A stretch of 57,135 nt of DNA from a virus. How positions within the stretch are numbered: the stretch's first letter is position 1; every line of letters begins with the position of its first letter. Below the pieces are notes generated by a model that was not told the origin of the DNA, did not search any database, and was given only the letters and a program-made list of their open reading frames with translations. This document shows, one piece after another, positions 1 to 57,135 of this stretch. A program made the translations under genes and the position numbers. Location: IMG/VR virus record IMGVR_UViG_3300035180_004116, positions 1 to 57,135 of that record. One strand, given 5' to 3'.

Positions 1-306
1 TCAGTTGCCGGGGATCGCGACGCTTAGGCGATCGATGGCGCAGTGCATGTCGAGCAGGCGGTCGATCGATGTTGATGCCATGTCGTGCAGGATGCCGAAG
101 AGGCCGCTGCCCGCAGTGGGGGGAGTTACAACGGACTTGTCGACTGTGGGTGATGGGCCAAGGATGCGGTCGACGAGAGGGAGCAGGCGAGCGTGCAGGC
201 GATCGAGTTCGGCATGCAGGCTTGCGAGCTGGTCGAATGAGGGATGGGCGGACGACATGACGTGTTTGTCGAGAGATGTGACGCCGGCTGGTTGAGTGTA
301 GTTCAT
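1..306 (-). CDS. Hypothetical protein, 101 aa
   Basis: I do not recognise this small soluble protein. It has no signal peptide or membrane segment. The middle (about residues 25-50) is rich in Leu, His, Arg and Asp and could form an amphipathic helix, followed by a Pro/Thr linker and a second helical stretch. The ATG start is supported by the extended leader CACACGGAGACC at 311-324 on the minus strand, the same start element found before many right-arm genes. It is the last gene of a minus-strand run and ends at the first base of the window. Confidence 0.7.
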   Translation of the reverse strand: MNYTQPAGVTSLDKHVMSSAHPSFDQLASLHAELDRLHARLLPLVDRILGPSPTVDKSVVTPPTAGSGLFGILHDMASTSIDRLLDMHCAIDRLSVAIPGN

Positions 307-331
307 TGATCGGTCTCCGTGTGGTTAGGTT

Positions 332-356
332 GATGGGGTGCAGGACGCACCCCATC
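332..356 (-). terminator. Hairpin after the micro-protein cluster
   Basis: A perfect inverted repeat, arms GATGGGGTGC and GCACCCCATC around a 5-nt loop, lies between the stop of the 14-aa peptide gene and the leader of the last minus gene. There is no U-run after it, so it may be an attenuator or RNA-processing hairpin rather than a classical intrinsic terminator. Confidence 0.45.
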
Positions 357-375
357 CAAGAGCGTCAGAGGTGCG

Positions 376-420
376 TCAGCACTTCTTGCCGCCCTTACCC
401 TTCATGGGCTTCTTTGCCAT
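376..420 (-). CDS. 14-residue Lys/Gly-rich micropeptide
   Basis: The reading frame encodes MAKKPMKGKGGKKC, strongly basic with one C-terminal Cys. It is preceded on the minus strand by AAGGAGACC about 8 nt before the ATG, a strong ribosome-binding site, and lies in line with the two small basic genes upstream. The Shine-Dalgarno and composition are the only support. It could bind nucleic acid or be a virion-packaged peptide, but that is inference. Confidence 0.5.
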   Translation of the reverse strand: MAKKPMKGKGGKKC

Positions 421-447
421 GGTCTGGGGTCTCCTTGTGATGGCGGG

Positions 448-588
448 CTATTTTGATTTGCTGCCGCGCGCCTTGGCAGTTGGTCTGGACTTGGGGCCGG
501 CAGCCTTGCGGTTGCCTTCGGGGTTGCCGGGCAGGATCTTCTTGTTGGATTTGATGGCGGCTTTGGAGCCTGGGAGTGATTTGGCCAT
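448..588 (-). CDS. Small basic protein, 46 aa
   Basis: A 46-residue Lys/Arg-rich protein starting MAKSLPGSKAAIKSNKK and ending in a GSKSK tail, with no hydrophobic segment. An AAGGAAA ribosome-binding site sits 7 nt before the ATG. It starts 2 bases after the stop of the Cys-rich gene upstream, so the two are probably co-translated. Composition resembles histone-like or nucleic-acid-binding peptides; no family is recognised. Confidence 0.6.
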   Translation of the reverse strand: MAKSLPGSKAAIKSNKKILPGNPEGNRKAAGPKSRPTAKARGSKSK

Positions 589-590
589 GG

Positions 591-755
591 TCAGTTTCCT
601 TTGAGATGGTTGGTGAGGTGGCGTCGTTTTGGATTACCGCTGCCTTTGGCGCGGGTCTTCTTGAGGGCGGAGCGGAGCAGGCGCGAGGCGCCGGTCCGAC
701 AGGACATGGAGGCGGAGCATTTGAAGGGCGTGCGGCAGGTGTCACAGGGGATCAT
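591..755 (-). CDS. Cys-rich putative zinc-binding protein, 54 aa
   Basis: A 54-residue protein with cysteines at 4, 7, 13 and 19 (a CDTC knuckle followed by two more Cys) and then a very basic C-terminal half (LKKTRAKG, PKRRH). This looks like a tiny zinc-binding nucleic-acid protein. It overlaps the 3' end of the upstream gene by 14 nt and has an AAGGA ribosome-binding site before its ATG. The zinc-binding role is inferred from the Cys spacing only. Confidence 0.55.
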   Translation of the reverse strand: MIPCDTCRTPFKCSASMSCRTGASRLLRSALKKTRAKGSGNPKRRHLTNHLKGN

Positions 756-996
756 GGCGAGTGTGTCCTTCGATCTTCCATTCGATCATGCGCAGAAGGC
801 CGAGCGATTCCATCGTGTTGCAGTTGTATGGGATGTAGTTGATGGTGATCTCGCCGTCGACGTCGAGGCCATGCCAGCCGATGACGACGCGCTCGAAGCG
901 TTCGGGGTGGAGTTCGGCCCAGGTGGCAAGTTCGCGGAAGCGTTCGGCCACGGTGACGTTCTCTTTCCAGATGGGCAGCATGACGACGTTGCTCAT
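742..996 (-). CDS. Hypothetical protein, 84 aa
   Basis: The frame starts MSNVVMLPIW at an ATGA overlap with the stop of the nuclease gene upstream, so translational coupling is likely. The same frame is open for longer upstream, but that part only mirrors the nuclease gene. The protein is mixed alpha/beta, with a stretch DVDGEITINY and a C-terminal helix, and has no recognisable motif. It is probably an accessory to the nuclease or part of the same early gene block. Confidence 0.7.
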   Translation of the reverse strand: MSNVVMLPIWKENVTVAERFRELATWAELHPERFERVVIGWHGLDVDGEITINYIPYNCNTMESLGLLRMIEWKIEGHTRHDPL

Positions 997-1568
997 GTGG
1001 CCTCCTTGTCGATGGTGGTGTTCAGCCAATCGACCATGTCCAGTTGGGCAGTGTCGTCCGATGCGATCGCGTGTGGATCGTGAACCTCGGGAGTGGCGGG
1101 TATTGTGTTGGGGGAGGCGGCTGGCAGTTCGGTTTTGATGCCGATGGAATGGAGGAAGGCCCGGTAGAGGTCGAGCCATTCGTGGAGGCGCATGATGACA
1201 AGGGAGTCGGAGATGTCGACGTTGGACTTGCGCGAGATGATGGCCATTCGGTCGGGCGAGTTCTTGCCGCGGATCGAGCGGGTGGCTTGACGGATGGCAT
1301 CGTCGAGCTTGAGACGTTCGGTGCGCTTGCATTCGGCCCAGATGCCAGGGACGCCGGTCAGGTCGGCCCAGCCACCATGACCGAAGGCAGAGGATGCGCC
1401 GCCGCCGGAGAGGGGCGTGCGCCAAGCCACGTTGCGGCCACCATGGAGCATGTCGTTGAGGTACTTGGCCACCTCCAGCTCGTACTTGTCGCCCTTGCGC
1501 TTGGCGCCTTTGAGGCGACGCAGCAGCTTGGTCTTTTCAGCAGGGGTGAGCTTGGTTTTGCGGGGCAT
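993..1568 (-). CDS. PD-(D/E)XK endonuclease, Holliday-junction-resolvase-like
   Basis: 191 residues. An N-terminal basic helix leads to GDKYE (Glu30), then GGWADLTG with Asp69, then IWAECKR giving Glu79-x-Lys81. This E, D, ExK order is the signature of small archaeal-Hjc-type and phage resolvase nucleases that cut branched DNA or recycle DNA. I chose the MPRK start at 1568, 1 base past the stop of the upstream gene. An upstream ATG at 1598 would add 10 residues but has no ribosome-binding site. The C-terminal 60 residues are variable. Resolvase versus general nuclease cannot be separated by eye. Confidence 0.8.
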   Translation of the reverse strand: MPRKTKLTPAEKTKLLRRLKGAKRKGDKYELEVAKYLNDMLHGGRNVAWRTPLSGGGASSAFGHGGWADLTGVPGIWAECKRTERLKLDDAIRQATRSIRGKNSPDRMAIISRKSNVDISDSLVIMRLHEWLDLYRAFLHSIGIKTELPAASPNTIPATPEVHDPHAIASDDTAQLDMVDWLNTTIDKEAT

Positions 1569-1569
1569 G

Positions 1570-1887
1570 TCAGATCCAGGAGGAGGGGAGGCCGTCATCC
1601 AGGGAGGAGCGGCAGGTGTCGCAGATGTATTGGTTCTTGGGGCGGGGTTCGGTCGAGCGGCAGTGGAGGCAGGGGCGCGACCATTTTGGGTAGGTGCTGT
1701 CCAGATGGGCGGCAGAGAGGACGTATTTGGCGCCGGGGAAGTAGGCGATGTCGTGGCGCATCATGAAGCGTTTGAGTGTATCGATGCAGACGCCGAGGTG
1801 ACGGGCCATCGAGTTGAGTGGCTTGCCGTCAGAGTAGGCTTGTCGAACCCAGTCGAGCTGGTCGAGGGGGATGATTGATTTGCTCAT
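1570..1887 (-). CDS. HTH and zinc-ribbon DNA-binding protein, 105 aa
   Basis: The N-terminal half (about residues 8-45) reads as a helix-turn-helix of the resolvase/phage-antitermination type: DWVRQAYSDGKPLN then MARHLGVCIDTLKRFM. The C-terminal half has a four-Cys ribbon at C73, C76, C89 and C92. It is the first gene of this minus block, downstream of a promoter with an ACAAC/GTTGT operator, so it is probably under repressor control. Likely a transcriptional regulator or a DNA-targeting partner of the nuclease that follows. The ATG at 1887 is preferred to a TTG 6 nt earlier. Confidence 0.7.
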   Translation of the reverse strand: MSKSIIPLDQLDWVRQAYSDGKPLNSMARHLGVCIDTLKRFMMRHDIAYFPGAKYVLSAAHLDSTYPKWSRPCLHCRSTEPRPKNQYICDTCRSSLDDGLPSSWI

Positions 1888-1935
1888 CGCCAAGTCCGTG
1901 ACGTAGGGGCGTTGCGTCAGGAATCTTGGACGGAA

Positions 1936-1967
1936 AGCGTAGACGAAAGTTGTTATGTGTCAACAAC
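1936..1967 (-). promoter_or_regulatory. Promoter with GTTGT/ACAAC operator
   Basis: On the minus strand a -35 TTGACA (1958-1963), a 16-bp spacer and a possible -10 TACGCT (1936-1941) precede the HTH/zinc-ribbon gene. The -35 lies inside an inverted repeat AGTTGTT-N7-AACAACT (1948-1968). The same half-sites occur at four other promoters in this genome. Confidence 0.5.
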
Positions 1968-2036
1968 TGCGCACAAGTGGCGGCGCGGAACGGGCGCGAA
2001 GCGGCCGGTCCGGGGAGGATCTATTGGATCGGAAGC

Positions 2037-2060
2037 CCCCACCCCCGGAGAGGGGTGGGG
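2037..2060 (-). terminator. GC hairpin downstream of the lipoprotein gene
   Basis: Arms CCCCACCCC and GGGGTGGGG (9 bp) with a 6-nt loop lie just after the lipoprotein stop codon in the minus direction. No U-tract follows, so termination would be incomplete or factor-assisted. Confidence 0.5.
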
Positions 2061-2073
2061 CGGGCTATTCAGA

Positions 2074-2424
2074 TCAGGGGTAGACGGTGACGTTGCGGCA
2101 GTGGTCGTAGGCCAACGTGTAGTTGTTGCTGTCCGTGCTGTACCAGTGCATCGCTGCTTCAAAAGTCTCAGACGTTTTGTAGCCACCGAAGTATTGGATG
2201 GCGAGAACGCGTTGGTCAGTTGGGACTTCCGCATCCATGCGATCGGCCATGCAGGCGGCGCGGCTCCATGAGATGGAGGGGTCGTTGGCCACGATCCCGC
2301 GGGTCAGAGGGCTGCCCTTGTCGGCCTTGCCGGCGATGAAGCGGCTGCCGATGATATTGACCTGTGGCGGTATGGTGCAGCCGGCCAATGCGATCAGGGC
2401 CACGGTGAAGATGCGGAAGTTCAT
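2074..2424 (-). CDS. Phage-encoded lipoprotein, 116 aa
   Basis: The N-terminus MNFRIFTVALIALAGC is a lipoprotein signal peptide with lipobox LAGC at residues 13-16, so the mature protein should be lipidated on Cys16 and face the periplasm. The mature part has two further Cys (in AACMAD and DHCRN), which may form a disulfide. A GAGG ribosome-binding site precedes the ATG. It is a single-gene unit with its own operator-bearing promoter and is far from the lysis genes. A prophage-expressed surface or superinfection-exclusion lipoprotein is therefore more likely than a spanin. Function is inferred. Confidence 0.75.
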   Translation of the reverse strand: MNFRIFTVALIALAGCTIPPQVNIIGSRFIAGKADKGSPLTRGIVANDPSISWSRAACMADRMDAEVPTDQRVLAIQYFGGYKTSETFEAAMHWYSTDSNNYTLAYDHCRNVTVYP

Positions 2425-2444
2425 GGTCGCCTCGCTGTCAGATA

Positions 2445-2483
2445 GACGTTGTCAGAGTTAGGCGTCGACTCGACAACGTCAAG
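2445..2483 (-). promoter_or_regulatory. Lipoprotein promoter with 9-bp operator arms
   Basis: Perfect inverted arms GACGTTGTC (2445-2453) and GACAACGTC (2472-2480) flank a candidate minus-strand promoter: TTGACG at 2478-2483, a 16-bp spacer and TAACTC. The arms contain the half-site shared with the other control regions. Confidence 0.5.
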
Positions 2484-2564
2484 ACAAAAACGACAGACTC
2501 CGGTCAGGTGACGAGCGAATGGCAGTTGCAACCGACACGCTAAGTTGCTGAACTGTAACGACTA

Positions 2565-2602
2565 AAGATAGGAAAATAAATGTACTTGACAACCTAAGTT
2601 GT
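2565..2602 (-). promoter_or_regulatory. Operator and promoter in the 2425-2730 gap
   Basis: The 306-bp gap between the lipoprotein and primase genes holds no gene. It contains the palindrome TGACAAC-CTAA-GTTGTTA (2587-2603). On the minus strand this carries -35 TTGTCA (2587-2592), a 16-bp spacer and -10 TATCTT (2565-2570). The rest of the gap has an AT-rich stretch (2560-2600), a G-rich hairpin (2655-2685) and two ATCGAT-type words. Confidence 0.5.
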
Positions 2603-2654
2603 TAGTCCCCCTACTACCCCCTATAGTATTATCGAATCGATGTAGCTTTCGGAC

Positions 2655-2685
2655 GAGGGGGAGGGGGGTGTTACCCCCTCCCCTC
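2655..2685 (-). terminator. G-rich hairpin after the primase-helicase gene
   Basis: Arms GAGGGGGAGGGGG and CCCCCTCCCCTC form a 12-bp stem with one bulged G, about 45 nt beyond the primase stop in the minus direction. There is no clear U-tract. The G-runs could also fold as a quadruplex on the plus strand. Confidence 0.45.
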
Positions 2686-2730
2686 AGTCGATCCAATCGA
2701 TTGTAATTATAAGACGCGCGCGTGCGTGTA

Positions 2731-4722
2731 TCACGCGAGCCATGCGCGCAGAGTGTTGACGCTGACGTGCAACCGCTGGGCGATCTGGCGAATGTCGGCG
2801 CCCGCCGCCCGCATGATCAGGGCCTTCTGCTTCTTCGAAGCGGAGCTAACGATGTAGCGTGACCCGTCGTCGCGCTCCGCCCATCCGACATACTGCGTCT
2901 CATGATTCTCGGTGAACTGGCGGACCTTACCGAAGGCCAGTTCCTGCACCATCAGCAACCGGCTCTCCGGCTCCAGCCTGTTCTCCATGTAGGCCCACGG
3001 CGACCAGTCACGACCGGCGGCGTCTTCGATCGAGAGGTTGCTATCCAGCAGGCCGGCATGGCGCTTCGCATCCTCCTTCTTTTGATAGACGTTGGTCACA
3101 TAGACCTGGGTGTCGATGTCGGTAAGCTGCGCCGTGTTGCCGGCTTCGCGCCCTAGGCCGTCCTCGCCTGGCTTGTTCCTGTGATGCAGGGCCACCACGG
3201 CTGGGCCGCGCGATGAGATCCCCTTCATCAACTGGTTAACCGGCGCCCAGCCCTGTGGCTTGTTCTCCTCCAAGCCAGGCCAGGCCGATCGGATGGTGTC
3301 GATCACGACGACGTCTGGCTGCACCATGTTCAGGAGCCTGGCCAGCTTGTTCACGCCGGCCTGATCGTTGAGGCGCATATCCTTCAGCTCGTCATCGTCC
3401 ATGAGGCCGGGCGACCAGATCTGAAGCCGATCGCCTGGGTTGCCGAAGGCCGAAGCCATCTCCTTCATGCGCTGGATGATGGTGCGGGACGGGTTCTCAT
3501 AGTCGAGATAGAGCGTCCTGACCGGACGGCCGCAAAGATAGGGGCCGAAGTGGCTGGCGCCGGCCGTCATGGCGAACAGGGCGCCAAGGGTCGTAAAGCT
3601 CTTGGCGTGGCCGTTGAAGCCCACGATCTGGGTTATGGTACCTTTTGCCACAATCGGGTCCAGGACGAACTCCTGGGCCTTTAAACGGGCTTCTGCGGCC
3701 GGTACGTCGGAGAGCGTGAAGAGCCGGCCGGTGGGCGCAAGCGGCAGCGGCTCCGGGTCGGCCTCCGGTAATTGCGGGGTCGTGCGTTCAGGGTGGTTAC
3801 GTGCCTCCATTTGCAGCACGCTGTTGACCTTGGTCTTCAGCCACCGGTTCGTCGCGGGCAGGGCGTCATAGCCGCCCTCAAACATGGCATCGAGCATGTT
3901 CACGGCGAGATCGAACAATGTCTCCGGGTCGGTGACGCCGCGGCTCGCCTGCTCCCCGAGATACTTGACCATCCATGGGTCGGTGCCGTAGCCGGCATGG
4001 CGGGGGATCTTGCCGCCAAGGGAGGCGGCAAGCTTGGCAAGCTGGTCCCAGACAGGAATGCCGACGTCTGACTTTTCCGTCGATACTGTCGCCAGGCTCA
4101 TCTTCGAGAAGTTGAAGTCGTCGTCGACTTCCATGAGTGTCGGCTTCGACCCCGACCAGACGTCAAGTTCATCGAAGTCGATCATGGAAGGCAGCCAGGC
4201 ATACTGGTGAGTGGCCACCCCATCAGCATTGAACTTCACGGAAGGTGGGACCAGCACGTAGCCGCCGTCGCCACGGAAGTCGAGGCCCTTCACCTTCGGC
4301 CAGTCGTGCCCGACACCGCCGGCTTTGTTGGCGAAACGCTGACTGCTGCCTGGGTGCCGCCAATAATAGTGCTTGCCACGGGTCGTCTTGACTTGGATCT
4401 GCGATGCAAGGCCATTGGCCTCGGCGTAGGCAGACGCCACTTCGTTGTCGGCGTCCACCACGACAATGCCAGAGACGGCGCCGGTCGCGACGCCGAGATT
4501 AAATACCTGGACCATCTCGCCGCTCTCGGTCGCGACGCCATGGTGGAACCATTGCTCGATCTGGTCGAGGCTGGGCGGGCTGTCCTGGAAAGCCTTCCAG
4601 GGGATGAGGGGCTTTTTGTTCTCGATGCTGATGGGGATCAGCGACCAGCCACGGTCAAGATACTCAAGGGCTGCGGAATAGAGATTACTCTGGAACGCTT
4701 CCAGCGCACTGGTCACAGTCAT
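2731..4722 (-). CDS. Bifunctional primase-helicase (prim-pol plus RepA-like ATPase)
   Basis: 663 residues. The N-terminal 230 residues match bifunctional primase-polymerase (AEP) domains: ALEYLDRGWSLIPI, then VVVDADNE giving catalytic Asp90 and Asp92, then KHYYWRHP with His118. The middle is a RecA/RepA-type helicase (AAA_25) with Walker A GFNGHAKS at 368-375 and VVVIDTIRS as Walker B. The last 25 residues read as a helix-turn-helix (ADIRQIAQRLHVSVNTLRAWL). The ATG at 4722 has GAGG 6 nt upstream and overlaps the 3' end of the regulator gene by 38 nt, so the two are coupled. It should prime and unwind phage DNA at replication initiation. No DNA polymerase gene is seen, so the host polymerase is probably used. 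Confidence 0.88.
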   Translation of the reverse strand: MTVTSALEAFQSNLYSAALEYLDRGWSLIPISIENKKPLIPWKAFQDSPPSLDQIEQWFHHGVATESGEMVQVFNLGVATGAVSGIVVVDADNEVASAYAEANGLASQIQVKTTRGKHYYWRHPGSSQRFANKAGGVGHDWPKVKGLDFRGDGGYVLVPPSVKFNADGVATHQYAWLPSMIDFDELDVWSGSKPTLMEVDDDFNFSKMSLATVSTEKSDVGIPVWDQLAKLAASLGGKIPRHAGYGTDPWMVKYLGEQASRGVTDPETLFDLAVNMLDAMFEGGYDALPATNRWLKTKVNSVLQMEARNHPERTTPQLPEADPEPLPLAPTGRLFTLSDVPAAEARLKAQEFVLDPIVAKGTITQIVGFNGHAKSFTTLGALFAMTAGASHFGPYLCGRPVRTLYLDYENPSRTIIQRMKEMASAFGNPGDRLQIWSPGLMDDDELKDMRLNDQAGVNKLARLLNMVQPDVVVIDTIRSAWPGLEENKPQGWAPVNQLMKGISSRGPAVVALHHRNKPGEDGLGREAGNTAQLTDIDTQVYVTNVYQKKEDAKRHAGLLDSNLSIEDAAGRDWSPWAYMENRLEPESRLLMVQELAFGKVRQFTENHETQYVGWAERDDGSRYIVSSASKKQKALIMRAAGADIRQIAQRLHVSVNTLRAWLA

Positions 4723-4942
4723 CGTCAACCTCAACGAAATATTTGTCCAGGTTGACGGGGAAGCTCGCCTTGATCTTGGCCAATAGCCGCATCGTGATGT
4801 TGCCGCTGGCAGCCATCCGGTAGAGATGGGTCCTATGGATACCCGTCCTGTAGGAGACGACGGTGCCTCCGCCACAGTCGCGGATCAGCATCATCAAATC
4901 AAACCTGAGAGTCTTGGGGCCTTTTCTCTTCGTCGTCTTCAT
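4685..4942 (-). CDS. Cro/CI-like HTH regulator, 85 aa
   Basis: Residues 14-58 look like a compact phage-repressor helix-turn-helix: DLMMLIRDCGGGTVV, SYRTGIHRTHLYRMAASG, NITMRLLAKI. A basic N-terminus (KTTKRKGPK) and an acidic tail with two Cys (DDDCDQCAG) flank it. It lies next to the divergent promoter region with three GTTGT/ACAAC half-site arrays and is transcribed away from the recombination operon, the usual position for a lysogeny or replication repressor. I infer that it binds the shared palindromes. Its gene overlaps the primase-helicase, so it may instead control replication. Confidence 0.65.
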   Translation of the reverse strand: MKTTKRKGPKTLRFDLMMLIRDCGGGTVVSYRTGIHRTHLYRMAASGNITMRLLAKIKASFPVNLDKYFVEVDDDCDQCAGSVPE

Positions 4943-4974
4943 TGCCGCGCTCGCGGCTTCCCCGTCGCATCAAA

Positions 4975-5003
4975 AAAATAACATCTACGTTGTCATATAT
5001 CAA
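4975..5003 (-). promoter_or_regulatory. Promoter for regulator and primase
   Basis: On the minus strand TTGATA (4998-5003), exactly 17 bp, then TATTTT (4975-4980): a good sigma70-type match. The spacer contains GTTGTCA, so a bound repressor would cover the promoter. Confidence 0.65.
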
Positions 5004-5016
5004 CAACGATAGTTGA
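4988..5016. promoter_or_regulatory. Divergent operator array
   Basis: Two overlapping palindromes share one ACAAC half: CGTTGT-N9-ACAACG (4988-5008) and ACAAC-GATA-GTTGA (5003-5016). The first covers the leftward promoter and the second covers the rightward -35. This arrangement allows one protein to repress both directions. Confidence 0.6.
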
Positions 5017-5041
5017 CCTGTGACGACATCTACGGTACATC
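5013..5041 (+). promoter_or_regulatory. Rightward promoter of the recombination operon
   Basis: TTGACC (5013-5018), a 17-bp spacer and TACATC (5036-5041) point toward the gene at 5152. The -35 overlaps the right half of the operator. Confidence 0.5.
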
Positions 5042-5151
5042 TGTCCTGGCCGGGGCTGCCGCCGACTGACCAGACCTCATATCGGCTTCCCCATCGTAGC
5101 CCCCAAGCACGACGCAGCCCCGGCGCCTTACCGACACGGAGACCAATAGCA

Positions 5152-5586
5152 ATGGCATTCGCCTGGGAAACGGACAAAGAGCGGGACGAACGGGAAGAGC
5201 TGATCCGCCGCATGATCCAGCTCAAAGAATCAATCAAGCGCGACAAGGAAGACCTCGATACCTGCCTGGATGTTCTGGAGCGGGACATCTTCAAGCAAGC
5301 CATCGAGGCCGAAGAGACGATCCGAATTGGCCGATACCTCATCACCAAGAAGCCACAGGCGCGCGTGACGTGGGATCAGAAAAAGCTGGTCGACATCCTT
5401 GATGCAAGGTTCCCGCACGGCGCCTTGCCGGCGGGGATCACGACCTCGACAACGATCGAAGTTGATGAAAACCTGATCACAACGCTGCCGTCGTCTGACT
5501 ATCACACCTTGCTCAACGCCAAGGTCGCGAAGCGCATCAAGCCCAAGTTCATCTTTCAAGAAGCAGCGGAGGAAGAGAAGGCATGA
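5152..5586 (+). CDS. Early-operon coiled-coil protein, 144 aa
   Basis: Residues 8-70 are strongly helical and charged (KERDEREELIRRM, KESIKRDKEDLD, LERDIFKQAIEAEE), followed by a beta-rich part with IRIGRYLITKKPQARVTWD. I do not recognise the family. Phage proteins of this size upstream of RecA-like recombinases often have a similar helical N-terminus. The start at 5152 follows the leader ACACGGAGACC. The stop overlaps the next gene by ATGA, so it belongs to the recombination operon. The frame is open back to 5020 but has no start signal there. Confidence 0.75.
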   Translation: MAFAWETDKERDEREELIRRMIQLKESIKRDKEDLDTCLDVLERDIFKQAIEAEETIRIGRYLITKKPQARVTWDQKKLVDILDARFPHGALPAGITTSTTIEVDENLITTLPSSDYHTLLNAKVAKRIKPKFIFQEAAEEEKA

Positions 5587-6404
5587 AGCCCAAGAACACG
5601 GCCGACCACACCACCAGCTATCGCAAGCTGCTGCTCTACGCACATCATGGGTGGGGCAAGACCACGCAGATGAAGCATTACCAGTTGGCCTACGGCCCTG
5701 GTCTGATCCTGAGCGGTGAGAGCGGCCTGTCGTCGATCCGTGGTGCCGGCATTGACTACTTGCCGTTCACGTCATGGGACGGAACGCATGACCCGGCCAA
5801 CGACAAGTATTCCTTCAAGGAGATTGTCCGGTGGATCGCAACGTCGAGCGAGTTCCGCGACGCGCAATACAAATGGATTGGTGTCGACTCCCTCACCGAG
5901 CTGAGCGATATGGCCCTTGCCGAGATGAAGGTCGAGGCTGAGCGCAAAGCTGCGATCGGCAAGGGCAAAGTCAACGGCTTCGAAGTCTGGGGCGACTATG
6001 CCGCCCAGATGATCGGCGCCTGTAAATGGGTCAGGGATCTGCCGATGCACGTCATCGTGACGGCACTCGCCAAGGAACAGACCGACGCAAACAACGACGT
6101 CGAGTACTGGCCGATGGTGGCAGGCAAGCAGGTCCAGCAGCAGCTTCCAGGCATTTTCGATTGCGTCCTGTGCGGCGTGCGCAAGACCAGCGGCGATCCT
6201 GAGAACGGTGCCGTCGTCGAACGGTACATCATCACCGACGAAGTGAAGGGCTGGCACGGCAAGGTCCGGGACGAAAACCATCGTCTCCGTACTGTCGAGC
6301 GTGCGTCAGACGTCACCAAGTTGTTCAAGCGCATGGACATGACCGACGTCGACTACGCCAAGTGGCTGGCCACGGCGGTCGCTGATCTGAAGAAGAAGGA
6401 CTGA
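5583..6404 (+). CDS. RecA-like NTPase, Sak4/AAA_24 type
   Basis: 273 residues. Walker A is HHGWGKTT (about 21-28) and Walker B is KWIGVDSL with Asp102. This is the layout of the phage nucleotide-binding AAA_24 family, whose Sak4 members are single-strand-annealing recombinases. Family members usually have about 220-300 residues. It is followed directly by an SSB-like gene and a Cas4-like nuclease, which supports a recombination role in which annealing protein, SSB and exonuclease act together. No other recombinase is seen in the genome. Confidence 0.82.
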   Translation: MKPKNTADHTTSYRKLLLYAHHGWGKTTQMKHYQLAYGPGLILSGESGLSSIRGAGIDYLPFTSWDGTHDPANDKYSFKEIVRWIATSSEFRDAQYKWIGVDSLTELSDMALAEMKVEAERKAAIGKGKVNGFEVWGDYAAQMIGACKWVRDLPMHVIVTALAKEQTDANNDVEYWPMVAGKQVQQQLPGIFDCVLCGVRKTSGDPENGAVVERYIITDEVKGWHGKVRDENHRLRTVERASDVTKLFKRMDMTDVDYAKWLATAVADLKKKD

Positions 6405-6408
6405 GCAG

Positions 6409-6909
6409 ATGAACTTTTCATTTCGCGATCTCAACTTGCGTGACATCGAAGTATCCGGTCCGTCTCTGACACCGGGTAGCCACATCGCCAAGGTTGCCAA
6501 AGCCACCGTCGAGAAGACCCGGAAGGGTGGTTTCCAAGTCGTCGTTATCTTCAAGGAGATTACGACCGGCGCCATGATCTCCGACTATATCAACGTGGCG
6601 GTGCCGTCGTCGGAGGAGGCCACCAACATCGGCCGTTCCCGCCTGAAGGCGCTGCTCACCTATGGCGGCCATCCGTCGCCGGATAAACCGGGGGACATCA
6701 CCTCCCTGGTCGGCCTGACGGTCGGCATCAAGGTGAATGAAGAAGAGTACGAAAAGGACGGCGTGAAGAAGAAGGGCGTCAAGCTGCTGCGCAGCGGCGC
6801 CTACTTCGATCCACGTCAGGCCGGCGGCAGCGATGCTCCCGAAGGTCGGTTCGCGGTATCGTCGCATCGCAACAATGCTTCTGAATTGGACGATGATTTG
6901 CCGTTCTGA
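6409..6909 (+). CDS. SSB-like protein (DUF669-type)
   Basis: 166 residues, beta-rich through residue 115. It ends in a disordered stretch and the acidic tip DDDLPF, essentially the bacterial SSB tail that recruits partner proteins. The start MNFSFRDLNL and the segment GFQVVVIFKEITTG fit the phage DUF669 OB-fold family. It probably coats single-stranded DNA for the adjacent RecA-like protein. AAGGA lies 8 nt before the ATG, and its stop overlaps the next start as TGATG. Confidence 0.8.
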   Translation: MNFSFRDLNLRDIEVSGPSLTPGSHIAKVAKATVEKTRKGGFQVVVIFKEITTGAMISDYINVAVPSSEEATNIGRSRLKALLTYGGHPSPDKPGDITSLVGLTVGIKVNEEEYEKDGVKKKGVKLLRSGAYFDPRQAGGSDAPEGRFAVSSHRNNASELDDDLPF

Positions 6910-7703
6910 TGAACATCGTCGAACTCATTGACCGAGCCTATGATAACGACGCGGAAGAAAAGCCGCGTCGTTACATCGGCGCTTCGATCGCCGGCAGCCC
7001 ATGCGACGCCTATCTGGAGCTGTCGTTACGCGGCTTCCCCGACAACAAGATCAAGCCGCGGCTGCGGCGGATCATGTCGCTTGGCCACAAGATCGAAGAC
7101 ATTGTGATCGCCGACCTGAAGAAGGCTGGCATCAATGTCATTGAGAAAGACTTTGCGACCGGCAAGCAGTTTACCTATCAAGCATTCGGTGGCCACGTCA
7201 CCGGCCATGCTGACGGCATCATCGACGCCGAAGGGGTGGCCATCCTGCTTGAGGTCAAGTCGATGGGTGAGAAGTACTTCGATCAATTCCTTAAGTTTGG
7301 GGTGAAGAAATCGCACCCAAAATATTTCGATCAGGTCCAAACGATGATGGGCCTGAGCGGGATGCGCGAGGCGATGTTGGTTGGCTACAACAAGAACACG
7401 TCTCAATACGGTTATGAGGTTGTGCCCTTCGATGAATTCCACTTCATGGCGCTGAAGGTCCGGTTCGAGAAAATCTTGAACGGTGGAGCGCGACGGGCGG
7501 CGTCTGACAATTCAGACTGGCGATGCCGTGGCTGCTTCAAGTCGGATGCCTGCTGGGGGAAGAAGGAGCCACCCGTGACTTGCGCATCCTGCAAGTTTGC
7601 GTCGCCGACATTGATCGGCGGATGGGATTGCGGGCAAGGGCAGTCGACGTTGTTTGGCCCATGCCGGCTCTACCAAAAATTCGAACCGCAGGAGAAGAAA
7701 TGA
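6909..7703 (+). CDS. Cas4-like PD-(D/E)XK nuclease with Fe-S cysteines
   Basis: 264 residues. Nuclease motifs are GHKIED (His60), GHADGII (Asp102), LLEVKS (Glu115, Lys117) and a Gln motif in FDQVQTMM. Cys32 near the N-terminus and C206, C209, C215 (CRGCFKSDAC) fit the 4Fe-4S arrangement of Cas4/AddB-type nucleases. A second knuckle (C225, C228, C241, C252) follows, so the C-terminal 60 residues may bind another metal. It probably resects DNA ends to make 3' single strands for the Sak4/SSB pair. There is no CRISPR array or other cas gene nearby. Confidence 0.85.
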   Translation: MNIVELIDRAYDNDAEEKPRRYIGASIAGSPCDAYLELSLRGFPDNKIKPRLRRIMSLGHKIEDIVIADLKKAGINVIEKDFATGKQFTYQAFGGHVTGHADGIIDAEGVAILLEVKSMGEKYFDQFLKFGVKKSHPKYFDQVQTMMGLSGMREAMLVGYNKNTSQYGYEVVPFDEFHFMALKVRFEKILNGGARRAASDNSDWRCRGCFKSDACWGKKEPPVTCASCKFASPTLIGGWDCGQGQSTLFGPCRLYQKFEPQEKK

Positions 7704-7972
7704 GCGAGCAGCGAATTTCGGTGAACCGCGCTTTGACATTGCTCGGCGTCGGGACCACGAAGCTTTACAGGATGTGCCGTGACGGCACGTTGAAGTTCCA
7801 TGAGTACGAGCGCAAAGAAACGCGCAAAGGTGGCTGCACCCCAGGCCGGTACTTCCTGATGAAGGATATCGAGGCGTGTGTGATGGAAAACAGCTTGCGA
7901 CCGACGCTCGCATTTCTGAACCGTCATCGCGTACGCGGTCCTCTGGTCGGCGGCAAGTCGAATATCAAATGA
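7700..7972 (+). CDS. Excisionase/MerR-like wHTH protein, 90 aa
   Basis: The N-terminal 60 residues read as a winged HTH of the excisionase/AlpA kind: NRALTLLGVGTTKLYRMCRDGTLKFHEYE and later YFLMKDIEACV. The start at 7700 is an ATGA overlap with the nuclease stop. The upstream part of the open frame only mirrors the nuclease gene. It could be a recombination directionality factor or an operon regulator. The integrase is far away at the right end, so an excisionase role is not supported by position. Confidence 0.7.
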   Translation: MSEQRISVNRALTLLGVGTTKLYRMCRDGTLKFHEYERKETRKGGCTPGRYFLMKDIEACVMENSLRPTLAFLNRHRVRGPLVGGKSNIK

Positions 7973-8220
7973 TCACCGACGACGAGCGTAAGAGCTTCGG
8001 GTGGCTCGGCCGCATACCGCCTGAGATTGTCGATGCGTCACGGGACATCGTCGAGAAGTGGAAGCTATTAGCGTCTGATGCAAAGCAAGTGGCCAAGATG
8101 CAGCAAAGTCAGAAGAAGATCGAGCGTGCCAAAGCGATCGAACGTAGGTACTACGATTTACTGGAGTATGCACGACATGCAAAGCGACAAGACACCGAGG
8201 GAAGATCTGACGGAACTTGA
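7969..8220 (+). CDS. Hypothetical protein, 83 aa
   Basis: A charged helical protein starting MITDDERKSFGWLGRIPPEIVDAS, with a long Lys/Gln-rich helix (KQVAKMQQSQKKIERAKAIE) and a Tyr-rich end. It starts at an ATGA overlap with the wHTH gene, so it is coupled to it. No family is recognised. Confidence 0.65.
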   Translation: MITDDERKSFGWLGRIPPEIVDASRDIVEKWKLLASDAKQVAKMQQSQKKIERAKAIERRYYDLLEYARHAKRQDTEGRSDGT

Positions 8221-8482
8221 ATGCCACATCTCATTTCTGCGCCACAGCATTGAGTCGTGCCGTGACCGGATCGCGGAGATCGAATTCAACACCAGCATTT
8301 GTGATGAGCGTGAGATCTCCGCCCTTGCCAAGGACAGGCACAAGGCAATGGACAAGCTCCGCCACCTTCGCCGGGAGCTGAATGAGTACGACATGAAAGC
8401 CATCAAGCTAAAAGGAGAGATCGATGCCGATGTTGATCGCGCTCGACGGTCTGAGTGGGTCGGGCAAAACGACGGTCGCTAA
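8177..8482 (+). CDS. Coiled-coil protein, 101 aa
   Basis: Almost entirely helical and charged, with heptad-like stretches LECHISFLRHSIESCRDRIAEIE and DKLRHLRRELNEYD, so probably a coiled-coil dimer. I chose the ATG at 8177, which has GGAG 10 nt upstream, rather than 8168, where the spacing is too short. It overlaps the previous gene by 44 nt and the kinase gene by 59 nt, unusually dense even for this operon. Confidence 0.6.
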   Translation: MQSDKTPREDLTELECHISFLRHSIESCRDRIAEIEFNTSICDEREISALAKDRHKAMDKLRHLRRELNEYDMKAIKLKGEIDADVDRARRSEWVGQNDGR

Positions 8483-8939
8483 CTATCTGACCGAAAACCA
8501 CTGCTTCATTCGCTATCGCTTTGCTGAGCCGCTGGTGCCGATGCTGAAGCTCATCGGTCTGACTGATGCGGATCTGTCTGAACCAAAGCGCCGGCAACCG
8601 CACGATCTGCTGGGCGGCAAGACGCCGCTTGATGCGCTGCGTTCGCTCGGCATTGATTGGGCGCGTGACATGATCGACAAGAATTTCTGGGCACGCCACT
8701 GGCTGCGCACCACCCCGACGAGTGTGCGCGTGGTGGCGGACAACTGCCGATTTGATAACGAGGCCGAAGCGGCGATGTCCATAGGCGGCAGCGTCTACCG
8801 AATCATTCGTCCCGGCATTACACGCGAGAACCACCCGGCCGAAGCTGGCGTGTCTGACAGCTACATCGATGGCATCATCGAGAATGATGGGTCGCTGGAA
8901 GATCTCTACGACAAGATCGACAAGATCGTCGGGGTTTAA
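8424..8939 (+). CDS. Deoxynucleoside monophosphate kinase
   Basis: 171 residues with a P-loop GLSGSGKTT at about 9-17. DNCRFDNEAEA in the middle resembles the NMP-binding/lid region of phage dNMP kinases. It would phosphorylate dNMPs from degraded host DNA to feed phage replication. Ribosome-binding site AAAGGAGAG lies 5 nt before the ATG. It is the last gene of the rightward early operon and is followed by a strong terminator. Confidence 0.82.
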   Translation: MPMLIALDGLSGSGKTTVANYLTENHCFIRYRFAEPLVPMLKLIGLTDADLSEPKRRQPHDLLGGKTPLDALRSLGIDWARDMIDKNFWARHWLRTTPTSVRVVADNCRFDNEAEAAMSIGGSVYRIIRPGITRENHPAEAGVSDSYIDGIIENDGSLEDLYDKIDKIVGV

Positions 8940-8963
8940 TGGCGTTGCTCCCTGACGTAGACT

Positions 8964-8993
8964 GGCGACGGGTTAACCCCCGTCGCCTTTTTT
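8964..8993 (+). terminator. Intrinsic terminator of the early operon
   Basis: Arms GGCGACGGG (8964-8972) and CCCGTCGCC (8979-8987) with a 6-nt loop are followed by six T (8988-8993). It separates the rightward early operon from the convergent late operon, whose last stop codon is at 8992. Confidence 0.9.
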
Positions 8994-9213
8994 ATGACGA
9001 CGGGCAGTCGTTCTCACACGAGCAGACCCAGATCCCGTTATGTCGGTCTATCTGGTCTGCCAGACGTTTTGGCGTTGCCGACCGGTCGAAGTAGATCGCC
9101 ATGTCTACCTGGCAAAGCGGGTCAGCTTGGATCGCCTTTGTCATTGCCGAATCTGTCGCGCACGCGCTGAGACCAGACGCCAGCATCAGCACCATGAGGC
9201 GCATCCATGGCAT
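8992..9213 (-). CDS. Rz1-like outer-membrane spanin lipoprotein
   Basis: A short lipoprotein: signal peptide RLMVLMLASGLSAC with lipobox LSAC, then a 55-residue mature part with several Cys (CSCENDC near the end). Its first 92 nt lie inside the Rz-like gene in another frame, the classical embedded Rz/Rz1 layout. The mature part is less Pro-rich than lambda Rz1. A start at 9204 (MRLMVL) is equally possible. It should link outer and inner membranes with the Rz-like partner in the last lysis step. Confidence 0.65.
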   Translation of the reverse strand: MPWMRLMVLMLASGLSACATDSAMTKAIQADPLCQVDMAIYFDRSATPKRLADQIDRHNGIWVCSCENDCPSS

Positions 9214-9373
9214 CTGCTGCCTGCTTCGATTTGGCCAATCGATCGAGAATCGCATCGGTTCCCTCCGCGATAGCTTGGGCTTCACCGGCTTTGATGAGTT
9301 GGCGATCGCCGAGCCACTTGGCAAAGGCGCCAAGCAGCTTGACGAGGCCAGTGGCGACCGCGAGCCATTCCAT
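9122..9373 (-). CDS. Rz-like inner-membrane spanin, 83 aa
   Basis: A hydrophobic N-terminus (MEWLAVATGLVKLLGAFAKWLG) followed by a charged helical region (AQAIAEGTDAILDRLAKSKQAADAM) fits a small i-spanin: one membrane anchor and a periplasmic helix. The ATG overlaps the holin stop as TGATG, so translation is coupled. It is shorter than lambda Rz (153 aa). Assignment rests on position in the lysis cassette and on the embedded lipoprotein frame. Confidence 0.65.
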   Translation of the reverse strand: MEWLAVATGLVKLLGAFAKWLGDRQLIKAGEAQAIAEGTDAILDRLAKSKQAADAMDAPHGADAGVWSQRVRDRFGNDKGDPS

Positions 9374-9552
9374 CAGGAGGCCGGCGCGGTCTTCTTCTTG
9401 GCGAGAACCGACCAGACGACGCCAGCGATGGCGATCAGGCCACCAACGGCGGTCTGAAGCATGCCGTCATCGAGGTAGCCCTTGGTCACAAGAACGCCGC
9501 CGACGCCGGTCAGGACATGGCGAACGATACCCAGGATTTGATCTTGGTTCAT
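9373..9552 (-). CDS. Holin, Pam3-gp28-like
   Basis: 59 residues: MNQDQILGIVRHVLTGVGG, then a loop with YLDDGMLQ, then a second membrane helix (TAVGGLIAIAGVVWSVLA) and a basic tail AKKK. This is the two-helix pattern of the Pam3-gp28 holin family. It should form the inner-membrane lesion that releases the endolysin. The ATG overlaps the endolysin stop as ATGA. A longer upstream reading of the frame is only a shadow of the endolysin gene. Confidence 0.8.
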   Translation of the reverse strand: MNQDQILGIVRHVLTGVGGVLVTKGYLDDGMLQTAVGGLIAIAGVVWSVLAKKKTAPAS

Positions 9553-9932
9553 TTGTAGGTTTCCCATGGAAGTTGGTAGTGGGGTCCATCCTTCAACGAC
9601 GTCCAGTCCCCGCCCCACTCGATGGGGACCTTCACGTTTGCCGCAGCCTGCTTCATGACGTGGCTGAACTTCTCATAGAGAGGCCAGTCCCAGCGCACTT
9701 CACCGCTGACCTTGATCGCGACGTCGATGGCGTGGCCATCCAGATGACGTGACTTCATGGTCTGGCTGGCACCGGCAGCGACAAGCTGCTTTTGTCGTTC
9801 GACTGAACGCAGACCTTCGGTGATGATGAAGTCGACGTCTGAGATGTTGGCGGCTTCCTTCACTACCCGGACAAGATCCGGGTGGACGCCGATCAGCTTG
9901 CCTTCGCTACGCATGTCGAGATTCACAGCCAT
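9549..9932 (-). CDS. Endolysin, M15 L-alanyl-D-glutamate peptidase type
   Basis: 127 residues. SRHLDGHAIDVA supplies the SxHxxGxAxD zinc site and DGPHYQL the third zinc His, as in T5-type and other peptidase M15 endolysins, which cleave the peptidoglycan stem peptide. The core FIITEGLRSVERQKQLVAAGAS is typical of the family. No signal peptide is present, so export depends on the holin. The ATG at 9932 has GGGAG 8 nt upstream. An ATG at 9938 overlaps the giant gene's stop but its spacing is too short. Confidence 0.88.
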   Translation of the reverse strand: MAVNLDMRSEGKLIGVHPDLVRVVKEAANISDVDFIITEGLRSVERQKQLVAAGASQTMKSRHLDGHAIDVAIKVSGEVRWDWPLYEKFSHVMKQAAANVKVPIEWGGDWTSLKDGPHYQLPWETYK

Positions 9933-9934
9933 AG

Positions 9935-12900
9935 TCATCGCTCCCACGGGTCAGAGTTGGTAGCCGTCTTGTCACCGGCAATCGATTTCACGATGGCTTC
10001 ACGGATATCCTTCTGGCCACCGATGAACGGGATGCGTTGAGCTATCTCACGAACGGCCTGGCGCTGTCGTCCTGTCCCATCCGCGCCGCCGATCGCTGCT
10101 TCCGCGCCGGAAGCGATGTTCATTGCCCCCGTAAAGTCGCCGACCGACGGGCCGAAGATGTAGGAGAGAACCCGCATCTGCCCGTAGGCACCGTTGTCGA
10201 TCTGCGCGGCCTGGTTGTAGAGCAGGTCGCCGATCATGCCGAGGCCACCCGAAGAGATCAGACCCTCGACATACCAGGACAGGAAGTCCTGGCTGGTCGT
10301 GCCGCTGTCTTTCTTCCAGCCGAACTCCGCCGCCATTGCGTCGGTATTGTGGATGCGGAACTGGCGGCTCTGCTGGTCCTGGCCACCCCGAGATTGGGCG
10401 ATGTCGCGGACGGCAGACGTCCCGGCGCCGAAAGCGGCACCCGCGCTGAGCAGGTAGAGCAGGGGCTTCGGATTATTTGGGAACTCCTTGACGGTCCAGG
10501 CCGCCAGCTTCGCCGCCATCAGCGGATAGCTCTTGAGCTGGAAGATAATCGAGCCGACCGGCGTCTGCGCCCAGAGCGGAATGTCGTTGTGGTTCGGTGC
10601 GAACACCGCCTCGTTGGCGAACTTGATGATCGCCATACGGATGCGATCGTCGTTGGCCACAACGTCTTGGTCAGAGATCAGCTTGGCGCCAGGCCGGGCA
10701 TAATCATCGAGGCCGTAGTACCGAAGGTAGCGCATCGCCTGGCGGTACTGGCGGGTGTTGGTCTGACCGTTAACGATCATCCGCATCGCCCGCTCCTGTT
10801 CGGCGATCAACGATTGGTGGCCAACAGCCCCGGCGATCTGGCGGGTCATATCGGTCCAGGGATTGAGCAGGTTGGCGTGGAACATGGCGTTCGAAATGCC
10901 GCTGCCGTCCGTACCGTGGATGGTGGCCAACGAGTCATGAACGATGTTCTCGATCGAGACGCCGACATTGCGCATCATCTTGCGATAGGCGTCGTCGCCG
11001 GCAAATTTCGCAAAGCCTGACAGCCAAGCCTTCATGTTGCCGCTACGGATAAGCGGCATCACCAGGTCGGGGAAGCTGGCCACCGTGGCATAAGGCAGCA
11101 GGGTGACGGCGTTGAAGTTTCGGAGGAACTTCGAAGTGTGGGCCAGCGGCCGGTGGAATGCACCGCGGGCGAAGGGGCGACCCTGGTAGGACGCCATCAT
11201 GTCGTCCGTCCATTCGCGCTCGGACTGGCTGATGGCATTCCCTTGGTCGCCGAAATCGGCCAATCCCTCAACGATCATCTTGGCCCGAAGCTGGGTGTCC
11301 TTCAGGGTGTCGAGATCGGTCCGAGAATAGCTCATGAGCTGGTCGAACGCCGCACGCTTGGCTTCTTCCGTACCGCCACCATCCTTGATAATGCCGAAGA
11401 TCTCATCTGCGATACGCCGAGCTTCCGCCGGGTTGGATGTGATGCGGTCATAGATCCGGCCAACCAGCTCGTTGTCTTCCATGCCGCCGCCGAGACCTGG
11501 CGCCATGAACCGGCTGCGCAGGATCTTGTTCGACATGAGCGTCTGGGCCACCCCATCGATGCCAAAGTCGCGCACCAGCTTGTAGGTGTCGAAGCCGAAG
11601 TTCCGGGTTCCGAACCAACGTTGGTTCACGATCCTTCGGTTGGCAGCGTCTGAGTATTTGGCGACGATGCCCATCAGATTGTGATGGACGAAGTCGTAGA
11701 GGCCAGCCTTGTCCATCTCCTCCGGCGTGAAGGCCAGGACGCGCTGGAACGCCATGTCGATCTGGGCGTTACCTAGACTGCCATGCTCGTCGAGGTGGCT
11801 GATGGCATCGTCGTCGATCAGCTTGAGGACCAGCTTCTTGGCGCGGGCCTGTGCTTCGGCGGGGTCGATCGCCTTGGTGACTTGCCCGTCCTTTACCATC
11901 CGATCCCATTCCATCGTGAACGCCTTGGCGAAAGCGGAGATCGCCGCTTCAGGCTTCTCCTCCATGGCCTTGTTGTTCCAGACGATGGTGACGTAGCCGC
12001 CGCCGCGCTTCTTGCGGATGTCGCCGATCTTCACGCCGGCATCGCGCATTTGGCTGAGCTTCGCGTCGAAGAAGCTGGCAATCTTCTTGGCCGCCGCGGC
12101 TTCCTCTGGCTGGAGCTTTGTGAAATCACCGCTATCGAGCGCCCGGAAGATGCGGTCGTGGCTTGCCGGCTGACCAACGTCCATGTAGCCGAGGGTGAAG
12201 AACGGCCGGCTGTGGCGGAACCACTTCTTGAAGAAGCCGCCGGCATCCGGGAGCTTGCCCAAGATGTCATAGATGTCGGCGATGTCGCGGCCGGTCATCT
12301 GATGGACCATGGGGTACAGTTCTTCGCCGTATTTGGCGAGGACGTTCTGGTTGGTCTTGCGCAACCGGCCACTGTTGTTGACCAGTTGGAGTGGTGCCCC
12401 GAACCGGGCGGGCGTCTGCATGTCGTCGACGGTTGGCTGTTCCTGACGAAGCATCTTCTTCATCAGGCCGACAAGATCGGCCGGCACGCCGAAGTTCTGT
12501 CCGTCGACAGCCAATGGGTAAGTGGCCTTGGGATTGATCGGGTGGCTGGTGTCCATGATGGCGCTGGTGAACTCGCCACCGAACTTTGGCGCTCCGTCTG
12601 GTGCGTCTTCCGGTTGGTCGGGTAGATCGAGGAAGTCGTCGTCGACCGGGCGGACATCGGCTTCGTTGAAGACCAGGGTAGCGCCGTGGCTGCCATGGTC
12701 GAGATTGACGCCGTGGTAGCCGTTCTCCTTCAGGATGCCGGTGATCACGCGCTGCGCCCCTTCGCGGCTGACGCCGGTACGGGCGGAGATCGCGTTGGCG
12801 AGGACGTCCCGGAGAGCGGCGCCAGAGATCGTGGAGCCGGAGACCCGGCTGGCGGCGTCTGGTGACACCAGCCCTTCGGCTACCAGGCTGTCAGTCAGAC

Positions 12901-15900
12901 GTCGGACAAAAGAGTCGCCTGGCTGATAGGTGGCTAGGCTGGACAAGTCGGCAAAGTTGCCGTCCTTGACGAGGACGTTTTGGACGGCAGAGGGAATATC
13001 GACTCCGACGCTGGTGCGGAGGTCGCTCATCACGCCGTCGATCTGCCCATTCAGGAAGCGGATTGTCCCGACAGCCTCCGGCGACCGGGTCGACCTGAAG
13101 GTGCGGTAGGCTTGGGCAAGCTGGCTGTTCAAATCTTCGAGGGCCGAGATCTGGTCAAGTAGGCGTGACTTCTCGGGGATGTCCTTGCCACTGGCCATGA
13201 CGTCCGAGCGCAGGGTGTCCACGTCGACCAGGGTCTCAGGCGAGGCGATCTCGGCGCTGTCCAGAAGGTAAACGCCGTCCGGGCTGCGCGCCAGCTCGCC
13301 GTCAACCGGCCGCGACATGATGTGGCGGTTCAGCTCCTCGATCGATACGCCGGCCCAGTTCGACAGGCGAGCGAGCTGCTGGCCAGTCTTGGTGGTCAGC
13401 GCCTCGTGCCCGGTATCCGATGCGAAGATCGGGGGCACAACACCATCGACCATGGAGACCACGTCAGAGACCGGCCGGGTGCGACGAATGTTGCTGAACA
13501 TATCGCCGTACCAGGAGGTATGGCGGAACGCCCGGCGGGCGCTGTCATTGCCGAGAAGGCCATTGAGCAGATAGGCAGCTTGCTCCGTCATTGTGTCGAG
13601 CTGCGCGCCGAGCTTGGCTGCCAGGATCGGGTTGGTTCGCTCCAGGTTTCCGGCGGCATCGATTGCCTTGGCGCGTCCAACATTGTCTGCGACATAGTTG
13701 GCCCAGGCATTCCCGAACCAATCGATGGCGTCCTTCTCTGTTCCGGTGCCGCCATTGGCCAGGAGAGCGCGTGTGATGTTGGCCACGTCGGCGTCGTTCA
13801 TGGTCAGGCGGGTCATAAGCGAACCGACTTGGGCGCTAACTTCGGGTGATACCGAACGGCCGGCGGTTAGCGAGGTGGCGATGACGCGCAGGAGATCGCG
13901 CATCGAATTGAATTCGGCACTGTCAGACGTTGCAAGCTTGCCATGTTCTCCATCGGTACCGGCGATCTTCATCAGGTCGCTGGAGGTGACGGCATTCGGT
14001 GCGTCGAGAGTGCCAGGCTCCGCCCGGCCGATCATGTTGAACAGGCGGTAGGCCAAGGTCTTGGCGATGGCGTCTGTACGGGCGTCGCGGTTGGTCACCT
14101 TGCTGACCAGGTCGGCCAGGTCGGGACGGGTGGAGGCTGGTATGCCACCGCCATTGCCGACCCCGTGGCTATCGCTGATCTCTTGGCCAAGCCACCGCAA
14201 CGTCGACATATTGCTGGGGCTGAGGAGCGGCGTGGCGTTCTGTCCATTGCCGATCGCAGTCGCCGCGCGGCGATTGTATTCGATCGCAATAGCCCGGACT
14301 CGGGTTCCGTCGCCCTTCTTCACGGCATCGAAGAAGGCTTCCGACAGTGCGGAATTGGTCTTGTCTTTGATCGTGTTGTAGGCGCTCGCCAGCTCGGGGG
14401 ACATCTCGGGGCTGACATTGATCTTGCCGGCCTGTAGCCGCTGGCGCAGTTCAACGATCGCCGCCTTGCCACCATTGCCATCGCGCACGCGCTGGAAGAG
14501 CTGGGCATTGGTCGCAGTCTTGGCGTTGAAGGCGGCAGCCTTGGGGGCAGCCGCCGGCTTCGGATCGTTCTTGTGGCCAACATTGGAGATCTCGGCGGCG
14601 ACCTGCTTTGCCTCGCGCTCAAGGCGGGCGTTCCGCTGTTTATGGGCGGCGGCTGCCTTGCCGCGCGCGGCGCCACGCTTCATGCGTTCTTCTGGCGTGC
14701 CGATGCGGACGATGTTGCCAGCGTCGGCATCGACCTGTGGGTCGACACGCAGCGACCGGCCCTCTGCCTTCTGCCATTCCCTGGCCACGGCGACCTGGGC
14801 GTCATGCAGCTCGCGCGACAGGTCAGACGACAAAATATACAGTTGTGTGTGCTGCTCTGGTGTGTAGTCGCGGCGATCGAGGTTGATGCCGGTCAATGCC
14901 TCAGTCAGGCTCTTGGCTTCGCCGTCCAGACTGCCGGTCGATAGCGACAGGGCATTCTCGATATCGGCGACACCCTTCTGCTGGCGGAAGTGGACACTAT
15001 TTTCCTGCATCCACTTATGGACGATGTCGAGGGTCTGGAACAGGTTTTCGCGGCTGAGGCCCTGGATGAAGTCCTCGTCGGTCGGCCGTTTGTTTTTCCA
15101 GCCGAAGAGGTATCCCTTCATGTCACGGCTGACGTCGTTGAGCGTCTGATCAAGGCGCTCCGGCGATGCGTCGCGCATGGCCAGATAGAGCTGCTTGCGC
15201 CAGTCATCCATGCGGGAGATCGCCGATGTCAACAGCTTCCCACGATTGGTCTTGAACTCCATCGTGCTGAGATCTGGGTTCAACTTCCAGATCGAGGCGA
15301 TGCCCTTGTCGTCTTCGGACGGCAGCAGCGCGTCGAGGATCGGGACAAGATCTCGGTCAAAGAGTTCTAGTGCTGCTTCACTGTTGCTGTCGAGATACTG
15401 GAGGCGGAACAGCCCCATGATCTTCTTGGCAGCGTCCTTGATCAGCTCGGACATACGGTTGGCCCAAGAGCCGAACAGGCCCTGGATGCCTGGCACATCG
15501 CGCGGCGTGACGTCGCCTCGCCAATAGAGTTCGTTGTCCGCGTCGATACCGACGCGGCCATTCTTCATGAAGTACATGGTGTACTGGTCGGCCCAAAGCT
15601 CGGCCGGTGACTTGGTAACGCCACCATGGCCAGGCGTGATGTTTCGGCCGGTCAGACGTCCGGCCATCAGGGCGTCCTTGCCGTAGTAGTTCTGGAGCAT
15701 GATGTTCCAGAAGTCCCGACGCTGGTCGATCGACAGCAGGTTGGCGTAGCTCCAGTGACCCAGCTCATGGATGAGGCGCATGCTGACCGGTTGAGCTGCG
15801 ACGCCTGGTGTGATCTCGGCATCCCGGTTCGAGATGCCGATCGCATTGGCCAAGGTTTGGTCGCTTTTGGCGCCGATCTGTTCAGTGACCGAGCTGAGGC

Positions 15901-18900
15901 GGGTCGCCGCGTTGTTGCTGTCGGGGAAGAAGAACTTGCCGATCGTGTTAGAGCCGTCGTCAGCCAGCTCGACGATGGGCGGGATAGTCTCGCCCATGCC
16001 GGTGACGCGGCCGATGATGTCCATCACCGCCAGCCGTTCCTCTTCAGAATAGCTGGAGAAGATCGACTTTCCACGGCGCATACCCTTGGCGACGCGATCG
16101 GTTGATACCTTGAGCGGACCGGCCACCCGGTCATAGAAGACACGCTTGCGCCAAGACGGATACTTGATACCGTTGGGCGCGTACTTCTGAATGATGTCGT
16201 AGATCTGGTTGAGGCGCTGCACATGCTGCACCATCTCGGCGGTGCGGTCGGGCCACCCCGTATTCTCCATCTGCCACATGCGATCGTGGACGGCCTGGAG
16301 CGTGTTGAGGCTGCGGTCCCACTCAGGCACATCCAGCGGGTCGATGACCACGTCCTTGATGTTATCGAGGGTCAGAACCTTCCGTTCCGGCTGGCTCTCT
16401 TGCTTGACCCGGACTCGATCTTCCGGCGCGGCGTTCATGTAGTCGGGCAGTTCGCCGATCGGGCGGAACAGCTCAGACGCCGTCTTCGAATTGGATGGCG
16501 TACCCTCCGGCACGAAGCCGATTTCGTGGTTGCCCCATTTACCAACCATGTCGGCCACGGTCTGAGGTTGCCCAGACTTGACCTTCTTTACTGCTTCGAC
16601 CCTGACCTGGCGTTCGACGCGCGACTCATTCTTGTTGCGCACGGCGAGCAGTGTGCCTTCCGGCAGATTGAAGGAGTTGCGATCGGCGGTCGGCACTGGC
16701 TTGGCCTGGACCGGCTTGGCAACCGACGCTTCCGCAGGAACAGCGGCTTGCTCACGATACTTGTTGGTCTGGCGCCAATTCAGCGGGTGTTCGTTGGTCG
16801 GCTTGTCGCTGACGGCGCGGGTGAGCTGGCCGTTATCGGCCGCTTCCTTGATCAGGCTGTCATAGATCTTGGGAAGCGCGCGCTTCAGTTCTTCGCGGCT
16901 TTGGAAGTTGGCCGTGGACTGGACGCCAAACTCCTTGGCCCAAGCCAGCGTGAGGCTGCCGTCTTTATTGATGGAGATGTGGCCGACCGGCGCACCGAGG
17001 AACTTCACGCCAACCCGACCTTCTGGCAGTTGGGTGTAGCTGAAGTCGCCATTGAGATCGACTTCGATACCGCCATGGTTCACAACCATTGGCGGGTTTT
17101 TAGCCTTCATCGGCATGTCGGGGCCGGTGACGCTGGGCGTTGCGTACTTCTGATTGATCTCTTCAAGCTGCTTGGTCAGGACACCAATGTCGCCGTGCTG
17201 CTTGAAGGCATCGACGGCTTGCAGGATCTCCTGTTGCTTCTGAGGCGCTGACTCACGGGCGCGCTCGGCTTCCGCCATACGGGCGGCTTCGGCATCCACG
17301 TCGGCAACCGTGGGTGGCACGGTCTCGATAGCTGGCGCGACGTCCTTGCGCTTCTCCAGCCGCAGCTCCTTGGCACGGCGGCGGATCTTGCGGCGCAATG
17401 CGCGGCGCTCCTTCGGCGTCGTCGGGTGTTCATGGCCGAACTCGGCGATGATCTGCGACGGGATGTGGCCGCGCAGCAGACGGGCTTCTTCGGCGACGAG
17501 GCCAGCCTCTTCTTTCTTGGTGGCGCTCTTATAGGTGGCGAGCAGCGCGCGGCGAACCTTCAGTTCTTCGTTGATCCGGGCGCGCGTGGCCAGTGGCCCG
17601 CCTTCATGGACAAGGCCGATCTCATAGGGGTGGCCAACGATCTTCGCCAGTTCATCCCGGTTGTTCTTTTCCAGGATGCCGATCATCTTCTCTCGGATCT
17701 TAGTCAGACGCCGATATTCTGGGTCGGCAGTGACGGCGTTCTCATCGCCGAGCTTTGCCTTGGCGGCGAAGACCTGGAGTTGTCGTTCGACTTCGTCGAG
17801 CTGGGATTGGGCATCGACGGCGCGGTTGTAGCCGGCGAGTGCGTCAGTGATTTCCTTGACGCGCGCTTCCTGCTTGGCGATCTGTCCAGCATATTTAACG
17901 CGCTTGACGTCTGACTTAACGATCTGGCCACTGGCCGCATCGATGTTCGATTGCTCGATGCCACGCGCGGCGGCTTCTTCACTGCTGTCGAACAGACGGA
18001 CAAAGGAGTTGAGGAGGCCGAGATCGCTTTGCTCGGATTTCGGGAACAGCCGGCCGAAAAAGCCGCGCTCGTTCGACCGCAGGAAGGACTGCTCCTTGCC
18101 GCTTACCTTCCAGGAATTGTCGAGGCCGCGTTCCCAGATGCGGCCGGAGATGATGTCTTTGACCAAGACGACATGGCCGGTAGCCGGGTCGACACGGGTC
18201 ACCTCGCCGACATAGATCGGCGTGTCGGAGTTGATGTTGGTCAGGGCCTCAGCATCGACGCCGGGGAACTCACCGGTCAGGCGGAAGTTGGAGCCAAGGG
18301 CATAACTCGCCGTCGGCTCGTAGTCTGGAATGTCGGTGAACTCAGAGATCTTGCCGGTGCTGTCGCCAGAAAGGCCAACGCCAAGTCCGATCGATTTGGG
18401 GTTTCCACCCAGACGTTCGGTCTCACGGCGGATGAAGTCTGAGACGTTGGTCTCCGCCAGGGAGACAATCCGGTTCCAGCTCTTATTGGTCTGCGGTGCG
18501 CCCTGCCACAGACGGTCGATGATGTTGTCATACATCTCCCCGGCTTTGACACGGACGTCGTTGGGGATGACGTTGCTCAGGAAGAAGCGGTACTTCCGCG
18601 GCTTCTCGCCGGTCTTGAGGCCGTTGACGGTAACGTCAGAGCCAACGCCAACTTCCATCCCTTGGCCGGTCGGTTCGCCATAGACGCTGCGGACCACCTC
18701 GCGGCGGAAATTCTCGCCGTAGTCTTGCTCGATCTTCTGGAAGATCTCGTCGATGCTGGCGCCAGGGTTGGCGCTGAACACCGAATAGAAGACATTGGTG
18801 ACGCGCTGTTTCAGCCACTTGGCATGCTTGCGCATGACCCGATCATAGAGATCGCCGGCCTTGCCACTGGCCTTCACATAGGGGCCGAACTTGCCGAGAT

Positions 18901-21079
18901 CGTAGGCGGCATCCATGCCGATATCGGCAATGGCCTCGTCCATGATGTTGCCGGCTTCGATGTCGAGCGCATGCTCGATCATGATCTGGTTGATCATCGC
19001 CTGGGTATCGACGTTGCCGCCGGCTTCTCGGGCCGCTTCGATGCTGGCCTCAAGCTGCGCCTGCACAACTTCTGGCGACAGATCGTTCTCACGTGCGAAA
19101 TCTTCCAGACCTTCCGGGGTCGGGTCATATTCTTGGGTGACGTCGTTGGCCACCTGCTCGGTGAGCGCGGATGCTTTTGGCGTGGTACGCGGTTCGGCCG
19201 GGACGGCCACCAGGTTTGGAGCTGGTGCGGGGGTCGCCGCAGGTTCTGCCTGGCTCTTGATCGCGCGCAAGCTCGCCATATCGGCGCGCGCCTGGTTGAC
19301 GGCGGCCGTGTCCCCAGCGCGGCGGGCACGCTTGACCTCGTTCACCAATCCCTGCTGGACTGCCTTGTGATCATAGGCGGCGTCGGCCAGGCGCTGATGC
19401 AGTGTCGGGCTGAGGTGTTCCTGCTCCGGGTTGGCCACCTCCGGCAGGACATCATGCAGCGAGGCGTCCTGTTCGATTTGCGACGGGACATCGACGCCGG
19501 TCTTTTCCTGGAGGGCGGCGACGGTCTGGGCGATCTTCGCGTCGAGCTGGTCCGGCTGGACATCGACCGGGTTCTCTAGGGTGACGCCAAACTCGTTGGC
19601 CGCCTTCTGCCCCTGGAGAGCGTTGAGATGTTCCTGGAGCTGATCCGGATCAAGGAAATCCGCCGGCACGACGCCGGGGGCAGGCGTTTCAGTTGGCGCG
19701 GTCGTAGCAGGCGTCTCAGGCGTCTGGGTCGCCGCCTGGTCAGGATTGGCTGGTGCCGCTTCCGGTGCCTGGCCGTCTGGGTTGGCCTGGTTGGTCTCGG
19801 CTTTGGCATCGGCGGTCAGCGGTTCGCTGAGGCGGCCACCATCCTTGACGGCATCGACCACGTCTTCGGTCGGGATCGTGCGGTCAATGTTCCGCTTGAT
19901 CCGATCGAACATGAGCTGCCGGCGCTGGAGTTCCGACTGAAGGGCTTCCAGGCGCGATCGTGTTGCAGTGCGGGATTTGGCGTCGGCTGCCGGGCTGGCA
20001 TGCTCGGCCTGAAGATCGCTGATCTCCGATTCGGTTTTGGCGCGCAGCTCGTCCCAATTGCGGACGGTATTGAGGGCGTCGAGGTTCTGGTTGAGTGCGT
20101 CGAGCTTAATCTTCCAGGCGCGGGCGTTGCTGATCTTGGCGGCCGTGTCGCCCTGGTGCCTGTTGATCTCGTCTTCGAGATAGGTCTTCGCCGCCTCCAG
20201 CTTTTCGACCTGCTGGTCGTTCAGGCTGCCAAGGCTGGATGTCGGCACCGCCGGGGCGGCCGGTGGTGTGTCAGCGGGCGGCGTCGGCGGCGGTTCACTG
20301 GCGACCTGGGCGGCCTTCTCGGCGGCAAGTGCCTGTTCTTTGCGGATGACGTCGCGCTCGGCCATGCCACTGAAGGCGCCACCGACGCCGCCGGTAACGC
20401 CACCAAGGGTGCCACCAAGGAGAGCGCCAGTGCCGGCAGCCTCCAAGCTGCGCATCGGGCTATAGCCGTCTTGCAGGCCGATCTCGGTATCGCGCGCCTG
20501 GAGCAGGGCGTCTTGGGCGGTCGAGACCGCGGCGTTGCTCAGACCCTCGGAAATGATGCCGTGCTTGATGCCGGCCTTGATGGAAGCGCCAAGGGTGAGA
20601 TCCACGCCTTCCTTGGCCAGGCCGCGCATCGCCACCTTACCGGCGGCGCCACCTGCACCGAAGCCGATGAGGTTCAGCGGGTCGGCGACGAGACCAGGTA
20701 CTGTATCGAGGATGACCTTGCCGAGGTCGTCGCGCTGAGGCAGAGCGTCGAAGAGAACTTGCATCCGGGCCATGCGGCCGGCTTGCTGCGGATCAGCATG
20801 GTAGGCATCCCAGACGTCCTTGCCCATACCGACGGTATTGGAGCCACGGAAGTTGCGGTCTTTGTAGAAGTAGTCGAGAAGCTGGGAGCTGTTCTGGAAG
20901 CTCGCACCATCGCGCGTCTTGTAGAACTGTTCCATGTCCGCCAAGACCTGCGGGTCTTTAAGCGCGGCAGCGGCAGATTCTTGATTGAGTCCTTCAGCCC
21001 AGCCGAGCGTGGGAGCCGCAGGGCCGGTCTCCTGCCCAGGGACAATTGCTTGGGACAGGATCTTATCGAGGCTTTCCAT
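9935..21079 (-). CDS. Giant internal virion (ejection) protein, 3714 aa
   Basis: One uninterrupted 11.1-kb frame, a fifth of the genome, with GGAG 6 nt before its ATG. Residues 1-240 contain Gly/Ala membrane-seeking stretches (GALLGGTLGGVTGGVGG); about 250-800 is Pro/Ala-rich and coiled-coil; HELGH at 1771-1775 followed by SPAELWAD fits a zinc metallopeptidase with a Glu third ligand; about residues 2780-2810 (ENGYHGVNLDHGSHGA, LVFNEADVRPVDD) resemble the end of ADP-ribosyltransferase-like domains in polyvalent phage/plasmid proteins. The C-terminus (PVGSIIFQLKSYPL, near 3510) recalls T7 gp16-type core proteins. It follows two gp14/gp15-like genes and precedes lysis genes, so it is most likely ejected into the cell with DNA. 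An N4-type virion polymerase was considered, but no polymerase motif was seen. Confidence 0.82.
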   Translation of the reverse strand: MESLDKILSQAIVPGQETGPAAPTLGWAEGLNQESAAAALKDPQVLADMEQFYKTRDGASFQNSSQLLDYFYKDRNFRGSNTVGMGKDVWDAYHADPQQAGRMARMQVLFDALPQRDDLGKVILDTVPGLVADPLNLIGFGAGGAAGKVAMRGLAKEGVDLTLGASIKAGIKHGIISEGLSNAAVSTAQDALLQARDTEIGLQDGYSPMRSLEAAGTGALLGGTLGGVTGGVGGAFSGMAERDVIRKEQALAAEKAAQVASEPPPTPPADTPPAAPAVPTSSLGSLNDQQVEKLEAAKTYLEDEINRHQGDTAAKISNARAWKIKLDALNQNLDALNTVRNWDELRAKTESEISDLQAEHASPAADAKSRTATRSRLEALQSELQRRQLMFDRIKRNIDRTIPTEDVVDAVKDGGRLSEPLTADAKAETNQANPDGQAPEAAPANPDQAATQTPETPATTAPTETPAPGVVPADFLDPDQLQEHLNALQGQKAANEFGVTLENPVDVQPDQLDAKIAQTVAALQEKTGVDVPSQIEQDASLHDVLPEVANPEQEHLSPTLHQRLADAAYDHKAVQQGLVNEVKRARRAGDTAAVNQARADMASLRAIKSQAEPAATPAPAPNLVAVPAEPRTTPKASALTEQVANDVTQEYDPTPEGLEDFARENDLSPEVVQAQLEASIEAAREAGGNVDTQAMINQIMIEHALDIEAGNIMDEAIADIGMDAAYDLGKFGPYVKASGKAGDLYDRVMRKHAKWLKQRVTNVFYSVFSANPGASIDEIFQKIEQDYGENFRREVVRSVYGEPTGQGMEVGVGSDVTVNGLKTGEKPRKYRFFLSNVIPNDVRVKAGEMYDNIIDRLWQGAPQTNKSWNRIVSLAETNVSDFIRRETERLGGNPKSIGLGVGLSGDSTGKISEFTDIPDYEPTASYALGSNFRLTGEFPGVDAEALTNINSDTPIYVGEVTRVDPATGHVVLVKDIISGRIWERGLDNSWKVSGKEQSFLRSNERGFFGRLFPKSEQSDLGLLNSFVRLFDSSEEAAARGIEQSNIDAASGQIVKSDVKRVKYAGQIAKQEARVKEITDALAGYNRAVDAQSQLDEVERQLQVFAAKAKLGDENAVTADPEYRRLTKIREKMIGILEKNNRDELAKIVGHPYEIGLVHEGGPLATRARINEELKVRRALLATYKSATKKEEAGLVAEEARLLRGHIPSQIIAEFGHEHPTTPKERRALRRKIRRRAKELRLEKRKDVAPAIETVPPTVADVDAEAARMAEAERARESAPQKQQEILQAVDAFKQHGDIGVLTKQLEEINQKYATPSVTGPDMPMKAKNPPMVVNHGGIEVDLNGDFSYTQLPEGRVGVKFLGAPVGHISINKDGSLTLAWAKEFGVQSTANFQSREELKRALPKIYDSLIKEAADNGQLTRAVSDKPTNEHPLNWRQTNKYREQAAVPAEASVAKPVQAKPVPTADRNSFNLPEGTLLAVRNKNESRVERQVRVEAVKKVKSGQPQTVADMVGKWGNHEIGFVPEGTPSNSKTASELFRPIGELPDYMNAAPEDRVRVKQESQPERKVLTLDNIKDVVIDPLDVPEWDRSLNTLQAVHDRMWQMENTGWPDRTAEMVQHVQRLNQIYDIIQKYAPNGIKYPSWRKRVFYDRVAGPLKVSTDRVAKGMRRGKSIFSSYSEEERLAVMDIIGRVTGMGETIPPIVELADDGSNTIGKFFFPDSNNAATRLSSVTEQIGAKSDQTLANAIGISNRDAEITPGVAAQPVSMRLIHELGHWSYANLLSIDQRRDFWNIMLQNYYGKDALMAGRLTGRNITPGHGGVTKSPAELWADQYTMYFMKNGRVGIDADNELYWRGDVTPRDVPGIQGLFGSWANRMSELIKDAAKKIMGLFRLQYLDSNSEAALELFDRDLVPILDALLPSEDDKGIASIWKLNPDLSTMEFKTNRGKLLTSAISRMDDWRKQLYLAMRDASPERLDQTLNDVSRDMKGYLFGWKNKRPTDEDFIQGLSRENLFQTLDIVHKWMQENSVHFRQQKGVADIENALSLSTGSLDGEAKSLTEALTGINLDRRDYTPEQHTQLYILSSDLSRELHDAQVAVAREWQKAEGRSLRVDPQVDADAGNIVRIGTPEERMKRGAARGKAAAAHKQRNARLEREAKQVAAEISNVGHKNDPKPAAAPKAAAFNAKTATNAQLFQRVRDGNGGKAAIVELRQRLQAGKINVSPEMSPELASAYNTIKDKTNSALSEAFFDAVKKGDGTRVRAIAIEYNRRAATAIGNGQNATPLLSPSNMSTLRWLGQEISDSHGVGNGGGIPASTRPDLADLVSKVTNRDARTDAIAKTLAYRLFNMIGRAEPGTLDAPNAVTSSDLMKIAGTDGEHGKLATSDSAEFNSMRDLLRVIATSLTAGRSVSPEVSAQVGSLMTRLTMNDADVANITRALLANGGTGTEKDAIDWFGNAWANYVADNVGRAKAIDAAGNLERTNPILAAKLGAQLDTMTEQAAYLLNGLLGNDSARRAFRHTSWYGDMFSNIRRTRPVSDVVSMVDGVVPPIFASDTGHEALTTKTGQQLARLSNWAGVSIEELNRHIMSRPVDGELARSPDGVYLLDSAEIASPETLVDVDTLRSDVMASGKDIPEKSRLLDQISALEDLNSQLAQAYRTFRSTRSPEAVGTIRFLNGQIDGVMSDLRTSVGVDIPSAVQNVLVKDGNFADLSSLATYQPGDSFVRRLTDSLVAEGLVSPDAASRVSGSTISGAALRDVLANAISARTGVSREGAQRVITGILKENGYHGVNLDHGSHGATLVFNEADVRPVDDDFLDLPDQPEDAPDGAPKFGGEFTSAIMDTSHPINPKATYPLAVDGQNFGVPADLVGLMKKMLRQEQPTVDDMQTPARFGAPLQLVNNSGRLRKTNQNVLAKYGEELYPMVHQMTGRDIADIYDILGKLPDAGGFFKKWFRHSRPFFTLGYMDVGQPASHDRIFRALDSGDFTKLQPEEAAAAKKIASFFDAKLSQMRDAGVKIGDIRKKRGGGYVTIVWNNKAMEEKPEAAISAFAKAFTMEWDRMVKDGQVTKAIDPAEAQARAKKLVLKLIDDDAISHLDEHGSLGNAQIDMAFQRVLAFTPEEMDKAGLYDFVHHNLMGIVAKYSDAANRRIVNQRWFGTRNFGFDTYKLVRDFGIDGVAQTLMSNKILRSRFMAPGLGGGMEDNELVGRIYDRITSNPAEARRIADEIFGIIKDGGGTEEAKRAAFDQLMSYSRTDLDTLKDTQLRAKMIVEGLADFGDQGNAISQSEREWTDDMMASYQGRPFARGAFHRPLAHTSKFLRNFNAVTLLPYATVASFPDLVMPLIRSGNMKAWLSGFAKFAGDDAYRKMMRNVGVSIENIVHDSLATIHGTDGSGISNAMFHANLLNPWTDMTRQIAGAVGHQSLIAEQERAMRMIVNGQTNTRQYRQAMRYLRYYGLDDYARPGAKLISDQDVVANDDRIRMAIIKFANEAVFAPNHNDIPLWAQTPVGSIIFQLKSYPLMAAKLAAWTVKEFPNNPKPLLYLLSAGAAFGAGTSAVRDIAQSRGGQDQQSRQFRIHNTDAMAAEFGWKKDSGTTSQDFLSWYVEGLISSGGLGMIGDLLYNQAAQIDNGAYGQMRVLSYIFGPSVGDFTGAMNIASGAEAAIGGADGTGRQRQAVREIAQRIPFIGGQKDIREAIVKSIAGDKTATNSDPWER

Positions 21080-21137
21080 CCGGTTCTCCAGTTTTCCGAA
21101 TGGCGCGATTCTAGGTGTGGCCGGAGAGCCGGTCGTC

Positions 21138-23234
21138 CTACCTGATCTTGTTGTAGAGCAGTAGGTTCATCGGCACGGTGTAGCTCTGGTCCATCAGCAG
21201 CTTGCCGGTCTTCGGGTCCGCCGCGGCAGTGTTCGGATTGGTGAGAAGACGCATCAGACCCTGCTCCGAAATCTGGACACCCTGGCTGGCGGCGCGCTGC
21301 TTGATCTCCGCCGCTTTGGCGGCGATGAGTTGCGACTTCTGCGCATCGGTCAGGCCACCGAACGGATCACCGTAGGAGCCGGTCTGGCTCTTGATGGCCA
21401 TCGCCCAGGTGTTGATGTCGTCGATGATGGCCTGCGCTTTGGCGTATGGCGTCTGGCGAGCGGCCTGCGCGTTTGTGCTGAGCATGTCACTGACGGACTG
21501 GCCGACCTGTTCGCTAGGCGACCCCTGGAACGACGGGCCGACCTTGGCAGGGTTGTAGGTGTAGGAGTCAAGGCGCTGGGCTTGCGCTTCCAACGCCGCG
21601 ACGAGTTGGTCGGCGCTCATGTCGTCAGGCCGGGGCGGCAACAGTACATCGCTCTGCGGCAGGCTGATCTCGTTCTTGATCGTACTGGCCATCTGACGAA
21701 TGACGGCTGCGTTGTGGCGCGCGGCCTGGGTGACGTCTGACGTGGCGCCCGGCAGCAGCGTGCTATCGGTGATGGCCTTCGCTTTGTCCAGGTAGTGATT
21801 GGCGAAGTTGCCCCACGGCTTGCCGTACCATTGCTGTTCAAATGTTGAGCCGGCCTCAACCTGATCGGCGACGCGCTGGGTGGCATCCTGGTTGAACGTC
21901 TTCAGATGGAAGTTCGTGATTGCATTGTTGACGGCTGCTTGCTCGTTTACACCCGCGCCGATGTCGTTGGCGATGGCCTCGCGAATGGCGATGCCAGCTT
22001 CCTTCGACGGGATGACGTAGTCTTTCGACAGTTCCTTGAGATGGTTGGCCGCCGCCTTTGCAACCTTGTCGTTGATGCCTGGTGTCTGGAACGGATAGTT
22101 GTTGGCCGCCTCTGCCGTGTCGGCAGACGTCCGCTGGATCTCGTTGAGGTCGATGCTCTTTGTCGCCTGGGCTGTCAGGCCGGCGATCGTTGACGGGATC
22201 GACTGGATGCGACGGTTGCGCGCTTCCGCGTAAAGATTGTCCAGCTCGGGTTTGGTCGGCGGCGTGCCGCGGGCCGCGATATAGTATTGTTTTACGAGGT
22301 TGTCGAAGGAACCGCGGTCCTGCACGTTCAATGCCTGGACGATCGCCGGGTCTTGCGAGATGGTGGCAGCCGTGGCAGCGGCGACCTTGTTCTGGCCGGC
22401 GGCGATGAATGGCGCCTGGTGCTGGCTCCAGGCCGACACGGCATTAGCCGGCGGGGAGAAGCCATTGGCGATGGCGGAAGCAGCAGACGATGCGGCGATC
22501 GGGTCGAACGGCAACCCGGTCTGCTGCGCCATCGTGGCGGCGTTGTTCATGTATCCCCAATACGCCTGCTCGTTGGCCTGGCGCTGCTGGAACTCGCGGC
22601 CGGCATTCGCGTCGGCGCGCGCCTGCTGCTGCTTTTGGAGATTACGGATCACATATGGTTTGAGAGCTTCCTGTGCCTGGGGGCTGATATACGGATATGC
22701 CTGCGGGATGTCAGCCGGGCTGGTGAGTTCGTCGAACTTCGGATTTTGCAGCGCGGACGTGACTTCGTTGTCCAGCATCTGGCTGCTCCAGTTGTCGTAG
22801 AATTTGGAATTTGCCAGGAACATTTGGTCGCCGATCTGCTGGCCGAAGCGATCGACAAGGGCGCCGTGCCACTTGTCGCGATCGTAGCCAGCATCCTTGA
22901 TGGCGTCCTTGGCGTATTGCTGCATCTTGTTCTTGCCGTCGAGGTCGGCAAGTTGTTGCTGGAACGTGGCAGCGTCGGCCGCCTTGTTCTGTGAACTGAG
23001 ATAGCTCTGAAGCGCCTGGCCAGCGGGGAAGGCGCCCTGCATGTAACCGTCATTGCCTGCCAGGTCGTACATCATTTTCTGGGCGTCAGCCGGCGTCAGC
23101 TTCACACCGCGGGCTGCCGCGTCGTCAATCATCTTGGTGAAGAGCTGGGCGTTCTGGAGACGCTGCTGGCGAGCCTTGTCCCAGGCATTGTCGAATGAGT
23201 CGTATTGTGCGCCGAGGCCCGGATTAAAGGTCAT
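21138..23234 (-). CDS. Internal virion protein, gp15-like, 698 aa
   Basis: A long, Gln/Ala-rich, largely helical protein with stretches such as RNLQKQQQARADANAGREFQQRQ and no membrane segment. Size (T7 gp15 is 747 aa) and position between a smaller membrane-seeking protein and the giant protein match the gp14-gp15-gp16 ejection set of short-tailed phages. It probably forms the periplasmic part of the DNA-ejection channel. The ATG at 23234 overlaps the upstream stop as TGATG, with GGAG 7 nt before it. Confidence 0.7.
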   Translation of the reverse strand: MTFNPGLGAQYDSFDNAWDKARQQRLQNAQLFTKMIDDAAARGVKLTPADAQKMMYDLAGNDGYMQGAFPAGQALQSYLSSQNKAADAATFQQQLADLDGKNKMQQYAKDAIKDAGYDRDKWHGALVDRFGQQIGDQMFLANSKFYDNWSSQMLDNEVTSALQNPKFDELTSPADIPQAYPYISPQAQEALKPYVIRNLQKQQQARADANAGREFQQRQANEQAYWGYMNNAATMAQQTGLPFDPIAASSAASAIANGFSPPANAVSAWSQHQAPFIAAGQNKVAAATAATISQDPAIVQALNVQDRGSFDNLVKQYYIAARGTPPTKPELDNLYAEARNRRIQSIPSTIAGLTAQATKSIDLNEIQRTSADTAEAANNYPFQTPGINDKVAKAAANHLKELSKDYVIPSKEAGIAIREAIANDIGAGVNEQAAVNNAITNFHLKTFNQDATQRVADQVEAGSTFEQQWYGKPWGNFANHYLDKAKAITDSTLLPGATSDVTQAARHNAAVIRQMASTIKNEISLPQSDVLLPPRPDDMSADQLVAALEAQAQRLDSYTYNPAKVGPSFQGSPSEQVGQSVSDMLSTNAQAARQTPYAKAQAIIDDINTWAMAIKSQTGSYGDPFGGLTDAQKSQLIAAKAAEIKQRAASQGVQISEQGLMRLLTNPNTAAADPKTGKLLMDQSYTVPMNLLLYNKIR

Positions 23235-24058
23235 CAAAGCACTCCGTTGAAGCGGTCATACCGGTGGTCGACGTCGCTGCTCCCAGCAAGCAAGGTAGAG
23301 AGATTGGTTCCCTTGACCGTTTGGTCGATACCTTGCAGCGTCTTGCCGACCGCCGAGTTGAGGCCATCGATGTTGAGATTGCCCTGCTGATTGCCGATCT
23401 GATTGCCAAGCTGGTTCCAGATGCCGGAGCCACCCTTGCCGAAGCCAAGCGCCAGCGCATTGATCGGCTGGCCGTAGACATTGTTGACCTCTGAGAGAAT
23501 GTCGCTGCGGTTCTTGGTCGTCAGGTCATTCTGATTAGTGAGGCGAGAGACGGCGTCTGACCACGAAGTATCGCGCGCAGCCTGATAGGCAGGTGCAATG
23601 TTGGCGGTGAAGACGTCGGCGAGCCGCTTCGGTGCGATCATTGAAGCATCCATGCCACGTTCGATATCGCCAGCAGTGGACTGGCTTGAGACCATCTTGG
23701 CATAGCGATCGAGATCGTTCATCTTCGATGCCATCAACTGGTCCGAGTAACCCTTAACTTCGTCTGGCGTGATGATGTCGCGTGGGCCAAGCTGGCCATA
23801 AGCATCACGAATGGCCTTCTCATATTCGTTGACGCGGGTGACGAGATCGTTGCGCAGGCTCTCATCATACTGCCCGGCATTCATCTGCTGGGCAATGATC
23901 TGAGACATCTGTTGCGACAGTCCGCTGTTCTTGTCCAGGGCCTGATTGAGATTGTCGTTGGCGTTATACCAATCGAAGAGCTGGCCACCCAACTTACCAA
24001 TGTTGGAGTTGCCGCCGAACTGGCCGACTAGATCACCAAGAATGCTGCCCCATCCCAT
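23234..24058 (-). CDS. Internal virion protein, gp14-like, 274 aa
   Basis: Begins MGWGSILGDLVGQFGG, a Gly-rich amphipathic start typical of small ejection proteins that insert in the outer membrane. The rest is helical and Asn/Gln-rich, with another Gly/Asn-rich stretch (LGNQIGNQQGN) near the end. It is first of three consecutive ejection-type genes. Assignment rests on order, size and composition rather than on a defining motif. Confidence 0.6.
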   Translation of the reverse strand: MGWGSILGDLVGQFGGNSNIGKLGGQLFDWYNANDNLNQALDKNSGLSQQMSQIIAQQMNAGQYDESLRNDLVTRVNEYEKAIRDAYGQLGPRDIITPDEVKGYSDQLMASKMNDLDRYAKMVSSQSTAGDIERGMDASMIAPKRLADVFTANIAPAYQAARDTSWSDAVSRLTNQNDLTTKNRSDILSEVNNVYGQPINALALGFGKGGSGIWNQLGNQIGNQQGNLNIDGLNSAVGKTLQGIDQTVKGTNLSTLLAGSSDVDHRYDRFNGVL

Positions 24059-24065
24059 GTTGGCC

Positions 24066-25136
24066 TCACAACGTAATGATGTTCTGGCCCCAGCCTTGGG
24101 CCATCAGGAAAGAGGGATTGGTGAAGACGCCGCCGTTATATTTGTACTCGATCTGACCGCTGTCCCGGTTCTTGATCGGAAGCAGGTAGGTGACATTGGC
24201 CTTGGGAGTTTCGGCCTGCGTCTGTGTGGTCGTTGGTGTTGGCGATCCAGAAGGTGTTGGCGTTGTGCCAGGCTCATAGCCTCCAGAGCCACTGACATTG
24301 ACGATGCCGTTGCCGAAGCCATTGCCGCCGGCATCGTGATTGCCAGCGTTCGGAGCTGAGCCACCTAGCCCGGACGGCTGGTTCGCAAAGTCATGGCCGA
24401 CAATGTTGGTGCCGAGCGAGACATTCATGCCTTTCCACCCTGTAATGGCCTTGCCAATGCCATAGGCCGTACTGGCGAGGCCAATCCCTGGATTAAGGAG
24501 GCTACCGACCTTCAGGCCAAGACCGAGAACGTCTAGGTCGACGTTGGGCGTCGATGTGCCATTCCAACTGGTATATGGATCTGAATACGAGAGGCCAAGC
24601 ACGCGACCGAGCATGCCGCCGGGCGTCTGAGTAGTTGCCTTGCCCAGGGCTTCGCCGAAGCTCATAGCCTTGGACACAGGATCGGAAACGCTGTGGAGGC
24701 CAAGGCCATCCATCAGATCCTGGCTGACCTTCTGACTGACAGCAGATTCGCTGGCATTGGGTCCACCATTCCAGCCGCCGAAGTGGGCGCCCATGTCAGG
24801 AGATGTCGCGCCGTTGCTGAGGGCCTTGGTGCCATCTGGTGCGCGGCTGCCGCCATATCCACCAGTCGGAGGACCACCGCCGTCGCCGCCTTTGCCGCCG
24901 CCAGCACCACCGCCAGCCGCACCAGCGGTGTCAGCGTGGTCGGCTGCGCGGCCCCTGCCGGTTGCGCCAACGTCATAGAACTCCAGGGCGCCGTCATGCG
25001 GATTGACGGTGCCGGCTTTGCCGGCAGCGAGCAGGACCGCGATGTCTGCTGGCTGAATGTGAGCCATCATGCTGTCGCCGAAGCGCCCGTTCGCGGCAAG
25101 CTTTTGCATAACTTGAGGGGGAACTTTCCAGGCCAT
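24066..25136 (-). CDS. Virion protein with Gly-rich linker and C-terminal QGWG module, 356 aa
   Basis: The N-terminal 60 residues (GRFGDSMMAHIQPADIAVLLAAGK) resemble the GRGNDTVLAHMTPGEVAI segment of the next protein upstream. A long Gly/Pro linker follows, then a hydrophobic Gly-rich middle (VLGLGLKVGSLLNPGIG). The last 45 residues (VTYLLPIKNRDSGQI to QGWGQNIITL) are homologous to the end of the 407-aa neighbour. It lies between fibre and ejection genes, so it is probably a tail or core protein. Function unknown. Confidence 0.65.
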   Translation of the reverse strand: MAWKVPPQVMQKLAANGRFGDSMMAHIQPADIAVLLAAGKAGTVNPHDGALEFYDVGATGRGRAADHADTAGAAGGGAGGGKGGDGGGPPTGGYGGSRAPDGTKALSNGATSPDMGAHFGGWNGGPNASESAVSQKVSQDLMDGLGLHSVSDPVSKAMSFGEALGKATTQTPGGMLGRVLGLSYSDPYTSWNGTSTPNVDLDVLGLGLKVGSLLNPGIGLASTAYGIGKAITGWKGMNVSLGTNIVGHDFANQPSGLGGSAPNAGNHDAGGNGFGNGIVNVSGSGGYEPGTTPTPSGSPTPTTTQTQAETPKANVTYLLPIKNRDSGQIEYKYNGGVFTNPSFLMAQGWGQNIITL

Positions 25137-25137
25137 A

Positions 25138-26361
25138 TTACACCATGATCACATTGCCCCAGCCTTGGTTGGCCAGGGGGCTTGAGGAGAGATTGGTCGA
25201 TACCGGCTTCAGACTGATCTGGCCGGTGTTGCGGTCCTTGAGCGGGGCGTAATAGGTCACACCCGAATTGTAAGGTGTTTGCTGTGACGACGGCGTCGGG
25301 TTGACGACCGAGTTGGCATCGACCGCGGCCGGCGTAGTCGAGCCAGACGTTTGACGATCGGGGTAAGCAGCCGCACTCGTGCCAAGGTTCACTCCGCTGG
25401 ATTTCGGTGGGTCGATAGTTTGTCCCAGCATGCCGCCGGCAATTCCACCAATCCCGGCGCCGATGACCGAGCCAATGCCTGCGTTCGCGATAGAACTGCC
25501 GAGGCCATTGCCGATGTAATCGCCAACTGTTCCCGTGGTGCCGAGCAGCTTGTCGCCATAGGTGCCACCAAGCCAGGTGCCGGCTGCTGTGCCGAGCGCC
25601 CCGCCGACGCTGTCACCACCCGCATAGTCAGCAAGGCCGCCGGCAAGGGCAGCGCCGGTTGCGCCGCCGACCCCTGCATAGTCACCCAATGCGCCGCCGG
25701 CAATCGTGGCGGCGATCTTGACGACTGGGTTCTTGAAGATCTTCTTGAGCGACTTGAAGAAGCCGTATTCCGGCAAGCCGGTACTTGGATTTGTTCCCTT
25801 GTTGCTGATGACGTAGTCCTGCGGGTCGATGCCTTCTTCGGCGAAGACCTTGGCGATCATGGCCTGAAGATCCGGGCGCTGCTGGATCAGCTCAGGCGGG
25901 ATGGCCACCTCGCCAGGCGTCATGTGCGCAAGCACGGTATCGTTGCCGCGTCCCATGGCGGCCAGGTCGCGGGCTGCATATGGCGCTGGAAGGTTCAAGG
26001 TTGCCTCCGGTTCCACACGCTGGAAGTAATTGCGCAGGGCATCTGCCGTCCGGTATTTGAGGTCGGCCGGGCTGGCATTGAATGTCCAGGTGTCATTGCC
26101 GTTGTCGACCCATTGGCCACCCGGATTGTCGGGCGTGCTGTATTGGCTTTCGTTCGAGAAGGTTGGGTGGTTCGGCTTTTTCCAGGTGTCGGGCAGATGG
26201 CCGCGCGGATCTTGCGCGATGCCAGCTTTCCAGGCGCCACGCAGATCGTAGTCGCGCAGATCGTCGAGCCGGCCATTCGCTTTGGCCCATGCGAGAAAGG
26301 CCGAGTCGAGGAACGGCGCGACGTCTGTATTGTATTGGCCGGTGAGATCTGCTGGGTCCAT
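25138..26361 (-). CDS. Virion protein with TPGE motif and QGWG module, 407 aa
   Basis: The real start is MDPADLTGQYN at 26361, 1 base after the fibre stop; the longer open frame upstream is a shadow of the fibre gene. Residues about 150-200 contain AHMTPGEVAIPPELIQ, a motif common in phage tail and internal structural proteins, followed by a long Gly/Ala hydrophobic region (GGATGAALAGGLADYAGG). The C-terminus carries VTYYAPLKDRNTGQI to QGWGNVIMV, shared with the next gene. Probably a tail or internal-core component with membrane activity; not assigned to a named family. Confidence 0.68.
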   Translation of the reverse strand: MDPADLTGQYNTDVAPFLDSAFLAWAKANGRLDDLRDYDLRGAWKAGIAQDPRGHLPDTWKKPNHPTFSNESQYSTPDNPGGQWVDNGNDTWTFNASPADLKYRTADALRNYFQRVEPEATLNLPAPYAARDLAAMGRGNDTVLAHMTPGEVAIPPELIQQRPDLQAMIAKVFAEEGIDPQDYVISNKGTNPSTGLPEYGFFKSLKKIFKNPVVKIAATIAGGALGDYAGVGGATGAALAGGLADYAGGDSVGGALGTAAGTWLGGTYGDKLLGTTGTVGDYIGNGLGSSIANAGIGSVIGAGIGGIAGGMLGQTIDPPKSSGVNLGTSAAAYPDRQTSGSTTPAAVDANSVVNPTPSSQQTPYNSGVTYYAPLKDRNTGQISLKPVSTNLSSSPLANQGWGNVIMV

Positions 26362-26362
26362 A

Positions 26363-27898
26363 TCACGTGATTGACACTGCGGTTGCCAAGCCAACTTCAA
26401 GTCCGGTCGCCGACGAGGAGCCGGTAATAACGATCTGGATGAGACGGGACGTCGAGGTGGCGTCGACTTCGACGACGGAGCCGAAGTTCGCCTGGCCGAG
26501 GCTGGTGCTGACCGCCTGCGTCGAGCCAACGGTGGCGCCGTCAACAGCGAGCTGAATGGTGCAGGTGCCGGCCGAGAGCTTGTAGCCCCAGCCGGTGAAG
26601 CGCATCTTGCAGCCATAGATCCTGGCCACGTAGACGGTGGCGTTAGTGACGGAACCGCTGTTGAAGTAGTCCTTGGAGTTGACCGCCCAGATGGTCGGCA
26701 TCTGGGTGAGCGGCACTTTGGCCGTGCTGTCCAGGCTGGCAGCGCCGTTGGCCGCACCCAGATAGGTCTTCGGCACCAGGGTCGAGAAGTCGATGTTGCC
26801 ATATTCGAGCGCGGTGCCGGTGCCGTTGACCCGGAGATATTGGCTGGCATTGCTGGTCAAGAAGGCCGGCAGCGAACTGGCAGGGTTCGTCGCCAGCCAT
26901 TGGGTGCCGGTGTAGAACTTGAGCTGGTTAGGCGTCTGACTGGTGTCGAGCCAGAGATCGGTGACGGAGGGCGAAGAGGGTGTAGAGGCAGCAGCGGTGA
27001 TCTGGGCTTTGCCGATCAAGGTCGCGGCAAGGGCGTTAACCTTCGACTGCGGGATCTGATTGTCAGCAATCTGAAGCTTGGCGTAGTCGATGAAGCCGTT
27101 GGGGGCGTAGACGTCTTCCAACATCAGGCCGCCGACATTCTTGATGGCCGTGTTATCGACCGTCATGATCGTGACCTTGTCGCCTGAGCTGAGCGAGGTC
27201 ATGAAGGTGATGGTGTCTGAGTCCGGACTGTTTGTGTAGTCGGCGGCGCCGCCGGGACGCTGAAGCAGGCCATTGCGATACACGAGGAGACTTTCGTCGG
27301 CGGTGTGCGCAAACGGGAAGACGGCCTGTGCCGCTGCTGAAACCAGATCCGAGCGACGGTAGTCGGCCACCTGATTGACGCGGACGGAATAGATCGTGAC
27401 CTTGTCGTTGAGCGCGAGGCCACTCAGGAAGGTGACAGTGTTGTTGATGTCGGAGATGGTGTAGATGCCAGACGACGGCTGAAGCAGGCCGTTAACATAG
27501 ACCAGGATGTCGTCAGTGGTGCTGTCGATGTTGTAGCTGAAGACAGTCTGGCTGGCGGCGGCGGTGAAGTCCTGGCGGTTGTAGAAGAACGGGCCTTCGA
27601 TCAGGCCGAGATCCTTGCCGGCCGCACCGCGCAGGTCGCTTGCGGTGGCGACGTTGTTCCAGCCGTCACCGTCGTTGATCCACAGGCCGATGCGATATTG
27701 CAGGCCAAGGATTGGGTCGAAACGGAACTGGATCGGACCATCGAAGTCGCCGTTGTCATCGAAGATTTGGGCGAACAGCTCGCCAACCGTCTTGTCGCCA
27801 AGCTCAGCCACATTGAGGTAGCGAATGATGTTCTCGAACTCGGCATTGATGTTCGAGCTGGAGACATAGTTCTGGGAATTCAGTTGGCGCAGCCGCAT
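26363..27898 (-). CDS. Tail fibre or spike protein, 511 aa
   Basis: The first 80 residues (IIRYLNVAELGDKTVGELFA, LQYRIGLWIN) form an anchor domain shared with the larger fibre at 34894-38394. Then come two tandem beta domains with the pattern LVYVNGLLQ and LVYRNGLLQ followed by VTIYSV and VTIMTV. A middle helical/collagen-free linker and a C-terminal beta domain (FTGWGYKLSAGTCTIQLAVDG) follow. It should sit on the short tail and bind the cell surface. GAGG lies 7 nt before the ATG. No depolymerase motif is visible. Confidence 0.78.
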   Translation of the reverse strand: MRLRQLNSQNYVSSSNINAEFENIIRYLNVAELGDKTVGELFAQIFDDNGDFDGPIQFRFDPILGLQYRIGLWINDGDGWNNVATASDLRGAAGKDLGLIEGPFFYNRQDFTAAASQTVFSYNIDSTTDDILVYVNGLLQPSSGIYTISDINNTVTFLSGLALNDKVTIYSVRVNQVADYRRSDLVSAAAQAVFPFAHTADESLLVYRNGLLQRPGGAADYTNSPDSDTITFMTSLSSGDKVTIMTVDNTAIKNVGGLMLEDVYAPNGFIDYAKLQIADNQIPQSKVNALAATLIGKAQITAAASTPSSPSVTDLWLDTSQTPNQLKFYTGTQWLATNPASSLPAFLTSNASQYLRVNGTGTALEYGNIDFSTLVPKTYLGAANGAASLDSTAKVPLTQMPTIWAVNSKDYFNSGSVTNATVYVARIYGCKMRFTGWGYKLSAGTCTIQLAVDGATVGSTQAVSTSLGQANFGSVVEVDATSTSRLIQIVITGSSSATGLEVGLATAVSIT

Positions 27899-27909
27899 CT
27901 CTATCCTCG

Positions 27910-29403
27910 TTACGCTCGAACCAGCACCGCGAAGCCAGTGACCTTGAGGAGCTTGTTGCCCTTGGCAGTCAGACGGAACTGGACGCCGCGATATCGGTGC
28001 TCAAATTTGCGTTCGTACTGACGTGATAGCGGGACGTCTGGGAAGTTGTCGTCCTCTGCCAGGTCATCCACGTCAAACTTGATGGCGCTGAGCTGGTGGC
28101 CCTGTTCGTCGAAGGCTTCGACGGTAATCTCGCCGGCCCCGGTCGCCTGAAGAACGATGTGGGTCGAATCCTTGATATCGTTGAGCGCGCCGTGCCAGAA
28201 GATCGGTGTGGTGACGACCATGTCAGGAGCGAACTGCGCGTCGTCCTCAGGATTGAAGCGTTGCCAGATGCCGCCGGACGTGCCGAGCAGGTAAGTGCCA
28301 CCCAGGCCGCAGCCGCAGCGGGCATTGAGATAGTCCGAGGTGGACCATTTGACTTCACCCTGGCCGTCCGGCGGCAGGGTCATGGTCAGCTCGGTCGAGA
28401 GCTGTTCGGTCTGGGGGAAATAGACGTGATACTGATAGTTGTCCTGGTCGAACCAGGCATTGATCATCTCGGGGTCGGGGACGTACTTGACCAGCCGGCG
28501 GTAGAGATACTGGATCTTCTGGCTGAGCGGGACCGAGAAGATCGTCAGGCCGTTCTGCTCGGAGCGGTGGATCGAATGGACACCTGAGCGCGAGCAGAAC
28601 AGCAGGTCGAGGCCGGCTTGGGCGATCGTGTTGTGACTGACAGTGCCAACCTTGATGTTGGACTTATCGTCGATTTCCCATTTCGTGTAGTCGGGGTTGA
28701 GGTTGTAGACCAGGGTGGCATCGTCGGTGAAGACGGCGAGCTTGTTCTGCTCAAAGGCGCCGATACCTTTGACCTTGTCAGACGTTCCAAGCAAGTTGCG
28801 GACGTCGATGTCAGACGCCTGGGTGACGGACTTCTCGTCCTTAGCCTCGTCGTCCGGGAAGAAGTCGGCATTGTCGACACGGGAGATTTGGACGCGCGTG
28901 TCTTCGCCAATCACGCCGGCAATGGCCAGGCGGCGCTGCACGGTGGCAAGATAGGCCGGTTTCGGGTTTGTGTTGGACTTGATCGCCTCGAAGGCGGCGC
29001 CGTTGTAGCGGTACATTTGCTCGCCGCGGGCGGCCAGATAGACCGATCCGTTGAAGATCTGGGAAGTGGGGATGGCGTTGCGCTGCCAGATTTCGGTCAT
29101 GACGGTGCCGTTCTCGGAGCGCAGGTTGGTGCCACCCCCACTGAATTCAGCCCAGACGGACCGGTCGCGGCCATAAAAGTTAATGTGCTTGATGGTGCGT
29201 TCGGTGGAAGTCGAGCGTGGCTGAACGCCTGGCGCCTTGACGATCGCGCCCTGGTAGTCACAGAAGCCGTTGACCAGGCCGACCAGGTGCTGTTGATCCG
29301 GCGTTTCGAGCGCGGCTTTGTCGCGAACGGTATCGAGGCCCATGAAGTTCTCATAGGCGTAGGGTTTGACGCTGATACCCTTCTTGGAAATATAGAGGCT
29401 CAT
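27910..29403 (-). CDS. P22 gp10-like tail stabilisation protein, 497 aa
   Basis: A beta-rich protein of 497 residues (P22 gp10 is 472) with repeated propeller-like stretches (GKLAVFTDDATLVYN; NGLTIFSVPLSQKIQYLY; GTYLLGTSGGIWQRF). Such proteins close the portal channel and keep packaged DNA in place in podovirus tails. The gene overlaps the upstream gp4-like gene by ATGA, the same order as in P22-type tails. The late part DEQGHQLSAIKF looks like a terminal beta domain. Confidence 0.72.
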   Translation of the reverse strand: MSLYISKKGISVKPYAYENFMGLDTVRDKAALETPDQQHLVGLVNGFCDYQGAIVKAPGVQPRSTSTERTIKHINFYGRDRSVWAEFSGGGTNLRSENGTVMTEIWQRNAIPTSQIFNGSVYLAARGEQMYRYNGAAFEAIKSNTNPKPAYLATVQRRLAIAGVIGEDTRVQISRVDNADFFPDDEAKDEKSVTQASDIDVRNLLGTSDKVKGIGAFEQNKLAVFTDDATLVYNLNPDYTKWEIDDKSNIKVGTVSHNTIAQAGLDLLFCSRSGVHSIHRSEQNGLTIFSVPLSQKIQYLYRRLVKYVPDPEMINAWFDQDNYQYHVYFPQTEQLSTELTMTLPPDGQGEVKWSTSDYLNARCGCGLGGTYLLGTSGGIWQRFNPEDDAQFAPDMVVTTPIFWHGALNDIKDSTHIVLQATGAGEITVEAFDEQGHQLSAIKFDVDDLAEDDNFPDVPLSRQYERKFEHRYRGVQFRLTAKGNKLLKVTGFAVLVRA

Positions 29404-29948
29404 ACGTCGTCCGGTCCGAAGTCGTTGGCGAGGGTGAGCGGGTCAGACGTGGACATGCCTTGGCCGGTGTTGTCGATGTCGTAGCCTTGCAGCTCAGGGC
29501 GGCCAGGACCTTTCCACCGGTTGTAGAGAGTGCGGTTCATGGTGCGGAAATAGCGCGGCCCCTTGGTCTGGACCTTCTGGGATTCCTGCTGGACGGCATA
29601 GTAATATTGGAGGCCGGCGATCATGATGGGGTCAGGGATCGGCCGGGTCTCGGATTGCGATCGGTAATAGTCGATGCTGCCGCCGGTCCAGTATGGGTGG
29701 TGGCGCATCTCCTCGACGATCTCATTGGCGAAATCGATGAACATCGACATGACGTCGCCATCGATGACGCCAGGATTTGACTCGCCGTATTGGCGAAGCG
29801 CCCGCATCACCAGATCATCCAGACTTGCGTATGGCGTATGGCGCTGTGGGCTGCTGGACGAAAAGCCGACGGCACGAACGCCGGAGCCGCGCGTTGGCCC
29901 CTCGCGTCGGTTCTCGGTGGCGTTGGCGGTGTCGACTTTGTCGCCCAT
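29400..29948 (-). CDS. Head-tail adaptor, P22 gp4-like, 182 aa
   Basis: Residues 40-130 are helical with SLDDLVMRALRQYGE, MSMFIDFANEIVEEMRHHPYW and MIAGLQYYYAVQQ, the pattern of podovirus head-tail connector/adaptor proteins that dock under the portal. The C-terminal 50 residues are extended. Position directly before the gp10-like gene supports the assignment. There is no lysozyme motif as in P22 gp4 itself, so it is best seen as a structural adaptor. Confidence 0.65.
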   Translation of the reverse strand: MGDKVDTANATENRREGPTRGSGVRAVGFSSSSPQRHTPYASLDDLVMRALRQYGESNPGVIDGDVMSMFIDFANEIVEEMRHHPYWTGGSIDYYRSQSETRPIPDPIMIAGLQYYYAVQQESQKVQTKGPRYFRTMNRTLYNRWKGPGRPELQGYDIDNTGQGMSTSDPLTLANDFGPDDV

Positions 29949-29951
29949 GGG

Positions 29952-30269
29952 TTACTCCGCGTCGATGATGCGGCCGGTCATGTAGAACTCGTGCATGCGG
30001 AAGCGATGCGCGATTTCGGCCGGGACAATCCAGGTCAGGTGGGTATGGTCGGGGTTCCAGCCGGAATGGATGACTTCGCCGGCACACAGGATCGGGATCG
30101 GGTGCGCCTCTGGATTGGCGCTGACGAAGACGACCGAGCTTTCGTCCTGCTTTTTGACCTTGGACCCGACGTCCTTGGCTTTGGTGATTGCGGCTTTCTT
30201 GGGAGCCGCCGCAACGATCTTATTAACGTCTGACTCTGGCGCCTGGTCTTGGGTGGGGGTGTCGTCCAT
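29952..30269 (-). CDS. Small virion-cluster protein, 105 aa
   Basis: The N-terminal half is Ala/Lys/Asp-rich and probably disordered (KKAAITKAKDVGSKVKKQDE). The C-terminal half is a small folded domain with HPIPILCAGEVIHSGW and EIAHRFRMHEF. I chose the ATG at 30269 because GGAG lies 7 nt upstream; an ATG at 30281 has none. It sits between the capsid gene terminator and the adaptor gene, where decoration or head-completion proteins are often found. Function unknown. Confidence 0.65.
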   Translation of the reverse strand: MDDTPTQDQAPESDVNKIVAAAPKKAAITKAKDVGSKVKKQDESSVVFVSANPEAHPIPILCAGEVIHSGWNPDHTHLTWIVPAEIAHRFRMHEFYMTGRIIDAE

Positions 30270-30285
30270 TGGGATCTCCATGTGG

Positions 30286-30309
30286 AAAAGGGGCCGGTTT
30301 CCCGGCCCC
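30286..30309 (-). terminator. Intrinsic terminator after the capsid gene
   Basis: On the minus strand GGGGCCGG, loop GAAA, CCGGCCCC, then TTTT. It lies 35 nt past the capsid stop and just before the next gene's ribosome-binding site. It should cut downstream tail-gene transcription relative to capsid. Confidence 0.9.
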
Positions 30310-30343
30310 CGATCCTCGCTCTCGGTAAGGGCGATGTCGTCCC

Positions 30344-31531
30344 TTAGGACAGCTTGGTCCAGTTCTTCAGAACGTAGTGCGGCAACGCCGAGGTCAGCTC
30401 CAGACCGGCTTCGGTCTGGTAATAATGCTTGACGCCGTCGTAGTCGTTGTTCTGGACGTTCCGCTTCAACTGCGTGTCGCGGCCCGCCATGTAGCGATAG
30501 CCAATGTTGGCCATGTCCAGGATGATCGCGGTGCTATCGTAGCCCGGAAGCTGACGGAACATCGGATGGAGCTGGACCAGCAGGTCGCCGGCAAAGGTCG
30601 AGTAGCGGGTGAACTGGACGCCATAGGCGTTGCTCACCTGCATCGGCGACCACTTGTTCTTGGCGATCTGCATGAGGTTGGAGACCACACGCGGGCCGGC
30701 GAACATCACCTTCTCGCTGCTGCCCCAGGCGAAGAACTGTTCGATCAGGAGGCGATCGAACTCCGCTTCGGTGATGGCATTGGCGACGGTGAAGCCCGAG
30801 GCCGCGTCGACAACGTTGCTGATCAGGTTCAGCAGGCCGCCAGTGTAGCGGGTCGGGTTGGCCGAGGTGCCATTGATGATGTCGCGCTTGCCGAAGAAGA
30901 AGGCACGCTCGATGTCGCTCATGTGGAGCTTCAGCGCCTTCATCAGGGCTTCCTGCTCCTTCGACCCAGTACGCAGATAGGTGTTCTGCAAGGTGCCCGA
31001 AACCTGGACGGACGTCTTGAAGATCTGCGTGTAGTTGTAGTCGACGGTCGCATCGAACGAGATGGCGGTCGGGGCTGAACCAGCTTCCGTGTCGGCGAAG
31101 CCGGCGAAGAAGAGGTAATCAGACGCGCCAGACGAGGCAACACCAGTGCCGCCGTTACCGATGCCGCGGCTGACGGTGATCGAGGTGGCGCCAGCGGTGG
31201 AGTCGGCGGTGACGCGCATCAATTCGCCGGTCGCCGGGTCGAACAACAGGGTGCCGGCCATCAGGAGGGCAGTGTTGTCATTGGCGGTGACGGAGATCGT
31301 AGTCGCAACGTTGGTGAAGGCGGCCGAGGCACGCAGCACTTTGTCCGGGAGCTGGTCACGGAAGTGGTTGTACTTCGGGTCATCGGTGGATTGGGAATTG
31401 GCCATGGCCAACAGCGCCTGAAGCGGAGCCGAGCCATTCGGTTCCATCAGGGTAAACAGTTCGCGGTAGTTCGTGGGGCGGAAATCAGTGTTGAACTGAC
31501 CAGTGCCCCGAAGTCCAACGATAGCAGTCAT
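30344..31531 (-). CDS. Major capsid protein, SU10/HK97-fold type
   Basis: 395 residues. Features of the DUF5309/SU10-like capsid family include a central beta stretch (TLLFDPATGELMRVTADST), the VDYNYTQIFKTSVQVSGT segment, and EALMKALKLHMSDIERAFFFGKRD (spine-helix region), with a C-terminal PHYVLKNWTKL. AAGGAG lies 7 nt before the ATG, the best site in the late cluster. It is flanked on both sides by terminators and preceded by a scaffold gene. It forms the icosahedral head shell. Confidence 0.88.
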   Translation of the reverse strand: MTAIVGLRGTGQFNTDFRPTNYRELFTLMEPNGSAPLQALLAMANSQSTDDPKYNHFRDQLPDKVLRASAAFTNVATTISVTANDNTALLMAGTLLFDPATGELMRVTADSTAGATSITVSRGIGNGGTGVASSGASDYLFFAGFADTEAGSAPTAISFDATVDYNYTQIFKTSVQVSGTLQNTYLRTGSKEQEALMKALKLHMSDIERAFFFGKRDIINGTSANPTRYTGGLLNLISNVVDAASGFTVANAITEAEFDRLLIEQFFAWGSSEKVMFAGPRVVSNLMQIAKNKWSPMQVSNAYGVQFTRYSTFAGDLLVQLHPMFRQLPGYDSTAIILDMANIGYRYMAGRDTQLKRNVQNNDYDGVKHYYQTEAGLELTSALPHYVLKNWTKLS

Positions 31532-31671
31532 TGCTATCTCCTTTCGGGATCAAAGACACACCAAGGGTTTTGGTGGACCTTCGGGCTGGGCCAGGGTTCA
31601 CACTGGTGAGGGCCTTACTTGTCCGGCGAGATCTGGTGCAGGCCGAAGCGTGCGGTTCGATCTCTCGACGC

Positions 31672-31711
31672 AAAAAGTAAGGGGTGAGACGAATACCTGT
31701 CGTCCCACCCC
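31672..31711 (-). terminator. Intrinsic terminator between scaffold and capsid
   Basis: Arms 31700-31711 and 31681-31692 give a 12-bp stem with one G-U pair on the minus strand (GGGGTGGGACGA with TCGTCTCACCCC), followed by TTACTTTTT. The 140 bp from here to the capsid start hold no gene and no promoter I can call with confidence. Confidence 0.8.
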
Positions 31712-31732
31712 TGCCATCGCAGGCAACTTTTT

Positions 31733-32761
31733 TTAGCGACCGATGTTGCGGCGGTCGTAGATTTGGTTGGTGACTGCGCCGATCAGATCCTGATCTGGGT
31801 TTGCCTGCGGCGTCACACCGCTGGTGCCAGGGGCGCCATCGACTGCTCCAGTGAAGGCTTGACGACGTTGGGCCACATGACGCAGACGGTCCATTTCTGG
31901 ACTTGCCATGTTGTTCTTGAAGTCCGTCACGACCGCCATGGTGAGCTTGGGGTCGATGAAGTCTTCGAAGGTGTAGCCACGGCTGAAGGCGAAGTTGTAG
32001 AAGTCCTGCTCCGCACTGTCGGGCAGGCCAAGCTTCTGCTGGGCGGCGTTCAAGTTGGCTGCCGCCTGTTGCTGAAGGGCGCTGGCCTGGGTGTTCTTGG
32101 CAGCATTAAGCTGACTGCCGGCGGCAGCGGTGACGCCAGCCTGGCCCTGGAGAACGCCCTTGAGCAGGTTGGCCAACTCAATCTGGTTCTGCTGGATCGA
32201 CTGGATGGCATTCATATTCTCGCGGTAGCCGGGCGGCAGGGAAGCGGCATTGTCCTCTTCCCACTTCTTGAACATGGCTTCCGGGTCGTTGGCGTTTGGT
32301 GCGGCCGGTGTCGGCTGGCGATCGGCGGCTGCACCTTCGACCGGATTCTTGGAGAATGCCTTCGCCGCGGCGCGCAGATAGTCGGCGATATCCTTGCCGC
32401 TGACGTCCTGGCCTGACTGCTTCATGGCAGCGGCGATTTCATGGGCGATCCCGAGAACGTCCTGGTAAGGGGCCACCTCCGTCTGGTGACGATAGTTGAG
32501 GTCGGCATACCGCTTGGCCGTCCCGGCGATTTGGCTGGCAGTCAGCTCGCGCTTCTGGCCATTGCCGAAATCGACGATATAAGTGACCGGCTCGGCTGCT
32601 TGCTGGCTGGCTTCGGTTGCCGGAGCCGTGGCGTCCTGGACCTGTTCGTTTTGGGTCGGCGGCGCATCGGCGGGGCGCGGCGGGGCGGCCGGTGGCTGGG
32701 GCGGTGCGCCCAGACGTTGGGCTGCAATGTCACTGATAGTCTGGGTGTCAATCGGGTCCAT
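31733..32761 (-). CDS. Scaffold protein, 342 aa
   Basis: Low-complexity Pro/Ala N-terminus (QPPAAPPRPADAPPTQ), then long Gln/Ala helices (LKGVLQGQAGVTAAAG; ASALQQQAAANLNAAQQK) and an acidic, soluble profile, typical of phage scaffolds. Position directly before the capsid gene fits. It would guide capsid assembly and leave the head before packaging. No protease domain is visible. Confidence 0.8.
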   Translation of the reverse strand: MDPIDTQTISDIAAQRLGAPPQPPAAPPRPADAPPTQNEQVQDATAPATEASQQAAEPVTYIVDFGNGQKRELTASQIAGTAKRYADLNYRHQTEVAPYQDVLGIAHEIAAAMKQSGQDVSGKDIADYLRAAAKAFSKNPVEGAAADRQPTPAAPNANDPEAMFKKWEEDNAASLPPGYRENMNAIQSIQQNQIELANLLKGVLQGQAGVTAAAGSQLNAAKNTQASALQQQAAANLNAAQQKLGLPDSAEQDFYNFAFSRGYTFEDFIDPKLTMAVVTDFKNNMASPEMDRLRHVAQRRQAFTGAVDGAPGTSGVTPQANPDQDLIGAVTNQIYDRRNIGR

Positions 32762-33062
32762 GGTTATCCTCTCCGGCCATAGCGGGGTCTGGCATTGCTT
32801 GGGCTGCCTCCATCATCAGATCGTTCTCGATCTTTTGGGTCAGACGGTCAGGCACGTTCTTGAAGTTCTGTGCGGCGAATATTGCACCGCGACGGAAGTG
32901 CATTTCGTCCCCTGTCATTTGGGCTGAGACGGCCATGCCATAAGCGGCACGGACTACGTCCTGGTCGATCGCCTCGCAGAGGTACTGCCAGCCGGGGCTG
33001 GCCAAGAGGGATTTGAGCGCCGACAGCTTTTCGGCCTGGGCGCGGACCTCGCTTTCAGTCAT
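32748..33062 (-). CDS. Conserved late-cluster protein, 104 aa
   Basis: A helical acidic protein with EKLSALKSLLASPGWQYLCE, MTGDEMHFRRGAIFAAQNF and an acidic tail (MAGEDNHGPD). Similar small proteins of unknown role occur near scaffold/portal genes of podoviruses. It overlaps the scaffold start by 14 nt and the collar-gene stop by ATGA. No function is assigned. Confidence 0.65.
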   Translation of the reverse strand: MTESEVRAQAEKLSALKSLLASPGWQYLCEAIDQDVVRAAYGMAVSAQMTGDEMHFRRGAIFAAQNFKNVPDRLTQKIENDLMMEAAQAMPDPAMAGEDNHGPD

Positions 33063-33766
33063 GTCTTGATGATCTTGTTGAAGATGATGACGGGGGGGAC
33101 GGTGTTATGCGGGAGGTCGGCGCCGGCAGAGTTGATGCCGAGTGGCAGGAGGTTGGTCCGACTTCCGTAAAGGGCGTTGCCATAGTAGCCATTCGTGCCA
33201 GTCGTGCCGTACTGGGGAGTCGTGCCAGAGAAGGTGTGGCTGTGGCTGGGCATTTCGTTGTAGGTGAGCTGATGGTTCTGCTCGCCACCCACGGCGCCAA
33301 GGGTAGTACCGACGACGGACCCGGTTGTTCCGGTCAGACGTGACGCGGCGGTGCCACCCATATCGTCCTTGCCGGCAGTAAAGCGGCCACGGCAATCGGG
33401 GATGCCGAAGGTGGTGGTGCCGTTGCCGGCGCCGTAAGTCGTGCCAATCGCCGTGAAGAGCGCAGCATAGGTGGTCCGGCTGACGGTCGATCCGTCGCAC
33501 AGAAGGTAGCCGGGTGGCGCGGTCGTACCGGCATAGTCGAAGACGGTCCCAGGATAGACCGTGGTGATGCCGGTGAGCTGGGAGCCGTCAACGGCGGGGA
33601 GGCGGCTGCTGCCGTCGAGCTTGACGAGCTGGTTGGGACCGGTGCCGATATTGGTGAGGTTCGATCCGTCGACGGCAGGCAGCTTCCCCGATCCATCCAA
33701 TTGGACGATCTTGAGAGCCGATGTACCAACGTCAATGACGTTGCCTGTCGCCTTCGAGATGGGCAT
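33059..33766 (-). CDS. Tail collar domain protein, 235 aa
   Basis: The N-terminal 75 residues hold two repeats (LPAVDGSNLTNI and LPAVDGSQLTGI). Residues about 80-125 are a phage tail collar domain (PF07484 type): APPGYLLCDGSTVSRTTY, LFTAIGTTYGAGNGTTTF, PDCRGRF. The C-terminus is His/Gly/Ser-rich (PSHSHTFSGTT), as in short tail fibres. It is probably a small receptor-binding or fibre protein, encoded next to the large fibre. Confidence 0.85.
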   Translation of the reverse strand: MPISKATGNVIDVGTSALKIVQLDGSGKLPAVDGSNLTNIGTGPNQLVKLDGSSRLPAVDGSQLTGITTVYPGTVFDYAGTTAPPGYLLCDGSTVSRTTYAALFTAIGTTYGAGNGTTTFGIPDCRGRFTAGKDDMGGTAASRLTGTTGSVVGTTLGAVGGEQNHQLTYNEMPSHSHTFSGTTPQYGTTGTNGYYGNALYGSRTNLLPLGINSAGADLPHNTVPPVIIFNKIIKT

Positions 33767-34068
33767 CAGATGCCGCCGTTACCTTCCGCGATGTAGAGGC
33801 TGGCCGTCTGGGTCGCGGCACAAATCGCCGCGATGGTGTCGGTGCTGATCGACTTCTTCAGATGGACAGAGGTGTTGGCCAAGATCGGCATGTCGGTGAG
33901 GACGGCTGTCTGGGCGCCCGTACCCATGCGGATGAAGGCGGTGTTGGGTCCGGTATTGGTGATGCGGACACTGCCTTCGTCTTTGTTGACGGTGGCACTG
34001 GCACTGGTCTGGGAGGCGGCCAGGATCTGGCAGCTACGGATCTGGAATGCCTGAAGGTTGGTGATCAT
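33766..34068 (-). CDS. Small beta-rich virion protein, 100 aa
   Basis: Thr/Ala/Ser-rich with short beta-strand patterns (EGSVRITNTGPNTAFIRMGTG) ending AEGNGGI. This looks like a small trimeric attachment or decoration domain. It overlaps the collar gene by 1 nt and the downstream membrane-protein gene's stop by ATGA. No family is recognised. Confidence 0.6.
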   Translation of the reverse strand: MITNLQAFQIRSCQILAASQTSASATVNKDEGSVRITNTGPNTAFIRMGTGAQTAVLTDMPILANTSVHLKKSISTDTIAAICAATQTASLYIAEGNGGI

Positions 34069-34445
34069 GGGTTCCTCTTTCGGGTCGGGTCGTCCTGGAT
34101 TCGATATTCGTTGAGCCGGTCAAGAAGTTCGGCCACCAGATCGTTGGTGCGTGACGTGTTGTCCTGGAGGTTCTTCAGGCGCTCTTCGAGGACAGCGAGG
34201 GACTTTTGCGTCGTCTTTATTTCGTCCTGCGCATGCTCAAAAGCGGCAAGCCTCGTTTCGACGTTCTGCATCTGTTGGTTGATGCCAGACGCCCACCAGG
34301 CGATGCAGACGATCTGGCCAATCATCAGCGCGACGCTGGCCACCGGGATATGTTTGTCGATGATCCAAGCGGACCCGGATTTGTTACTGGCCACGTCGTC
34401 AGCCTCGTCAATATGGTCATGCGGAATATTGTTGTGATGGTCCAT
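34065..34445 (-). CDS. Membrane-anchored coiled-coil protein, 126 aa
   Basis: The real start is MDHHNNIPHD at 34445, with AGGAC 8 nt upstream; longer frame upstream mirrors the neighbouring gene. Residues about 36-55 are a membrane helix (VASVALMIGQIVCIAWWASG) and 58-110 a coiled coil (MQNVETRLAAFEHAQDEIK and LAVLEERLKNLQD). The order is like XhlA or an i-spanin, but it lies among fibre genes and far from the lysis cassette. Confidence 0.7.
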   Translation of the reverse strand: MDHHNNIPHDHIDEADDVASNKSGSAWIIDKHIPVASVALMIGQIVCIAWWASGINQQMQNVETRLAAFEHAQDEIKTTQKSLAVLEERLKNLQDNTSRTNDLVAELLDRLNEYRIQDDPTRKRNP

Positions 34446-34458
34446 GGCTGTCGTCCTT

Positions 34459-34893
34459 TCAGAACACCACAGCATCCGCGGCATCGCGGTCGCCACTGTT
34501 TGTCGCCTGGATGATTGCCGTGCGAGCGGTCCACTTGCGATACATGAGAGCTTCGAATGCAGCCTTGGCGAACTGTCCCATGGCGAGCATGTCGTCTGGG
34601 GTTGGGACGCTGAGTGGCATATTGTCACCCATCATCCAGATGGTTCCGGGATTCCAGGTCCCGGCGCCGAGCTTGACGGCCAAGGCGGATGCCGCGGCGC
34701 CATCGAGGTTCCGGCGATCCTGGTCGCGGATCTGGAGAGGGCGGCCGTTATAGTCGACCGGCTTTTCCAATTCGTTGTTCAAGCTGCATTCGATGCGCCA
34801 CAAATTCTGCTCGATGACTTGCGCATCCGTGCGCGTGTCGATGCGCGAAACGAACTTGCCTTCACGATCATAGATCTCAAGGACGTCGCCCAT
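34459..34893 (-). CDS. Tail-fibre assembly protein, DUF4376-like
   Basis: 144 residues. The C-terminal half (DGAAASALAVKLGAGTW, MPLSVPTPDDMLAMGQFAKAAFEALMYRK, ATNSGDRDAADAV) has the pattern of DUF4376 tail proteins, which often follow a fibre gene. The start ATG is adjacent to the fibre stop codon (1 base before). It is probably a fibre chaperone or cap. Confidence 0.7.
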   Translation of the reverse strand: MGDVLEIYDREGKFVSRIDTRTDAQVIEQNLWRIECSLNNELEKPVDYNGRPLQIRDQDRRNLDGAAASALAVKLGAGTWNPGTIWMMGDNMPLSVPTPDDMLAMGQFAKAAFEALMYRKWTARTAIIQATNSGDRDAADAVVF

Positions 34894-37800
34894 TTACGTA
34901 CCGAATGCCATGTGTGGAACCATTGTCGTGACGACCGCACCACTGCCGGTGCTTGGCCAGGTGCCGAACGTCTGGGAAAGGGTCCAGCCGGCGAAGACAG
35001 AGCTGCGCAGCAGGGTTCCCACCGAGCTGGCGCCAGCAGCAGCGGGGCCAACGGTAGAGGTGATACTGCCGACTTGGACCGCCACGTCGAAATTGGCGGC
35101 AAGGAAGAAGCCGGGACCGGTCACATTGAAGTTGCCGCCGGACGGAACGCAGGTTTTGATCCCGGTTGTACCGGTGGAGACGGAGGCCGAGGCTGTGCCA
35201 AGCTGGCTGCCGGGAGCGCCGTTTGCGTTTGCGTATGCTGCCAACTGCACGTTGCCGGCAAGCAGGGTCGCAATGCGGACGTAGAAAGCCGCCAACGAGA
35301 TGTTCGAGGTCGTGGTGACCGGGACGTAATAGAAATAGATGGTGTTGGCGGTGACGTTGTTGGCCGACTGGCTGAGCGCCGGGCCTGTGTAGAACATGCT
35401 CGTCGTGTAGATGAGGCTCTGGCTTTCGGAGCCACTGCCAGATGGGGTGGCCCAGACGCCGTCGCCTCGCCAGAACGTGGTTGAACTGGCTGAGGTTCCG
35501 CTGTTGAGACGGCCGACCGGAATGTTCATTTCGGCGTCGTACAAGGTGACCGTAGCGCCACCTGGGATTGTTCCCTGGATGACGCCAGCAGTGCCTGTGC
35601 CGACCTTGTTGCCAGGAACCAGGATGATGTTGCCACCATTCTGGTTGGTGCCAACACCCGGCGAGCCAATAATTGTTACTGCGCCACCGTCACCAACTGT
35701 CGCCGTACCTCCCGCAAGCGCCAGAGTACCACCGTTGCCAGTGCCAACAGACGGGCCAGCGTTGATAGTTAAGGGGATGCCCGCACCACTGCTGTTCAGT
35801 GTCGTAATGATTGGGTTGACAGCGCCACCATTACCCAACTTCAGGGTGTTGTTGGCGTTGTCCCAGACGAAGTCGCCATCGCCACCGAAAGCGCCACTGT
35901 TGTTGAATTGGATCTGCTGGTTGGAGCCGCCAGGCGTGGCGCTACCGCCGGCAGGCGTTGCCCAGGTTCCGTCACCTCGCCAGAAGGTGCTGCTGGTCGC
36001 CGATGTGCCGCTATTCAGGCGGGACACCGGAAGATTCATGTTAGCGTCAAATAGGACAGACGTCGCGCCGCCGGGGGCTGTGCCCTTGATCTGGCCCTTG
36101 GTCCCAGACGTCGTGTTGCCAGGCTGGAGCAGGACATCGCCGCCCGTGCCAGTGCCGATGCCGGTGCCGCCGTTCAGACGAAGGACGCCGCCGGCACCGT
36201 TTGAAGTCCCACCCTGACCAGCAGTCAGGGTCATATTGCCGCCGGTTCCGGTTGTCCCGCCATTGCCGGAGGTCAGGGTAATCTGGCCACCGCCGAGATT
36301 GCCGAAGCTGTTGCCAGCAACCATGGTGATTTGGCCGCCGAGGGTATTGCCGCCCGTGCCCCCGTCGCCGGCCGTGAGGGAAAGGCCACCGCCATTGCCA
36401 GTGCCGCCACCGCCATTGCCGAAGGTCAGCACCCAACCAGAGCCAGCGTTGGTGCCAGAGCCAGAGACGCCATTGATGGTGAGGTTGGTGTTGGCAGCCC
36501 CCGTGGTCAGCGCACTGCCCGACCAGGTGAGGGCGCTGATGCCAGCAAAGGCGCCGGCATTGTTGTATTGGAGTTGGGTGGTGGAGCCGCCGGGGGAGCC
36601 GCCACCTGCCGGAGCGGTCCAGGTGCCGTCTGCCTTGAGGTACTTGCCGGCCGCGGCGTCGCCTGCGGCGGGGGCGGGGACCATGCCTTTGGTGCCACCC
36701 GATCCGCTGTCGCCGACCATGGCGTTGAGGAGGGCAGTGGCCTGGGTGGCAGTCAGATCGGTCGGGGCGGCAGAGCTGCCGGTGTTGTTTCCCTTGATCG
36801 TGTTGGCCGCCATGTTGGCCATGGAGATCGTGCCGGCGCCGGTGATCGGGCCACCGGTCAGGCCGGTGCCGGTCGCGACGTTGGTGACAGAGCCGCCGCC
36901 GGACGGCGCCGACCAGGTTCCATCGGCCCGGAGATAGTTGGTCGTGCCACCGCCAGACGCCGGGACCAGGCCCTGAAGGGAGCTGGTGAAGAGGGCGAGC
37001 ATGGCGGTGATCTGGGCGGTGGTCAGGTCGGCGACATTTGCCGTGCTGCCGGTATTGTTGCCCTTGATGGTATTGGCGGCCGCCTGGGCGAGCTTCGCAT
37101 TGGTGACGGCATTGGCTGCGATCGTGGCGGTGAAGCTGGCGGTGCCGGTGCCGGTCACGTCGCCCGTGAGGGTGATGGTCTGGTCGCCGGAATTGGTGCC
37201 GGTCAGGTTCAGCATCGTCTTGACGTTGGCGACGGTGAGGTCGGCAGCGTTTGCTGTTGAGCCGGTGTTGTTGCCTTTTAGGGTGTTCGCCGCCATCTGC
37301 GCGGCTTTGGCGTTGGTGACCGCGTTGTTGGCAATGGTGGTTGCGAAGGTGCCTGTGCCACTTCCGGTGACATCGCCGGTCAGGGTGACAGAGCCGCTGC
37401 CGCCACTCATGACGAGCGAGTACCAGGCGGTGCCGTCGCACCACAGGAAGAAGTCGCTAGTGAAGTTCTTCGAAGTGTTGGCGCCGTCGATCTGGTCGGT
37501 GCCGTTCGGGGTGAGGGTCGTGGTCCCCGTTACCTTGACGGCGATCATGAAGCCGTTGTTGGCCGAGGCCGCCGAGGGCAGCGTCTGAGTCAGGGTCGCC
37601 GTGTGGCGATGCAGGCTGAAGTTGTTGCCGATCGATAGGGTGTAGCTGGTGCCGTGGCTGACCACGGGCATCTGGTTGAGCGTGCCACCCAGGTTGCGGG
37701 CGGTGATCTTTGATCCGTTGGGTGGTGCGGCCGTGAAGGTGAGGGTAGTGCCGCTGGTGGTGTAGGCGACCGTCGGCTCTTGGGGGATGTTATCGATGGT

Positions 37801-38394
37801 GACGAAGATCGCCTGGACCGTGGTCGCGGCCACGCTCAGGGTGAACGCGGTCGTGGTGCCGTCGCCCGTGAACGTCTGATAGGGGATGTTGACCGCGCCG
37901 AGGACCGATCCGGCACTGGCGGCGGCCTGGTTGGCATAGGCTTGGGCCTGAGAAACGGCCGTATCGAGCGGCGTCTGGTCGAGGATCTTCGACCATTTGG
38001 TCGCATCGAAGGAGGCGGTCGAGAGGTGGGCGGTTTTGCAGGTGTAGTAGAGATTGTTGTAGGAGACGCAGTCGAGGTAGCCATAGGTCGTAGAGGCCGC
38101 CCAATTGCCGCGCGGCTGGAACATATCCTGGTTGGTGGCGGTCCAGCCGAGGTTGGGATCGCTGAAAAGGCCAACCCGGTATTCGAGATAGCCGGTCGTC
38201 TGGTTGACGCGAAACTGCCACAGGTCCGAATTGATGTTGCCCGTGCTGTCGAAGAGGATGTTGAGCAGATCGGGAATGGTTTTGTTCCCGAGTTCAGCCG
38301 CTTCCAGATAGTCGTCAAGGATGTGATCGCCGGTCTTCGACGACTTGAACAGGACTTGATCGGTAAGCGGGCGCGTCTGAGTCGTGTCGACCAT
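34894..38394 (-). CDS. Large tail fibre, 1166 aa
   Basis: Residues 1-100 are an anchor domain shared with the 511-aa fibre (AELGNKTIPDLL, LEYRVGLFSDPN). A beta domain follows (TFTGDGTTTAFTLS, TLTFTAAPPNGSKITARN), then three copies of an ANTIKGNNTGST module, four xxDGTWxxP modules, and a Gly-rich block (GGGTGNGGGLSLTAGDGG). The C-terminal 170 residues are beta-rich and probably bind the receptor. The Gly-rich/repeat part spans about 35.4-37.4 kb and produces long false frames on the other strand. The ATG overlaps the preceding stop. Confidence 0.85.
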   Translation of the reverse strand: MVDTTQTRPLTDQVLFKSSKTGDHILDDYLEAAELGNKTIPDLLNILFDSTGNINSDLWQFRVNQTTGYLEYRVGLFSDPNLGWTATNQDMFQPRGNWAASTTYGYLDCVSYNNLYYTCKTAHLSTASFDATKWSKILDQTPLDTAVSQAQAYANQAAASAGSVLGAVNIPYQTFTGDGTTTAFTLSVAATTVQAIFVTIDNIPQEPTVAYTTSGTTLTFTAAPPNGSKITARNLGGTLNQMPVVSHGTSYTLSIGNNFSLHRHTATLTQTLPSAASANNGFMIAVKVTGTTTLTPNGTDQIDGANTSKNFTSDFFLWCDGTAWYSLVMSGGSGSVTLTGDVTGSGTGTFATTIANNAVTNAKAAQMAANTLKGNNTGSTANAADLTVANVKTMLNLTGTNSGDQTITLTGDVTGTGTASFTATIAANAVTNAKLAQAAANTIKGNNTGSTANVADLTTAQITAMLALFTSSLQGLVPASGGGTTNYLRADGTWSAPSGGGSVTNVATGTGLTGGPITGAGTISMANMAANTIKGNNTGSSAAPTDLTATQATALLNAMVGDSGSGGTKGMVPAPAAGDAAAGKYLKADGTWTAPAGGGSPGGSTTQLQYNNAGAFAGISALTWSGSALTTGAANTNLTINGVSGSGTNAGSGWVLTFGNGGGGTGNGGGLSLTAGDGGTGGNTLGGQITMVAGNSFGNLGGGQITLTSGNGGTTGTGGNMTLTAGQGGTSNGAGGVLRLNGGTGIGTGTGGDVLLQPGNTTSGTKGQIKGTAPGGATSVLFDANMNLPVSRLNSGTSATSSTFWRGDGTWATPAGGSATPGGSNQQIQFNNSGAFGGDGDFVWDNANNTLKLGNGGAVNPIITTLNSSGAGIPLTINAGPSVGTGNGGTLALAGGTATVGDGGAVTIIGSPGVGTNQNGGNIILVPGNKVGTGTAGVIQGTIPGGATVTLYDAEMNIPVGRLNSGTSASSTTFWRGDGVWATPSGSGSESQSLIYTTSMFYTGPALSQSANNVTANTIYFYYVPVTTTSNISLAAFYVRIATLLAGNVQLAAYANANGAPGSQLGTASASVSTGTTGIKTCVPSGGNFNVTGPGFFLAANFDVAVQVGSITSTVGPAAAGASSVGTLLRSSVFAGWTLSQTFGTWPSTGSGAVVTTMVPHMAFGT

Positions 38395-38663
38395 CAGTCA
38401 ATCCCGAGCTTGTTCATGAGGCGGATGAGCTTGGGTTTGGTGAGGGCGTACTTGTCGTCTTCGACGTAGCGTTGTTCGAGGTTGGCCATCTGGGCAGCGA
38501 GGGTGGCTGCCGCATCCTGGAGTGCCGCCAGGCCCTGGCGCCGTTCGGTGATGAAGGCTTCGAGCTGGGTCGTGAGTGGAAGCATCGCTTCCGCGATGGC
38601 GATCTCGATATAGGCCCGCACCAGCGGGTCGATCATAGGATCGAGCTGTTCCTTGGTGGTCAT
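38394..38663 (-). CDS. Coiled-coil protein between portal and fibre, 89 aa
   Basis: Helical, with VRAYIEIAIAEAMLPLTTQLEAFITERRQG and ALQDAAATLAAQMANLEQR, ending TKPKLIRLMNKLGID. It overlaps the portal stop by ATGA and the fibre start by 1 nt. It may be a small head-tail or fibre-linking protein; no family is recognised. Confidence 0.65.
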   Translation of the reverse strand: MTTKEQLDPMIDPLVRAYIEIAIAEAMLPLTTQLEAFITERRQGLAALQDAAATLAAQMANLEQRYVEDDKYALTKPKLIRLMNKLGID

Positions 38664-40546
38664 CGCGCTGCCCTCATTGGGATCAAGTTGCCGCGCTCGA
38701 CTTGGCGCTGGACTTGGTCGTTGGGCATGGTCGTGGCACCACGCATCTTCTCCATGAGGGAGAGTTGCTGGCTGGGGGACATGCCCTGCTGTTGCTGTTC
38801 GGGGGAGATCTTGAACTGGTCGATGTCGCCGATACCCATCGAGCGGATGGCTTCTTCGACGATGCGGCCGGCGTTGTATTCCATGTTGAGGCCGGTCTGC
38901 TGGAGGATCTGGAGGATGTTCATCCAGGTCTCCGGGCTACGGGTCGGCTCGATCGGGAGGGTGCCGTCGACGACCATGTAGTTGATGTTGCCCTGAAGAT
39001 CGGCCACGTTGAAATCGAGGTAGCCGTCTTGCGCCATGCCGACGAGCTGCGGGTTGATTTCGTCGGGGTTGATGCGCAGCGAACCGTTGAAGGAGACGGC
39101 GTCCTGAAGGTTCTGGACGATCATGTGGATCATCGGCCGGATGGTCGTCGCCGAAAGAACCCGCGCGATGACGCCCAGACGCTGACTGCCGAGCTGGGAG
39201 AGGCGTTGGATCTCAGTGGCGGTGCGGACGCCGTCTGAGGTCGGCATGCCTTGCTGGGCGTCGCTTGCGGCGCTCAGGCGCTGCTTCAGCTCTGAGAGGG
39301 CTTGGATGTCTTGCCAATGACCGCGGGTGACGTCGGGAACTTGAGCGATGAAGACACCGTCTCCGGGCTTGGAACCGGGGAGGGTGCGAACCACCCCCCA
39401 TGGATTGCGGTCGACAAGATCGGGGACGGAGACTTGGGTGGGGTCGACGAAGATGAGGTTCGAGAGGGCCGCTTGGACATTGTCGATCCTTGAACGGAGG
39501 AGCCAGGTTGCGATGTTGTGAAGGGGCATCAAGACGTCGTAGAGCGATTGGCTGTAGGTCTTGTGCCGGTCGAAATAGAGGCCACCAATGGTGACGGGGA
39601 ACTGGCGTCCATAGGGGTTGAGCTGGGCGCGGATGACGTATTTCTCGTCGAGGATGGTGAAGACCATCCAGATCTGCTGAATGGACGGGACGCCAATCTC
39701 GTAGCCGTTGAGGCAGACCCAGGCTTCGTCGATGACGCGGGCCGGCGAGGTTGTGAAGAAGCGGCTCTCGCCGCGCTCGGCCGGTTCGGCGGGGTCGATG
39801 TTCAGGCCGTTGGCGTCGTCCTTGAAGAAGTGGTGGGAGAGCCACCCGAACTTGGAGAAGCCGGACTTGCGCAGCAGGGGATACTTGTTGAGCTTGGGAT
39901 AGAGGCCACTGCCAATGAGAGCGGAGGTCGAGGCATAGTCCGAGAAGACCATGTAGGCCATTTTCGACCAGTCCCCCCAGGCCACCCGTGGATCTGGGAA
40001 GGCCCGGCGCGGGTCGGAATTGACGATGATGTTGGTATTGGTGTTGCCGTCCCAGACCACCTTGGTCGGGGCAAAGCCGTAGCGGATAGAGTCGAGCGTG
40101 AGCTGGGCCAGGCGGGCTTCGCCTGCGGTCCGGCGCATGTGTTGATGGAGCAGACGTTCGAAGATCGCGGCCGCCTTGCGGCTATTGCGGTCCAGACCTT
40201 CGAGCTGGAACATCGGATTGCGGCCAGTGATGGCCGCCATCTGGTAGGTCAGGACCGTGTCGGCGATCGCGCGGGTATCGGCGATGACCGCCTTTTCGCG
40301 GAACTTGGTGGCCTGGGGCGGTACGTAGACGTCGTGTGCTCGGTCGGCTTCCAGCCAGGAATCGTACCGGCGGGAGATCTTGGAGTGAGACATCTCCGAG
40401 ATCTGTTTGACGAAGGCGACGATCTTTTGCTCTTGCTCGTCGGAGAGCATGTCGGAGACGTCGCTATAGTCCTGAAGGGGGGCCATCAGGTTTGCGAGGT
40501 CGACCACGATCTCGTCGTGGGATTGGCGTGTGTCGCGATAGTCCAT
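38660..40546 (-). CDS. Portal protein, 628 aa
   Basis: Podovirus-type portal: N-terminal DYSDVSDMLSDEQEQKIVAF, VADTRAIADTVLTYQMAAITGRN-like clip region, RIDNVQAALSNLIFVDP, a wing/stem region, and a long C-terminal Gln-rich helix (QFKISPEQQQQGMSPSQQ). Size 628 is within the 500-725 range of the family. It sits directly after the large terminase gene, as usual. It forms the dodecameric DNA gate at one head vertex. The start has only a GGGG next to the ATG, so a nearby start cannot be excluded. Confidence 0.85.
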   Translation of the reverse strand: MDYRDTRQSHDEIVVDLANLMAPLQDYSDVSDMLSDEQEQKIVAFVKQISEMSHSKISRRYDSWLEADRAHDVYVPPQATKFREKAVIADTRAIADTVLTYQMAAITGRNPMFQLEGLDRNSRKAAAIFERLLHQHMRRTAGEARLAQLTLDSIRYGFAPTKVVWDGNTNTNIIVNSDPRRAFPDPRVAWGDWSKMAYMVFSDYASTSALIGSGLYPKLNKYPLLRKSGFSKFGWLSHHFFKDDANGLNIDPAEPAERGESRFFTTSPARVIDEAWVCLNGYEIGVPSIQQIWMVFTILDEKYVIRAQLNPYGRQFPVTIGGLYFDRHKTYSQSLYDVLMPLHNIATWLLRSRIDNVQAALSNLIFVDPTQVSVPDLVDRNPWGVVRTLPGSKPGDGVFIAQVPDVTRGHWQDIQALSELKQRLSAASDAQQGMPTSDGVRTATEIQRLSQLGSQRLGVIARVLSATTIRPMIHMIVQNLQDAVSFNGSLRINPDEINPQLVGMAQDGYLDFNVADLQGNINYMVVDGTLPIEPTRSPETWMNILQILQQTGLNMEYNAGRIVEEAIRSMGIGDIDQFKISPEQQQQGMSPSQQLSLMEKMRGATTMPNDQVQRQVERGNLIPMRAAR

Positions 40547-40591
40547 CCCCAGTTTCTATGGGGTGGTCGATTCGCGTGTCGTCCCTTTGGT

Positions 40592-42238
40592 TTATTCTCC
40601 CCAGCCTTTGAACATGGTGATGGGGGTCGATGTGAACGTCTGGGACATTTGGGAGTTGAGGGAGAGGGACGAGTTGAAGGGTTGATTGAGGATGGTTGAG
40701 TCGCCGATGTGCATCTTGGAGATGGCGTCGAGGGCGATGGTGACGGCGTCGACCTGGTCGTCGTTCTTGCCGGAAGGGAAGGCGACGGTCTCGGAGATGA
40801 AGTCGTCCAGCCAGGTGGCGTCCTTGGGCAGAAAGACCCGGCCACCCTCAATGAGGGGCGTGACGTTGTGGGCGCGGGCCACCTTGTCTTCGCGGACTTT
40901 GACGGGGATGACCGAGACGCCGGCCTCGGCGCGGAGCGTCTGGATCAGGGATTGGCCGGAAGCTTTGTCTTCGACGTAGAAACCGCGCAGGCCACGGCCC
41001 CGCCAGCGCAGGTTGATCGTGGTCGCCATCTTGGTCAGGGCCGGGAAGTCCCACTTGCCCCGGATGATGTCGAGGATGTCGATGTCGCCGTCGTGGCGGG
41101 CGCCAGCGATGGCAAAGACGGAGTAGTCGTTCTGGGTCTTGTCCTTGAAGGCGGTGTCGACGCCGATGACGATGCCGGCATAGGGGTTATCGGCCAGGTT
41201 CGGGACGGTCGCGCGATAGCGCCACCAGTTCGATTTGATGAGGTTGCCGCCCTTGATGAAGGGACGTTGCTGGTAGAGGGATTCGAACTCGCGGGGGTCG
41301 CGGGCCTTTCTTTTGAGGAGTTCGGATAGGGGGAAGCGATCGGGCCACAGGGCCGCGTCTACCGGGGCGTCGACATATTTGATGGGTTTGTTGAGGTGCT
41401 TGGGGATGTAGAGCGGGTCGGACGGGTCAAGGCGGTGACGCGGGCGTTTGAGGGACGATGGGACTTGGCGGATGGCGGGGATCGAAATGTGGACCCACTC
41501 GCCATTCTTCCATTCGTCGGTTTCCATGATGCGGCCGCACAGGTCGTCTGGGTGCCACCGGGTCAGACAGACGACTTCGATCGGGGGCTGGCCTTCGTCG
41601 TCGGGCTGTTTGCGGATGGCCACCGCGGACGTGTAGTCGGACCAGACCTTGTTGCGGACGGTGGCGGATTCGGCGTCGCTACGGTTCTTGATGGGGTCGT
41701 CGATGACGAGGAGGTTGGCCGGGCGGCCGGAGGTGGTGCCGTCCATGGAGATGGCGAAGTAGTTGCCGCCGTCCGTGGTAGTCCAATGGTCCGAGGCGGA
41801 GGTGTCGCGCAGGATGGCGAAGTCCGGGAAGGCTTGGAGGATGGAGGGTTCGGAAGAGAGGCGTTTGACTTCGCGGCCGAAGGTCTTGGCGAGTTCGGTG
41901 TTGTAGGAAACAGACATGGTGTGCCGGAACGGGCGCCGGGCCATGTAGTAGAGAGGGAACAGGACGGTGGCCAACCAAGATTTGCCGTGCCGGGGCGGCA
42001 TGTTGATCATCAGTTTGTAGCAGGGTTGGCCGGCGTCGTTAGTAAGGGTGCCCCGTTCCAGCCGATCGAGCTTGTCGATCAGGTCGAGCTGGAAGGGTTG
42101 GAGCTGGTATTTGGGGAAGAGGAGTTTGACGAAGCCAAGGAACGAGGATTCGGCTGCTTGGACGGCGAGCAGTTGGGCAGCGGCTTGGGCAGGCGTGACG
42201 ACGGCGGTCTTACGGGGCGTCGCTGGGGTCTGGGTCAT
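40592..42238 (-). CDS. terL: Terminase large subunit
   Basis: 548 residues. ATPase: Walker A PPRHGKS at 81-87, Walker B LLVIDD at about 176-181. Nuclease (RNase H-like): IGVDTAFK, then VEDKASG, then DDQVDA near the end supply the three acidic positions. It cuts and pumps phage DNA into the head. The start overlaps the small-subunit candidate by 29 nt. The layout resembles headful-packaging terminases, but the cutting mode cannot be read from the sequence alone. Confidence 0.92.
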   Translation of the reverse strand: MTQTPATPRKTAVVTPAQAAAQLLAVQAAESSFLGFVKLLFPKYQLQPFQLDLIDKLDRLERGTLTNDAGQPCYKLMINMPPRHGKSWLATVLFPLYYMARRPFRHTMSVSYNTELAKTFGREVKRLSSEPSILQAFPDFAILRDTSASDHWTTTDGGNYFAISMDGTTSGRPANLLVIDDPIKNRSDAESATVRNKVWSDYTSAVAIRKQPDDEGQPPIEVVCLTRWHPDDLCGRIMETDEWKNGEWVHISIPAIRQVPSSLKRPRHRLDPSDPLYIPKHLNKPIKYVDAPVDAALWPDRFPLSELLKRKARDPREFESLYQQRPFIKGGNLIKSNWWRYRATVPNLADNPYAGIVIGVDTAFKDKTQNDYSVFAIAGARHDGDIDILDIIRGKWDFPALTKMATTINLRWRGRGLRGFYVEDKASGQSLIQTLRAEAGVSVIPVKVREDKVARAHNVTPLIEGGRVFLPKDATWLDDFISETVAFPSGKNDDQVDAVTIALDAISKMHIGDSTILNQPFNSSLSLNSQMSQTFTSTPITMFKGWGE

Positions 42239-42662
42239 TGGGTGGCACGTCGATTACAGGGGTGGCGGACGTGCGTTGCTTGGGTTGGGGCATCATTCCC
42301 CGCGCGATCTCTTCGAGTTGCGCCCTGGTCAGTTGATTGGCCGGGCGATCGTCGTGGATCGTCGTCATTTTGTGTTGGAGATCAGGCATGACTTTGCCCA
42401 GGAGGACCTGGAACAGCTTGATTTGCTGGTTCGACCAGGTCGATTTGCCGGCGAGAACGTCTTTGGCGTCCTTCATGTTGGCTTCGACTACCGAATAGAT
42501 GTCGTCGCGGAGCTTGTTTATCTTTTTGAGCGTGAGCTTTTGGTCAGACGTCGGCTCGATCGGGGCGGGCGCGATGACAGCCGTCGTCTTTTCGGGCGGC
42601 GGCGACGCGCGAAGGCTGATTTTCACGGAGGTCTGACTACGTTTGGGCGACGGAGTTTCCAA
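42210..42662 (-). CDS. Probable terminase small subunit
   Basis: 150 residues upstream of and overlapping the large subunit. The N-terminal 45 residues are Pro/Ser-rich; then LTLKKINKLRDDIYSVVEANMKDAKDVL and STWSNQQIKLFQVLLGKVMP are helical, with a basic patch, and the C-terminal tail is Pro/Asp-rich. Position and profile fit TerS (DNA recognition and TerL loading); no diagnostic motif. It is the first gene of the late operon. Confidence 0.6.
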   Translation of the reverse strand: METPSPKRSQTSVKISLRASPPPEKTTAVIAPAPIEPTSDQKLTLKKINKLRDDIYSVVEANMKDAKDVLAGKSTWSNQQIKLFQVLLGKVMPDLQHKMTTIHDDRPANQLTRAQLEEIARGMMPQPKQRTSATPVIDVPPNDPDPSDAP

Positions 42663-42770
42663 TTTTGCTCGCGCTATTGGAGGGGTTGGGGATGGCGATT
42701 GCGGATCTGAACGGCGGGGTCGGGGTGCCGCCCCCTATGTCGGTCTCGGTATGAAAAGAGTGTAGTTCCT

Positions 42771-42787
42771 GGCAGAAAATTGGCAGG
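42771..42787 (+). repeat. 17-mer shared with the integrase 3' end
   Basis: GGCAGAAAATTGGCAGG here differs by one base from GGCAGGAAATTGGCAGG at 57029-57045 in the integrase gene. It lies in the 357-bp control gap before the right arm. Confidence 0.4.
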
Positions 42788-42847
42788 TTTACAGCTAACT
42801 GTCTGGAAAAGCAGCATTTCCACTACCTCTCGGAGGGGTTAGTACCA

Positions 42848-42915
42848 GTTAAGACGTTAACTATTGTGTTCAGACTGTTAAATATATTGAACACTCAGAC
42901 TGTGACTATCAATCA
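42848..42915. promoter_or_regulatory. Divergent control region between late and right-arm operons
   Basis: The gap 42663-43019 carries no convincing gene. It is AT-rich around 42850-42915 and holds a palindrome GTTAA-GACG-TTAAC (42848-42861) and two direct copies of TCAGACTGT (42870-42878 and 42895-42903). Candidate promoters are TTAACT-N16-TAAATA to the right and TTGATA-N17-CAATAT to the left. A GACAAC half-site (42921-42926) and a small CCCTCC/GGAGGG hairpin follow. It should drive the late minus operon and the right arm. Confidence 0.5.
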
Positions 42916-43019
42916 TCTTCGACAACCCTGTCGTCCCTCCAAAGGAGGGGGGAGGCGAGTGGTCCTGGTGAGCTGGACAGATGGCGATCCCCGCCACGCA
43001 GCTCGCGGAGATCACGCAC

Positions 43020-43331
43020 ATGAACGCCACCAAGACCGCCTTCTCGATGACCCTCGACCAGATGCGCGCAGCCGCGCCGAACGCAAGCCCGGAGCTTCGC
43101 TCCGCGATGCTCGCTGAGATCGTCCGTCGGGGCGAGAAGCACGCGGCCAAAGGCCGCAATCCCGAATCCTACCGCGCAGCCTGGGCCTTCGTGAACGGCT
43201 CGGGCGTCTCTGCGCCCAAGCCCGTGAAGCGCACCAAGGCGCCCAAGGTCGCAGATGACCGTCTGACCAAGATCGAGCAGTCGATCGCCGCGCTCGCTCA
43301 GGCCGTCGCCGCTCTGTCGGCCGCGCATTGA
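43020..43331 (+). CDS. First right-arm protein, 103 aa
   Basis: Start MNATKTAFSMTLDQM at 43020, preceded by GCGGAGATCACGCAC, a relative of the extended leader used by other right-arm genes. An ATG at 42981 would add 13 residues. The middle (SPELRSAMLAEIVRRGEKHAAKGRNPE) is helical, then a basic stretch (KPVKRTKAPKVADDR) and a short coiled coil (IEQSIAALAQAVAALSAA). No family is recognised. Confidence 0.6.
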   Translation: MNATKTAFSMTLDQMRAAAPNASPELRSAMLAEIVRRGEKHAAKGRNPESYRAAWAFVNGSGVSAPKPVKRTKAPKVADDRLTKIEQSIAALAQAVAALSAAH

Positions 43332-43332
43332 T

Positions 43333-43388
43333 CGCACGCCAGGGCAGCCGGATGCCAACGGCTGTCCGCACGTGCAATCCCGCACGGC
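43333..43388 (+). ncRNA. Structured 5' leader element, copy A
   Basis: CGCACGCC, then a hairpin with arms CAGCCG and CGGCTG, then CGCACGTGC with a second small hairpin GTGC/GCAC, then GCACGGC. It lies 35 nt before the start of the 65-aa gene and is homologous to copy B at 43625-43677, with different but still pairing stem bases. Confidence 0.55.
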
Positions 43389-43422
43389 TCTGCCCGCCAT
43401 GGGCAAACACGGAGACCAGACC

Positions 43423-43620
43423 ATGACCGACCTCAACAGCATCGTCGCACTTCGCTGCCTGCGCCTCGTCAAGCAGCAGGAAGCCACCAGCGCCATGCGC
43501 GAGGGTCAACGCCGTCTTGAACACGGCCAACCCAGCCGCTCGATGTACGAGCAAGCCTTCATCAGCGCCCATCAGATGATGGACCTCGATCGCATCATCT
43601 CCAGCGCATCGGGCGAATAG
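43423..43620 (+). CDS. Hypothetical protein, 65 aa
   Basis: MTDLNSIVALRCLRLV, then a charged helix (AMREGQRRLEHGQPS) and EQAFISAHQMMDLDRI. The start at 43423 follows the leader ACACGGAGACC and the structured element copy A. Frame open upstream is discarded because it has no start signal. Unknown function. Confidence 0.65.
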   Translation: MTDLNSIVALRCLRLVKQQEATSAMREGQRRLEHGQPSRSMYEQAFISAHQMMDLDRIISSASGE

Positions 43621-43624
43621 GGAA

Positions 43625-43677
43625 CGCACGCCAGAGCAACTGCCACAGCGGTTGCTCGCACGTGCGCTCTGCACGGC
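43625..43677 (+). ncRNA. Structured 5' leader element, copy B
   Basis: Second copy: CGCACGCC, a hairpin with arms AGCAAC and GTTGCT, CGCACGTGC with GTGC/GCAC, then GCACGGC, 21 nt before the start of the 201-aa gene. Flanking bases are conserved with copy A while both arms of the stem have changed together. Confidence 0.55.
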
Positions 43678-43698
43678 AACCCAAACATGGAGACTAGA

Positions 43699-44304
43699 AT
43701 GACCACCACGTATGCACAGCTCACCCTCGTGAACCCGACCGTCAACCAGATCTCGATCTCGCCGCTGGCTGACGATAAGGGCCAACCACGTCTGTGGCTC
43801 AACCTCACGTCTGAAGAACTCCTGACCATCGCCCAGACGGGCAACACCGACGCGGTCGATATCCTGAAGCTGCGCTGGAACAAGAAGGTCGGCGCCGGCA
43901 AGAAGCCCAGCTTCGGCGCCCAGTCGGCCCTCGCCAAGCTCGGCATCGTTCCCGCCCGCGAATCGGCCATCGACAAGAAGCTGGCCGCTGTCGCTCCAGC
44001 GATCGACGCCATCAAGAACGCGGCCAAGGAAGCCGAGACCAAGCCGACCAAGACGACCGAAGACTACATCGCGCTCGGCCAGTCCAAGGGTATCGAATTC
44101 GTCCTGAACGCCCTGGCCAAGGCCAGGGCTGCCAAGTCTCCCAACCCGGCCACCGTGGCCAAGCTCGAAGGCGCCGTCAACTTCCTCACCTTCAACCCGA
44201 CCAAGCCCGCGCCGACCAAGCCATCGGCCGACGTGTCCAACCTGGCCAAGGCCCTGAAGGCCAGCGGCGTCGATGTCCAGGCGCTGATCAACGCCCTCCG
44301 CTAA
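43699..44304 (+). CDS. Right-arm protein, 201 aa
   Basis: A soluble protein with an N-terminal beta part (MTTTYAQLTLVNPTVNQISI, RLWLNLTSEELLTIAQTG) and an Ala/Lys-rich helical C-terminal half (KKLAAVAPAIDAIKNAAKEAE; ALAKARAAKSPNPATVAKLE). The start at 43699 follows ACATGGAGACT and element B; an in-frame ATG at 43687 lies inside that leader. No family is recognised. Confidence 0.72.
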   Translation: MTTTYAQLTLVNPTVNQISISPLADDKGQPRLWLNLTSEELLTIAQTGNTDAVDILKLRWNKKVGAGKKPSFGAQSALAKLGIVPARESAIDKKLAAVAPAIDAIKNAAKEAETKPTKTTEDYIALGQSKGIEFVLNALAKARAAKSPNPATVAKLEGAVNFLTFNPTKPAPTKPSADVSNLAKALKASGVDVQALINALR

Positions 44305-44317
44305 CCGACCAGCCAGG

Positions 44318-44338
44318 CCAGGCGCAGACGGCGCCTGG
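44318..44338 (+). terminator. Hairpin after the 201-aa gene
   Basis: Arms CCAGGCGC and GCGCCTGG with a 5-nt loop, 14 nt past the stop. No T-run follows; possible weak terminator ahead of the promoter at 44360. Confidence 0.45.
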
Positions 44339-44359
44339 TCGCCTGGCGTCTGATAGACG

Positions 44360-44388
44360 TTGACAACGAAAGTTGTCACAGGTAATCA
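44360..44388 (+). promoter_or_regulatory. Right-arm promoter overlapped by a perfect operator
   Basis: TTGACA (44360-44365), 17-bp spacer, TAATCA (44383-44388). The perfect palindrome TGACAAC-GAAA-GTTGTCA (44361-44378) covers the -35 and the spacer, so a repressor bound here would block polymerase. It is the best copy of the shared operator. Confidence 0.72.
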
Positions 44389-44416
44389 TCGAAAGACGCC
44401 TACGGAGACCCCTACC

Positions 44417-44674
44417 ATGACAACTCATCATTTCGGGTATCTGACCCACCAATCCATCACCGCCAACCGCGCTCTCGCCGACCGTCTGCCGAACGGCAAA
44501 CGTTTCGGCATCCCCTCGATCTCCAAGCGTCTCTCGCACCGCGCCGCCAAGGCGCTGATCGCCAAGATCGAGCTCACGCCCCAGGCGATCGACCCAACCC
44601 GGACCCTTCTGGTCCAGATCAACGGCATCCCGACGCCCATCAAGCTGGGCGCCCATGTCGACATCATCAGCTAA
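44417..44674 (+). CDS. Hypothetical protein, 85 aa
   Basis: Basic protein MTTHHFGYLTHQSITANR with a central SISKRLSHRAAKALIAKIEL and a beta-like C-terminus (TLLVQINGIPTPIKLGAHVD). It is the first gene after the operator-controlled promoter and uses the leader CTACGGAGACC. Unknown function. Confidence 0.68.
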   Translation: MTTHHFGYLTHQSITANRALADRLPNGKRFGIPSISKRLSHRAAKALIAKIELTPQAIDPTRTLLVQINGIPTPIKLGAHVDIIS

Positions 44675-44685
44675 CGGAGACTCAT

Positions 44686-45531
44686 ATGACCAAGCCCACC
44701 AAGCTCACCGACCCGATCCGCCGTGCCATCATGGATCTGGCGGTTACTCGTCTCGACGACCATTCGCTCGTCGCCGCCGAACTGGCCGCCGTCGAAGCCG
44801 TCCGCATCAAGCTGCCGCAAATCCTAGCCATTCCCGCCAAAGACCTGAAGGTGCTGGAGCGCCACTGCACCATCGCCAGCTCGACGAGCCTCGAAATCCA
44901 GACCGGCAACTACTACGGCGACAACAACAGTCCCAGCAACATCGCCGAATACGAGAACGAGCGGAGACATCCGCTCTTCGTGCCGCTCTCAATCACCGGC
45001 TACGCCGTCAACAAATCACGAACCAAATGGTACACGCCAACCATCTTTGAGATGCAGCCGCACAACATCAACAAGCTGATCCAGCCGGACAACCATGTCC
45101 TGCGCTTCAAACAGCCTGTCCGCTTTCTCGCTCATGCGCGTAGTCATCGGAATGACGTTCTCACTTTGGCGCGCTACACCAAGGAGGGCACGCAGCACGG
45201 CTGGTTAAATAACCATGGCTTCGGCATCGCCGAGAAGCTACCCGCCGAGGCCAACGCTTTGCTCAACGACATGATCGCCGCCGGCATGACTCGCCTCCGT
45301 GCCAAGGTCGCCCTGATCCGGGCCATCGCCGACATCAGCAAGAACAGCAAGACCCTCGAAGACGTCGAAGCCGTGTGGCCAGACGCCGCCGAGGTGCGCA
45401 GCGGCATCATCAAGAACCTGCCGGCCCTGCTGCCAACCACCAAGGCGAGCATCGAGCTGATCAAGAATCATCTCGCTGCCGCCAAGCCGGCCACCAAGAC
45501 CGCGACCAAGGCCACCAAGAAGGTCGCCTAA
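44686..45531 (+). CDS. Hypothetical protein, 281 aa
   Basis: No family recognised. Helical N-terminus (DPIRRAIMDLAVTRLDD), an aromatic/polar middle (GNYYGDNNSPSN; WYTPTIFEMQPHNINKL), HARSHRNDVLTLARY, and a C-terminal tail of repeated ATK motifs (KPATKTATKATKKVA), which is basic and probably disordered. Leader TAACGGAGACTC precedes the ATG. It is followed by two overlapping small genes. Confidence 0.72.
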   Translation: MTKPTKLTDPIRRAIMDLAVTRLDDHSLVAAELAAVEAVRIKLPQILAIPAKDLKVLERHCTIASSTSLEIQTGNYYGDNNSPSNIAEYENERRHPLFVPLSITGYAVNKSRTKWYTPTIFEMQPHNINKLIQPDNHVLRFKQPVRFLAHARSHRNDVLTLARYTKEGTQHGWLNNHGFGIAEKLPAEANALLNDMIAAGMTRLRAKVALIRAIADISKNSKTLEDVEAVWPDAAEVRSGIIKNLPALLPTTKASIELIKNHLAAAKPATKTATKATKKVA

Positions 45532-45542
45532 GAAGGACCACC

Positions 45543-45629
45543 ATGACTGCATACACCACCGCCATCAGCAAGTTGATGGCCAAATTCACCAAGCCCAGAG
45601 AACAGGAGAACAGCCCATGCTTAGCCTAA
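45543..45629 (+). CDS. 28-residue peptide
   Basis: ATG with AAGGACC upstream; the peptide MTAYTTAISKLMAKFTKP-REQENSPCLA is partly basic. It overlaps the next gene by 13 nt, so it may serve mainly as a leader that delivers ribosomes to the 196-aa frame. Confidence 0.45.
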   Translation: MTAYTTAISKLMAKFTKPREQENSPCLA

Positions 45630-46207
45630 TCGACATCGTCAATGCGTGCAGCGTCGACGCAGTCGTCACGCGCATCGAAGCTCTCGTCGCCGAGATCGTC
45701 GCCAAGGGCGGCATCGTTACCGGCGATCACCAGACCAGGCGCATGGTCGAGTCCTTCGTCGAGATCGTTAGAAAACAGACGCCGCTCCCGCACAAGATCG
45801 AAGATGGCGACCACATCCGCATGTTCAGCCACACCTGCAAGACGCATGGCCAACACAACGTCGTGACGCTCTGCGACAAGGACGGCATCGACTACGAGCT
45901 GAGCAACGTTCCGTCCGCCTTTCTCTGGGCGCTCCCCCTCAAGCTCGATGGTGAGTTTACACCCGACGACGTCGTCTTCGCCATCATCGAAGAATACGCC
46001 GGGTCAGTAGCGCACCGGCAGAATTCGGAGATGAACGCTGCCATGCAGCTTGCCCAGCAGATCCTGGCCGGCATGCCGGGAGACGCCAGCGTCAGCGACC
46101 TCAAACTCCAGCGCATCGGCGCCGAGCAATTGCGGGAACTGCTCGGTGATGACCCGATCGAGACCCTGGACAGGCTGGCCAACGCCAACAAGCCCACGGT
46201 CCACTAA
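45617..46207 (+). CDS. Hypothetical protein, 196 aa
   Basis: Mixed alpha/beta: MLSLIDIVNACSVDAVVTRIE, HIRMFSHTCKTHGQHNVVTL, then a helical C-terminal part (DLKLQRIGAEQLRELLGDDPIETL). AGGAGA precedes the ATG by 7 nt. It belongs to the group of small genes leading into the AAA+ gene. No family is recognised. Confidence 0.7.
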   Translation: MLSLIDIVNACSVDAVVTRIEALVAEIVAKGGIVTGDHQTRRMVESFVEIVRKQTPLPHKIEDGDHIRMFSHTCKTHGQHNVVTLCDKDGIDYELSNVPSAFLWALPLKLDGEFTPDDVVFAIIEEYAGSVAHRQNSEMNAAMQLAQQILAGMPGDASVSDLKLQRIGAEQLRELLGDDPIETLDRLANANKPTVH

Positions 46208-46209
46208 CC

Positions 46210-46449
46210 ATGGCTGACATCGAGGAGGTGATGGCTGCCATTACGGCGGCCGTCGCACCTACTCCAGAAACCGAAGAGCCGCCACCTCCGCCGCCACCTC
46301 CCGGCGAAGGGGCCTCTTCATTCTTTGGGCCACCGCCTGCGCCGCCGATCCCCGTATCGGAGGACATGGACGACCCAGACACTCCGCTCAAGGCACCAAC
46401 CGAAGTCATCGTCACCGACGAAGACTGGGACTTCAGCGAGGAAGCATGA
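46210..46449 (+). CDS. Acidic proline-rich protein, 79 aa
   Basis: Contains EEPPPPPPPPGEG and PPPAPPIP and ends in an acidic stretch (VIVTDEDWDFSEEA). Probably disordered. It starts 2 nt after the previous stop and overlaps the next gene by ATGA. Acidic tails of this kind may mimic DNA or bind basic partners, which is speculation. Confidence 0.6.
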   Translation: MADIEEVMAAITAAVAPTPETEEPPPPPPPPGEGASSFFGPPPAPPIPVSEDMDDPDTPLKAPTEVIVTDEDWDFSEEA

Positions 46450-46670
46450 TCCGCATCCCCAACCTCAAGACATACATCAAATCGATCGTCAAAAGCCCGC
46501 CGCCGATCATCGATCTGGTGCCGGTCCCGATCCAACCGACCAAGCGCAAGCCGCTTGGTCCCAAGCAGATCGAGTGGCTCCGCAAGATCCCGTCATTCGA
46601 CGAACTGCGGTCAATCACTGAGCGCGTGCAGAAGGAGGGCGAAGCCACCCGCTCCAACGCTAACACCTAA
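46446..46670 (+). CDS. Basic protein, 74 aa
   Basis: MIRIPNLKTYIKSIVKSPP, then IQPTKRKPLGPKQIEWLRKIPSF and a charged helix. Basic, while its overlapping upstream neighbour is acidic, so the two might pair. Coupled by ATGA. No family is recognised. Confidence 0.62.
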   Translation: MIRIPNLKTYIKSIVKSPPPIIDLVPVPIQPTKRKPLGPKQIEWLRKIPSFDELRSITERVQKEGEATRSNANT

Positions 46671-46687
46671 CACGGAGACTAAGACTG

Positions 46688-48517
46688 ATGGCTACAACCA
46701 TTGACCCGTATGCAGCGGGTATTCTCCAGGTGATCCTCGACGCCTGGAACCAGAAGTCATACGAGGACCGGCGCAACAAACTCAAAGCCTGCATCACCGG
46801 CTTGGGCAAGGTCGTGCCGCTCACCTACGAGGCATTCGAAAAGCCCATCGTCGAAGCACTCTCGGCGTCTGGCACGACTGTCCCTAAAGCATTGCGGTCG
46901 TTCTGCGACCGCAACAACCGCCCCGAACTGCTGATGTGCATTGCCGGGTCGATCGCATTCGGTGCATTTGGCATCCACAACAGCGAACAGCTTGAATCGT
47001 CTATCTCCTGCCTGACAAGGGCCATCAAGGGGAGAGCGCCATGCGACAACGACCGTACCGGCAAGCCGATCTTCGGCCAGCCGATCAACACGAAGGGGTG
47101 GGCAAAGGCGATCGTCGATAAGATCGAAGTAGAGCTGACCCACCACACCCTCACCACCGGCCAACACATCGAAATCCCACCCGAGATGGGCGGTGCCATC
47201 ACCATCACCACTGTCGAACCAACAACGGAGACCAACGCCATGACCAATACCGCCACTGCCACGACCGAAGCCGTCATTGCTCCGGGCTTTGCCGACGCCA
47301 TCAACAGCCTGCTCAAGACCGCCACGGGCGGCAAGGTCGAGAGCATTACAGAAGTCCTCGAAAGCGTTGGCGTCCTGGCCAATGCCAACGACCGTCTGGC
47401 TGCTGCCACCAAGGCGGCGGAGGCCGAGATCATCAGCCTGAAGACCCGCCTCTCCACCGCTGCCGTGCCGACCACTGGTACGGTGGCCACGGTCGATGCC
47501 AAGACCCTGACCTACAGCGTCACGATGCAGCGAGCCGGCGACGTCTTCCTAGATCCCAAGGGCAAGCCGACCCCCGGCCTCGACATGATGATCCCGACCT
47601 TCACCTGGACCGATGACAGCGGCACGATCGTCGCCCATCCCAACGTGGCCACCCGCCACAGCGAAGGCGGCGAATTGGATGATCACTACCGCCCGGACAT
47701 CAAGATCCTGGTGAAGATGTTGCTCACTCTCTCGAACGGCAACAACGTCTGGGGCTACGGCATGCCTGGCACCGGTAAGACACAATGCGTCTACTACATC
47801 AGCCAGGTGCTTGGCTGGCCGGTGATCCGCGTCAACCTGGACAGCAGCATCGAGCCGTTCCAACTCATCGGCAGCACACAGATCATCAGCGATGGCGCGG
47901 GCGGCACCATCACCAAGTTCGTCGAGGGGATCATCCCGCAGGCTCTCCAGATGCCCTGCCTCATCCTCCTGGACGAGAACGACTACGGCAAATCGGAAGT
48001 GCTCTATGCCCTTCAGCGCCCGCTGGAAGGCCAGGGCAAGGGGATGATCCTGCCGGAGGATGGCGGCCGGGTGATCAAGCCGAACCCCTATGTCCGCTTC
48101 ATTGCCACCGGCAACACCCGTGGGCAGGGCGACGAGGTCGGCTGCTTCCCCGGCGTGCGGACGCAGTCCAGCGCCTACCTCAATCGCTTCACATCCTTCA
48201 TCGAGTTCAACTACATGGGCAAGGTACAGGAGAAGAAGCTGTTGCTTGATCAGGCACCAGGCCTGCCGGAAGACACCGCGGAAGCCCTCTCCATCTTCGC
48301 CCTGAAGGTGCGTGAAGCAGTGGTCAAGGGCGAGATCCTGTTCTTCGTGACGCCTCGTAACCTGATCCCCTGCGCCAAGTATGCGGTGCAGCTTACCCCA
48401 TCAGCAAGCTCTCCGAAGGAGGCTCTGCTGCTGGCGATGGAGATGACCATCTTCGACGCGGCCAGCAACATGGATCGGCAGAAGCTGCGCCAGATCGCCG
48501 ACGCCGTCTTCAAGTAA
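46688..48517 (+). CDS. MoxR/CobS-like AAA+ ATPase with extra N-terminal domain, 609 aa
   Basis: Residues 330-609 form a MoxR-type AAA+ module close to cobaltochelatase CobS: Walker A GMPGTGKT at 358-365, Walker B LILLDEND (Asp429, Glu430), sensor GNTRGQGDEVG. CobS itself is about 330 aa; here about 330 extra residues precede it. It is paired with the vWA protein downstream. MoxR/vWA pairs act as ATP-driven remodelling or metal-insertion chaperones. An in-frame ATG at 47240 carries the full start leader and would give a 425-aa protein. No cobalamin genes are present, so a B12 role is not supported. Confidence 0.82.
   Translation: MATTIDPYAAGILQVILDAWNQKSYEDRRNKLKACITGLGKVVPLTYEAFEKPIVEALSASGTTVPKALRSFCDRNNRPELLMCIAGSIAFGAFGIHNSEQLESSISCLTRAIKGRAPCDNDRTGKPIFGQPINTKGWAKAIVDKIEVELTHHTLTTGQHIEIPPEMGGAITITTVEPTTETNAMTNTATATTEAVIAPGFADAINSLLKTATGGKVESITEVLESVGVLANANDRLAAATKAAEAEIISLKTRLSTAAVPTTGTVATVDAKTLTYSVTMQRAGDVFLDPKGKPTPGLDMMIPTFTWTDDSGTIVAHPNVATRHSEGGELDDHYRPDIKILVKMLLTLSNGNNVWGYGMPGTGKTQCVYYISQVLGWPVIRVNLDSSIEPFQLIGSTQIISDGAGGTITKFVEGIIPQALQMPCLILLDENDYGKSEVLYALQRPLEGQGKGMILPEDGGRVIKPNPYVRFIATGNTRGQGDEVGCFPGVRTQSSAYLNRFTSFIEFNYMGKVQEKKLLLDQAPGLPEDTAEALSIFALKVREAVVKGEILFFVTPRNLIPCAKYAVQLTPSASSPKEALLLAMEMTIFDAASNMDRQKLRQIADAVFK
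47223..47242 (+). promoter_or_regulatory. Internal start leader inside the AAA+ gene
   Basis: ACGGAGACCAACGCC immediately before an in-frame ATG at 47240. The leader matches the one used at the true starts of neighbouring genes, which suggests a second translation product (residues 185-609) or an old gene boundary. Confidence 0.55.
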
Positions 48518-48564
48518 ATCACGCAGAAAGTAAATCACGCAGACGCCGCCCCTTCGGGGGCGGC
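48512..48564 (+). repeat. Tandem 16-bp repeat and UUCG hairpin
   Basis: AAGTAAATCACGCAGA occurs twice in direct tandem (48512-48527, 48528-48543); the first copy contains the AAA+ gene stop codon. It is followed by GCCGCCCC, loop TTCG, GGGGCGGC (48545-48564), a very stable hairpin with no T-run, before the leader of the vWA gene. Confidence 0.65.
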
Positions 48565-48584
48565 ATAACATATGGAGAACGACG

Positions 48585-50570
48585 ATGATTGAAGGAACAC
48601 TCGCCCGTGAATATGAAGCTGGCTTGGCATCGACCATCAGGGTCCTTGCCGAGAAGTACAACGTCACTGTCCAGTTCGTTGGGCAGGCGATGGAAGCCAA
48701 GACCAGCAGCAACAACGTCATCCTCCCCAAGCTGCCCGATGACACCATCATCAGTGCGGCCGATGGCGAGATCATCAGTGGCTTCGGTCTGCATGAGATG
48801 GGCCACCAGATCATGACGGACATGAAGTATGGCGAAGAGTGGTTCAAGAAGAATTCACAGCGCGCCCGCTACCTGGCCAACGCACTGGAAGATGTCCGGC
48901 TGGAACGGGCGATCACCGAGATCCTGCCCGGCACCAAGCAGAAGATCGAGGCCACCGTCAACAAGGTGGCCGAGCATACCCTGTCCCAGATCAGACCGGG
49001 CGATTTAAAGGATATCAACAAGATCGGTCCGATCGCGATCACCTGGATGGGCCGCAAACGTCTGGGCTATGAGAGCGAGTATCTCGATAAGTGTTTGGAT
49101 GCCCTGCCCAAGGACATCAAGGACAGGATCAATCCCTGGCTCGACAAGCTGTGGGATATACCGACGGGAGTAAAGGGACTGGCGACCGTCGATCAGGCTG
49201 TTGCCTATCAGGGCAGCCGCCGAGTCATGGAGATGGCCAGCGAGTTCGAGAAGGAGGAGAAGAAGGAGAACAAGGGCAAGGGCGGCGGTGCTCCGGCCCC
49301 AGGAAAAGGCGGTGCGCCGGGCGGTACTGGTGCTGGACCAGATGGCAAGGGCCTGCCCGAACAGACGCTAGAGCAAGAGATTCTGGACACCATGGACCGG
49401 GGCAAGGGTGACGATACGGAAGAGGGGCATGAGGTGATCGACCCCAACCTGTCCAGCACGGTTAACCAGCTTGTCAATAAGCTTACCAAGGGCGCCGTCA
49501 CCGGCATGGGCGCCTTCCATGGCTACCGTCCATTCACCACAGCCTGGGATACCTGGAATGATCGGCACATGACCAATCCGTGGGTGCCGGGCGGGTGCCT
49601 TGCCTTTAGGCGCATCAAGCACTCCGATGGCCAAGCCATGTACACAGACCTCTCAGGCAAGCTGCGGGGAACCATCTCGGTGATGCGCCGCAAGTTCGAG
49701 CGGTTGGTCGTCAGTCTAAACACGGCCGACTACGAGGGTGGCAAGCGCAATGGACGTCTGCATACACCACGTCTGAGCCGGGTGATGGTCGGTCATACGG
49801 ATGTGTTCAGGCACCGGGTCGAAGGCAAGCGCGTCAACACGGCGGCCACCCTGCTGGTGGATCTGAGCGGGTCGATGAATGGCGGGGTGCAGGACGACCA
49901 TGTTATTGGACTTCGGGTCAGCAAGGTGAAGATGGCGCAGCTTGCGGCCATCGCCTTGGCTGAGACGCTAGAGAATTGCGGCGTGGCGGTCGAGGTGTTG
50001 GGGTTCAATGCCACCGGTACTCATGACCCGTCGTGGTCGCAGGCAATAAACGCTGCCTGCGCGGCAGACGCCAACCTCCGCCTTAAGTTCGATCGGTTTG
50101 CACCGGTCGATATGCACATCTTCAAGGCGTTCGATGAGAGTGTAAGACAGGCGCAGACGGCGCTCGGCAATATTGCCAGGTGCGTTGATGGCAACAACCC
50201 GGACGGGGAGTCTATCCTGTATGCGGCTGACCGTCTGTTGAAGAGGGAGGAGCCGAAGAAGATCCTCATGGTCCTGAGCGATGGTCAGCCGGCTTACAAT
50301 CATGGCCACATGACCAACGTGCATCAGCACACAAGGGACTGTGTGCAGTGGTGCATCCAACAGAAGATCCACACGGTTGGCATCGGCATCATGAGCGATG
50401 CGGTGCAGCAATACTACCCGAAGTATGTGGTGCTCAAATCCATCTCCGAACTGCCTGGTCAGGTGATGGAGCAGATCAGCTCGCTGATCCTGGGTGACCG
50501 GGTGATCCTCGATAACTCCAAACTTCTTGCCAGCAATGTCCAGCAAGCCAAAGCGGCGCGGCCCGCCTAA
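48585..50570 (+). CDS. CobT-like vWA protein with N-terminal HExxH, 661 aa
   Basis: The C-terminal half is a von Willebrand A domain with MIDAS DLSGSMNG (Asp426, Ser428, Ser430), a later NPDGESILYAADRLL and MVLSDGQPAYN. The N-terminal part has GLHEMGHQIMTD (His70, Glu71, His74) and NALEDVRLE with Glu102/Asp103, the pattern of a putative zinc metallopeptidase before vWA. A charged linker (KEEKKENKGKGGGAPAPGKGG) joins them. Aerobic cobaltochelatase CobT has a related vWA end. The pair with the AAA+ gene is the standard MoxR/vWA arrangement. Its substrate is unknown. Confidence 0.82.
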   Translation: MIEGTLAREYEAGLASTIRVLAEKYNVTVQFVGQAMEAKTSSNNVILPKLPDDTIISAADGEIISGFGLHEMGHQIMTDMKYGEEWFKKNSQRARYLANALEDVRLERAITEILPGTKQKIEATVNKVAEHTLSQIRPGDLKDINKIGPIAITWMGRKRLGYESEYLDKCLDALPKDIKDRINPWLDKLWDIPTGVKGLATVDQAVAYQGSRRVMEMASEFEKEEKKENKGKGGGAPAPGKGGAPGGTGAGPDGKGLPEQTLEQEILDTMDRGKGDDTEEGHEVIDPNLSSTVNQLVNKLTKGAVTGMGAFHGYRPFTTAWDTWNDRHMTNPWVPGGCLAFRRIKHSDGQAMYTDLSGKLRGTISVMRRKFERLVVSLNTADYEGGKRNGRLHTPRLSRVMVGHTDVFRHRVEGKRVNTAATLLVDLSGSMNGGVQDDHVIGLRVSKVKMAQLAAIALAETLENCGVAVEVLGFNATGTHDPSWSQAINAACAADANLRLKFDRFAPVDMHIFKAFDESVRQAQTALGNIARCVDGNNPDGESILYAADRLLKREEPKKILMVLSDGQPAYNHGHMTNVHQHTRDCVQWCIQQKIHTVGIGIMSDAVQQYYPKYVVLKSISELPGQVMEQISSLILGDRVILDNSKLLASNVQQAKAARPA

Positions 50571-50727
50571 GGCTCGGATTCATCGGCGGTGGTTCAGCTT
50601 GGCGCCGGGACACAGCATGACCTTCTGGTCGCATGTGGCCACGGTCGCCAAGCGGGAACACGTCAGGCCGAATGATATCCGGGGCATCGCTGCCATCGTT
50701 GGACGATTGGCACATAAGATGCAGTAA
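50536..50727 (+). CDS. Small basic protein, 63 aa
   Basis: MSSKPKRRGPPKARIHRRW then an amphipathic part (FWSHVATVAKREHVRPND, IAAIVGRLAHKMQ). It overlaps the end of the vWA gene by 35 nt in another frame. No good ribosome-binding site at this ATG; a start at the later MTFWSH with GGGAC upstream is possible. Kept with moderate confidence. Confidence 0.45.
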   Translation: MSSKPKRRGPPKARIHRRWFSLAPGHSMTFWSHVATVAKREHVRPNDIRGIAAIVGRLAHKMQ

Positions 50728-50764
50728 CTACTTTGATAACGTCTGTTCAAACACGGAGAACATT

Positions 50765-51283
50765 ATGAGCAACGACACCAAGAAGCAGATCCAGGACCTG
50801 GCCAACAACGAACTGAAGAACCTCGGCCTCGGCAAGGAAGAACCGAAGCCAACCTACAGTGGCTACTCCACCTACAACTATGCGCGGAGCGGCACCGGCT
50901 ACGGCCGCAGCTATGGCCGGGGCGAAGATTACTTCGACCATCTGGACCGGCCGCGGCGCTTCGAGCCGATCAGCAAGGTCGAGCCGCTGACGACGCCGCG
51001 TCGCACCTACCTGAAGAGCGAGACAGAGGCACGGCTTGAAGGCTGGCGTGACCGGCAGCGCCCGAGTGGTGGCCACCTCATGATCACCAATGAGGAGTTC
51101 CAGGTCGTGCAAGAGGAACTGCACATGGCCATGGGCGATCTGTTGGAGCGGGCTGGCTTTACGTGGCGGACGCTCGGCAGCAATGGGCTGAAGGCTGCCA
51201 TCCGGCAGGCAATCGAGACGGCGTTCTTCGTCGAGCCACTGAGCGGCGAAATGTCAGACGTCGCGATTGAAGAGACGAAGTAA
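50765..51283 (+). CDS. Hypothetical protein, 172 aa
   Basis: N-terminal helix (KKQIQDLANNELKNLGLGK), a Tyr/Gly/Arg/Ser-rich segment (YSGYSTYNYARSGTGYGRS), then a folded-looking C-terminal half (NEEFQVVQEELHMAMGDLLERAGF). The Tyr/Gly/Arg-rich stretch resembles flexible nucleic-acid-binding tails. The start at 50765 has leader ACACGGAGAAC; the frame is open earlier but without a start signal. Unknown function. Confidence 0.7.
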   Translation: MSNDTKKQIQDLANNELKNLGLGKEEPKPTYSGYSTYNYARSGTGYGRSYGRGEDYFDHLDRPRRFEPISKVEPLTTPRRTYLKSETEARLEGWRDRQRPSGGHLMITNEEFQVVQEELHMAMGDLLERAGFTWRTLGSNGLKAAIRQAIETAFFVEPLSGEMSDVAIEETK

Positions 51284-51307
51284 CCACTAACCTCACGGAG
51301 ACCGACC

Positions 51308-51430
51308 ATGAAGATGACCAAGAAAGCAGCGAAGGCCCTGGAGGGGTCGATCGATAAGTGGCAGACGATTGTTAATGAAAGGGGGGCATCTAACTTCCTG
51401 AAGGCTCTGCGGCCGGAGGTGCGGTCATGA
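51308..51430 (+). CDS. 40-residue basic peptide
   Basis: MKMTKKAAKALEGSIDKWQ, then IVNERGASNFLKALRPEVRS. Leader TCACGGAGACC precedes the ATG and the stop overlaps the next start as ATGA, so it is a good small gene although short. Unknown function. Confidence 0.6.
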   Translation: MKMTKKAAKALEGSIDKWQTIVNERGASNFLKALRPEVRS

Positions 51431-51804
51431 GCGAGGAGATGAAGTTCAAGACCGGGTCGTTCTATGTGACGAGCAGCCTGATCGAGGCGGTCCAGCCGGC
51501 GGCGGACGATACGGCGGAGGTGAATGATCTTAAGCATGAGATCGGGGAATGGGTCGCCGACTGCATGAAGCGGCATGTCACGGGCGATTGGGGTGACGCC
51601 AGTGACAATGACAAGGCGGCGAACGATGCGGCTTTGGTGGATGGTGGGCGCATCCTGTCGAGCTATAGGGCGCCGGAGAAAGCTGCCGCGTTCTTCGAGG
51701 GCAAGGGCTGCGACACCAGCATCTGGATCGTGACCGAGGCGGCATCGATTGATGGTGAAGAGGACGGCCGGGTCACCACCATCCTTTTCCCGTCTGACTA
51801 TTGA
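51427..51804 (+). CDS. Plasmid/ICE-type conserved protein, 125 aa
   Basis: Shows a pattern I associate with a family common on plasmids and integrative elements: CMKRHVTGDWGD, AANDAALVDGGRILSSY, IWIVTEAAS, VTTILFPSDY. Biochemical function is not known to me. It is coupled to the preceding peptide gene by ATGA. Its presence fits an accessory arm that exchanges genes with plasmids. Confidence 0.7.
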   Translation: MSEEMKFKTGSFYVTSSLIEAVQPAADDTAEVNDLKHEIGEWVADCMKRHVTGDWGDASDNDKAANDAALVDGGRILSSYRAPEKAAAFFEGKGCDTSIWIVTEAASIDGEEDGRVTTILFPSDY

Positions 51805-51816
51805 GGGGAAATCAGC

Positions 51817-52005
51817 ATGTTCAAGATCTTCCGTCTGGCTCACAAGCACAACACCGTCATGACGTTCGAGACGAATGGGGCGAGCCAGGAATTCCGGCTG
51901 AGGGATGAGAAGTCGTGGCTCTTCTTCTTATTCGGACGGTGTTGGTACATCAACGTTGGCAGGCCGTACCGGGTGTGGGGAGGCGGCGATGCAGCAGGCG
52001 TTTGA
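51817..52005 (+). CDS. Hypothetical protein, 62 aa
   Basis: Short, basic and aromatic-rich (SWLFFLFGRCWYINVGRPYRVWGGG). GAGGGGAAATC precedes the ATG. The hydrophobic stretch at 34-41 is too short for a standard membrane helix. It overlaps the next gene by 17 nt. Confidence 0.55.
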   Translation: MFKIFRLAHKHNTVMTFETNGASQEFRLRDEKSWLFFLFGRCWYINVGRPYRVWGGGDAAGV

Positions 52006-52330
52006 AGCCTTTGATCGGAGCCACCCCGAAGTCTACGAGGCGATCAAGCGGTACGCCTTTCAGGCTGTGGCGGCTGGGCGCAAGAGGATCGGCATCGCGC
52101 TGATCTTCGAGCGCATCAGGTGGTATCACACCATCGAGCTGAGCGATGGCGACTTCAAGCTCAACAACAACTTCCGGGCGTTCTATGCGCGGAAGTTTGC
52201 CAAGGAGTTCCCGCAACATGCGGGACTCTTCAGCATGCGGAGCAGCGAGGCTGATGCGCCGCAGGCGGGGCGGCTTGCGGATGCCGGGTTGGCCACGTTC
52301 ATTCGGGACATGGAGAGGAGGGCGTCATGA
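51989..52330 (+). CDS. Hypothetical protein, 113 aa
   Basis: MQQAFEAFDRSHPEVYEAIKRYAF, then AAGRKRIGIALIFERIRWY and NNNFRAFYARKFAKEFPQHAGLF. GGGGAGG precedes the ATG. HPEVYEAIKRYAFQ and IALIFERIRWYH resemble a helical domain seen in several phage proteins of unknown role. Coupled to the next gene by ATGA. Confidence 0.68.
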   Translation: MQQAFEAFDRSHPEVYEAIKRYAFQAVAAGRKRIGIALIFERIRWYHTIELSDGDFKLNNNFRAFYARKFAKEFPQHAGLFSMRSSEADAPQAGRLADAGLATFIRDMERRAS

Positions 52331-52485
52331 GCAAGAGCGCACTGATCTTCATTATCTCCGTGATCTGGGTAATCCACCAGAACAAATACTTTGGATGGAA
52401 CCTTGAGCCGAAGTCAGACGCCGAGCTGCTGGCGGATGGCATCAGCTTCCTGATGGTGGCTCTGTCGTTTCTTGCAGGGGAGTGA
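52327..52485 (+). CDS. Small membrane protein, 52 aa
   Basis: Two hydrophobic stretches: ALIFIISVIWVI at residues 5-16 and ISFLMVALSFLA at the C-terminus, with a polar loop (NKYFGWNLEPKSDAE). Starts at an ATGA overlap. First of a run of small membrane proteins. Confidence 0.6.
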   Translation: MSKSALIFIISVIWVIHQNKYFGWNLEPKSDAELLADGISFLMVALSFLAGE

Positions 52486-52492
52486 CCAACCA

Positions 52493-52810
52493 ATGGAACG
52501 CACTGACGAGAACTATAGCGGGCTGACGAATTGGCGCCTCGTTCACGACCTCATACATGCGTGTCTGGCCACCAGCTACGGGGCGCCTAACGCCCCTGAG
52601 TTGGTGGAAGCGGCGCTGGCGCAAGTCGATGAGGCGCATGCGTTGCGCGACAAGTACAAGCCGCAGGTGTTGCAGGTCATCGAACTCTGCATGGACGATG
52701 ACAGTGACGTCGAGGACGAAGGCTTCTACCCACTGATCAGTGAAAGCGAAGACTCCGGTGTCTGGATCAGCGTGAGTAAGTGGGTGCCGATGGATGAGGG
52801 GGATGAGTGA
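52493..52810 (+). CDS. Acidic protein, 105 aa
   Basis: Start MERTDENYSGLTNWRL with GGAG upstream. Helical middle (HDLIHACLATSYGAPNAPELVEAALAQVDEAH split by polar residues) and a very acidic C-terminal third (CMDDDSDVEDEGFY, SESEDSG). Net charge is strongly negative, which could mimic DNA; no family is recognised. Its stop overlaps the next start as TGATG. Confidence 0.66.
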   Translation: MERTDENYSGLTNWRLVHDLIHACLATSYGAPNAPELVEAALAQVDEAHALRDKYKPQVLQVIELCMDDDSDVEDEGFYPLISESEDSGVWISVSKWVPMDEGDE

Positions 52811-52962
52811 TGCACGACTTCATGATGCTGGGCGGGTCGCTGATGTTGGGCGCGCTGATGTTGGGTGTGCTGATCTGGTGGATTGCTTGGTCAGACCAGA
52901 AGGATTGCGAGAGGATTGAACGGTACAGACAGAGCCACCCCGAAGATGAGGAGAGTGTGTGA
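52810..52962 (+). CDS. Small membrane protein, 50 aa
   Basis: One hydrophobic helix (SLMLGALMLGVLIWWIAW, residues about 10-27) then a charged cytoplasmic-type tail (DQKDCERIERYRQSHPEDEE). GAGGGGGATGAG precedes the ATG. TGATG overlaps on both sides. Confidence 0.6.
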   Translation: MHDFMMLGGSLMLGALMLGVLIWWIAWSDQKDCERIERYRQSHPEDEESV

Positions 52963-53015
52963 TGGATGTGAGGCTGCATGACTTCGATGCGGAGAAGAAA
53001 GGAGTGGTGTCATGA
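52962..53015 (+). CDS. Possible 17-residue peptide
   Basis: MDVRLHDFDAEKKGVVS, bridged by TGATG to the previous gene and ATGA to the next, with GAGGAGAG before its ATG. Strong translation signals but no homology information, so it may be a coupling ORF only. Confidence 0.35.
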   Translation: MDVRLHDFDAEKKGVVS

Positions 53016-53245
53016 GCAAGTTCTGGGAGCGGAGTTGGATTGCGTGTGCCGTAGTGCATGCCTGCGCATGCGTCTTCGGTATTGTTGGTAATTATCTGGG
53101 CATTTGTTTTGTCAGCGCCATCTTCTTTGTGTGCAGCATCATCGCCTACTTCGATTCGAAGAATTATCGCATCGAGCTGGCGAAGTTGGACGCAAACGTT
53201 AAAGAGCTTGTAGCGGCAGCAGAGGGACATGGCCATGGGGAATGA
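53012..53245 (+). CDS. Two-helix membrane protein, 77 aa
   Basis: Hydrophobic segments WIACAVVHACACVFGIV (residues about 9-25) and GICFVSAIFFVCSIIAYF (30-47), Cys-rich, then a cytoplasmic-type helix (DSKNYRIELAKLDANVKELV). AAAGGAG precedes the ATG. Candidate superinfection-exclusion or membrane-signalling protein; inference only. Confidence 0.62.
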   Translation: MSKFWERSWIACAVVHACACVFGIVGNYLGICFVSAIFFVCSIIAYFDSKNYRIELAKLDANVKELVAAAEGHGHGE

Positions 53246-53693
53246 TGGGGTGCGCGATGAAGAGGTCGAGGGCCGCAGGCCAGTCGACTTGCCGATGGGC
53301 CGGTATCGGACGGTGCTGTTCAACTACTACTTCGAGCAATTGAGGGGCGAGGATGATCGGATGGTGAAGGCGGCGGAGCGTGTCGCTGAAGTTGTGAAGA
53401 GCGTCAAGGTCGGGAAAGTTGGTGAGCCGTTGATGTCTGACGCTGAGAAGTTGGCCAAGGCGGAGAGGGCAATCGAGTCGCTGAGTTTGGTGGCGGCTAT
53501 CCTGATGTCGACGATCAATTGGTACATTAAGGGGAAGGAGTATCCAGAGGAAGACGATAAGATTTCATTAGACATTTATCAGCGAAACGGCGGTACGCTT
53601 TTCTATAGTGGCATCAGGGTAGGTCAAATCCTTGATGATGCTGGTTTGGCTCTCATCGAGCATGCGGGATATCCAGTGGAGGCATTCGAATGA
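53235..53693 (+). CDS. Hypothetical protein, 152 aa
   Basis: MGNDGVRDEEVEGRRPVDL, then a family-like core: RYRTVLFNYYFEQLRGEDDRMVKAA and EKLAKAERAIESLSLVAAIL. I chose the ATG at 53235, 8 nt after GAGGG; the ATG at 53229 is only 2 nt away. Mixed helical, no membrane segment. It overlaps the membrane-protein gene by 11 nt. Confidence 0.65.
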   Translation: MGNDGVRDEEVEGRRPVDLPMGRYRTVLFNYYFEQLRGEDDRMVKAAERVAEVVKSVKVGKVGEPLMSDAEKLAKAERAIESLSLVAAILMSTINWYIKGKEYPEEDDKISLDIYQRNGGTLFYSGIRVGQILDDAGLALIEHAGYPVEAFE

Positions 53694-54022
53694 TCCCCGA
53701 TAAAGTGAAGGAGGTGGTCGAGCGTCTGAGAGCAGAGGCCGACCGCGAGAAGGTAGAACTCAAGTCTAGGGTCGCTGTCCTGGAGGAGATGGTGTCGGCC
53801 CTGATGGGTGGATTGAACATGATGCGGTCGTTGACCCAGGCGTATGTCGATACGGCGAAGATCGATACGGATAAGTCGGTCTTCGAGGCCACGGTGTCGG
53901 CGCCCGATGGGAGTGTCAGTAAGAAGCAGATCACGCTGACGGAAGTCCTGAAGAGGGCCGACATCTTGTTGATGATGAGGGACACGGAGAACGAAGAAGA
54001 AGCGGCGGAGGTGCGGCCATGA
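53690..54022 (+). CDS. Coiled-coil protein, 110 aa
   Basis: N-terminal coiled coil (KEVVERLRAEADREKVELKSR, AVLEEMVSALMGG), then an extended stretch and an acidic tail (RDTENEEEAAEVRP). GGAGG precedes the ATGA junction. Unknown function. Confidence 0.65.
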   Translation: MIPDKVKEVVERLRAEADREKVELKSRVAVLEEMVSALMGGLNMMRSLTQAYVDTAKIDTDKSVFEATVSAPDGSVSKKQITLTEVLKRADILLMMRDTENEEEAAEVRP

Positions 54023-54117
54023 AGATCGGCGCAAGCATAAATATCATGTGGCTGTGTCCGCATTGTCGGCGATATGCGCAGACGCAGGTGGACCTGGAGA
54101 ATTGGAGGGTGGGATGA
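54019..54117 (+). CDS. 32-residue peptide with CPHC motif
   Basis: MKIGASINIMWLCPHCRRYAQ followed by TQVDLENWRVG. One CxxC knuckle, as in a half zinc ribbon. ATGA overlaps on both sides place it firmly in the translated chain. Confidence 0.5.
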   Translation: MKIGASINIMWLCPHCRRYAQTQVDLENWRVG

Positions 54118-54455
54118 GTGATGATCGGGATGACACAGAAGTCGAGCGGCTGCGCAACGTCTGTGCGGAGGCGTATCAGTTGGCGGGTACGTTAGGTGGT
54201 TCGGTAGAGGCGATGGATAATCTCGCGGCTGCGGCGGCAGGGGAGCCGTTGCCGCATGAGAGCTTTCTTCCGGTTGGGATGGCGGTGCCGAAGGGGCAGA
54301 GCATCGAGAGGGGCACGGAGCTGTATCGGCGTCAGTTCGGACCGACGACGGAGATCGTGCTTGTGATGGCAGCGGTCGGTATAGTTTTGTCGACAGTTCT
54401 GTTGATCGGCGGTAGTGGCTGGTTGATTTGGTATCTGTGGCATTATCTGAGTTAG
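54114..54455 (+). CDS. C-terminally anchored membrane protein, 113 aa
   Basis: Soluble acidic N-terminal 70 residues, then a long hydrophobic C-terminus (IVLVMAAVGIVLSTVLLIGG and GWLIWYLWHYL), so tail-anchored or with two helices. The real start is MSDDRDDTEVE at 54114 with GGAGGGTGGG upstream. It is the last gene of the membrane-protein chain. Confidence 0.65.
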   Translation: MSDDRDDTEVERLRNVCAEAYQLAGTLGGSVEAMDNLAAAAAGEPLPHESFLPVGMAVPKGQSIERGTELYRRQFGPTTEIVLVMAAVGIVLSTVLLIGGSGWLIWYLWHYLS

Positions 54456-54528
54456 ATGGACCACAAGTGCCATGCACCATGGGTGCGACCGATGCGAAAG
54501 AGGGATTGTGAAACATGGAGACTGACCA

Positions 54529-55017
54529 ATGACCAAGGTGACGATTGAGTTTGATCCGGCCAAGCTGAAAGTTCGATGAGATGCGGAAGGTGGCGGAGAT
54601 TATGACGGGGCTTGAAGAGGTGGCGAAGGGTGGCCTCTTCAAGATGGTGGTGGATGAGACCCGCCTGTTGGCAAGGTCGGGCCTTCGAAGAAGTTGAAGA
54701 GGGCCATTGGGCATGCGGCCAAGGCGAGGGAGCGGCGCCGGTTGGGGATGCCGGAGTTCAAGATGGAGCGGGCCACCAATGTGAGGGAGGCGGAGGCGAT
54801 GATGACGCCGCCGATGCGGGCGGTGTGGGATGTCATCAAGGAGTATGGCGATTGGATTTTGGGGAAGGAGATTGGGGAACTGGTGAGCGATCGGTATCCG
54901 CATTTCCAGTCGTGTATCAAGGCGCTGGAGCGGACGGGGATGATCGTGAGCGAACAGCAGTTGGCCGATGGGTGGCGCAGGGTCAAACGGTATCGGGTGA
55001 ATGATGGACGAGATTAG
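54529..55017 (+). pseudogene. Gene split by two single-base frameshifts
   Basis: Three pieces in frames 1, 2 and 1 read as one protein. MTKVTIEFDPAKLK continues as FDEMRKVAEIMTGLEEV if one A of the AAA at 54568-54570 is removed. This continues as DEDPPVGKVGPSKKLKRAIG if one G is added at about 54658. The last 107 codons from 54694 are intact and contain RDVIKEYG-like charged helices and ERTGMIVSEQQLADGWRRVKRY, possibly a winged helix. The start has leader ACATGGAGACT. Either the gene is decaying or the sequence has two indel errors. Confidence 0.6.
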
Positions 55018-55228
55018 GGTCAGGGCAGGGGATGCCGTGCTGATCTTGCATCAGGATCAGACGTATGAGGTGCATGTGCCGGTCAATCACAGGGATATGG
55101 CAGTGAACTGGGCGGGGCTGTTGGCCTTGGGGTTGGGGAAGTGTTTGGAGAATTCTGACTGGACGGACAAAGTTGTCAGGAAAATACACCGGGAGTTGGT
55201 GATAAAGGGAGCAGAGCCGGACGTCTGA
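55001..55228 (+). CDS. Hypothetical protein, 75 aa
   Basis: MMDEIRVRAGDAVLILHQDQTYEVHVPVN then GLLALGLGKCLEN and a basic tail. A small mixed alpha/beta protein. The start overlaps the preceding reading frame by 17 nt; the second ATG at 55004 is equally possible. No family is recognised. Confidence 0.6.
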   Translation: MMDEIRVRAGDAVLILHQDQTYEVHVPVNHRDMAVNWAGLLALGLGKCLENSDWTDKVVRKIHRELVIKGAEPDV

Positions 55229-55282
55229 TTCGGGAGGGAGTGTGTAACGGAATGTGTCTGAGGGGAGCGAAGCAGAGTAAGG

Positions 55283-55308
55283 AAAAGGAGGGACGAATCC
55301 CTCCTTTT
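55283..55308 (+). terminator. Intrinsic terminator, probably bidirectional
   Basis: AAAA, GGAGGGA, loop CGAA, TCCCTCC, TTTT. It ends the accessory chain and precedes the next leader CACGGAGACC. The gap 55229-55327 holds nothing else. Confidence 0.85.
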
Positions 55309-55327
55309 CACACGGAGACCAACACCA

Positions 55328-55488
55328 ATGGCAACAATTTGAAGCAGTTGGTGAAGGAATATCCACCACCGACCAAAGTGGTGGATGGAGTAAATCTTAA
55401 AATACTTGCGGGGGTTGGGGAAGAGTATCATATTGGTGGCAACCCAGACAACTTTGGGCCAACAACGATACGGATACGGTCACAATGA
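55328..55488 (+). pseudogene. Probable frameshifted small gene
   Basis: The ATG at 55328 has the full leader ACACGGAGACC but reads only MATI before a stop. Adding one T to the TTT at 55338-55340 joins it to an open frame LKQLVKEYPPPTKVVDG, ending GPTTIRIRSQ and overlapping the LuxR-like gene by ATGA. The restored protein would have about 53 residues. A shortened homopolymer in life or in sequencing would explain it. Confidence 0.5.
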
Positions 55489-56015
55489 AAAAACCGACAG
55501 GTAAGGGCCGGTCAGGCCCCAATGGCGACAAGCCTGAAGTCAGCGACAAAGAGAGGATAGCGTACTTAGAGGGACGTCTAAGTGCGCTTGAGAGCTTTGT
55601 GCAGGCGGGATTGATTGGGGGTCAGACGCAGCAGAGAACACAGGGATCTGCGGTCGGATTGTCGAGCGATGTCGTTAGGCTGCATGAGCAGATTTTGGAT
55701 GGGGCGTTTGGTCGGATGACGATCAAGCAGCATGCTGCTTATCAATTGGTCATGGCGGGAAAGAGCAATAGAGAAATTGCGGACGTGCTGCATGTGAGTG
55801 AGAGCACGGCGAAGACCTATGTGTACAGGTTGATGAAGCACTTTGAAGTGAACAATAGAGCGCAGCTCATGTTGAAGACGAAGTCGCATTGGGATGCACT
55901 GGATGCTGGCAAGTATCAGAGCATTGCGGGACTGAGGAAGGACTGGGCAAATTCGATTAGGGAGGATGAGCCGGTGCTGGGGATGTTGCGGAGCAGGAGA
56001 GGTGACGATGAGTGA
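55485..56015 (+). CDS. LuxR-type (GerE) HTH regulator, 176 aa
   Basis: Residues about 82-135 form a LuxR C-terminal HTH: LTI-like MTIKQHAAYQLVMAGKSN, REIADVLHVSESTAKTYVYR, LMKHFEVNNRAQLM. The N-terminal 40 residues are a coiled coil (ERIAYLEGRLSALESFVQ), with no autoinducer-binding or receiver domain. It sits next to the integrase and overlaps it by 8 nt, so it may control integration or right-arm genes. Starts at an ATGA overlap. Confidence 0.82.
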   Translation: MKKPTGKGRSGPNGDKPEVSDKERIAYLEGRLSALESFVQAGLIGGQTQQRTQGSAVGLSSDVVRLHEQILDGAFGRMTIKQHAAYQLVMAGKSNREIADVLHVSESTAKTYVYRLMKHFEVNNRAQLMLKTKSHWDALDAGKYQSIAGLRKDWANSIREDEPVLGMLRSRRGDDE

Positions 56016-57135
56016 CCTGAAGTTGAAGGTTGTGGATGGGGTGTATCACGTCCACGGAACCTTCATGGGTCAGAGGGTGAGGAAGAGTTTGAAGGTGCCG
56101 AAGGGGCCGGGCATGAAGGCGCTCGCCGAGGCGGAGGTACGGGATATCAAGAAGGAGATCATGGAGGGCGTGAGCAGGGGACCGGTCGCTCATGGCAAGA
56201 CGATGGTCGATGTTTGGTACGGGTATATGGAGTGGCGGAAAAGTCAGGGAAGGTTACAGCATCAGCAAGAGCGCGAGATGATGAACCAGATGGACTGGTG
56301 GGGAACGACGGCGGTGGCCAAGGTCACGACGTCGAAGATCATGGAGTGGGTGAAAGAGCAGAGGGTCAAGCCGGGTACGACGAAGCGACGGCTCAATGAT
56401 TTGAGTGCGGCGCTGAACTTGGCAAAGAGCATGGGGTGGATCAGGGATGTGCCGGAGATCCCGCGGCCGAAGGTCGATGATGCGAGGGACCGGTATCTGA
56501 ATATTGAGCAGATTGATCAGTTGTGGGCCGACTTCGAGAAGGAGAAGGTCGGGGTCAATCTTGGGTTATTGGTGGATGCTGGGCCACGTCTGAGTGAGGC
56601 GGTGGCCGTGCGGTGGGCAGACGTTGATCTTAAGGCGGGCGAGGTGACGATCAGGAGGAAGGTCAATGGGAAGCCACGGACTCGGAGTATCAAGCTGAGC
56701 GATAGGTTGTGGGTGGCGCTGGAGTGGGCCAAGGAGCAGGGCTGGAAGGTGCCGTTCGGGAATGCGGCAGGGGAACCCTTCAAGGACCGGTGGGAGGTGC
56801 AGGACTATGTGACCAAGGCGCTAGATGGCTGGCTTGAGAAGTATGGGATTGATGATTTTAGGTTGCATGACCTGAGGCATACCTTTGCGTTTCAGGCTGG
56901 TCACCATGGGGTGGACTTGGGCGATCTGATGGTGCTCATGGGGCATACGAATATCAGCATGACGATGCGGTATAGGGGGTTCATTAAGAGCAGGGCGCAG
57001 GTTGTCATTGGTGGATTTGGGAAAAGTGGGCAGGAAATTGGCAGGAAATTGACAAGTGAGGTTGTGGCTGAGGGCCGGAATTCTACCAGCGAGCGTGGCG
57101 AGTTGGTAGAAAATGATGATGAATCAATGATTTGA
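56008..57135 (+). CDS. int: Tyrosine integrase
   Basis: 375 residues. N-terminal arm-binding part to about 65, SAM-like core-binding domain at about 65-150, then the catalytic domain with Arg194 (GPRLSEA), HDLR with His287 and Arg290, His313 (MGHTN) and Tyr322 (MRYRGF). It inserts phage DNA into the host chromosome by recombining attP and attB. GGAGAGG precedes the ATG at 56008. The gene ends exactly at the window edge, so attP may lie just beyond. Confidence 0.92.
   Translation: MSDLKLKVVDGVYHVHGTFMGQRVRKSLKVPKGPGMKALAEAEVRDIKKEIMEGVSRGPVAHGKTMVDVWYGYMEWRKSQGRLQHQQEREMMNQMDWWGTTAVAKVTTSKIMEWVKEQRVKPGTTKRRLNDLSAALNLAKSMGWIRDVPEIPRPKVDDARDRYLNIEQIDQLWADFEKEKVGVNLGLLVDAGPRLSEAVAVRWADVDLKAGEVTIRRKVNGKPRTRSIKLSDRLWVALEWAKEQGWKVPFGNAAGEPFKDRWEVQDYVTKALDGWLEKYGIDDFRLHDLRHTFAFQAGHHGVDLGDLMVLMGHTNISMTMRYRGFIKSRAQVVIGGFGKSGQEIGRKLTSEVVAEGRNSTSERGELVENDDESMI
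57029..57050 (+). repeat. Tandem 11-bp repeat in the integrase 3' end
   Basis: GGCAGGAAATT occurs twice in tandem, encoding a Gly-Gln-Glu-Ile-Gly-Arg-Lys-Leu stretch. The same word with one change is at 42771-42787. A possible integrase arm site or attachment-related repeat. Confidence 0.45.

Follow-up and report, generated by a model that had tools for sequence, protein, structure and literature searches.

Organization of the locus

The window, i.e. the whole 57,135-base viral record IMGVR_UViG_3300035180_004116, carries a gene for a CobS/MoxR-like AAA+ ATPase and, 67 bp downstream on the same strand, a gene for a CobT-like protein in which a zincin-like N-domain is combined with a vWA domain (Table 1). 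Each gene is preceded by a GGAG-type Shine-Dalgarno sequence, and both lie where the initial annotation had placed them.

Table 1. Positions of the two genes, their motifs and the context genes in the window.
Feature	Coordinates	Strand	Remark
CobS/MoxR-like AAA+ ATPase, 609 aa	46688..48517	+	AAA core ~318-609; divergent N-terminal half 1-~280
Walker A, G358..K364-T365	47759..47782	+	G358, G361, G363 and K364 invariant in the alignment of 17 homologues
Walker B, D429-E430	47972..47977	+	invariant in the alignment of 17 homologues
Hairpin GCCGCCCC-TTCG-GGGGCGGC	48545..48564	+	between both genes; no T-run following
CobT-like protein, 661 aa	48585..50570	+	zincin-like N-domain 1-~235, acidic/Gly linker, vWA-MIDAS ~356-640
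HExxH, HEMGH, residues 70-74	48792..48806	+	conservation given in the text
E102-D103-x-x-x-E107-R108 helix	48888..48908	+	putative third metal ligand
MIDAS DxSxS, DLSGS, residues 426-430	49860..49874	+	conservation given in the text
LuxR/GerE-type regulator	55485..56015	+	context gene; order as in CRP-810
Tyrosine integrase	55966..57135	+	context gene

The ATPase matches AAA_5 (Pfam, 3e-12), PHROG 249 ('porphyrin biosynthesis') and CobS (4.5e-36, 124.7 bits). All catalytic elements are present; besides the Walker motifs, N476 and R500 are invariant among the 17 homologues. NorQ and CbbQ are the best structural matches of the ATPase model, and the alignments to PDB entries are confined to the AAA core. 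The extra N-terminal half that had been pointed out earlier is real: genuine CobS measures about 330 aa in total and lacks this half, whereas the window ATPase has about 280 aa more. The half is weakly conserved up to about residue 260–280, with no conserved motif in the 17-homologue alignment, and most of it is modelled with pLDDT below 50.

The partner matches the CobT_C vWA family (3e-30) and PHROG 1576, and its match to the CobT profile is full-length, spanning residues 12–635 (1.1e-31, about 110 bits). As the initial annotation had read from the letters, it carries both an HExxH and a MIDAS motif. The columns of both motifs are among the most conserved in an alignment of 63 homologues, and therefore the motifs are not chance occurrences. 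In the same alignment, D69, H70, E71, H74, E102, D103 and E107 account for 7 of the 14 most conserved columns of the N-domain; E102, D103 and E107 are near-invariant in one alignment and invariant in another. An AlphaFold model of the partner based on 63 sequences (mean pLDDT 85) places the HExxH in a helix of residues 58–77 and E102, together with D103 and E107, on a helix of residues 92–113. H70, E71 and H74 thus have the helical setting and the conservation of a zincin-type site. The window protein itself reads L at the column of D69.

The vWA domain of the model matches the MIDAS domain of Rea1/Midasin (Z 22) and NorD (Z 21), with overall Z of 20–22. The whole-model Foldseek and VIA matches fall mainly on residues 359–639, which correspond to the vWA domain. 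With adjacent genes, intact Walker A and B motifs and a MIDAS DxSxS, the two proteins have the composition of a MoxR/AAA_5 ATPase with its vWA partner.

Host phage group and gene neighborhood

The window belongs to a CRP-810-type phage. Among the proteins of Roseobacter phage CRP-810, 24 have a match in the window ORFs, and the circular gene order is shared, with scores of 963 bits for the portal, 582 for TerL, 456 for the capsid and 417 for the primase-polymerase, and this synteny places the window in the CRP-810-type family. In CRP-810-type genomes the ATPase gene precedes the CobT-like gene, followed in most of them by the LuxR-type regulator and the integrase. The pair thus belongs to a temperate phage, as the initial annotation had read it, beside a LuxR-type regulator and an integrase gene. 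The CRP-810 paper describes 251 related viral genomes with clustered cobS and cobT in nearly all (PMC11288001); it leaves the function of the two genes open. The near-universal presence of the pair in the group indicates a core trait of temperate phages of this type rather than a rare accessory, so that the term 'accessory' used in the initial annotation is doubtful. The name 'cobavirus', for its part, derives from a cobalamin-dependent RNR and not from cobS/T (PMC6775973).

The same prevalence bears on the suggestion, made with the initial annotation, that the pair acts in host takeover, defence or counter-defence. A protease that removes a host protein could consist of an AAA+ ATPase with a protease partner, and phage zincins targeting host proteins have been proposed before (PMC7824862). 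However, a gene pair that is near-universal in its phage group (PMC11288001) and syntenic with replication genes in relatives is unlike a variable accessory weapon, and the defence-family match is limited to a generic AAA match to IetA. We regard such a takeover or counter-defence protease as very unlikely, and a defence or counter-defence role has found no positive support. A search with PADLOC for a defence system gave generic AAA matches only (IetA, 4.6e-7). The anti-CRISPR AcrIIA26 was also considered and rejected: the profile match is weak (E 1.8e-4) and covers only the acidic NxxED helix. No structure similar to AcrIIA26 is reported by its authors (PMC13089141).

Two arrangements of the pair occur in the relatives: ATPase-CobT in the CRP-810-type phages and CobT-ATPase in most others. 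In the latter the pair lies inside a replication operon, with ligase and primase genes upstream, often a sigma-like gene, and then the gene for DNA polymerase III alpha (DnaE). At 42 of the 43 CobT-CobS-ordered loci with at least 5 kb of sequence after the ATPase gene, dnaE starts on the same strand no more than 5 kb downstream of the ATPase gene. The DnaE proteins of these loci form 10 clusters at 50% identity, with a median pairwise identity of 43.5%; the synteny thus does not stem from one recent clone, even though shared ancestry still inflates the count. Elsewhere the pair is found with replication or recombination genes of other kinds: beside primase, DnaB and PolA in ICP2, beside a polymerase and a primase-helicase in phage T5S1, and beside gp46/47, the clamp and the clamp loader in cyanophage P-RSM1. 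A tblastn search with the window ATPase found a relative in 532 phage records, mostly from cyanophages. The relatives were reached by profile and protein searches only: searching phages at the nucleotide level with the pair gave no match, and no relative was found in a single-sequence scan of IMG/VR.

The neighbors of the pair in the window and in CRP-810 are terL on one side and the integrase gene on the other, not the replication genes. The link to replication comes from the gene neighborhoods of the relatives and not from that of the window. The position in the window recalls another proposal. For the pair of jumbo phages, which has the same domain architecture, Iyer et al. (2021) proposed a role in virion assembly, as a chaperone with a protease for the maturation of structural proteins (PMC7824862), and the window pair could act likewise. 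In CRP-810-type genomes the pair does flank head-packaging genes, with terL upstream on the opposite strand. Nevertheless, the main structural block is on the strand opposite to the pair in the window, CRP-810 and HVTV-1, and relatives hold the pair co-directionally in replication rather than structural operons. A role in virion assembly is thus, in our judgment, rather unlikely.

Relationship to cobaltochelatase

By the curated NCBI models, the window pair is not a bona fide CobS/CobT. The ATPase scores 124.7 bits against an equivalog cut-off of 558.55 bits for CobS (TIGR01650), and the partner 110.2 bits against 759.05 bits for CobT (TIGR01651). By comparison, matches above the CobT cut-off occur in 77 of 142 alphaproteobacterial genomes.

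The HExxH site separates the viral proteins from the cellular ones. Of 70 full-length viral homologues, 62 retain the motif, and all 70 have the MIDAS. The viral loci were retrieved with patterns of the vWA domain only, so the HExxH was not selected for. Among cellular CobT and CobT-like proteins, taken from loci found in genome searches together with one annotated cobS-cobT pair, the HExxH occurs in 0 of 37, and [SA]xALR or a similar sequence stands in its place. For instance, the solved CobT 9uka_G has GDSMALR at these columns. In addition to the 62 viral proteins, halovirus HVTV-1, a druskavirus of the kind underlying the viral-cobST idea, retains HECGH...NAAEDGAIER. The initial annotation had held that loss of catalytic residues across homologues would speak against its reading. 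Such loss is real, yet it is confined to 8 of the 70 viral proteins (e.g. SEISK in nickie and REVST in Stenotrophomonas), and it implies that proteolysis is dispensable in some members.

Even with the vWA domain set aside, the N-domains of viral and cellular CobT are homologous (hhalign probability 94.5%, E 7.8e-8), and hence the two kinds differ in the site and not in the domain. In a tree of the vWA domain only, the cellular CobT clade without HExxH (SH-aLRT 99%) lies among HExxH-bearing viral and cellular lineages. The root of this tree is not fixed; its topology suggests that the protease site was lost in cellular CobT.

According to Liu et al. (2021), who describe a cobST cluster in many tailed viruses, viral CobS and CobT are cobaltochelatase subunits encoded by auxiliary metabolic genes; they would hijack the CobN of the host and raise cobalamin for class II ribonucleotide reductase (PMC8651126). 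The full-length homology to CobS and CobT fits this proposal, as do the presence of CobN in 5 of 10 cellular genomes tested and one RNR above the NrdJ cut-off in the record of phage T5S1. Set against it are the scores of both window proteins, far under the equivalog cut-offs, and the retention of a zincin site that genuine CobT lacks. CobN was found neither in the window, as had been noted earlier, nor in 44 other viral records (0/45), so that a linked CobN did not turn up in the relatives either. It was also not found in the other 5 of the 10 cellular genomes holding a relative, including Buttiauxella and Kluyvera, where two of the five are MAGs that may be incomplete, the Kistimonas homologue is without HExxH and the Kluyvera homologue is a fragment. 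An E. coli control genome likewise gave no CobN, and plasmids of the SSU5 type that bear the pair occur commonly in Escherichia and Klebsiella. Since several hosts and the E. coli control gave no CobN, the use of host CobN by viral CobST cannot be general.

Searches for NrdJ gave no match in the window, CRP-810 and ICP2. A link to B12-dependent RNR was pursued in the relatives as well and rejected; the TIGR02504 matches are mostly below the cut-off and E. coli is positive with the same model, and thus class II enzymes are not identified by them. Taken together, we find the cobalamin proposal quite unlikely for this pair, and the label 'cobaltochelatase' is probably wrong.

Proposed mechanism and implications

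The reading that we favor, and hold to be reasonably probable, is that the AAA+ ATPase and its zincin-vWA partner form a ring-driven module for remodelling or proteolysis, with relatives linked to replication, that is related to yet distinct from CobS/CobT. The HExxH is intact here and absent from the true B12 enzyme, which makes an ATP-driven remodelling or cutting machine likelier than a vitamin enzyme. In NorQ-NorD, CbbQ-CbbO and Midasin, a substrate is remodelled by an AAA_5 ring acting jointly with a vWA partner that has a MIDAS, and in Rea1 it is the MIDAS domain that docks UBL domains. By analogy, the CobS-like protein would assemble into a ring of the NorQ/CbbQ/MoxR type, and the vWA/MIDAS domain would dock a substrate protein onto this ring in the way that Rea1 docks UBL domains. 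ATP hydrolysis would then pull or remodel the docked substrate, while the N-terminal HExxH domain may cleave it or may employ its bound metal in remodelling. Metal binding and proteolysis by the predicted zincin domain are proposed from its sequence. Judging from the replication neighborhood in relatives, the substrate could be DNA-bound or replisome proteins.

A broader version of this reading, which we put forward as a tentative and rather improbable possibility, is that viral 'CobST' is misnamed and is in truth a widespread metalloprotease or remodeller, powered by an AAA+ ATPase, that acts on the replication apparatus of viruses and clears or matures DNA-bound proteins at the replisome, and that cellular CobT is a relative whose protease site was lost on recruitment to B12 synthesis.

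In viral surveys, cobS and cobT are counted among the auxiliary metabolic genes for vitamin B12. Should the CobT-like partner prove to be a metallopeptidase-vWA protein instead of a chelatase subunit, such annotations would have to be revised, together with the ecological claims built on them. The HExxH versus [SA]xALR difference offers a one-site test to separate the viral and the cellular kinds, and the conserved place next to replicative polymerases suggests a concrete function for testing.

Comparison with known systems

The initial annotation had supposed that the pair might be undescribed. The pair is in fact already known: a 2021 paper described its architecture from jumbo phages (PMC7824862), and it appeared under other names in 2021 (PMC8651126) and 2024 (PMC11288001). 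What is new is that the HExxH is kept in viral and absent from cellular CobT, that the pair falls below the equivalog cut-offs with no CobN, and that relatives share a synteny with DNA polymerase III alpha. In the open-access literature, as far as its text was available, no statement was found that these pairs are one family, that a zincin site separates viral from cellular CobT, or that relatives lie in replication operons.

The closest counterpart is the gp06/gp07 pair of CRP-810 (OR671924), which has the same CobS-CobT...LuxR-integrase order, the long N-terminus of the ATPase, the HExxH and the MIDAS. Sequence identity of the window CobT is nevertheless only about 32%, and it branches separately within the CRP-810 group; the GC content is 60% in the window versus 53%, and a homologue of endonuclease V was not found. 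The group 2.2 jumbo phages, likened to the window by the published description (ASV44729/ASV44728), also combine a MoxR ATPase with a vWA protein whose N-terminal part is a metallopeptidase (Iyer et al. 2021, PMC7824862). Similarly, the viral cobST cluster, e.g. that of HVTV-1, has an AAA+ gene followed by a vWA protein gene as in the window (Liu et al. 2021, PMC8651126). The cobT of cyanophages was termed by the same authors 'mistakenly annotated as a peptidase', and the available part of their text was found to hold no mention of the HExxH site.

Among cellular systems, NorQ-NorD, CbbQ-CbbO and Midasin/Rea1 resemble the window pair in joining an AAA_5/MoxR ATPase with a MIDAS vWA protein and provide the best structural matches, which extend over the AAA core and over the vWA domain but not over the HExxH-bearing N-domain. 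The CobS/CobT of Alphaproteobacteria (Rhizobium NLR16a L129; PDB 9uka) share with the window full-length homology, the MIDAS vWA domain and the adjacency of cobS and cobT, and genuine CobT differs in having [SA]xALR instead of the HExxH of the window protein.

Relatives of the pair and of its N-domain

The HExxH motif is kept in three cellular CobT_C/vWA proteins, as HESGH in L110 (Clostridiales), HEVQH in L112 (Bacillota) and HESAH in L116 (Desulforudis); the only Pfam match on them is to the vWA domain. These proteins are cellular relatives of the viral HExxH-bearing kind. The pairs of an Oceanospirillales MAG (L094) and of Kistimonas (L095) lie near the kind carried by Roseobacter phage CRP-810 and likewise have the long ATPase, but their HExxH site is degraded to HATGR and the MIDAS reads DLSTS. 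A CRP-810-like primase-polymerase is found near the pair in Kistimonas. In halovirus HVTV-1, the gene for a SprT-like protein precedes the AAA/vWA-zincin pair, lying some 2 kb upstream.

The phage N-domain profile A5 matched the anti-CRISPR AcrIIA26 (PDB 9zq6_B; E 1.8e-4) over the NxxED...E helix only, a match that may reflect composition or a distant relation.

Sequence features of the window

The intergenic hairpin (fold z = -2.1) may act in stabilising or processing the mRNA. The ATPase stop codon is spanned by two perfect tandem copies of AAGTAAATCACGCAGA.

Coordinates of the features discussed
Feature	Position	Description
16-bp tandem repeat	window 48512-48543	end of ATPase gene
UUCG-tetraloop hairpin	window 48545-48564	between ATPase and CobT-like genes; strong 8-bp stem, without T-run
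3714-aa ORF	window 9935-21079	matches CRP-810 gp34, gp35, gp36 (internal virion protein)
SprT-like gene	L179 31534-32250	HVTV-1

The 3714-aa ORF occupies a single frame in the window, whereas CRP-810 has three separate genes.
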